In this document: one piece after another, positions 1 through 37,058 of the stretch | Layout: every line of letters starts with the position of its first letter | Numbering within the stretch: the stretch's first letter is position 1 | From: Lewinellaceae bacterium | Lineage (GTDB): Bacteria > Bacteroidota > Bacteroidia > Chitinophagales > Saprospiraceae | Direction of reading: 5' to 3' | Length of the DNA: 37,058 bases | NCBI GenBank assembly: GCA_024642625.1 | Contig: JAHEAU010000007.1 | Span: forward strand, 1 to 37,058 | Made by a program: the position numbers and the translations under genes | The notes under the pieces: model-generated | Databases searched by the model: none | Told to the model about the DNA's origin: nothing | The model's input: the letters and a program-made list of their open reading frames with translations, nothing else

Positions 1-814
1 CTATCGTGGCAACCGGGCCTAGACTGGCGATAATGGCTGTGTTGCTTGCACCCAGGCGGCGAATGCCTTCCGAGATCAGAAAAACTGGAATGACTGTGGA
101 AAAAATACTCAATCCTGTAAAGAGGAAATACACCTCTATCGGCCACTGCAGGTCTGCTAGTGAGCGAGTAAGCGCAAAATGAATGAATGTCATGGTGCCT
201 GCAATCATCATGATCAAACTGGTATAAAGTATACTGCCAAACCGGGCAATGGTATCGCCAACCAGCAACAAGTAAGCAGCAAAAAAAATGGAGCTTGCCA
301 ATATCAACAATGCGCCCCAACCCATTTGCGCAGACTCACGCAAACCCGGTATTAATACGAGAATAATCCCGCCATACGTCAGCATCAGTGCAAGGCTCTG
401 CTGGCGGGTGATGGGAATCTTTCGCAAGAGGGATGAGAGAACGACAACGATTGTCGGATACGTAAACAGGATGAGTCGCTCCAATCCAGCCGAAACCGTT
501 TTCAACCCGATAAAATTGAGAAAACTGGCACCATAATATCCCAAAAAGGCAAACAGGGAGAGTTGGCGCCAGTCGCGACCCATAACCCGAAACCCGGATT
601 TTCGGCGCCAGGCCCAGATAGCAGCAATCGCAAAAAAGGGAAAGGAAAAGCCCAACCTCATTGTCATCAATGTGGTCGCATCAACCCCGTACGGATAGAT
701 CAGCTTCGCAAAGATGGCCTTGGCAGAGAAGAGGATATTGCCGATGACGACAAATAGGATACCTGTACGTTGAGAAGTGGACAAACCGGCTCTTTTCCTG
801 TTGCTTGAAATCAA
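1..814 (-). CDS. EamA/DMT-family transporter, C-terminus truncated by window edge
   Basis: Reverse-strand translation open to the left edge: ...RTGILFVVIGNILFSAKAIFAKLIYPYGVDATTLMTMRLGFSFPFF...LISEGIRRLGASNTAIIASLGPVATI, multi-TM with EamA-like GPV motif. Absent from ORF track (edge plus non-ATG start). TTG start at 814 or 784; TAccTTTG box at 821-828 on minus strand favours 784. Confidence 0.85.
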   Translation of the reverse strand, partial: MISSNRKRAGLSTSQRTGILFVVIGNILFSAKAIFAKLIYPYGVDATTLMTMRLGFSFPFFAIAAIWAWRRKSGFRVMGRDWRQLSLFAFLGYYGASFLNFIGLKTVSAGLERLILFTYPTIVVVLSSLLRKIPITRQQSLALMLTYGGIILVLIPGLRESAQMGWGALLILASSIFFAAYLLLVGDTIARFGSILYTSLIMMIAGTMTFIHFALTRSLADLQWPIEVYFLFTGLSIFSTVIPVFLISEGIRRLGASNTAIIASLGPVATI

Positions 815-879
815 GGCAAAGGTACATGGACATCCTTTAACACAGATCTTTGCTGAAATAAGGTGAAAGGTGAGACAAA

Positions 880-1200
880 TTGACTCAGAGACTGAGAGAA
901 AGTCGGAAAGCGGAAGTGCGAAATCGGAAAGACGAAGTGACTCAGGGACGAAGAGACTTAGAGACTGAGGGAAAGTCGAAAGTAGGAAAGTAACCGACAA
1001 CAGAAATCCGACAACTGAGTTTCTTTGCGCCTTAATGACCTTGGGACTTTGAGACCTTGGGACTTTGAGATGTAGAGTGTGGAGAGTAGAGGGTAGAGAG
1101 CTTTTGACAGATCATGAATGGCGACATAATTTGGCACGTTGAACATTGAAATACCATTCCCGAAGGAAACCAGGAACTTGGAACGCAGGAACGAGGAATA
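880..1200. repeat. Word-like degenerate purine-rich repeats (gactcagRgactgagR, gaaagtcggaaag, exact 16-nt tandem accttgggactttgag x2)
   Basis: Direct reading; exact tandem accttgggactttgag at 1039-1054 and 1055-1070; ggaacttggaacgcaggaacgaggaa near 1171-1198. Confidence 0.8.
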
Positions 1201-1278
1201 AATACGATTTTATCCATTTCAACAGTAGGAAGGATATATTTTCAAACATTTTGTTTAAATTTGTCGCAAATTCATCCC

Positions 1279-3435
1279 ATGGCACAGGAAACCCGGGATC
1301 CTTCACAACTTCTTCAGGATGTCTTTGGCTATGCTACCTTTCGTCCCCATCAACGGGAGGCGATCGAACACCTATTGTCTGGACAGGATGCACTGGTCAT
1401 CATGCCCACTGGTGGAGGAAAGTCGCTATGTTACCAAATTCCCGCCCTGGTCAAGGAAGGTGTTGCATTGGTTATTTCTCCCTTGATCGCCCTGATGAAA
1501 GACCAGGTGGAAGCCCTTAGAACGAATGGCATTAGTGCTTATGCCATCAACAGCACATTAGACAGCAGTGAAAAGGTCCACATACATGAGGAGATCGGAA
1601 AAGGGAAGGTCAAATTACTCTATGTTTCTCCTGAAAAAGTAATGACCCCTCCGTTTCTGGAATATCTGTCTACGCTCCCGCTTTCACTCATAGCGATTGA
1701 CGAGGCACACTGCGTTTCCATGTGGGGCAACGATTTTCGTCCGGAATATGCGCAGCTTTCGGGCATGATCCAACGCTTGCCCGACATACCGGTTATTGCC
1801 TTGACTGCCACCGCTGACCCAGCAACACAGACAGATATTGTCAAGCAACTTGGCCTTCGAAATGCCAGCCTGTTCCTCGGCAGTTTTGCTCGTGAAAATC
1901 TACACATTGAAGTTCAGCCTGCCACCCAGCGCATGAATCGCATCCTTCGTTTTCTCAACGATCACGGGGATCAGCCAGGTATCGTGTACTGTCTTTCCCG
2001 AAAGTCAACAGAACGAGTGGCTGAACAACTGCGAAAGGAAGGATATCATGCTGCGCACTATCACGCTAAAATGGATCGGCAGGAACGGGACCGTGTCCAG
2101 GAGGATTTTCAACGAGATAACATTCAAATTATATGTGCCACTATCGCGTTCGGAATGGGCATTGACAAATCAAATATCCGCTGGATCATCCACTATAATC
2201 TTCCCAAAAATATTGAAAGCTACTACCAGGAAATCGGCCGCGCAGGTCGTGATGGAGTCCAGGCAAATACGCTCCTTTTTGCCGGATTTGGAGATGTGAT
2301 GACCTACCGGATGATGATCTCAGATAGCGAATCACCCGAGTCGTTTAAGGAGGTCCAGATCCAGAAGCTGGATCGGATGTTTTCCTATTCCCAGGCGACC
2401 TCATGCCGGACCAACGCCATTCTCAGTTACTTTGGCGAAAGTCGGCATCAACCCTGTGGCCATTGTGATCGTTGCGATCACCCAGTTTCCTCTTTCGATG
2501 GGACCCAGATCGCACAAATCGCCCTATCTGCAGTTGCCCGGGTCAAGGAAACAGTCGGTATGCAACTTCTTGTGGATATTCTCCGGGGAGCAGGTACGCG
2601 TGAAATCCGTGATGGTGGGTTTGATCGGGTGAAGACCTATGGTGCTGGACGGGCACATTCTCGGGACCATTGGGTCCAATATATCACTCAATTGATCGAT
2701 CGTGGGTTGGTTTCCATTGATTATACAGAATACGGCCATTTGAAAATGACATCGATTGGACAAGATGTATTGTTCGGTCGTGAATCTGTATCCCTGACGA
2801 AACCGGAAAACTATAAGGAAAAAAAGCCCCGGGAGAAGCTGAAAAAAGAAACCTCACGCCAGGCGTTTCGGCGTGAATTATTGGTGAGTGTCTCTCTATG
2901 GCGTAAAAAACGGGCAGATCAGGAAGGGATCAGCCCGGCCCATTTGTTGAGCGACGCCACCATCGCAGCCTTGGTCGAAGGTCCAACAATGTTTATTGGC
3001 CAACTGGAGGAGATTCCAGGATTTTCAGCGCACAAAAGACAGCTTTACGGGAAAGAGATCATACAAGCGATCAGATCCTATTGCAATGGCCAGGAATGGA
3101 TCAAATCATTTAAAGGGGCTACCTATCTGGAAACTCTGGATTATCTCCATGCCGGGGTGTCGTTGCAAGAGATTATCCATGCTCGTGGATTGGGCCAGGA
3201 GACTCTTTATGGACATTTGGCCTGGCTTGTCGAGCAGGGCGAAGAACTGGATATTTCCTCGCATTTTACTGGGGATGAACAAAGTGTCATCATCTCCAAG
3301 TGGTTGGAATTAGGGCAACCGGAGTCGCTCAACACGGTGATTCAGCATCTACCTGAAGGAACGGGATACGGCAAAATCAAATTGGCCATCGCGGTTTGGT
3401 ATCGTGCCCAAAAGGAAGATGTGATGATCAACTGA
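1279..3435 (+). CDS. recQ: ATP-dependent DNA helicase RecQ
   Basis: MPTGGGKSLCYQIPAL Walker A, DEAH box, RecQ-Ct zinc cysteines (CGHCDRCD), C-terminal HRDC-like region. Track start 1261 is TTG; ATG at 1279. Confidence 0.95.
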   Translation: MAQETRDPSQLLQDVFGYATFRPHQREAIEHLLSGQDALVIMPTGGGKSLCYQIPALVKEGVALVISPLIALMKDQVEALRTNGISAYAINSTLDSSEKVHIHEEIGKGKVKLLYVSPEKVMTPPFLEYLSTLPLSLIAIDEAHCVSMWGNDFRPEYAQLSGMIQRLPDIPVIALTATADPATQTDIVKQLGLRNASLFLGSFARENLHIEVQPATQRMNRILRFLNDHGDQPGIVYCLSRKSTERVAEQLRKEGYHAAHYHAKMDRQERDRVQEDFQRDNIQIICATIAFGMGIDKSNIRWIIHYNLPKNIESYYQEIGRAGRDGVQANTLLFAGFGDVMTYRMMISDSESPESFKEVQIQKLDRMFSYSQATSCRTNAILSYFGESRHQPCGHCDRCDHPVSSFDGTQIAQIALSAVARVKETVGMQLLVDILRGAGTREIRDGGFDRVKTYGAGRAHSRDHWVQYITQLIDRGLVSIDYTEYGHLKMTSIGQDVLFGRESVSLTKPENYKEKKPREKLKKETSRQAFRRELLVSVSLWRKKRADQEGISPAHLLSDATIAALVEGPTMFIGQLEEIPGFSAHKRQLYGKEIIQAIRSYCNGQEWIKSFKGATYLETLDYLHAGVSLQEIIHARGLGQETLYGHLAWLVEQGEELDISSHFTGDEQSVIISKWLELGQPESLNTVIQHLPEGTGYGKIKLAIAVWYRAQKEDVMIN

Positions 3436-3523
3436 TCGAAGTCGATTTCTCCAAATTCACTCACTCTATGCTGTTTTAAAGGAACGGATTGGAAATCCTT
3501 CAAACTTAATTAGTTTCGCTGAG

Positions 3524-5887
3524 ATGTCTGCTCGATCCTTTGGCACGGCGCCGGTTTTCTTTACGGCTATTTCTACTATCCTGGGAGCAATCATGTTCCT
3601 TCGATTCGGCTTTGCGGTTGGACATGTTGGACTGCTTGGCACGTTTCTGATCATCTTGTTGGGTCATGCAGTGACCATCCCTACTGCAATGGCGATTGCA
3701 GAAATCTCCACAAATCAACGCGTTGAAGGGGGAGGTGAATACTATATTATCTCACGCACATTTGGAGTTGTTATCGGTTCTTCCATTGGGCTGGCGCTTT
3801 ATATGTCACAAGCGATCAGCGTCGCCTTTTATATCATGGCCTTTACAGAAGCGTTCAGCCCAGCTATTGATTGGCTCAGCATGAATGTCGGGTTACCTGC
3901 TTGGTTGGAATGGGTATTGCGTCAAAAACAGACCATAGGTATTCCTGCGCTGCTGGTCCTTACGTGGATCATGTTGACTAAAGGTGCGGAATTGGGAGTT
4001 AAAGCACTATATGTGGTGGTTTTCACATTGGCTTTATCTCTGGTGGCCTTTTTTATAGGTAAAACTGAATATGCTGAAACCCACCATATCAAATTGTTGG
4101 ACACCATCTACGAAACCGAAGAACCAGTTCAATCACTTTCCTATCGATTGACAGATACAGCAACGATATCTGTCTTTCAGTTTCCATTCCAAAGCGAAAC
4201 TGTAGAGCCTGTTCCTCCTGTTCCTACCCGCGATCACAATCGTGACAGACTTGGTTTCTTTTTGGTTTTCGCGATCATCTTTCCAGCTTTTACCGGGATG
4301 ACTGCCGGTGTAGGCCTGTCTGGTGATCTGAAAGACCCGGGAAAGGCCCTGCCCTTGGGAACACTGGGGGCAACCCTTTTCGGTATGGTAATCTACCTCT
4401 TCATGGCATGGAAATTGGCTGAATCGGCTTCTCCCGCTGATCTGGCTAATACTGATCAACTCGTCATGTCATCGATTGCCTGGCAAGGGTGGTGGGTCAT
4501 ACCACTGGGATTGGCTGCTGCAACCATTTCTTCTGCTCTCGGGTCAATTATGGTTGCTCCCAGGACGCTCCAGGCCATTGCCCGCGATGAAGTCTTACCA
4601 CAAAAGGCGATCAATCGATGGTTATCTGTCGGTCGGAATCCTAATGACGAACCCTTCAATGCAACGTTGGTCACAATTCTGATTGCTGGCGCTTTTATCC
4701 TGGTAGGGGCCCTTGATGCCGTGGCCGAAGTCATTTCCATGTTCTTTATGGTCACTTATGGAACGTTGTGTTTGATCTCTTTTTTACAACATTTTGCCGC
4801 AGATCCTTCTTATCGACCTCGTTTTCGATCACGATGGTATGTATCGCTGTTTGGCGCAATTGCCTGTTTTGGGTTGATGTTTGCGATGAATGCGATGTAC
4901 GCTTTGGTATCCATATTGATGATGATTGTTGCGTATTGGATTTTGGATCGAAACAATCCTGACAAGAAATCCCTGGCTCTCCTATTTCAAGGAGTCATCT
5001 TTCAGTTCAGCCGTCGGTTACATGTGTTCCTGCAGTCTGCAAAAAAGGAAGAGTCATTGAGTTGGAGACCTTCTGCCATCTGTCTTAGTGAACATTCTTT
5101 CGAGCGTCCGGGAGCGTTCGATCTCCTCCGTTGGATTTCCCAACGATATGGCTTTGGTACCTATATTCATCACATTCAGGGATACCTATCCCGGAACACC
5201 CATATCGAAGCAGAAGCTTATAAACAACGACTGATAGATCATGCAGAGAAAAGTGGCAGCAAGGTCTATGTGGATACGATGGTTGGAACATCCTTCTCTT
5301 CCGCAGTAAGTTCTGTGATTCAGCTTCCCGGAGTTGCAGGAGCAGACAACAACCTGATCCTGTTCGAGTTTGCAAAACAAGATCCTGAAGAACTGACTGA
5401 ACTCATTGAGAATTTCAAACTCATTCATGCTGTTCGGTTTGATATTCTCCTTTTAGGTAGTTGCGAACGAAATTTTGGTCTCCATCAAGAAATTCACCTC
5501 TGGATCACTGGCCATGACACTGAAAACAGTACCCTCATGATCCTGTTGGCCTATATTATTACAGGTCATTATGATTGGAAGCGTGCTCGGATAACGATTC
5601 ACGCTATTGCCCCGATTGACCGACTTGAGGAAGAGCGAATCCTTTTGGCCAAGCTCATCCATGATGGTCAATTGCCTATATCCGAGCATAATTTGAAGGT
5701 TATTCCTCGTCCGGAGACAATCGATACACGTACATTGATTAATGAAACTTCTCAGGATGCTGATCTTACATTGATCGGTTTTAGAGAAGAAGCAGTACGC
5801 CGCAAAGGCACAGATTTGTTTACAGGATTTAATCAGCTTGGGAATATCCTGTTTGTTGGAGCCGCTGAAGGCAAGGAAATTAAATAG
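3524..5887 (+). CDS. APC-superfamily permease, SLC12/cation-chloride-cotransporter-like
   Basis: AISTILGAIMFLRFGFAVGHVG N-terminus, ~12 TM region, soluble C-terminal domain; 787 aa. Confidence 0.8.
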   Translation: MSARSFGTAPVFFTAISTILGAIMFLRFGFAVGHVGLLGTFLIILLGHAVTIPTAMAIAEISTNQRVEGGGEYYIISRTFGVVIGSSIGLALYMSQAISVAFYIMAFTEAFSPAIDWLSMNVGLPAWLEWVLRQKQTIGIPALLVLTWIMLTKGAELGVKALYVVVFTLALSLVAFFIGKTEYAETHHIKLLDTIYETEEPVQSLSYRLTDTATISVFQFPFQSETVEPVPPVPTRDHNRDRLGFFLVFAIIFPAFTGMTAGVGLSGDLKDPGKALPLGTLGATLFGMVIYLFMAWKLAESASPADLANTDQLVMSSIAWQGWWVIPLGLAAATISSALGSIMVAPRTLQAIARDEVLPQKAINRWLSVGRNPNDEPFNATLVTILIAGAFILVGALDAVAEVISMFFMVTYGTLCLISFLQHFAADPSYRPRFRSRWYVSLFGAIACFGLMFAMNAMYALVSILMMIVAYWILDRNNPDKKSLALLFQGVIFQFSRRLHVFLQSAKKEESLSWRPSAICLSEHSFERPGAFDLLRWISQRYGFGTYIHHIQGYLSRNTHIEAEAYKQRLIDHAEKSGSKVYVDTMVGTSFSSAVSSVIQLPGVAGADNNLILFEFAKQDPEELTELIENFKLIHAVRFDILLLGSCERNFGLHQEIHLWITGHDTENSTLMILLAYIITGHYDWKRARITIHAIAPIDRLEEERILLAKLIHDGQLPISEHNLKVIPRPETIDTRTLINETSQDADLTLIGFREEAVRRKGTDLFTGFNQLGNILFVGAAEGKEIK

Positions 5888-6659
5888 GTCCTTGTAGTGT
5901 TCCTGGATCTTGAAACAATGGCTGAAACTGGATGGCCTGGAGCACGGCAAATCCATCCACAGTTTTCAATCCGATCATCTTTTGGACCTGTTCCTCTGTC
6001 CATCCCGTCCGGACGTGGATTTCTTTCCAAGCATCATCTTCAGTTTCTGCACGTGGTACACTGTTCAATTCAGATTGAATGCGGCAATATTCATAAACCG
6101 CCAAATCGAGCTGCTTGACCGGATGTCGGAGTCCAGATACAAGTGCCTCCGCTGCGAAAAGGACAACACCATCTTCTGAAAACCATTCACTGGAATGCCA
6201 TTCCTGTTGATAGAGAGGCGAAGGAAAGGCGGTGGGATAAACAACAATCTTTTCACAGTTTGAATACAACAGATTATCCTCCTCAAATCGGACTTTGACT
6301 GCAGCCGCTCCAATGATCACCTGTATATCATCCGGTACGGAATCCCATCCCTGGGGCATGAATTCATTGCCCATTTGAAACAGAGCTATACGTTGCCGAA
6401 ACTTCGTTTTTGCTACGGGTCCGAGTTCTTTATAATAGAGATCATAGCGTTCCAGAAAAGCCTTCATTTCCGGATCCAGATCCATAGGATGACGTGTATA
6501 CCACCACCAGTTGACTTGGGGGCTGAACACATGGGTTAATGCAACCAGGATAACACCGATGATGATCATCCAGGAATAGTTAGTGGAAACCTCCCAGCTC
6601 AAGTAAAGACCCGTCAGAGTAAACAGCACAAATGGAACGATTACAAGTCGTGCAAACAT
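5880..6659 (-). CDS. MtfA/M90-like zinc peptidase-family protein, HExxH motif lost
   Basis: N-terminal TM helices, then MtfA-like layout (IVVYPTAFPSPLYQQEWHSSEWFSEDGVVLFAAEALVSGLRHPVKQLDLAVYEYCRIQS); YEYCR sits where HEFAH is expected. Confidence 0.55.
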   Translation of the reverse strand: MFARLVIVPFVLFTLTGLYLSWEVSTNYSWMIIIGVILVALTHVFSPQVNWWWYTRHPMDLDPEMKAFLERYDLYYKELGPVAKTKFRQRIALFQMGNEFMPQGWDSVPDDIQVIIGAAAVKVRFEEDNLLYSNCEKIVVYPTAFPSPLYQQEWHSSEWFSEDGVVLFAAEALVSGLRHPVKQLDLAVYEYCRIQSELNSVPRAETEDDAWKEIHVRTGWTEEQVQKMIGLKTVDGFAVLQAIQFQPLFQDPGTLQGPI

Positions 6660-6731
6660 GGCATCAAGATACAGGTCATTCAGCCGGGAAATGGCAAATT
6701 TTAAGTATACTGCATCACAAAATGGAACCGG

Positions 6732-8648
6732 ATGGGTCAGCTACAGGTGAACCTAATACAACAGCAGGAAGAAAAGCACCAGTTTATCCGGCATCTTTTG
6801 CAGGATGTACAGGCGCTGCAGTACATGCTGGATAACGATTGGTTTGAATCCGGGATCGTCCGCATGGGTGCAGAACAGGAAATGGCTCTGGTCCATCTCG
6901 ATACCTTAAAACCAGCCATTATTGCAGAGGAGATTCTGGAAAATCTATCCCAGCATCCATGGTTAACTTCGGAATTAGCAGCATTCAATCTGGAGGTCAA
7001 TATGAATCCCAGGGAGTTGACTGAATCTTGCTTCAGTGAAACAGAAAAAGAAGTGAGAGGATACCTTCGAATTATCCAGGCTGAATTAATGAAAAAGAAT
7101 GCCGGTCTTGTCCTGACAGGCATCCTTCCCACTCTGCGCAAACTGGACCTTACGCTGGATAATATTACGCCACGTGATCGGTATTATGCCCTGATGGATG
7201 CCTTGAAAAACATGCAGTTGGGATCCGCCTTTGAATTGCGACTCACCGGGATCGACGAGCTTCTTGTCAAACATGATACCCCCTTCCTGGAAGCCTGTAA
7301 CACAAGTTTTCAGATCCACTTGCAGGTTCATCCGAGTCAGTTTGTGCAAATGTATAATATCGCACAAGTCCTGACTGCTCCAGTGCTTGCCGCTTGTGCC
7401 AATTCTCCAATAGTCTTTGGCAGACGGCTCTGGCATGAATCCAGAATTGCCTTGTTCCAACAATCAATCGATACGCGCACATCCCATGATCATATGCGCG
7501 AACGAAGCCCTAGGGTCCAATTTGGTAATGGTTGGCTACGGAATTCCATCATGGACATTTATAAAGAAGACATTGCACGTTTTCGGGTATTGATCAGTAG
7601 TGTCCAGGAAGAAAATTCTCTGGGGCAGGTTAAAAATGGAACAGTGCCGAAGCTCCGGGCACTCCAGGTCCATAATTCGACTGTTTATCGGTGGAATCGA
7701 CCTTGTTATGGAATCAGCCCGAATGGCAAACCTCACCTACGGATCGAAAATCGGGTTATTCCCAGCGGACCTACAGTGCAAGATGAGATTGCCAACTCTG
7801 CATTGTGGTTGGGTGCGATGATCGGCATGGCTGCCCGCATAGAGGATGTGACAACACATATCAGTTGGGAGGATGTACGCGATAATTTCGGCAAAGTGGC
7901 GCGGTTCGGAATCGATACTCAACTCAATTGGTTTGACGATAAAAAGGTCAGTACGATTGAGCTCCTATTGAATGAATTGCTTCCAATGGCAAGGGAAGGA
8001 CTGACCAATGCTGGTGTCGATAAAGCGGATATTGACCATTATCTAGGCATTATCGAAGAACGAACCAAACTCCATATGAATGGAGCGCGATGGATGTTGC
8101 GAGCATATACAAAATTGAAAAATGAAGTGACCCAGGATGAAGCCCTGAGCACATTAACTGCCAGTATCATGCAAAACCAGGAAACTGATCTACCCGGGCA
8201 TGCCTGGGAATTACCCGATCCAAATCAATTAGGGCATTACAAACCGGGCACCTTGAAGGTCGAAGAGTTTATGACGACAGATTTGTTCACAGCGCAAGGT
8301 GACGATTTGATACCAATGGTTACTGAAATGATGGATTGGAGGAAGATCCGATATATGCCTGTTGAAGATGAAAAGGGAAACCTGGTTGGATTGATTACGT
8401 CTCGGTTGCTCCTTCGTCATTATTCCAAGGATTACTCTCTTGAAGGCCCTCCGCCGACCATGATCAGGGAGATTATGATCAAGTCACCGCTGACAGCCAC
8501 TCAAAAAACAACGCTAATCGAAGCGATGAATCTTATGCGCGAAAATGAGATCGGTTGTTTACCCGTTGTTCAGGATAACGAGCTGGTTGGTATTATTACT
8601 GAGATGGACTTCCTGCGTGTGTCCAGTCGACTATTGGAAAGAAGCTGA
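6732..8648 (+). CDS. GCS2-family carboxylate-amine/glutamate-cysteine ligase-like protein fused to a C-terminal CBS domain pair
   Basis: MGAEQEMALVH, MNPRELT; C-term VEEFMTTDLFTAQGDD...YMPVEDEKGNLVGLITSRLLL and IREIMIKSPLTATQKTTLIEAMNLMRENEIGCLPVVQDNELVGIITEMDFL = two CBS motifs. Confidence 0.8.
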   Translation: MGQLQVNLIQQQEEKHQFIRHLLQDVQALQYMLDNDWFESGIVRMGAEQEMALVHLDTLKPAIIAEEILENLSQHPWLTSELAAFNLEVNMNPRELTESCFSETEKEVRGYLRIIQAELMKKNAGLVLTGILPTLRKLDLTLDNITPRDRYYALMDALKNMQLGSAFELRLTGIDELLVKHDTPFLEACNTSFQIHLQVHPSQFVQMYNIAQVLTAPVLAACANSPIVFGRRLWHESRIALFQQSIDTRTSHDHMRERSPRVQFGNGWLRNSIMDIYKEDIARFRVLISSVQEENSLGQVKNGTVPKLRALQVHNSTVYRWNRPCYGISPNGKPHLRIENRVIPSGPTVQDEIANSALWLGAMIGMAARIEDVTTHISWEDVRDNFGKVARFGIDTQLNWFDDKKVSTIELLLNELLPMAREGLTNAGVDKADIDHYLGIIEERTKLHMNGARWMLRAYTKLKNEVTQDEALSTLTASIMQNQETDLPGHAWELPDPNQLGHYKPGTLKVEEFMTTDLFTAQGDDLIPMVTEMMDWRKIRYMPVEDEKGNLVGLITSRLLLRHYSKDYSLEGPPPTMIREIMIKSPLTATQKTTLIEAMNLMRENEIGCLPVVQDNELVGIITEMDFLRVSSRLLERS

Positions 8649-8669
8649 TAACGACGGAGTGCTTTCCGG

Positions 8670-9056
8670 TTAATTCAACCGATAAGGGGCAACCATTGTA
8701 AATTCGGGAATCTGCACATCGATGCGGCTCTCATCGTCTTCCTTTCGCATCGTGAATATGCCATACATCTTTCCGATGTCGGTTAATAGATTGGTCCAGG
8801 AAACATATTCGTGATGCTCGCCAGGTTCGATGATCGGTTGTTGGCCGATAACACCATCACCTTCGACTTCGCGGAGAATATTGTTTGAATCCCTGATATA
8901 CCAATGACGACGTAATAGCTGAACTGTATCCATACTCTCATTTCGAATATGAATGCGGTATGCATAAACAAACCGATCCTCCTCAGGACTGGAGTGTTTC
9001 TCCTGATAAAAGGTCTCCACACTGACCCGAATGCCTTGAGTAATTATCGATTGCAT
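8670..9056 (-). CDS. apaG: ApaG-domain protein
   Basis: 128 aa; FVYAYRIHIRNES, LLRRHWYIRDSNN, EVEGDGVIGQQPIIEPGEHHEYVS, GIFTM are ApaG signatures. Confidence 0.95.
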   Translation of the reverse strand: MQSIITQGIRVSVETFYQEKHSSPEEDRFVYAYRIHIRNESMDTVQLLRRHWYIRDSNNILREVEGDGVIGQQPIIEPGEHHEYVSWTNLLTDIGKMYGIFTMRKEDDESRIDVQIPEFTMVAPYRLN

Positions 9057-9179
9057 ATCCTTTTCGTTGGATAAAAATCAGATTCCAACAGCTAATAAGC
9101 AACTCCTGAGTGAAAAAAATTGATTTTAATATCGGTTAGAGCATTCCAGGCTGAAATACGATTCCAGTCATTCCAGCCA

Positions 9180-10250
9180 TTAAAGCCAGTTTTTCTTGCG
9201 GAAATACCTGATCAAACCCAGTGCACATAAAACCATGACAAACCATACAATGGGATAGCCCCATCGGCTGTGCAACTCCGGCATATGGTCAAAGTTCATT
9301 CCGTAGACTCCGACGATGAAGGTCAATGGAATGAAAATGGTGGCGATGATGGTCAACACTTTCATCACTTCATTGGTCCGGTTACCCAACAAGGCCAGAT
9401 GTGTTTCACGAAGTTCTACACAGAATTCCCGATGCGTATCGAGGATTTCCTGGACCTGGATCAGATGATCATGGACATCACTCAGATACCGGCGCGTTGA
9501 ATCCGAGATCAATGGGTTTTCATCACGATAAAGGGTACTGATGGCATCTCGCAAAGGATTGACTACCCGACGAAATTGTTGGAGTTGTCGTTTTCGTTGT
9601 TGGAGGTGCTGAAGGGACAAACTATCCTGATCCCGAAAGAACTCTTCTTCGATGGATTCGAGTTCATCGCCGATATTCTCCAAGATGAAAAAATAGTTGT
9701 CAACGATCAGGTCGATCAGGGCATAGAGCAGATAGTCATTTCCTTTGGTCCGCAATCGGGATTCCGGATTTTTCATTCGCTCCCGAATAGGATCGAAAAT
9801 ATCGCCGGGACGTTCCTGAAATGTCAATAAATATGTGGGTCCCAGAATAAAGCTGATTTGTTCCCCTGTATCTGATTCTTCTGTTGAACGGTGATCCAGC
9901 ATCCGCATTGTGAGAAAGACCTGATCCACATATTCTTCTACTTTAGGACGTTGTTCGGAGTTGACAATATCCTCCAGGATCAGAGAATGGATCTGAAATG
10001 CTCGTCCAAACTCCTCAATCAACTCTGTATCATGGATACCGTCAACATTGATCCAGTTCAATCCGGACCATGAAGCCCAGTCTTGCAGATGTTGAACATC
10101 GCTAACAATGGTAGATTCTACCCCATCGGGAGATTCTGTTATCCGCTGAATAGCCTGGACATCACCCTCCAGATCTCCAATGTATACTATAGCCCCGGGG
10201 GGCAGTCCTGACTTCTTGGATCGTCTGTGTTTTTTTGACTTCGGGGCCAT
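9180..10250 (-). CDS. corA: Magnesium/cobalt transporter CorA
   Basis: C-terminal TM pair with IFIPLTFIVGVYGMNFDHMPEL (YGMNF) and preceding helical cytoplasmic domain. Confidence 0.96.
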   Translation of the reverse strand: MAPKSKKHRRSKKSGLPPGAIVYIGDLEGDVQAIQRITESPDGVESTIVSDVQHLQDWASWSGLNWINVDGIHDTELIEEFGRAFQIHSLILEDIVNSEQRPKVEEYVDQVFLTMRMLDHRSTEESDTGEQISFILGPTYLLTFQERPGDIFDPIRERMKNPESRLRTKGNDYLLYALIDLIVDNYFFILENIGDELESIEEEFFRDQDSLSLQHLQQRKRQLQQFRRVVNPLRDAISTLYRDENPLISDSTRRYLSDVHDHLIQVQEILDTHREFCVELRETHLALLGNRTNEVMKVLTIIATIFIPLTFIVGVYGMNFDHMPELHSRWGYPIVWFVMVLCALGLIRYFRKKNWL

Positions 10251-10266
10251 GATTAAGCTGTTTTGA

Positions 10267-10854
10267 TCAATGTGTCCTAACAGGTACGCCCAAAAACGAA
10301 CAAACGATCTTCATGACCTCAGACAATGCCAATTTCAGATCGTCATTCATGACGGTTTTGTCAAAATTATCCTTGTATGTCAATTCCTTGGTTGCCCGAT
10401 CAATTCGTTTTTGCAAGCTTTTGGCATCTTCAGTTTTTCTGTTTTTTAATCGTTCAATCAAGGTGTCCAGAGAGGGTGGTTGAATAAAAATAGACAATGC
10501 CTGATCTCCATATTCCTTTTTCAAGTTGAGTGCACCCTGGACATCAATATCAAATATGACAGCCTTCCTTTCAGAGAGGATACGGTCCACTTCACTGCGC
10601 AAGGTGCCATAGTATTGATCGGTATAGACCTCTTCCCATTCCAGGAATGCCCCTTGACTGACCATTCTTCTAAATTGTTCAGTCGTTAAAAAGTAATAGT
10701 CCCGTCCATTGATCTCCATCGGTCTTCTGGCGCGGTTTGTAGCCGATATAGAAAACCTCAATTCGGGAATCGTTTGCAATAGATGTTTCACAATGGTGGT
10801 TTTCCCGGCTCCTGATGGAGCTGTAATGACCACTAATTTACCCGAATTGGTCAT
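10267..10854 (-). CDS. gmk: Guanylate kinase
   Basis: VITAPSGAGKTTIVKHLL P-loop, SATNRARRPMEINGRDYYFLT, FLEWEEVYTDQYYGT. Confidence 0.97.
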   Translation of the reverse strand: MTNSGKLVVITAPSGAGKTTIVKHLLQTIPELRFSISATNRARRPMEINGRDYYFLTTEQFRRMVSQGAFLEWEEVYTDQYYGTLRSEVDRILSERKAVIFDIDVQGALNLKKEYGDQALSIFIQPPSLDTLIERLKNRKTEDAKSLQKRIDRATKELTYKDNFDKTVMNDDLKLALSEVMKIVCSFLGVPVRTH

Positions 10855-11729
10855 AGGATATTGGCCAGTTGTTCCTTGATCTTTTCAAGCTCATTTTTCA
10901 TCAAGATCACGATTTGTTGGATCCCGGAATCATATGCTTTGGCACCCAGGGTATTGATCTCCCGACCAATCTCCTGACTGATAAAATTGAGTTTTCTTCC
11001 CTTTTCCCGGTCATCTGTTTCGATTTCCTGGAGAAAATAGATGCAGTGTTGTGCCAATCTCACCTTCTCTTCATTGATATCCATTTTTTCCAGATAGAAC
11101 AACATCTCCTGTTCGTAGCGATTGTGGTCGACTTGTTCGTTTTCAAGAAACTCTGCCAAATTTTGACGAATCCGGGAACGCGTCTTTTGGATGCGCTCAT
11201 GTTCTAACGGTGTCAATTGTTCGACAAGTGCCTGGATGGATTCGATGCGAAGGACAAGATCTGAAGCCAGTGCTGCACCTTCTGTTTTTCGAAAATGGAT
11301 AAATGCCTGGAAAGCCTCGAGTAATCCCTGATGAGTCAATTGCCATTCCATTTCAGAGGAAACACTTTCACTGGGGGTGAGCACTTGAGGAATGCGGAGT
11401 ACCTGGGTAATGATATCCCCTGTTGGGATACCACATTCTGAGGCCAGGGCTTGAATCTCCCGGACATATTTTCGAAATAGGACTGGATCGATAGATGGTG
11501 CTTCGACAGCATGCTCGGATCCAGTAATGGTAATGTTCAGTTCAACTTTTCCTCGTTCGACATAAGAACTGACCATCTGGCGAATTTCCATTTCCTTATC
11601 TTTGAAAAGGAGAGGCATTTTGATGCGAAGATCGAGGAATTTGGAATTGACAGAACGCAGTTCCACTTCAGCCTTGATCTGGCCAGAGAGAACGGAGGCC
11701 CGCCCATAGGCGGTCATGGAGTGCAACAT
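10851..11729 (-). CDS. yicC: YicC/YloC-family endoribonuclease
   Basis: SMTAYGRAS N-terminus, ELRSVNSKFLDLRIKMP, C-term RKLNFISQEIGREINTLGAKAYD; 4-nt overlap with gmk. Confidence 0.93.
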   Translation of the reverse strand: MLHSMTAYGRASVLSGQIKAEVELRSVNSKFLDLRIKMPLLFKDKEMEIRQMVSSYVERGKVELNITITGSEHAVEAPSIDPVLFRKYVREIQALASECGIPTGDIITQVLRIPQVLTPSESVSSEMEWQLTHQGLLEAFQAFIHFRKTEGAALASDLVLRIESIQALVEQLTPLEHERIQKTRSRIRQNLAEFLENEQVDHNRYEQEMLFYLEKMDINEEKVRLAQHCIYFLQEIETDDREKGRKLNFISQEIGREINTLGAKAYDSGIQQIVILMKNELEKIKEQLANIL

Positions 11730-11903
11730 GCAGTGGTATTGATTAAAAAGCAAAGATAACCATTCACATCTGCTTGAAATCCAGCTGTTCAGCAGAATTT
11801 TTTTTCAATACCTCTTTCCTGAAACCAAAAAAAAGGCGATCTTTGCAACCGCTTTTTCCGTAAGGAGAAAATCATTCATAACTGATTCTAAACCAGCACC
11901 CTA

Positions 11904-12215
11904 ATGAGAAAGGCTGATTTGGTCAATGCCATCGCGGAAAAAACAGGCGTCCCTAAGGTTGATGTCCTGGTGACATTGGAAACCTTCTTCAAGGAAGTCA
12001 AAAGCTCTCTATCTGATGGAGAGAATGTATATATCCGGGGCTTTGGCTCCTTTGTGATTAAAAAACGGGCGAAAAAGATCGGCCGTCACATCAAGAAAAA
12101 TATGGCCATTGAAATACCGGAACATTTCATTCCGTCTTTCAAGCCGGCCAAAGTGTTTGTAGAACAGGTCAAAGGAAATGTGACCGAACTGCCGACTGAA
12201 GAGAACGAAGATTGA
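11904..12215 (+). CDS. HU/IHF family DNA-binding protein
   Basis: KADLVNAIAEKTG...VYIRGFGSFVIKKRAKKIGRHIKKN...IPSFKPAK; acidic C-terminal tail. Confidence 0.93.
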   Translation: MRKADLVNAIAEKTGVPKVDVLVTLETFFKEVKSSLSDGENVYIRGFGSFVIKKRAKKIGRHIKKNMAIEIPEHFIPSFKPAKVFVEQVKGNVTELPTEENED

Positions 12216-12997
12216 TGCAACGACCGCAGTTCATTGCGTTTTTTGTAGCAATCCTTGCTGTTATTCTTCTCTATTTCGGATTTCGGACCAAACCGGTCAC
12301 GTTCGACCAGATTGAACAGACCAGAGAAGCATCGGCAACCACAACGGATGTCAACACATTGATTGCTGAAGCCCGTCGAGACTTAAACAGTTCACAGGCT
12401 GGTCAGATCATCGCTCTTGAACAGACTTTGGATTCAGAAACACCTGATGCCGAGACGTTAAAAGCACTGTCTTCAACCTGGTATGACTTGGGTTATGGAG
12501 CCATTGCCGGACACTATGCTGCAGAGGTGGCTGAAATGGAAATGACCGCTTCAGCCTGGAATATCGCTGGCAGCACGTTTTCACTTGCTCTGCAGCAAAG
12601 TGAGGATGAAAAGATTCGGGCGTATTGTCTTGAAAACGGTGTTTCAGCCTTTGAAAAGGCTATTTCATTAGAACCCGGGCAAATTCAACATCGCCTTAAT
12701 TTAGCGTTGTTGTATACCGAGATGCCACCACAGGATAACCCCATGAAAGGAATCTTGATGTTGGTGAATCTTAATAAAGAATATCCAGATGAACCAACCA
12801 TCCTTTTTCAATTAGGACGGTTGGCAATTCAGACGGGACAAATCGAGAAGGCCGTAGAACGGTTGCGACAAGCAGCTTCTTTGCAGCCCGAAAACAGAGA
12901 TACCTGGTGCCTTCTGGCACAAGCCGAAGAGGCAGCAGGTCATATGACAGAGGCTAAGGCAGCCCACGAAAAGTGTGAGAGAAAGAACAATTTGTAA
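12215..12997 (+). CDS. TPR-repeat protein with N-terminal membrane anchor
   Basis: Hydrophobic N-term FIAFFVAILAVILLYFGF; TPR-like helices (FQLGRLAIQTGQIEKAVERLRQAASLQPENRDTWCLLAQAEEAAG). TGATG stop/start overlap with HU gene. Confidence 0.8.
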   Translation: MQRPQFIAFFVAILAVILLYFGFRTKPVTFDQIEQTREASATTTDVNTLIAEARRDLNSSQAGQIIALEQTLDSETPDAETLKALSSTWYDLGYGAIAGHYAAEVAEMEMTASAWNIAGSTFSLALQQSEDEKIRAYCLENGVSAFEKAISLEPGQIQHRLNLALLYTEMPPQDNPMKGILMLVNLNKEYPDEPTILFQLGRLAIQTGQIEKAVERLRQAASLQPENRDTWCLLAQAEEAAGHMTEAKAAHEKCERKNNL

Positions 12998-13016
12998 TAG
13001 ATAAAATCGCGTAAGA

Positions 13017-13112
13017 ATGCCTTGCGGAAAAAAAAGAAAGCGGCATAAAATTGCCACACACAAGCGGAAGAAGCGTTTGCGGAAGAACCGTCACAAGAAG
13101 AAGAACAAATAG
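13017..13112 (+). CDS. 31-aa highly basic AURKAIP1/COX24-domain (bS22/mS38-like) protein
   Basis: MPCGKKRKRHKIATHKRKKRLRKNRHKKKNK*, below the ORF-track size cutoff; matches the Bacteroidota small basic protein commonly annotated AURKAIP1/COX24-domain, as I recall it. Confidence 0.85.
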   Translation: MPCGKKRKRHKIATHKRKKRLRKNRHKKKNK

Positions 13113-13119
13113 TTCATAA

Positions 13120-13330
13120 CCCGGTGCCTGTTTGCGCTTTTGCGCCCTGTAGAACAGGAACGGGGAACGGATCTTCTCAGCCGGTCTCTTTGCCACGCTG
13201 CATGAAAGAAAAACGCTGGTTCATGAAATCAGTCGCATGACTGGTTGCGATCTGGCGAGCCTAAAGTAGGCTCATTTCGCCAGATCCTCTCGAAAAGGAC
13301 TTCCAGCGCCGGGTGCCCCAAGCATCCGGC
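13120..13330 (+). promoter_or_regulatory. Structured 5' leader of RNase G/E gene (multiple hairpins)
   Basis: Hairpins: 13120-13164 (CCCG..CCTGTT/AACAGG..CGGG with GCGC-TTTT-GCGC tip), 13230-13243 (CAGTC/GACTG), 13249-13286 (GATCTGGCGA/TCGCCAGATC plus inner GCCTA/TAGGC), 13308-13330 (GCCGGGTGC/GCATCCGGC). Confidence 0.6.
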
Positions 13331-13407
13331 CTTTGTGCTATCCGTCCTCCCTACCTATTCCTCGGGTGTACTTCCGGAGTGAATACGGGCATCTCATTCA
13401 CCTCTCT

Positions 13408-14961
13408 ATGGTGGAAAAAGAACTGGTTATCCATTCCACGCCAACCGTCGTGGAAATTGCGATACTGGAAGAAGGCCGGCTCATGGAGCTCCACTACCAG
13501 AAGACCAACGATAATTTTACGGTAGGCGATATTTTCCTCGGGAAGATTCGCAAGCTCATACCTGGTCTGAATGCAGCCTTTGTTGATATTGGCCATCCAA
13601 AAGAGGCCTTTCTTCATTATACGGATCTTGGTCCAAAATTGCGCAGCCTGCGCAAATTCACTCAACAGTCCATCACCGGTGCCCACAATTCACCCTCACT
13701 TGACAAATTTGAGTTAGAACCTGAAATCGTCAAAACAGGAAAGGTCGATCAGGTTCTTGGAAAAAAGGACGAACTCCTCGTCCAGATTCTGAAAGAACCC
13801 ATCTCGACAAAAGGACCGCGACTCAGTTGTGAAATTACCATTCCGGGTCGTTATATGGTCCTTACCCCCTTTTCAGATGGGGTAGCTGTCTCCAAAAAAG
13901 TGAGCACACAAGAAGAAAAGAGACGCCTGGCCACATTGGTGGAAAGCATTCGCCCCAAAAACTTCGGTGTGATCATCCGAACTGCTGCAGAAGGCAAGAA
14001 AGTAGCCGACCTCCACGAGGAAATGACCGGCCTCCTAAACAAGTGGAAGGAAATCCACAAAAACCTCCATAAGGCCAAAGCACCAACCAAACTTCTCAGC
14101 GAGCTCGACAAGACCTCCTCCATCCTCCGGGATCTGCTCAACGATTCCTTCAACAGGATTGCCACGAACGACCGGGAGATGTACCTGCACATCAAAACAT
14201 ACCTGGAATCGATCGCTCCAGAACAGGTAAAGATTCTGACCCACTATAAAGGCAGCCGTTCTGTCTTTGAACAGTTTGGAGTCAGCCGACAGATCAAATC
14301 TTCCTTTGGTAAAACCTATACCCTTGCCAGTGGCGCCTACCTCGTCATTGAGCACACGGAAGCTATGCATGTAGTGGATGTCAACTCCGGCCCAAAAGTC
14401 GGTGGAACTGCCAGTCAGGAAAACATCGTACTCAGCGTAAATATGGAAGCGGCCAAGGAGATCGCCCGCCAAATGAGACTGCGTGATATAGGAGGCATTA
14501 TCATTATCGACTTTATTGATATGCGCAATGCCGATCACCGCAAGGAGCTATACCAGGAAATGCAAGGCTTTATGAAAAGCGACCGCGCCCAACATACGAT
14601 TCTGCCTCTAAGCAAATTTGGACTGATGCAGATCACTCGTCAGCGCGTACGGCCAGAGCTGAAAGTAGATACCTCCGAAGTCTGCCCCACATGCAGTGGC
14701 ACCGGCAACGTGAACGCCACAGTATTGATTACCGAAGACATCGAACGCGATTTGGATTTTATCATGCAAAACCGCGCCCGCGCCAAGGTCTCCCTCCATG
14801 TACACCCATTCATCGAGGCATTCCTGAAGCAGCATTTCCGCAAAATGCAACGGACATGGTACGGTCGCTACTACAAATGGATTCCGGTCTATGGCAACAG
14901 TGACTTCCCGATTACAAAGTATGTCTTCTTTGACGAAAATGAAGACGAGATTCGGCTTTGA
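13408..14961 (+). CDS. rng: Rne/Rng family ribonuclease (RNase G/E)
   Basis: MVEKELVIHSTPTVVEIAILEEGRLMELHYQK; HVVDVNSGPKVGG; IGGIIIIDFIDM; CPTCSGTGNV. Track start 13333 judged too early. Confidence 0.95.
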   Translation: MVEKELVIHSTPTVVEIAILEEGRLMELHYQKTNDNFTVGDIFLGKIRKLIPGLNAAFVDIGHPKEAFLHYTDLGPKLRSLRKFTQQSITGAHNSPSLDKFELEPEIVKTGKVDQVLGKKDELLVQILKEPISTKGPRLSCEITIPGRYMVLTPFSDGVAVSKKVSTQEEKRRLATLVESIRPKNFGVIIRTAAEGKKVADLHEEMTGLLNKWKEIHKNLHKAKAPTKLLSELDKTSSILRDLLNDSFNRIATNDREMYLHIKTYLESIAPEQVKILTHYKGSRSVFEQFGVSRQIKSSFGKTYTLASGAYLVIEHTEAMHVVDVNSGPKVGGTASQENIVLSVNMEAAKEIARQMRLRDIGGIIIIDFIDMRNADHRKELYQEMQGFMKSDRAQHTILPLSKFGLMQITRQRVRPELKVDTSEVCPTCSGTGNVNATVLITEDIERDLDFIMQNRARAKVSLHVHPFIEAFLKQHFRKMQRTWYGRYYKWIPVYGNSDFPITKYVFFDENEDEIRL

Positions 14962-14993
14962 TAACCTCTAAGTCACTAAGTTTACTTAAGCAG
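14962..14993. repeat. Word-like intergenic repeat (cctctaagtcactaagtttacttaag)
   Basis: Direct reading; same degenerate style as other intergenic repeats in the window. Confidence 0.5.
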
Positions 14994-15052
14994 TGAAATC
15001 CAAAGTCTTCTAGAGGATACAAGTCCTTCAGAAGTAGAAAGTAATCTCCTGA

Positions 15053-15081
15053 CGCCCCGACCCCGAGTCCTCGGGGGGAGG
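15053..15081. repeat. GC-rich palindrome copy 1: cgccccgaCCCCGAGtcCTCGGGGggagg
   Basis: Stem CCCCGAG/CTCGGGG; related copies at 26465-26494 and 26819-26840. Confidence 0.85.
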
Positions 15082-15351
15082 TCCGGATCCAGTCAGAATC
15101 GTATGGGTACTAAGAGGCTCCAAATGGCGAGTTTCTTAGTGGACTAACTTGTTCTAAACTCAGATTGATTCTGTCTCTTGTAAAATACCAACTATTGCAA
15201 CGACAATAACCTGAGTGGCTAGGTGGTAAATAAAACCACTTTAAAGATTTCCGCTTTCCATCTTCCACCTTGACTTGATGCTCACCAACACCTGCATTCT
15301 TGCGCTCACCAAGTAATTTTACTTCTATCTTGGTACTCAGCAAACTCATGT

Positions 15352-16818
15352 ATGTCCATCCGAAAGCTTGCTAGCGAAACGCTGATCTACGGTCTGTCCA
15401 GCATCCTTGGCCGGTTTGCCAATTTTCTGCTTGTTCCACTGTATACTTGGATTCTGGTCGATGCTGAGTTTGGCGACATCGCCTATTTCTATGCACTGAT
15501 GGGCTTTCTTAAGGTCCTCTATACCTTGCAACTGGATACAGCGTTCTTTCGATTCGGGCAGGATCCCGCCCATCGGCCAGCTGCGTTCACCGCTATCCTG
15601 CGCCCAGTTACATTGTACATTTTGTTCCTGACCGTCGGCCTGATCTTTCTCGCTCCATGGTCAGCAGAATGGACTGGATACCCCAATTATATTGAGGACT
15701 TCCGACTCATCGCTGTGATCCTTGCTCTGGATGCATTCACTGAGTTTCCACTCGCTCGATTGCGTCTTGAACAACGACCTCTTCGCTTCGCAGGTATTCG
15801 GATCACCGGCATCGTCGTCAACGTCCTCGCAAATGTGCTGTTCCTCCTTATCCTCCCCACTTGGCTGGATGAAACAGCGGCCCCCTGGCTCTACCCTGAA
15901 AGTCGCTTGATTCTGGTTTTGTGGGCCAATCTGATCGGCTCTGTCGTCACCTTTATCCTCGTGTCAAGAGATCTGCGATACCTGTTTGATGCGGGAAGCA
16001 AGGCGTTGTTCGGTCCGATGTTCCGGTATGCAGCGCCACTCATTCTGGTGGCTTTTGCTGGTGTCATTAACGAAATGCTGGATCGTCAGCTCTTGCGCTT
16101 CCTGCTCCCCGGAACGGATGAGGAAGTGCGTGCCCAGATCGGTATTTACGCGGCGAATTATCGACTGGCCATGGTGATCTCTCTCTTTACCCAAGCCTTT
16201 CGTTATGCTGCCGAACCATTCTTTTTTCGGGAATCGGCTTCTGCAAATGCACAACAAACCTATGCCCGTGTTTCCCGCATATTCACCTTGGTAGCCAGCA
16301 TCGGATTACTTGTTATTCTCCTCTTCCAGGATTGGCTGAAGTTCTTCATCGGTCGGGAAGGCAGCAGCTTTCATGAGGGCTTGAAAGTCTTACCTATCTT
16401 GCTGACAGCCAACATCTTGTTGGGCCTTTATTACAATTTTTCTGTCTGGTATAAACTCACTGACAAAACCCGTTTCGGAGCCTGGATTGCAGTTGGTGGA
16501 GCAGTGATCACCATACTCGGCAACGCCCTCTTTATCCCAGAATATGGCTATGTCGCCTCTGCATGGACTACTCTGGTCTGCTATGCTATCATGGTAATAG
16601 TGAGCTATTCCTGGGGTCAAAAACACTACCCTGTGCCCTATCCAATGGGTCGGATGGCGATGTTTGTTCTCTCTGCTCTGGTGGTCACCGGGATCGCAAG
16701 AACCACACTTTCTGATTTACCCAATATCACTCGGTTGATCGTTTATTTGGGGATTACCCTTGCCTTTATTCTGAGTTGGGGATGGTCAGAAAAGAAGTAC
16801 CTCCAAAGAGTTATCTGA
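15352..16818 (+). CDS. Polysaccharide/oligosaccharide flippase (MOP/Wzx-like)
   Basis: MSIRKLASETLIYGLSSILGRFANFLLVPLYTWIL..FGDIAYFYALMGFLKVLYTLQLDTAFFRF, ~12-14 TM. Confidence 0.88.
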   Translation: MSIRKLASETLIYGLSSILGRFANFLLVPLYTWILVDAEFGDIAYFYALMGFLKVLYTLQLDTAFFRFGQDPAHRPAAFTAILRPVTLYILFLTVGLIFLAPWSAEWTGYPNYIEDFRLIAVILALDAFTEFPLARLRLEQRPLRFAGIRITGIVVNVLANVLFLLILPTWLDETAAPWLYPESRLILVLWANLIGSVVTFILVSRDLRYLFDAGSKALFGPMFRYAAPLILVAFAGVINEMLDRQLLRFLLPGTDEEVRAQIGIYAANYRLAMVISLFTQAFRYAAEPFFFRESASANAQQTYARVSRIFTLVASIGLLVILLFQDWLKFFIGREGSSFHEGLKVLPILLTANILLGLYYNFSVWYKLTDKTRFGAWIAVGGAVITILGNALFIPEYGYVASAWTTLVCYAIMVIVSYSWGQKHYPVPYPMGRMAMFVLSALVVTGIARTTLSDLPNITRLIVYLGITLAFILSWGWSEKKYLQRVI

Positions 16819-16824
16819 CCTTTT

Positions 16825-16989
16825 TTAATAGGTAAAGGTCTTCAACCATCCCAAAATATCATGACGTTTCATGAATAGCCACAGAAGGCCCCAAAGACTG
16901 CCAAAGATCAACAACAGATTGATATTTCGCTTGGTACGATTCCACTTTTCCCGCCGACTTTCATACCGATATCGTGATGACTTACCCAT
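16825..16989 (-). CDS. 54-aa basic single-TM small protein
   Basis: Reverse-strand ORF MGKSSRYRYESRREKWNRTKRNINLLLIFGSLWGLLWLFMKRHDILGWLKTFTY*; below ORF-track cutoff; basic N-term then one hydrophobic helix. Confidence 0.6.
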   Translation of the reverse strand: MGKSSRYRYESRREKWNRTKRNINLLLIFGSLWGLLWLFMKRHDILGWLKTFTY

Positions 16990-17136
16990 AGTAGATCCTT
17001 GTTTCTAATCCCGTTTAAGAATATCATTCAGGAAAGAAATCTCAGCAGGACGTTTCTGCAAAAGGATGCAATTTAGTTTTTTTCGGGTCAACACTTTTTC
17101 TTCTGTAACTTGATTATGTTTACTGTAATGAAATAA

Positions 17137-17814
17137 ATGCTTCTTATGAAAAAAATCCTTCTGACACTTGCGTTTGTCATTCCCTGCACCTTTTTATTTT
17201 CGCAGGACTGGGTACTTGAATTTTATAAATCAGGAAATACAAACTTCTTGAGAAGTCAGATCTCCAAGAAAGTAGACCAGGGCTATCTTCCTGTTGGTAT
17301 TGAAGTTGCCCCTGATCCGAATGGCCAGGTTGTCAGTTTATATGTATTGTATATCAACGACCAGACCCTGGGCATAACCGCGTGGCAGCTTGAAACCTAT
17401 AACTCGGATCCAGAGATTGAGAGAGGGATCAAAACCATGGACCAGAAGGGATTTACGCCTAAAGAGATCGCTTTTTATGACGGGATCTATTATGTCATGT
17501 TTCTTAAATTTCCTAATGCAGCGACAGCATGGACAATTCAGAATGCTGAGTATTCTAACCAGGGGTTGTTGAGCACCATAAATAATTATAATACCCAGGG
17601 GTATGTTCCATTCGGAATGACGCTGAACCGCGGCAACCTTAACCTGTTGTTCATCAAGATACCTCTGAATTCATTATCAACATGGAAGGTGGAGGTTTAC
17701 GACGGATTACAGAATATGAAACAGGGAATTACACAGAAATACGGACAGGGATGGTCTCCCTGGGCAATCCTCATCGATGGCAATAAATATATCATCATGT
17801 TTTTAACGAGTTGA
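17137..17814 (+). CDS. Secreted protein of four ~46-aa internal repeats, function unknown
   Basis: Signal peptide KKILLTLAFVIPCTFLFSQ; four units each starting W-x-[LIV]-[EQ] with a G-[YFW]-x-P motif and ending in a hydrophobic strand. Confidence 0.8.
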   Translation: MLLMKKILLTLAFVIPCTFLFSQDWVLEFYKSGNTNFLRSQISKKVDQGYLPVGIEVAPDPNGQVVSLYVLYINDQTLGITAWQLETYNSDPEIERGIKTMDQKGFTPKEIAFYDGIYYVMFLKFPNAATAWTIQNAEYSNQGLLSTINNYNTQGYVPFGMTLNRGNLNLLFIKIPLNSLSTWKVEVYDGLQNMKQGITQKYGQGWSPWAILIDGNKYIIMFLTS

Positions 17815-17888
17815 TTCCGGGAAGACCCTCCAAACTATTTCTTTGTAGATTCTTGTTTCTGTTGTCGAGGAGATAGACTTCCTGACTG

Positions 17889-19010
17889 TCAACGCTTCAG
17901 CACCCCTTCCAACAAAGTCCACACCTCCCTCGATGAACGCGACCAGTCAAATCGTTTGCGACACAGTCTCCCCTTTTGAATCAACTGATCTCGCAATTCC
18001 GGATCATTCGATAACTGATTCATTGCATTTGCGATTTCTTCTTCTGACTCTGGATTGACAAGCAATGCAGCATCTCCGGCAACTTCAGCCATTGATGACC
18101 GGTTGGAGGTGATCACAGCCGTTTCACAACCCATGGCCTCAACAATTGGAATACCAAATCCCTCGAACAAGGACACATAGACCAATGCAACGGAACCGGA
18201 GTAAAACGTCGGGAGGTTATCACCTTGATAACCGACCTCTATGATATGATCCTTATAAATTGATTCATCAATCGCAGCGCGGGTATCAGCCGACATCCAG
18301 GCCATTCGACCTAACAATATCAACCGGTGAGGGGCACCAGAATTTTCTTTGAACCGACTGAAGGCCCGTACAAGTCGGGTGACATTTTTCCGTGGATGGA
18401 TTGCTCCTACATAGAGAAAATAGGGTTCACCCTTCGTAAACTGATCACGGATTGCTTGACCATCAGCCTGTGATTGTGGCTGAAACCTCGGGTTAGCGCC
18501 ATTATAACTGACTGACACTCTTGAACCGTCAATTCCGCTCTCGATCACATCAGCTCGAGTTGCTTCACTCACTGTGACGATATGATCTGCTCTGTGCATA
18601 AATCGCGGCATAAAATACCGATAGTACCAGCTGATCATCCCCTTGACCTGATCCGGAAAATGCTTGTATGCCAGATCATGGATTGTCAATAATGTGGGGA
18701 CTTTGGTCCGCAGACTGAGAAATCCATCCGGCGAGAAGAAGACGTCCACATTGTGTTTTTTCAACGCACGAGGCAGTGCCCAGTCAAACCAGAGCATAAA
18801 CAGGATGGGGTGCCGGGCCGGTGGTGAAAGGACCACTGGTTGAACATTGCTGGTAAAGACAAATGCGGGATCAAATTGCCGGTCAAAAAAGAAGATGAAC
18901 GTATGTTCCGGATGATCTTCCACCATACGCCGCACGATCTCATATGTATACCACCCGATACCTTCCAATTTGTTCGGGAGTAACATTCGTGTATTGATGG
19001 CGATCCGCAT
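17889..19010 (-). CDS. Glycosyltransferase family 4-like (GT-B)
   Basis: MRIAINTRMLLPNKLEGIGWYTYEIVRRM; YFLYVGAIHPRKNVTRLVRAF; SLFEGFGIPIVEAMGCETAVITSNRSSMAEVAGDAALLVNP. Confidence 0.93.
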   Translation of the reverse strand: MRIAINTRMLLPNKLEGIGWYTYEIVRRMVEDHPEHTFIFFFDRQFDPAFVFTSNVQPVVLSPPARHPILFMLWFDWALPRALKKHNVDVFFSPDGFLSLRTKVPTLLTIHDLAYKHFPDQVKGMISWYYRYFMPRFMHRADHIVTVSEATRADVIESGIDGSRVSVSYNGANPRFQPQSQADGQAIRDQFTKGEPYFLYVGAIHPRKNVTRLVRAFSRFKENSGAPHRLILLGRMAWMSADTRAAIDESIYKDHIIEVGYQGDNLPTFYSGSVALVYVSLFEGFGIPIVEAMGCETAVITSNRSSMAEVAGDAALLVNPESEEEIANAMNQLSNDPELRDQLIQKGRLCRKRFDWSRSSREVWTLLEGVLKR

Positions 19011-19052
19011 AGGTTGTTCAGGGTTTTCTACCTTCGTCAAAAGTACCCCGCC

Positions 19053-20654
19053 TTGATCAAATCAGACCTGTTGGTGATCGGTTCCGGAGTAGCCGGATTG
19101 ACGTTAGCAGCCAAAATCGCACGTAAACGGCCGGATCTATCGATCACAGTCCTTTCCAAAACCGTTGATGATGAAAGCAATACCCGTTATGCACAAGGCG
19201 GAGTAGCTGCTGTTTGGAACCTTGAAAAAGATTCTTTTGAAAAGCATATTGCCGATACACTTGATGCCGGAGATGGTCTCTGCAACCTGGAAGCAGTCCA
19301 TGCTGTGGTCAATGAAGGACCCGATAGAGTCAGGGAAATAATCGACTGGGGTACACGATTTGACCATCATGAAGGCAAAGATTATGATCTGGGCAGGGAG
19401 GGTGGCCATACGGAAAACCGGATCCTGCATTACAAAGATCTCACTGGGTGGGAAATTCAGCGCGCCTTATTGGAGGAAGTGAGTCGCCATTCGAATATTC
19501 GGATCATGGAACACTTTTTTGCCATCGATCTGATCACGCAACATCATCTTGGATACAATGTTACCCGGGTGACACCAGGTATCACCTGCTTTGGTGCTTA
19601 TGCCCTGGATAAACGGACGGGGACAATTGAGACACTGCTTGCCCGGTCAACTGTATTGGCTGCCGGTGGAGCCGGTCAGGTATATCGCCAGACTACGAAT
19701 CCTGTGATCGCTACCGGAGATGGTATTGCAATGGTCTATCGTGCGAAAGGTCGTATTCGAGATATGGAGTTCGTCCAGTTTCACCCGACAAGTCTCTATA
19801 ATCCAGCAGGAGAAAATCCCTCCTTCCTGATCTCCGAGGCGGTACGTGGATATGGTGCAGTGTTGCGAACCAAGGACGGGCAAAAATTCATGTACCGTTA
19901 TGATGAACGCCTGTCGCTTGCACCTCGGGACATTGTCGCTCGGGCCATCGATAACGAGATGAAAATTAGAGGGGATGAATTTGTCTACCTCGACTGCCGT
20001 CACATTGAAAAAACAGGGTTTCAGGAGCATTTCCCAACCATCTATGACAAGTGTATGAGTTTGGGAATTGATCCCATGAAAGACCTTATTCCCGTTGTAC
20101 CTGCCTGCCACTATATGTGTGGAGGTGTAATGACCGATCTTCAGGGACGTGCCAGTATTGATCGACTCTATGCCTGTGGTGAAGTCACTTCAACTGGATT
20201 GCATGGTGCCAATCGCCTGGCAAGTAATTCCCTTCTGGAAGCAATGGTGTTTGCTCACCGGATCGCAGAAGATCTACTTCCTCTGATTGATACGTATGAC
20301 CTGCGGGAGGAGGTCCCTGATTGGAGCGCAGATGGCACTACGGATCCTAAAGAAATGGTTCTTATCACCCAAAGCAGCAAAGAGCTCAAGGAGATCATGA
20401 GCAGTTATGTCGGTATTGTTCGATCCAATGTCCGTCTCAAACGCGCTATGGACCGACTATACCTCCTGTACAAGGAGACGGAAGATCTCTACAATCAGAC
20501 GACGATCTCTCCCCAGCTGTGCGAATTGCGCAATCTCATCACTATCGCTTACCTCGTTACCCGGTCAGCTGCAATGCGGAAGGAAAGTCGTGGCCTCCAT
20601 TACACAACCGATTATCCAGACAAGATGGACCACGTCGAGGAGACGTATATGTAG
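19053..20654 (+). CDS. nadB: L-aspartate oxidase
   Basis: SDLLVIGSGVAGLTLAAKIA FAD motif; NTRYAQGGVAAVW; REGGHTENRILHYKDLTG; EFVQFHPTSLY; ACGEVTSTGLHGANRLASNSLLEAMVFAHR. Probable TTG start at 19053. Confidence 0.93.
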   Translation: MIKSDLLVIGSGVAGLTLAAKIARKRPDLSITVLSKTVDDESNTRYAQGGVAAVWNLEKDSFEKHIADTLDAGDGLCNLEAVHAVVNEGPDRVREIIDWGTRFDHHEGKDYDLGREGGHTENRILHYKDLTGWEIQRALLEEVSRHSNIRIMEHFFAIDLITQHHLGYNVTRVTPGITCFGAYALDKRTGTIETLLARSTVLAAGGAGQVYRQTTNPVIATGDGIAMVYRAKGRIRDMEFVQFHPTSLYNPAGENPSFLISEAVRGYGAVLRTKDGQKFMYRYDERLSLAPRDIVARAIDNEMKIRGDEFVYLDCRHIEKTGFQEHFPTIYDKCMSLGIDPMKDLIPVVPACHYMCGGVMTDLQGRASIDRLYACGEVTSTGLHGANRLASNSLLEAMVFAHRIAEDLLPLIDTYDLREEVPDWSADGTTDPKEMVLITQSSKELKEIMSSYVGIVRSNVRLKRAMDRLYLLYKETEDLYNQTTISPQLCELRNLITIAYLVTRSAAMRKESRGLHYTTDYPDKMDHVEETYM

Positions 20655-20741
20655 GGAGTGTCTGGCTTCCGGGAGTTCCATGTTCCTGTAATTCTTGTTC
20701 CAAGTTGATCGTCGAGAATGGCAGTTGTTTCCATTCTTATA

Positions 20742-21078
20742 CAGTTCAAGGTTCAAAGTAAAAACCTTGGGCTTTGAACTGCTGCGCGAGCTTGCGGGCA
20801 ACAGCTTGAACGTTGAACCGTACCTAAGAAGGCAAGCAGTCAAAGGTTTATCGAACTGACAACTGACAACTGAATAGAGAAGTACAATAGGGCAAATCAC
20901 AAATCACAAACAAATTTCAAATCCCTGCCTACTAGCAGGCAAAAGATCAAAACCAGTAATCTGCTTCAAGCTTTTGAAGTAATTGAATATCTAAAAATAA
21001 CAAGGAACAAGAAACCAATGACCAAAGAACACCTTCAGGATCAGATGTCAAACTGACAACTGAAAACCGACAACCGAG
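20742..21078. repeat. Word-like intergenic repeats with two embedded palindromes
   Basis: gttcaaggttcaaag; ctgacaactgacaactga (20856-20873); caaatcacaaatcacaaacaaatttcaaatc (20893-20923); palindromes at 20781-20804 and 20924-20939; aactgacaactgaaaaccgacaaccgag near 21050. Confidence 0.85.
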
Positions 21079-21091
21079 CTATCTTCGCCCC

Positions 21092-21676
21092 ATGCTTCTA
21101 CTCGCTGATAAGATCACCAACCTGACCGCAGCCCGTTATTTTGCTGCACGTGGAGCCAGCTGGCTGTTTTTCGACCAGGCGCTGATTTCTGTACCTCAAA
21201 TCCACGCCATTCGAGAATGGGTAGAAGGACCGAAAGTGGGTTTATACTTACCATTAGGTGTCCAGGATGCAGATCGTGATCTTCTCGAAAATCTTGGCCC
21301 AGATGGTATCATGATCGGTCATTTTGGCGAAGCTCACTATCTCCCGGAAAGTGTAACTGTTTTTAAAGAATGGCGCTTGGAACCAGGGGATGACCAGAAC
21401 ACAATTGCCGAATGGATCGCAGACTGGCCCCAAGCAAATCATCATCTCATCCGTTGTGAAGGACGATCAATCCAGGATGTACAAGTTGATTTGGAAGGTC
21501 TATCCGAAAACCTGCGTTCTCTATTGATACTGAGTATCAATCCTCAAATGTTAGACGATATATCAGGAATCAGTGGATACTGTCTGATTGCTCCTAATGA
21601 AGAGGTCGTCGGACTGCTTTCATTTGATGCTATTGATGAAGCGATCGACCGGATTGAAGACAAGATTGCATTCTAA
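21092..21676 (+). CDS. Degenerate TrpF-like (phosphoribosylanthranilate isomerase-like) TIM-barrel protein
   Basis: DKITNLTAARYFAARGASWLFFD resembles TrpF beta1-alpha1-beta2; GPDGIMIGHFGE resembles LDxVQLHGxE; KICG cysteine absent. Confidence 0.45.
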   Translation: MLLLADKITNLTAARYFAARGASWLFFDQALISVPQIHAIREWVEGPKVGLYLPLGVQDADRDLLENLGPDGIMIGHFGEAHYLPESVTVFKEWRLEPGDDQNTIAEWIADWPQANHHLIRCEGRSIQDVQVDLEGLSENLRSLLILSINPQMLDDISGISGYCLIAPNEEVVGLLSFDAIDEAIDRIEDKIAF

Positions 21677-21880
21677 ACCAATATTTCCCATAGCTATTGA
21701 ACATCATGGGTGAATCAGGCATTTCTATTTGAACTGAAGGAAATACTCTTTCCAACCCATCCAAACATCCATTGATTGTCGTACAGCGGACTATATGTCA
21801 CCTTGCCTGGGACTGGCAATCAATCTATTTCCCACTTACCTTTATAGCTTCTTTTTTTGACTTAAACCCGGCAAAGGCTC

Positions 21881-24800
21881 ATGCGTTTTTTCTCCCTCCT
21901 TATTCTCCTGATATTGCCTTTGCTGGCATCGAGTCAAACTGTTTGGACACCCTTGTCCGGACCCATATCCGCACCGGATCAACCATTGCCATCAGCTTAT
22001 CAGGCATTTGAGCTTGATTATTCGAGTCTTTCCAGCATGTTGGAAGAGGCGCCCGCTCGTTATAAAAGCAGGGCTTCAGGCCTGGAAGTCGGACTTCCCA
22101 CTGTGGATGGTTCGGTGCAAGTGTTTCGCATTTTTTCTTCCAACGTCATGCACCCAGATCTGCAAGCGAAATACCCGGAAATCAAAACGTATGCAGGTTA
22201 TGACCCACAGAATCCTGCTGTTTGGGTCCACCTTGATCTTGGTCCAAAGGGCTTTCACGCTATGATTACTGCTCCTGGTAAAGATATTTCATATATCGAT
22301 CCAGTAGATAGAGCAACAGGCAAGGGGCCTTATCTGATGTATAAAAAGGCGGACTACCCATCAGAAGGCAAGGAGCCATTTCTATGTTTGACTGAAACTG
22401 GTGAATTCAAATCTGAATTTCAATTGGCAAAAGAATCGATTGCTGATGAAACCCTCAGGACTTATCGATTGGCTCTGGCGTGTACAGGCGAATACGCTGC
22501 ATTTCACGGAGGGACAAAGGCGAAGGCCCTTGCGGCAATGGTTGTCACTATAAACCGCATCAACGGGCTGTATGAGCGCGAGTTCGGCGTCTGGCTGGAG
22601 CTCATTGCTGACAATGACAAGATTATCTTTCTCGATGCCGGGACCGACCCGTTCAGCAATAACAACCTCAATCAGATCCTGGGACAAAACCAGACGACCA
22701 TCGACAATTTGATCGGGTCAGCCAACTATGATATGGGGCATGTCTTTGGAACATCTGGTGGAGGATTAGCAACATTGAATTCGCCATGCAATAACAACAA
22801 TAAAGCACGTGCAGGTACAGGCCTTTCCAATCCAGTTGGCGATGTATTCGATGTCGATTATGTAGCTCATGAGATGGGCCACCAGTTCGGTTGTGATCAT
22901 ACCTTCAATAATGAATGCAGTGGCAACCGGAATAATTCCACCGCCTGGGAGCCAGGAAGTGGGAATACCATTATGGGATACACAGGTATCTGTGCGCCCA
23001 ATATTCAGGATGACAGCGATCCCTATTTTCATGGTGGTAGCCTGAACCAGGCAAGAATGTTTACGACGGAAGATGGAGGGAATAATTGTCCGGAAAAGGT
23101 AGTTACGGGCAATCAACTGCCAACTGTCGACGCAGGTCCCAACTATCTCATTCCAATGGGTACACCATTTGAATTGAGTGCATCAGGGTCAGATCCTGAT
23201 GGTGATATTCTCACCTATACTTGGGAGCAATTTGACAATGATATTGCTGATATGCCGCCCAGTGCGAACAACCCGGATGGCCCAACCTTTAAATCTGTAC
23301 TTCCAGATACCACACCTGTCCGAATCATTCCTTCATTGCCCTTCATCCTCAACAATTCGACTGCAACCTGGGAAGTCCTCCCGGAAGTCAGCAGGGTATT
23401 AAATTTCAGGGTCACCGCAAGAGATAATCACCCGGGGCACGGATTATATGCACAGGATGGCATGGTCGTCAATGTGACTGATCAAGCTGGTCCCTTTCGA
23501 GTGACGAATCCGAATACTGTATTTCCCACCTGGCGGGTTGGTGACACTTTGAGTATAACCTGGGATGTTGCCAATACGGATCAACTTCCCATTCAATGTA
23601 CCAACGTGGATATTTTATTGTCGCTGGATGGGGGCTATACATGGCCAATCATCCTGGGCGATCATGTCGCCAATGATGGCGAACATACGATTGTTATTCC
23701 CATGGCATTGAGTAATAAATGCCGGATCAAGATCAAGAGTGTCGGCAACATTTTCTTTGACATTTCCAATGCAAATTTTTCAATTAAGGAGCCAAACCAG
23801 CCCACATTCTATGTCCAGGGTATGCCCGACTATACATCACTTTGCATTGACAGCCCGGATACGATGTCCTTTTCTCTGAGGTTACAGCCTTTGGGTGGAT
23901 TTGCAGATACTGCCTTCCTCGTAATGTCTAGCTCTCTAACCTTCTCTACTGATCTTCCGGATTTCGTTGTTCTTACTTCGATGGATACGATCGACTTTCG
24001 GATTTGGGATGTCACGTCTTTGCAAGCTGGAAGCTATCCTTTTGATCTGACAGCCACGAATGGTACCATTTCTCGGACGATCACTTTCGAGATGGATCTG
24101 GTCGAACTACTTGTGGAAGCACCTATCCTATTTTTTCCTCTGGATAACCTAGACAGTTTGTCTCTCACATCCACTCTCAGTTGGGAGGCCATAAACCAAG
24201 CTGCAGAATACAGGGTGGAGGTTTCATTGTCACCGGCATTCGGAGCCACCAATCTGATCGACAGTTTGACCAGAAATACAGAGCTCGACCTGCATCTGGA
24301 TGAAGGGCAAATCTATTATTGGCAGGTGACTGCGCGAAATGCTTGCGGTGATGGGCCGGTTTCAGAAATTTATACCTTCAGGACCCGGTTCTCAGGTTGC
24401 ACAAAATATACTCCGGAGATGCTTCCTGTGGTGATCCCCACTTCGCAGACCTTCAATTTCAACTCAACCGTCAGTGTACCGGATGCCGGAATTGTTACCG
24501 ATGTCAATGTCCTGGTTGACCTCACGCATACCTACCTCGATGATGTCACTTTGCGCCTCATCCATCCAGATGGAACAGGTTTGACTCTGGTCTCCAAAGT
24601 GTGCAATAACGGACAAAATATACTGGCGACTTTTGATGATAACGGTGTCCCCTTTTTCTGTTCAGGCAATCCAGCAGTATCGGGCACAGTTACCCCGGAG
24701 AACGGCATTTTGTCCGTATTCAATGGAAAACAGGTCAATGGAACCTGGACATTGCGTATCGTGGATGGTTCCAACCCAAATGGTGGCACAATGAACCTGT

Positions 24801-26317
24801 GGCAGCTCGAATTGTGTCAACAGATTCCACTACCCCCCGCACTCTTGCTGGCCAGCCTGGAAGAGCTGACTGTGCCTTATTGTGACAGTGCTACACTCGG
24901 CTCGGTAAACCTCAACGTTACCGCTGTAGAAACTGATTCCACACCAATTCTGCTGACCCTTCGAGTTGCACCTCGACATGGCGAATTACATTATCAAGGA
25001 ATGAAGGTGAATGTTGGGGACCAATTCTCACAAAGTGCCATTGACCAGGATGAGGTTGTGTATGTGCATGATGGAAGCGGATTCCTTCAGGATAGTTTCA
25101 AGGTGGATGCGCTGCGTCCGTCTGATGATGGATGGTTACCCGGAATCATCGTTCCTGTCTCTGTTTTAACCAACCTGACGGTTGAACTCGGGAGCATCGA
25201 AAATGTCATTTGCCCTGACGATAGCACAGGGTCTGTGCTTGTCCATTTTGCAGGAGGAAAACTCCCCGCTGAATATCGTCTGCTTCCGGATGGGTTATGG
25301 CAAACAGACAGCCTGTTGACAGGTCTTCCAATTGGAGAATACGAAGTTGTCGTGCGGGATGCAAATGGTTTGGAAACCTTAGCGTTAAATGCCACAATTG
25401 AAGGTCCTACCGCCTGGAATGTCAGTTCTGAAATAGACGGAAATACCATCCAGATTCTTGCTGAAGGAGGGCATCCTCCATACATCTATGAATTGAACGG
25501 GATCATTGATTCCACAGGAATGTTCATGGTGCAGGATGCCGGAACCTATGCCGTTGATATCACGGATAGTCTGGGATGTCAGACAACAGTCAAAGTCATG
25601 TTCCTCCCATTGGCATTGGAGGTCCAGGTGTTGGAGGAAATCTTGTGTTATGGCGATTCTACAGCGAGTATTCAGTTGCAAGGTATCGGTGGCCAGCCAC
25701 CCTATCTTTACAGTCTGAACGGAAGTTCATTTCAGCCGGATCCCGTTTTTCCCGGTTTACCTGCTGGAGACTATACAGCTGAAGTCGAGGATTACTTTTC
25801 GAACATAGTTGAACTCGGCATCATCAATATCCTCCAACCGGATAGCCTGGAACTTGATGCACAACAGGTCCAGGACAGTGTGGTCCAATTGACCTCTACC
25901 GGAGGCACCAAGCCCTATTTGTATCAGATCGGCATCGGTTCTGTCCAGGATGATCCAGAGTTTGGCGGATTACCTGAAGGACTGTATACATTCCGGGTGA
26001 TCGATGCCCATGGATGTATCACAGAAGTGGAGGTCCATGTCATGAATACAGCCGTTGATGATCAGGGCTCGTTGAGCAAATTGATCCAGATCCGCCCGAA
26101 TCCTTCCAATGGTCGTTTCGAGCTAGTCCTTCCGACTCAACTTGAAGGCAGCTGGACATGGCAGCTATTGGATATGACTGGTCGGCCGGCCTGTAACGGA
26201 ACAGCCCAGGCAGGAGTACAAACGATTGTTTGCATTGATTGTCAGGCCGGGATGTACATTTTGAATCTTCAATCTGAAGGTGGGCAAGAAATCAACTTGC
26301 GGGTGATGATCTGGTGA
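21881..26317 (+). CDS. Large secreted reprolysin-like zinc metalloprotease with P-domain-like module, SprB-type repeats and T9SS sorting domain
   Basis: Signal peptide; VAHEMGHQFGCDHTF (HExGHxxGxxH) with downstream Met-turn-like NTIMGY; VLVDLTHTYLDDVTLRLIHPDGT...GTWTLRIVDGSNPNGGTMNLWQLEL P/Homo B-like; repeated GG..PY.Y.L.......F.GLPAG.Y...V.D; C-term IQIRPNPSNGRFEL...AGMYILNL. Confidence 0.93.
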   Translation: MRFFSLLILLILPLLASSQTVWTPLSGPISAPDQPLPSAYQAFELDYSSLSSMLEEAPARYKSRASGLEVGLPTVDGSVQVFRIFSSNVMHPDLQAKYPEIKTYAGYDPQNPAVWVHLDLGPKGFHAMITAPGKDISYIDPVDRATGKGPYLMYKKADYPSEGKEPFLCLTETGEFKSEFQLAKESIADETLRTYRLALACTGEYAAFHGGTKAKALAAMVVTINRINGLYEREFGVWLELIADNDKIIFLDAGTDPFSNNNLNQILGQNQTTIDNLIGSANYDMGHVFGTSGGGLATLNSPCNNNNKARAGTGLSNPVGDVFDVDYVAHEMGHQFGCDHTFNNECSGNRNNSTAWEPGSGNTIMGYTGICAPNIQDDSDPYFHGGSLNQARMFTTEDGGNNCPEKVVTGNQLPTVDAGPNYLIPMGTPFELSASGSDPDGDILTYTWEQFDNDIADMPPSANNPDGPTFKSVLPDTTPVRIIPSLPFILNNSTATWEVLPEVSRVLNFRVTARDNHPGHGLYAQDGMVVNVTDQAGPFRVTNPNTVFPTWRVGDTLSITWDVANTDQLPIQCTNVDILLSLDGGYTWPIILGDHVANDGEHTIVIPMALSNKCRIKIKSVGNIFFDISNANFSIKEPNQPTFYVQGMPDYTSLCIDSPDTMSFSLRLQPLGGFADTAFLVMSSSLTFSTDLPDFVVLTSMDTIDFRIWDVTSLQAGSYPFDLTATNGTISRTITFEMDLVELLVEAPILFFPLDNLDSLSLTSTLSWEAINQAAEYRVEVSLSPAFGATNLIDSLTRNTELDLHLDEGQIYYWQVTARNACGDGPVSEIYTFRTRFSGCTKYTPEMLPVVIPTSQTFNFNSTVSVPDAGIVTDVNVLVDLTHTYLDDVTLRLIHPDGTGLTLVSKVCNNGQNILATFDDNGVPFFCSGNPAVSGTVTPENGILSVFNGKQVNGTWTLRIVDGSNPNGGTMNLWQLELCQQIPLPPALLLASLEELTVPYCDSATLGSVNLNVTAVETDSTPILLTLRVAPRHGELHYQGMKVNVGDQFSQSAIDQDEVVYVHDGSGFLQDSFKVDALRPSDDGWLPGIIVPVSVLTNLTVELGSIENVICPDDSTGSVLVHFAGGKLPAEYRLLPDGLWQTDSLLTGLPIGEYEVVVRDANGLETLALNATIEGPTAWNVSSEIDGNTIQILAEGGHPPYIYELNGIIDSTGMFMVQDAGTYAVDITDSLGCQTTVKVMFLPLALEVQVLEEILCYGDSTASIQLQGIGGQPPYLYSLNGSSFQPDPVFPGLPAGDYTAEVEDYFSNIVELGIINILQPDSLELDAQQVQDSVVQLTSTGGTKPYLYQIGIGSVQDDPEFGGLPEGLYTFRVIDAHGCITEVEVHVMNTAVDDQGSLSKLIQIRPNPSNGRFELVLPTQLEGSWTWQLLDMTGRPACNGTAQAGVQTIVCIDCQAGMYILNLQSEGGQEINLRVMIW

Positions 26318-26464
26318 TCAGTAGGTGTCAAGTTCGTTATAAGGCGAATGGCTGAAACCTCGTTTTTACAATGATGGAGCTAGGGTATGAGGGTCGATAA
26401 GAGTAAGCTCTCGAAATCTCAATTTACCACAGAGGGCACGGAGTTTCACAGAGTTGTTCTTTCT

Positions 26465-26494
26465 CGCCCCGACCCCGAGCACTCGTGGGGGCTG
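26465..26494. repeat. GC-rich palindrome copy 2: cgccccgaCCCCGAGcaCTCGtGGGGgctg
   Basis: Same head cgccccgaccccgag as 15053 copy; one-base interruption in right arm. Confidence 0.8.
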
Positions 26495-26572
26495 TTCGCC
26501 TTTCGCCGTTCACCGTTCGCTTGAGTAGGGTAATATTTAAGAACCTTATCCTGATTGAAAAGGTTAAGCATG

Positions 26573-26630
26573 CCTGCCGTGGCAGGGGTAATAGGCAAAA
26601 GGTAATGCCTGCCCGCCGGTAGGCAGGGGC
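26573..26630. repeat. Two CCTGCC...GGCAGG palindromes in tandem
   Basis: CCTGCCgtGGCAGG (26573-26586) and CCTGCCcgccggtaGGCAGG (26608-26627). Confidence 0.85.
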
Positions 26631-26818
26631 CTTTTTGAAATCCAATTCTCAAGTATCAATCTGGATCCCAAGTTGAATTCGAAATTAGCCAATAACCCAA
26701 TAACGAAATAACGCCTCATGTCCCCCTCCCACGAAAATGCTGATATCGGAGACAAATGATCCAATGAGGGGGTGGGCCGGCAGTCTACTTTAGAGATAAA
26801 ACAGGCAATCTAGACATG

Positions 26819-26840
26819 CCCCCGAGTACTCGGGGGGGGA
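26819..26840. repeat. GC-rich palindrome copy 3: CCCCCGAGtaCTCGGGGG
   Basis: Perfect 18-nt palindrome 26819-26836. Confidence 0.9.
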
Positions 26841-27041
26841 GGATGTGAGGACCGAGGACCGAACACTGAATATTTGACGCCGTACTTCTCATCGAAATAA
26901 CCCAATAACGAAATAACACTTGAAGCCGGCTTTTTGTCTGAATCATGATTTTCAAGATTTCATGATGAACAGGATGCCAAATAAATGGTGCCGAACGCCG
27001 TATAGCAAACACCGTCCTTCTCATCGAAATAACCCAATCTT

Positions 27042-27059
27042 GACTGCCGATAGGCAGTA
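27042..27059. repeat. Palindrome ACTGCC-gata-GGCAGT inside an interrupted aataacccaat..aactcaataacgaaataac repeat
   Basis: Compare uninterrupted copy cgaaataacccaataacgaaataacac at 26893-26919. Confidence 0.8.
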
Positions 27060-27161
27060 ACTCAATAACGAAATAACACAGCTTACTGCCTGCTTATCAG
27101 CGTCACAGATTTACAATTTTACAGAAACCGTAGCGGCGAAAAGCGACGGGCGAAAAGCGCC

Positions 27162-27602
27162 CTATTCCGGTTGCGGCCATCCCAGATATCCTTCATCCAG
27201 GTTGTAGACATCCTGAATGCCATGATCCTGCATCAGGCTGCAAGCTTTGCGACTGCGCTGTCCGGATCGGCAATACACGAGGTACATTTTGGTTTTGTCC
27301 ATTGTTGAAATACCGGCCAGAAAGGTGCTGTCCTGGGTGACATCGAGGAGTTGAGCACCTTCGATATGCCCGGCATGAAATTCACCTGGCGTGCGTACAT
27401 CCAGGATAACCAGGTTCTTGTTTTTGTCAATCAAGGATTGTGCCTTTTCGGCAGTTATTGACGGAAACGCATCTGCTACTTCGACATCTTTGGGAATCCG
27501 ATCTTCATTGATGTTGCGCTGGACGACACCGCTTTCGGAATTTTGGCAAGCCATCAATAAGATGAACAAGAAGAAGAGAGCAAAGTATGTGAATTGTTTC
27601 AT
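27162..27602 (-). CDS. Rhodanese-like domain lipoprotein
   Basis: Lipobox FLFILLMAC; LVILDVRTPGEFHAGHIEGAQLLDV; active-site loop YCRSGQRS. Confidence 0.92.
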   Translation of the reverse strand: MKQFTYFALFFLFILLMACQNSESGVVQRNINEDRIPKDVEVADAFPSITAEKAQSLIDKNKNLVILDVRTPGEFHAGHIEGAQLLDVTQDSTFLAGISTMDKTKMYLVYCRSGQRSRKACSLMQDHGIQDVYNLDEGYLGWPQPE

Positions 27603-27851
27603 GTCGTGTTTGGTTATTGGGGTGCAAAGTTATACCAGAATGCGTAGTTGGAACAAGAGGTAGGTATGATCTTGAGACAAATGGAAACAATTAATCGTGT
27701 CCAGTCTTCCCCTTCAAACAAATTCAAGGTTCATTCCAAATGTTGAATCATCTTCTTTTTCAGGATGTTTGGTAGGGAGTTTGATCTGTAAAAGGCCTTT
27801 GAATGTCGCTTTAGCAATCAGAAAAAGAGGGTGTAAAATGCACATTTTCAA

Positions 27852-27896
27852 TCAAGTATGTTTCGAATAAACTCATACTTGACTTCCGACGGAAGT
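27852..27896. repeat. Two adjacent inverted repeats (TCAAGTATG/CATACTTGA and ACTTCC-gac-GGAAGT)
   Basis: Direct reading; second is sister of the 27043-27058 palindrome. Confidence 0.8.
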
Positions 27897-27937
27897 AACC
27901 AATAAACAACCTCCTTGACTACTCCACACTTCGACTC

Positions 27938-28510
27938 CTAACTGAACAAGTCAATATCTTCAGGTTGATTGATATTTTTCAACGCATCACCATTGACCGG
28001 TTCGACAATAAAAACAGGGTTAGAATCAAGGATGCGTCGAAGACTAAACTGGTTGTTATCCCAGGCATTTTGGATAAGGTCAAAAGCGAGTGGCTCCCAT
28101 AGTGCAGCAAGCGGCTGAAGGATACCTGATTCTGGGTCTATGAATACGGTAGCCATTTTGTCAGGCTGCCGGTGAGTCAGGAGTTGCTGCAAATGAGATT
28201 TCGTCATAAAGGGTAGATCCACAGCAAGGACTAACCATGATGATTGTGGATAAAGTCGCATGCTGGAAAGCAATCCACTAATCGGCCCATGTGGGGGTAG
28301 CTGATCGATGATCAACTCACCATATGGTGAATAGGCTGCTGCCTGCACCTCCCTGCAAGAAATGAAAACCGAATCAGTAACGGATCGAATGAGTTCAACC
28401 TGATGCTGCAAAAGGGGTACTCCATTCCAATGTAAGGATCCTTTGTCTTGCCCCATGCGGGTACTAAACCCACCGGAGAGGACCAAACCCCGGATTTCCG
28501 GAATGGACAT
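27938..28510 (-). CDS. mobA: Molybdenum cofactor guanylyltransferase-like (MobA)
   Basis: GLVLSGGFSTRMGQDKGSLHWNGVPLLQ; LVLAVDLPFM; TAATG coupling with upstream gene. Confidence 0.85.
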   Translation of the reverse strand: MSIPEIRGLVLSGGFSTRMGQDKGSLHWNGVPLLQHQVELIRSVTDSVFISCREVQAAAYSPYGELIIDQLPPHGPISGLLSSMRLYPQSSWLVLAVDLPFMTKSHLQQLLTHRQPDKMATVFIDPESGILQPLAALWEPLAFDLIQNAWDNNQFSLRRILDSNPVFIVEPVNGDALKNINQPEDIDLFS

Positions 28511-29373
28511 TACGCCGGTTTGTCGTCGATCACCTCGGCATCGTCGATGATATCGTCACCATCTCCATCACGGTCTTCAAAGCCGTAGGTTGGACCGGTT
28601 CCTTTCGGTTTTTCGGTTGGCTCTCCCGGTTCGATGGTCATTTCGCCATGGTGGTAGTTGCCTTTGGCAAACTCATCTGCTTTTTCGAAAAAGCCACCTT
28701 TGCCTTTGCCCTCCAGAAGGGAATCATCCAGGGCTTCCAAATGGGATTTCCCTTGTGGAGATTCGCTTTTAAAACGGGCTGTCCTAGCCAGCTCTTCCGC
28801 CTTTTTGGCAGCCTCTTCCAGGTCGTGTTTTGCGGCTTCTGCTTGTGCTTTGTCGTACAGTTCTTCTGCCTTTTTACCGGCCTTGTCACTTGTGTCCTTC
28901 AGCATTTCTTTGGCTTTATCCAGGAAGGCACCACCTTTTTCCATGATCTCACCGCCCACCTTTTCGGCCAGTTGCCCAGCTTTTTCGGCGACTTGTTCTC
29001 CGGCCGATAGGACTTTTTCACCGATTTCCTCAATGCCTTCTTCCATGCGTTTGCCTCGTTCAAGGATCTTGTTGCCGGTCTTTTCCGCAAAATCTCCCGC
29101 CATGTGCATGATGTCCTCCCCTGTTTCACGCAGGGTGTGGGCGGATTTATCCGGGGGTGTTTCGGCGCTCGTGTCGGTTTTGGGCGGAGTGACGTTTTGC
29201 CCTTCTGGCGGTTCGACACCGGATTCTTTGCGGATGCGATCCATCCAGGCATCCAGATCTTCCTTGGTTTCACGAATGGATTCGCGGAAGGTGTCTTCCG
29301 TTTTTTCAGCGGCAGAGCGGGTCACGGCTTTGGCACCAAAGAGGAGTCGTTTGAGGTCGGAAAGTAGAGACAT
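28510..29373 (-). CDS. Apolipoprotein/YtxH-like amphipathic helical protein with acidic DxDxDG tail
   Basis: MSLLSDLKRLLFG...AEKTGNKILERGKRMEEGIEEIGEKVLSAGEQVAEKAGQLAEKVGGEIMEKGGAFLDKAKEML; C-term DRDGDGDDIIDDAEVIDD. Track start 29424 extends upstream; MSLL at 29373. Confidence 0.75.
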   Translation of the reverse strand: MSLLSDLKRLLFGAKAVTRSAAEKTEDTFRESIRETKEDLDAWMDRIRKESGVEPPEGQNVTPPKTDTSAETPPDKSAHTLRETGEDIMHMAGDFAEKTGNKILERGKRMEEGIEEIGEKVLSAGEQVAEKAGQLAEKVGGEIMEKGGAFLDKAKEMLKDTSDKAGKKAEELYDKAQAEAAKHDLEEAAKKAEELARTARFKSESPQGKSHLEALDDSLLEGKGKGGFFEKADEFAKGNYHHGEMTIEPGEPTEKPKGTGPTYGFEDRDGDGDDIIDDAEVIDDKPA

Positions 29374-29569
29374 GGTAAAAATGGCGGATGATTGTTCGGG
29401 AAAGGTACAGGTTTCCCAGTTCAATATGGACTAGATGAATCGGGTAAAGGGAGCTGGATGAACTCAATAGCGCCGGTATGGATTCGCAGGTAAGTTGGAA
29501 TTTGTGCGAAATTTGACCTGTTTTTCAGTGGGTTACAAGGGGTGGAGTGTATTTTTTTTTCAGAAAAGC

Positions 29570-29600
29570 TTGTCTTTGACGTGGAATGATTCTACCTTTG
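29570..29600 (+). promoter_or_regulatory. Bacteroidota-type promoter for rplM operon
   Basis: TTG (29570-29572) ... TAccTTTG (29593-29600), 48 bp upstream of the rplM start. Confidence 0.6.
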
Positions 29601-29647
29601 CACGCGCTTTGGATAAAGCATAATTAGACGTATAAAATTTTACGATC

Positions 29648-30091
29648 GTGAATACCCTCAGTTATCGCACCGAATCGGCTAAAAAGGAGCAGGTTGAGCG
29701 TCGTTGGTTCATCGTCGATGCAAATCAAGTGGTCGTTGGCCGTTTGAGTACGCAGATCGCCGCTGTACTACGAGGCAAACATCGCCCCGACTTTACGCCC
29801 CATGTCGACACCGGCGATTACGTTATTGTAATCAACGCGGACAAAGTCCGCTTTACAGGGAAAAAGATGCTTCAGAAGACGTATCTGTCCTATTCTCTGT
29901 ATCCGGGTGGACAGAAGTCACGCACGCCTGCAGATCTCCTGGCCAAAAAGCCAGAGCGAATCCTGGAGAATGCCGTACGTGGCATGTTGCCAAAGACCAA
30001 GCTTGGTCGGGCAATGTTCAAGAAACTATTTGTGTATGCCGGCGCTGAGCATCCGCATCAGGCCCAGCAGCCTCAACCCCTCAAATACTAA
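29648..30091 (+). CDS. rplM: 50S ribosomal protein L13
   Basis: [59 protein letters not shown] start. Confidence 0.97.
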
Positions 30092-30096
30092 CAGGC

Positions 30097-30486
30097 ATGG
30101 ATTTTATTAATGCTGTAGGTCGTCGTAAAGCTTCGGTTGCCCGAGTTTATTTACGCAAGGGGACCGGTTCGGTTCAGATCAACGGAAAACCGTTGGCTGA
30201 ATACTTTCCGATGCCTCATATCCAGTCCAAGGTGACTGACCCTCTTCATACTGTTGGCCTCGAGACGGCTGAGTACGACATCATCATTAACGTGATGGGT
30301 GGCGGATTCAAAGGTCAGGCTGAAGCAGTACGGATGGGGATCTCCCGTGTACTCATCAAGTTGAATGAGGACTTCCGTAAAGGACTGAAGGAGAAAAAAT
30401 TCCTCACTCGTGATGCTCGTGAAGTTGAACGGAAGAAGTACGGTAAGCCGAAGGCCCGGAAGAGCTTCCAGTTCAGCAAACGTTAA
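30097..30486 (+). CDS. rpsI: 30S ribosomal protein S9
   Basis: GRRKASVARVYLRKGTGSVQINGKPL...KKYGKPKARKSFQFSKR. Confidence 0.98.
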   Translation: MDFINAVGRRKASVARVYLRKGTGSVQINGKPLAEYFPMPHIQSKVTDPLHTVGLETAEYDIIINVMGGGFKGQAEAVRMGISRVLIKLNEDFRKGLKEKKFLTRDAREVERKKYGKPKARKSFQFSKR

Positions 30487-30510
30487 TCCCCCTCAAATCT
30501 GCGGACCACA

Positions 30511-31239
30511 ATGGAAAACACGATGTATAAAGAACTGCTGGAGGCCGGCGCACATTTTGGCCACCTCAAGCGTAAGTGGAACCCCAAGATGCAGCCCTAT
30601 ATTTTCATGGAGCGCAAGGGGATCCACATTATTGACCTGCACCGGACGGAAAGCTGTTTGGGGAAAGCAGCTGACTATGCTCGTCAACTGGCCAAGTCTG
30701 GCCGGAAGATCATGTTCGTTGCCACCAAGAAGCAAGCTCGTGAGATCGTCAAAAATGCGGCGGAGAGTGTCAACATGCCTTTCGTGACCGATCGTTGGTT
30801 GGGTGGTATGATGACCAACTTCTCTACGATCCGGAAGTCTGTCAAGAAAATGCAATCTATCGAGCGGATGCTCGGCGATGGCTCCTTGACCAGCATCACC
30901 AAGAAAGAACGTCTGACGTTGTCACGGGAGCGGGATAAGATGAACAAGGTATTGGGCGGTATTACCGACCTGAACCGTCTTCCTCACGCACTGTTTGTTG
31001 TGGATATCCACCATGAACATATCGCTGTTGCCGAAGCGAACCGCCTTGGAATCAAGACCATCGCTATTGTTGATACCAATTCAGATCCGAACCAGGTTGA
31101 CTTCCCCATTCCGGCGAATGATGATGCATCACGCTCTATCGAGGTGATCACACGTCATTTGACGACAGCGATTAAGGAAGGACTTGCCGAGCGTCAGGCC
31201 AACAAGGCCAACGCCACAGAAGAGGAATCTGAAGATTAA
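30511..31239 (+). CDS. rpsB: 30S ribosomal protein S2
   Basis: LLEAGAHFGHLKRKWNPKMQPYIFMERKGIHIIDL; RWLGGMMTNFSTIRKS. Confidence 0.98.
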   Translation: MENTMYKELLEAGAHFGHLKRKWNPKMQPYIFMERKGIHIIDLHRTESCLGKAADYARQLAKSGRKIMFVATKKQAREIVKNAAESVNMPFVTDRWLGGMMTNFSTIRKSVKKMQSIERMLGDGSLTSITKKERLTLSRERDKMNKVLGGITDLNRLPHALFVVDIHHEHIAVAEANRLGIKTIAIVDTNSDPNQVDFPIPANDDASRSIEVITRHLTTAIKEGLAERQANKANATEEESED

Positions 31240-31262
31240 TACCTATAAAAAACGATTTACCC

Positions 31263-32087
31263 ATGATCACAGCCGCAGATGTAAAGAATCTACGCGATAC
31301 GACCGGTGCCGGAATGATGGACTGCAAGAAAGCTCTGGAAGAATCTGGAGGCGACTTGGAAGGAGCCATCGAGATCCTGCGTAAACAAGGCCAGAAATTG
31401 AGCCTCAAGCGTGCTGATCGCGAAGCCAATGAAGGCGTCGTTATCGCACTCACCTCTGATGACCACAAAAGAGGTGTGATTATCAAACTGAGCTCCGAAA
31501 CGGACTTCGTTGCCAAGAATGACAATTTTGTCAATCTGGCCGGGAAGTTTGCGCAGATCGCTCTGGATGCCTTTCCCGCTGATGTGAATGCATTGCTTGC
31601 TCTTCCTTTTGAAGATATTACCATCGGAGAAAAGGTAACCGAACAAGTTGGTGTGATCGGCGAGAAGATCGAACTGGCCTCCTATGAGCGTCTCGAAGCA
31701 GATACGGTTGCTCCTTATATCCACATGGGTAACAAGGCCGGCGTACTGGTTGGATTGAATAAATCAAGTGATGCGATTTATGATGCCGGACGGGATGTCG
31801 CCATGCAGGTTGCTGCCATGAAACCCATTGCAGTAGATCAGGATGGAATCGATGCTTCCGTGATTGCAAAGGAAATTGAAATTGGAAAAGAGATTGCACG
31901 GCAGGAAGGCAAGGCTGAGGAAATGCTCGAGAAGATCGCAATGGGCAAACTCAACAAGTTTTACAAGGAGAGCACCCTGCTCAACCAGGACTACGTGAAA
32001 GGCAATAAACAATCCGTTGCTGATTATCTGAAAACTGTAGATAAGGAATTGACCGTCACGGCATTCCGACATGTTACTCTCGGTTAA
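31263..32087 (+). CDS. tsf: Elongation factor Ts
   Basis: [56 protein letters not shown]. Confidence 0.98.
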
Positions 32088-32094
32088 ATGAAAT

Positions 32095-32130
32095 AAAGAG
32101 CGAATCGCAGTTGTGGTTCGCTCTTTTTTT
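32095..32130 (+). terminator. Intrinsic terminator between tsf and pyrH
   Basis: AAAGAGCGAA (32095-32104) / TTCGCTCTTT (32117-32126) followed by T-run. Confidence 0.8.
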
Positions 32131-32149
32131 ATGTGTAAATTTCCTCCCT

Positions 32150-32863
32150 ATGAAGACCCGGTACAAACGCATCCTGCTTAAGCTCAGTGGAGAATCCTTG
32201 ATGGGTGACAATGCCTATGGCATCGATTCGTCAATGTTGGAACGGTATGCTTCCCAAATCAGTGACCTCCTGGTCCTTGATGTAGAAGTGGCGGTTGTGA
32301 TCGGTGGAGGAAATATCTTCCGCGGATTACAAGCTACAGAAAGCGGGATTGAGCGCGTACAAGGCGACTATATGGGTATGCTGGCCACCGTGATCAACGG
32401 TATGGCCCTGCAGAGTGCGCTGGAGTTGAAGGGCATTTATAGTCGCTTGATCTCCGCGATCGAAATGAAGGAAATCGCGGAACCCTATATCCGCAGAAGA
32501 GCCATTCGCCACCTGGAAAAAGGACGTGTCGTCATCTTCTCGGCAGGTACCGGAAGCCCTTATTTTACAACGGATAGCGCAGCGGCACTCCGAGCCAGTG
32601 AAATTGATGCGGATGTCATCCTGAAAGGAACACGTGTGGATGGGATCTACAATACAGATCCCCTCAAAGATCCGGATGCAGTTCGTTTCGAACATCTCAC
32701 CTTTGCAAAAGCCATCCAACTTGGGCTGAAAGTCATGGATATGACGGCATTCACGTTGTGCCAGGAAAACAACATTCCGATTGTGGTTTTCGATATCAAT
32801 GATACCGAAAATCTCAAGCGAATTGTCATGGGTGAACGAGTCGGCACCCTCGTTGAGGGATAA
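32150..32863 (+). CDS. pyrH: Uridylate kinase
   Basis: [60 protein letters not shown]. Track start 32111 includes non-conserved extension. Confidence 0.97.
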
Positions 32864-32888
32864 AAAAGAGGCGAAACATTTTTCGCCT
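32861..32888. terminator. Hairpin taaaaaagAGGCGAAAcattTTTCGCCT, copy 1
   Basis: Identical 28-nt sequence at 33452-33479; overlaps pyrH stop codon; U-tract would lie on the minus-strand transcript. Confidence 0.75.
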
Positions 32889-32985
32889 GGAGCTGAAAGG
32901 AATTTTGATGTTCAATACTCGTCTCTAAACGTGGGCGTCCCGGATACTTAAAGGACCTGCACTCGATATGAAAGCACCAAAGATC

Positions 32986-33044
32986 AAATTCCAAACGACA
33001 AATAAATTCCAAACGACAAATTCAAATGTTCAAAATGCAAAATG
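32986..33044. repeat. Word-like repeat with exact 18-nt tandem AAATTCCAAACGACAAAT x2
   Basis: 32986-33003 and 33004-33021 identical; followed by tcaaatgttcaaaatgcaaaatgg-type words. Confidence 0.85.
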
Positions 33045-33451
33045 GTGTGATTGCATTTTGGTTAGATTGATGAATTGACAACGTTGGAAGCAGAGTCATA
33101 CACCTTCCGTTCAACAGAATAACCAATAGCCTACTCTCTATCTGTATCCAATGTAGCCGTGGGTTTCTTGTCCTCGGAGGAGGATAACCCAATCCCTCTT
33201 TGAAGAATATTTTGGTCAAAGAATAACGTTGTTAATAGGAGCTTGAGTTTGTTACAGTCGCCAAACAAGGGCCCGGACCCATAGTGCTGGGGCCGGCAAG
33301 AGGCATGCCAAGCATGAAATTCAGAGTCCACAAATGTTTGGCACATCCACCGAATGGAAAACTGCACTTGTCAAATGGTAAAGTTGAATTTGTAAAGGAA
33401 ATGGCTGGATGTCTGATCATGAAAAGGGAGTCGGCCTCTTTGGATGAAGGC

Positions 33452-33479
33452 TAAAAAAGAGGCGAAACATTTTTCGCCT
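33452..33479 (-). terminator. Hairpin copy 2, positioned as terminator of the downstream minus-strand lipoprotein gene
   Basis: Minus strand reads AGGCGAAAaatgTTTCGCCTCTTTTTTA just after the stop of 33497..34066. Confidence 0.8.
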
Positions 33480-33496
33480 CCTTCGTTTCCTGGTCA

Positions 33497-34066
33497 TCAG
33501 TGATCACCATGGGAACACAACACGCCTGCGTTTTCTGTTTGGCTTGGTCCATGCAAAAGCAAATTCGTCGTCATCAGATGTCCCTCTTGTGATACATCCA
33601 CCCAGATGTCGGAACCGATCTCGCGAATAAATTGCCGGATACTGTTTCGAATCGTTGTTTCCAGCTGGTCGGGGATATAGGGGTAATCATTGACCCAAAG
33701 CCATTCCTGATTCGGATGGTTGACTTGAACTAATCGCCAGGAGATCAAGATGCGGTCCACAACGCGTTCGACACTACCACCCAACACCAGATCTACAGCT
33801 TGATCTTCTCCCATGGCCAGCAAACAGCGACTTCCCAGACATCCGGGGAAAGGGGATGCCAGGCTTGTATGTGCAGAAGAGGCTTTCAGCGCATAGGCTG
33901 TGGTCAGACTGATTTCTTCTTCCACCTGGATCTGGACCCATTTTGGTAATGCCGGCAAACCTGAGCAATGGATCTGGCCGATCAATATTGTCTCCTGATC
34001 TGGCGCCGAACAAGCGGTCAAACCAAACAGAAACATGAAAAATATGCCAGATGTCGTTCTCATCAT
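33497..34066 (-). CDS. Lipoprotein with TolB/FlgO-like N-terminal-type domain, function unknown
   Basis: Lipobox FLFGLTAC; MGEDQAVDLVLGGSVERVVDRILISWRLVQVNHPNQEWLWVNDY resembles GxDYVLxGSVRRxGxRLRIxAQLVDxxTGxxLWxxxY. Confidence 0.55.
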   Translation of the reverse strand: MMRTTSGIFFMFLFGLTACSAPDQETILIGQIHCSGLPALPKWVQIQVEEEISLTTAYALKASSAHTSLASPFPGCLGSRCLLAMGEDQAVDLVLGGSVERVVDRILISWRLVQVNHPNQEWLWVNDYPYIPDQLETTIRNSIRQFIREIGSDIWVDVSQEGHLMTTNLLLHGPSQTENAGVLCSHGDH

Positions 34067-34200
34067 ACCTGCGCTTGGGACAAAAATGATGGATATTGTC
34101 CCTTCGTTTGAGGCGAATACTGCCACGAATACATTTAATTTTAGCTAATTATAATAAATACAAATATGAATGCGGGATTCACTCCTGTTTGAATTGCACC

Positions 34201-35247
34201 ATGACTGCTCCGCGCGATGACTTATTGATCTTTTCCCCTAAAGGCATCTACTGCTCTGCAGCGGATCTGTATATCGATCCCTGGCGCCGTGTACCCAAAG
34301 CCGTCATCACCCACGGTCACAGTGATCACGCCCGCCCGGGACATGGTCATTATATCTGTACTCCGCTGACAGCCCCAGTACTGAAACACCGATTGGGACA
34401 AAATATCCTGATGTCAGAATTGCCTTTTGGACAACATATCACCATGAATGGTGTCCGGATTTCCCTCCATCCGGCTGGTCATATCCCGGGTTCTGCTCAG
34501 GTTCGTGTGGAGTACAAGGGAGAAGTTTGGGTCGTAACGGGTGATTATAAACTCCATTCAGATCCGATCAGTGAGCCTTTTGAACCGGTTCCTTGTCACA
34601 CCATGATCACCGAGTCGACCTTTGGATTGCCGATTTACCAATGGTCCGACCCAAAGATCATCATCCAGGACATCCACCATTGGTGGCGAGAATGTCAGGA
34701 AAAAGATCAGTTGGCTGTCATGACCGCCTATTCTCTGGGGAAGGCCCAGCGATTGATTGCGGAGTTGGACATCAACCAAGGTCCACTCTTTACACACAAG
34801 AGCATTGAACCCATCAACGAGATCTTTCGTCAGGCCGGACTCCACCTGCCCAAGACCACTCAGGTCAACGAAAGACATCAACGAGAGGACCTCACAGGCG
34901 GATTGCTCATTGCACCACCTTCCGTAATGAACAGCGATTGGTTTCAACGACTTGGGCCCATCTCGGATGCTTTGGCGAGCGGATGGATGTCCCTGCGCAA
35001 AGGCCGCTTCAGGCGGACTGCAGACCGGGGGTTTGCATTGAGTGATCATGCCGATTGGCCTGGCTTGTTGACAGCCATTCGGGAATCAGGGGCCGAGCGT
35101 GTGCTGGTCACCCATGGGTTTACTGCACCATTTGCCCGTTACCTAAGGGAGATCGGGCTGGATGCTCAGGCAGTCGAGACCCGATTTCAGGGAGAGCCTT
35201 CACCTGATGACACAATAGATGAGGACGCTCAAATCCATCCGGCATGA
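34201..35247 (+). CDS. DNA ligase-associated exonuclease (MBL-fold/beta-CASP-like)
   Basis: FSPKGIYCSAADLYIDPWRRVPKAVITHGHSDHARPGHGHYICTPLTA; HPAGHIPGSAQ; VTGDYKLHSDP; ITESTFGLPIYQW; LSDHADWPGL; VTHGF. Catalytic motifs intact. Confidence 0.9.
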   Translation: MTAPRDDLLIFSPKGIYCSAADLYIDPWRRVPKAVITHGHSDHARPGHGHYICTPLTAPVLKHRLGQNILMSELPFGQHITMNGVRISLHPAGHIPGSAQVRVEYKGEVWVVTGDYKLHSDPISEPFEPVPCHTMITESTFGLPIYQWSDPKIIIQDIHHWWRECQEKDQLAVMTAYSLGKAQRLIAELDINQGPLFTHKSIEPINEIFRQAGLHLPKTTQVNERHQREDLTGGLLIAPPSVMNSDWFQRLGPISDALASGWMSLRKGRFRRTADRGFALSDHADWPGLLTAIRESGAERVLVTHGFTAPFARYLREIGLDAQAVETRFQGEPSPDDTIDEDAQIHPA

Positions 35248-36827
35248 AGCAGTTCAATGAATTGATCCGGCAACTGGAGCAACATGCTGAAGGCGAAGGA
35301 AGAGTCAGCACATTGGTCGGGTATTTCAATTCAGCCAGTGATCAGGATACGATTTGGGCTATAGCACTCTTGACCGGGAAACGGCCCAAACGTGTGGTTA
35401 CGATTAATCAGTTATCCATATGGGCCATTGAAAAAACGGGATTTCCTGTGTGGCTTTTCAAGGAAAGCCAACAACAGGTTGGTGATCTGGCAGAGACCAT
35501 TGCTCGTCTATTGCCGCCCCCGGCCGCACGGGAGGAAATACCTCTTGCCGAGTGGATACGATCGATGATTTCGTGGCAGGCATCAGCGTTTGAGGAACAG
35601 CAGGAGTGCATTGCACTGGCCTGGGATCAACTGGAAGCCGATGAGCGATACCTGTTGAACAAGCTGCTGAGCGGAGGCTTTCGCTTGCGTGTGAGTACCG
35701 TCGATCTGATCCGTGCCCTTCAAGAGGTAACTGGGGTGCCCGATCACATCTTGGCCATTCGGCTGGCCGAAAAATGGGATCCCCAGATAATGACCATGAA
35801 TCGATTGATGAGAACAACAACTCTTGAAGTAGATCTGGCGCAACCCTTGTCTTTCCATCTCATTCAGACCTTGAAAAATCCTTGGTCTTCTCTTGGCAAC
35901 CCGGCAGACTGGTGGATGGAGGATCAATGGGAAGGTATACCAATTCAACTTGTTCGCCAGGATGAGACCATCTATTTATGGACGGTTGAGCATCAAATGG
36001 TCACGTCCCTGTTTCCAGAAATTGAAGAGGTGTGTAAGCAGATACCTGAGCAAACGGTATTGGAGGGAATCTTGCTGGTAATGGAGAATGACAGGCCAGC
36101 TACGCAGGACCAAATACAATACAGGATGGATTGTCAGCGAGTTACAAAAAAGATCATGCATGACAAACCAGCATGCTTCATTGTGCATGACTGTTTGGTG
36201 TGGAAGGGGAAGAATATTCAACTGATCCCGTATTTACAACGGCTGCAGCATGTTGAATCCATCTGCACTTCATTGGATACGCCTGTCATACAGTGTACCC
36301 ATGTGAAGGAAGTTGGCTCGGATTGGGCATCGGCGGAAGATCATTTAGCCACAGCTCGGGAACGACATGCAAGTGGCATCATACTCAAACACCGCAATGG
36401 ACACCATAGTGACGAAGAGATCTCGGATGTTTGGTGGACGATGAAGGCGGAACCCTTTCAGTTTGATATGGTCGTTTTGTATGTTGAATCGGGATACAAT
36501 AGATTATCAGGTGCTGATTACGAATTGACATTTGGTCTGTGGGACGCAACCGGGTTTATTCCGGTCACCAAAACTGGTCATGGTTTGTCAACTGAAGATA
36601 TGGATCGGGTTAAGGCCCATGTCAAGGAACATACGGTGGAACGGTTTGGTCCGGTTCGCCAAGTGGTTCCACAGTTGGTATTTACTGTGCAGTTTGATCG
36701 AGTCCTTGGTTCATTTCGCCACAAGAGTGGAATCACCTTGTTGGATTCACGTATTTGCGAATGGAAAGCAGCAAAGGATGTGGCTGACTTATTACCCTTG
36801 TCAGAACTGAAAAAGTGGATCAAATAG
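35244..36827 (+). CDS. Ligase-associated ATP-dependent DNA ligase family protein with degenerate nucleotidyltransferase motifs (candidate pseudo-ligase)
   Basis: Family N-terminus conserved (FKESQQQVGDLAETIARLL; LNKLLSGGFRLRVS) and C-term (ERFGPVRQVVPQLVF..RHKSGITL), but motif I KxDGxR reads QWEGIP; ATGA overlap with exonuclease. Confidence 0.88.
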   Translation: MKQFNELIRQLEQHAEGEGRVSTLVGYFNSASDQDTIWAIALLTGKRPKRVVTINQLSIWAIEKTGFPVWLFKESQQQVGDLAETIARLLPPPAAREEIPLAEWIRSMISWQASAFEEQQECIALAWDQLEADERYLLNKLLSGGFRLRVSTVDLIRALQEVTGVPDHILAIRLAEKWDPQIMTMNRLMRTTTLEVDLAQPLSFHLIQTLKNPWSSLGNPADWWMEDQWEGIPIQLVRQDETIYLWTVEHQMVTSLFPEIEEVCKQIPEQTVLEGILLVMENDRPATQDQIQYRMDCQRVTKKIMHDKPACFIVHDCLVWKGKNIQLIPYLQRLQHVESICTSLDTPVIQCTHVKEVGSDWASAEDHLATARERHASGIILKHRNGHHSDEEISDVWWTMKAEPFQFDMVVLYVESGYNRLSGADYELTFGLWDATGFIPVTKTGHGLSTEDMDRVKAHVKEHTVERFGPVRQVVPQLVFTVQFDRVLGSFRHKSGITLLDSRICEWKAAKDVADLLPLSELKKWIK

Positions 36828-36858
36828 TTTTCGTTTTCTGCTTCGGCGACGGTCCGTA

Positions 36859-36906
36859 TATAAACTCATAAACCTATAAACGAATAAACTCCCTTCATAA
36901 ACTCCC
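36859..36906. repeat. Word-like repeat (ataaactcataaacctataaacgaataaactcccttcataaactccc)
   Basis: Direct reading of repeated ataaac/ataaactccc words. Confidence 0.7.
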
Positions 36907-36961
36907 TCCACAATCAGGATTCCCCGTTCCCCTAGTTCCTTTTATGGAATACACTATCATA

Positions 36962-36985
36962 TTTGACGGAGTAAACGTATCTTTG
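36962..36985 (+). promoter_or_regulatory. Possible Bacteroidota-type promoter for a gene beyond the window
   Basis: TAtcTTTG at 36978-36985; TTTG at 36962 is closer than the usual spacing. Confidence 0.35.
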
Positions 36986-37058
36986 CGCACCAAAAGTGGA
37001 AAACCATTAAAAACTCCACGTATTCACGAGTGTAAGGAAGTTAAGGATGTGACTGATT

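What the first reader, a model, noticed from the sequence alone, without database searches (positions are those of the whole stretch)
35244..36827. Candidate catalytically dead DNA ligase: nucleotidyltransferase motifs I, III, IV and VI look eroded in an intact ORF
In the ligase-associated ATP-dependent ligase family the active site reads roughly W-K-W-D-G-I-R-A-Q, with the lysine taking AMP. Here the aligned segment LGNPADWWMEDQWEGIPIQLVRQDETIYLW has Q (CAA, 35925-35927) for the lysine, E for D and P for R. VLEGILLV replaces the motif III VLDGEIL (E lost), SGIILKHRN replaces EGxMLKRRD (E lost), and the motif VI region (RFPRIxRxRxDK) reads LDSRICEWKAAKD. The N-terminal DNA-binding region and framing blocks remain family-like, and 527 codons stay open, which argues against recent pseudogenization. 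A pseudo-ligase could act as a DNA-binding, nick- or end-sensing scaffold.
Basis: partly seen in the sequence, partly recalled or inferred. Interest (0 to 1): 0.85.

Follow-up and report, generated by a model that had tools for sequence, protein, structure and literature searches.

The report
Dead DNA ligase kept with nuclease
A bacterial DNA-repair ligase has lost nearly every residue it needs to seal DNA, yet the intact gene is still protected by selection beside its active nuclease partner, and the same loss has happened repeatedly in one bacterial family, so the protein probably does a non-sealing job.

Summary
Observation confirmed. ORF 35244-36827 (527 codons) is a full-length relative of the ligase-associated ATP-dependent ligase family (TIGR04120; LigB type). 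The nucleophile lysine is Gln228 (CAA 35925-35927), and 11 of 15 catalytic residues are replaced. Two other species of the genus (74 and 69% identical) share the loss. dN/dS is 0.22-0.26 and below 1 in all three domains. AlphaFold gives an intact three-domain ligase fold (pLDDT 92).

The case is not isolated. Among 108 ligases compared from Saprospiraceae and relatives, 85 keep all 15 residues, one keeps 14, and 22 have lost 2-14; 18 of those lost the lysine. A species tree forces at least 6 changes of state, and five genera hold both live and dead forms.

The partner exonuclease keeps its metal ligands in all 22 of these genomes and usually overlaps the ligase gene. In the window's genus the exonuclease, pseudo-ligase, Lhr helicase and phosphoesterase are present together in three species and absent together in two, from unlinked loci.

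Best reading: a recurrent pseudo-ligase kept as a non-catalytic partner of this repair module, most likely of the exonuclease. The nick-sensing idea is weakened, because several DNA-contact positions were lost too. Binding and function are untested.

The parts
34201..35247 (+). Ligase-associated MBL/beta-CASP exonuclease (TIGR04122), metal ligands intact; the frame is open further upstream to 34090
   Evidence: TIGR04122 455 bits, cut-off 325; THGHSDH, HPAGH, GDYK, THG all present
35244..35247 (+). 4-base overlap (ATGA) of exonuclease stop and pseudo-ligase start, suggesting translational coupling
   Evidence: ORF coordinates
35244..36827 (+). Pseudo-DNA-ligase, 527 aa, TIGR04120-like (LigB type)
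   Evidence: Full-length HMM match 1.6e-98; PF01068 above cut-off; AlphaFold pLDDT 91.9, archaeal ligases and human Lig1 as best structural matches
35244..35840 (+). DNA-binding domain (aa 1-199): 20 of 27 live-invariant positions kept; Gly149 is Arg
35841..36458 (+). Nucleotidyltransferase domain (aa 200-405), catalytically eroded
35916..35948 (+). Motif I, MEDQWEGIPIQ; nucleophile Lys replaced by Gln228 (CAA 35925-35927)
36057..36080 (+). Motif III, VLEGILLV (Glu lost, I276)
36372..36398 (+). Motif IV, SGIILKHRN (Glu lost, S377)
36429..36455 (+). Motif V, VWWTMKAEP (first Lys lost, T399; second Lys kept, K401)
36459..36824 (+). OB domain (aa 406-527); motif VI eroded; net charge 0 against about +5 in live ligases
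36738..36779 (+). Motif VI region, LLDSRICEWKAAKD
36945..37058 (+). Decayed remnant of the congener-type ligase 3' end, continuing into contig C165; not part of the ORF
   Evidence: 79% DNA identity to the 3' ends of the congeners' ligases; overlap with C165 99%

Best explanation
This is a pseudo-ligase: a DNA ligase fold that cannot take AMP from ATP or seal nicks, kept under purifying selection as a non-catalytic component of the Exo / LigB-type ligase / Lhr / MPE repair module. Shown here by sequence: the catalytic residues are gone, the gene is intact and constrained, the loss recurs, and the nuclease active site is kept. Inferred: the protein acts mainly as a structural or positioning partner of the translationally coupled MBL/beta-CASP exonuclease, controlling where or when it trims DNA, while the NAD-dependent ligase LigA, the only other ligase found in the genome, does the sealing.
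For: 11 of 15 catalytic residues lost. Same state in three species with dN/dS 0.22-0.26, upper 95% limit 0.35 overall and below 0.6 in each domain. Exonuclease metal ligands intact in 22 of 22 genomes with eroded ligases. The exonuclease overlaps or lies within 100 bases of the ligase gene in 16 of the 22. Exo, pseudo-ligase, Lhr and MPE are present together in G000-G002 and absent together from G003 and G004, on three separate contigs. Losses occur in place: in genera g30, g81 and g152 the dead and live species have exonucleases that are each other's close or closest kin, with the same gene order. The only other ligase found is LigA. Precedents: LigB-nuclease fusions (PMC10140301); the DNA-binding domain of human ligase IV binds the MBL nuclease Artemis (PMC3664939); catalytically dead ligase IV still promotes repair (PMC9638927).
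Against: No physical or functional interaction is shown. dN/dS is about twice that of the one live pair that could be measured (0.112), so constraint is relaxed. Lhr is missing from 10 of 22 genomes with eroded ligases against 2 of 43 with live ones, and some genomes keep the exonuclease with no ligase match nearby, which also fits a module in slow decline. In G006, G014, G186, G247, G307 and G260 the ligase is not directly beside the exonuclease.
Confidence: 0.55

Rival explanations
1. Slow decay. The ligase was made redundant by LigA and is being lost under relaxed selection, with no function of its own; the intact ORF is a transient stage or avoids polar effects on neighbours.
For: dN/dS about twice that of live ligases; long branches; loss of Lhr is commoner with dead ligases (Fisher p = 0.00015, not corrected for kinship); solo-exonuclease genomes exist; erosion grades from 2 to 14 residues lost.
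Against: dN/dS well below 1 in every domain, including the dead nucleotidyltransferase domain; a simulation of neutral change at 0.18 substitutions per site (half of the smallest dS) gives about 11 stop codons, and none are seen. The dead state is shared across species in g1, g19, g25, g149 and g152, with full-length ORFs.
Confidence: 0.25
2. DNA-binding, nick- or end-sensing scaffold as proposed by the first reader: the protein binds nicks or ends without sealing and recruits or shields.
For: Three-domain fold kept; the DNA-binding domain is the best kept domain (67% of live-invariant positions kept across dead forms); N139, K140, G144 and R147 of its loop mostly kept.
Against: In this protein the basic GRKKG loop is acidic, Gly149 is Arg and OB-domain charge is 0, so encircling a nick as live ligases do looks unlikely.
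Confidence: 0.12
3. Residual or altered catalysis, for example sealing of already adenylylated nicks, or use of another lysine.
For: Plausible only for early-stage forms such as G307 and G260, which lack the Lys and motif IV Glu but keep motifs III, V and most of VI.
Against: In the window protein Lys228, Arg233, Glu276, Glu377, Lys399 and most of motif VI are lost, and residue 228 itself varies (Q or L) within the genus.
Confidence: 0.05
4. Assembly or sequencing artefact, or contamination.
For: The window is one contig of a 371-contig assembly and ends just after the gene.
Against: Same state in two other species' assemblies; the rpsB-tsf-pyrH genes of the same contig group with that genus; contig C165 continues the locus into the same downstream genes as G002.
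Confidence: 0.01

Closest known systems
Ligase-associated ATP-dependent DNA ligase (TIGR04120 / PRK09247, LigB type)
   Same: Full-length homology, same three domains, same upstream exonuclease TIGR04122
   Different: Below both equivalog cut-offs (331 of 400; 389.5 of 543 bits); nucleophile and 10 other catalytic residues lost
Human DNA ligase IV and Artemis
   Same: An ATP-dependent ligase DNA-binding domain paired with an MBL-fold nuclease (PMC3664939); catalytically dead Lig4 retains a repair role (PMC9638927)
   Different: Lig4 is naturally active and inactive forms there are engineered; here inactivity is natural and recurrent, and no complex is shown
LigB fused to an MBL nuclease (Opitutus terrae; Dry Valley metagenomes, PMC10140301)
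   Same: Same two activities brought together in one polypeptide
   Different: There the ligase part tested was active; here the ligase is dead by sequence and the genes are separate
Archaeal DNA ligases (P. furiosus 2cfm, Thermococcus 4eq5)
   Same: Same fold and domain order
   Different: Active enzymes with KYDG motif I

Membership tests
ATP-dependent DNA ligase, TIGR04120 equivalog | Score above curated cut-off (400 bits) | tested here: not met
   331 bits
ATP-dependent DNA ligase, TIGR04120 equivalog | KxDG nucleophile lysine | tested here: not met
   Q228; L in the two congeners
ATP-dependent DNA ligase, TIGR04120 equivalog | Motif III/IV glutamates, both motif V lysines, motif VI Arg/Asp | tested here: not met
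   I276, S377, T399, A510; only K401 and K511 kept
ATP-dependent DNA ligase, TIGR04120 equivalog | DBD-NTase-OB domain architecture and fold | tested here: met
   Full-length HMM alignment, AlphaFold pLDDT 91.9, Foldseek to ligases
ATP-dependent DNA ligase, TIGR04120 equivalog | Nick-sealing and self-adenylylation activity | not testable with these tools
   Needs purified protein
Exo-Lig-Lhr-MPE gene module | Adjacent TIGR04122 exonuclease with intact metal site | tested here: met
Exo-Lig-Lhr-MPE gene module | Lhr helicase (TIGR04121) and phosphoesterase (TIGR04123) in the genome | tested here: met
   Lhr fragment at a contig end in G000, complete in G001 and G002; MPE in all three; not adjacent to the ligase
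Pseudoenzyme | Loss of conserved catalytic residues with fold and purifying selection retained | tested here: met
Pseudoenzyme | Demonstrated non-catalytic function | not testable with these tools
   Needs genetics or biochemistry

The most novel reading that the evidence does not exclude
In Saprospiraceae and relatives the LigB-type ligase has turned repeatedly and independently into a dedicated non-catalytic subunit of its MBL/beta-CASP exonuclease, showing that the main selected role of this poorly understood repair module lies in DNA trimming and assembly, not in sealing.
Probability: 0.4. Interest if true: 0.82.

Novelty: new variant of a known kind. Interest (0 to 1): 0.7.

Why it matters
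DNA ligases are textbook enzymes and naturally dead ones appear to be little described: the literature searches made here found none, though the library held lacks most subscription journals. The damage handled by the Exo-LigB-Lhr-MPE module is unknown (PMC10140301). Natural loss of sealing, with the nuclease site kept every time, is a natural experiment on which part of the module matters. It also warns that gene annotations may call these proteins 'ATP-dependent DNA ligase' although about one in six in the unselected sample lacks the catalytic lysine.

Tried and rejected
A ligase tree to count origins: dead rows have very long branches that attract each other, so it cannot tell one origin from many. 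An exonuclease tree left the base unresolved. A species tree on rpsB, tsf and pyrH was used instead. Expecting the Lhr helicase downstream: the next gene in the genus is rpsA (ribosomal protein S1), and Lhr lies elsewhere. dN/dS in most live pairs was unusable because synonymous sites are saturated. Searches for literature on pseudo-ligases of DNA gave only ubiquitin E3 and unrelated papers. The Ejaz and Shuman 2018 paper on the gene cluster is not held. The assembly-error and migrated-lysine ideas were rejected (see rivals).

Full report
What is there. ORF 35244-36827 on the + strand (527 codons, no stops) starts inside the end of the upstream gene (ATGA overlap). The upstream gene is the ligase-associated exonuclease TIGR04122 (455 bits, cut-off 325). 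The ORF itself matches the family of ligase-associated ATP-dependent ligases over its whole length (TIGR04120 E = 1.6e-98; PRK09247 E = 3e-116) but scores below both curated cut-offs. Pfam's ligase domain is above cut-off. The window is one whole contig (C104) of a 3.6 Mb assembly with 97.6% completeness. Two sister species come from metagenome assemblies named Saprospiraceae and Bacteroidia.

Catalytic residues. I mapped 15 catalytic positions on an alignment of 108 distinct homologues. In the window protein 11 are lost: K228Q, D230E, R233P, R248V, D274E, E276I, E377S, K399T, R500L, R508K and D510A. G231, K382, K401 and K511 remain. Solved archaeal ligases align at the same motif I and no other KxDG exists in the protein.

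It is not a private accident. Two other species of the genus, 74 and 69% identical, carry MEDLFEGIPIQ. dN/dS among the three is 0.22, 0.24 and 0.26 with unsaturated dS of 0.36-0.83; bootstrap 95% limits stay at or below 0.35 overall and below 0.6 in every domain. A simulation of neutral change at 0.18 substitutions per site gives about 11 stop codons. The exonuclease of the same pairs gives 0.11-0.16, and one live ligase pair 0.11, so the pseudo-ligase is constrained but less tightly. AlphaFold2 with 80 aligned homologues gives pLDDT 91.9 and pTM 0.82, and Foldseek returns archaeal ligases and human Lig1.

It recurs. Of the 108 ligases, 85 keep all 15 residues, one lacks one, and 22 lack 2-14. 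Eighteen of the 22 lost the lysine: G000, G001, G002, G006, G008, G014, G028, G038, G144, G168, G170, G171, G191, G247, G249, G260, G288 and G307. Four keep it but lost other motifs: G070, G167, G186 and G195. The second batch fetched was chosen partly for low scores, so 22 of 108 is not a frequency; in the first sample, taken without such a choice, 9 of about 52 lost the lysine. On a species tree from rpsB, tsf and pyrH, well-supported branches force at least 6 changes of the lysine state and 7 for any erosion. Genera g3, g18, g30, g81 and g152 contain both live and eroded forms. In g30, g81 and g152 the exonucleases of eroded and live species are close or closest kin and gene order is the same, so the ligase most likely decayed in place. 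G307 and G260 look like an early stage: Lys to Leu and motif IV Glu lost, the rest nearly canonical.

The nuclease partner stays intact. In all 22 genomes the exonuclease keeps HxHxDH, the PAGH (or PSGH) histidine, the GDYK aspartate and the late HG histidine. In the window's genus, exonuclease, pseudo-ligase, Lhr and MPE are all present in G000, G001 and G002 and all absent from G003 and G004. They lie on three separate contigs, so one deletion is an unlikely cause, though the assemblies are in pieces. In G000 and G014 the Lhr hit is a fragment at a contig end. The genome has no other ATP-dependent ligase, only NAD-dependent LigA.

What argues for decline. Lhr is missing in 10 of 22 genomes with eroded ligases and 2 of 43 with live ones (Fisher p = 0.00015, not corrected for kinship). 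Several genomes have the exonuclease and no ligase match nearby. A graded decline of the module is therefore a serious rival.

DNA binding. Live-invariant positions are kept at 67% in the DNA-binding domain, 57% in the nucleotidyltransferase domain outside the catalytic set, 59% in the OB domain and 40% at catalytic positions, pooled over dead forms. Yet some likely DNA-contact features are gone in most of them, among them Gly149 and the GRKKG loop; in the window protein that loop is acidic and the OB domain has lost its positive charge. Assigning these positions to DNA contact rests on general knowledge of ligase structures. This lowers the nick-sensing reading. A set of positions (W70, L71, E84, W127, G144, Y413, G469-V471, R492, K494, G496) is kept almost everywhere, which would fit a structural core or a partner surface.

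Mechanism. The most likely account, at about 0.55, is a non-catalytic partner of the module, chiefly of the exonuclease. LigB-type ligases are fused to MBL nucleases in some bacteria (PMC10140301), the ligase IV DNA-binding domain binds the MBL nuclease Artemis (PMC3664939), and dead ligase IV still promotes repair (PMC9638927). These are precedents, not tests of this protein.

A remnant at the window's end. After the stop codon come about 120 bases of repeat-like spacer and then a decayed copy of the congener-type ligase 3' end. It is 79% identical to G001 and G002 but barely alignable to the window gene's own 3' end. Contig C165 overlaps the last 186 bases and runs on into rpsA as in G002. 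Codons 391-520 of the window gene are also unusually divergent from its congeners. The 3' end was probably replaced or duplicated by recombination, and a full-length frame was kept.

Noticed in passing
36828-37058, continuing in L208 (contig C165) 1-240: Frame-shifted remnant of the congener-type ligase 3' end after the ORF; codons 391-520 of the ORF are unusually divergent, suggesting a recombined 3' end.
   Followed up: partly
about 36860-36915: AT-rich repeat-like element (ATAAACTC...) with over a dozen partial copies elsewhere in the genome and a few in the congeners.
   Followed up: no
L055 12570-13535 (G014): The whole-genome search reported two in-frame stops within the exonuclease match, and the ligase is separated from it by another ORF on the opposite strand; the 322-aa ORF keeps its metal ligands.
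   Followed up: partly
L080-L087, L089 (G005, G022, G024, G029, G055, G079, G123, G135, G012): Exonuclease TIGR04122 without any ligase match nearby: solo-exonuclease genomes.
   Followed up: partly
L059 7985-9748 (G006): 588-aa protein with only N- and C-terminal ligase similarity and no recognisable motif I, away from the genome's exonuclease: an extreme form.
   Followed up: no
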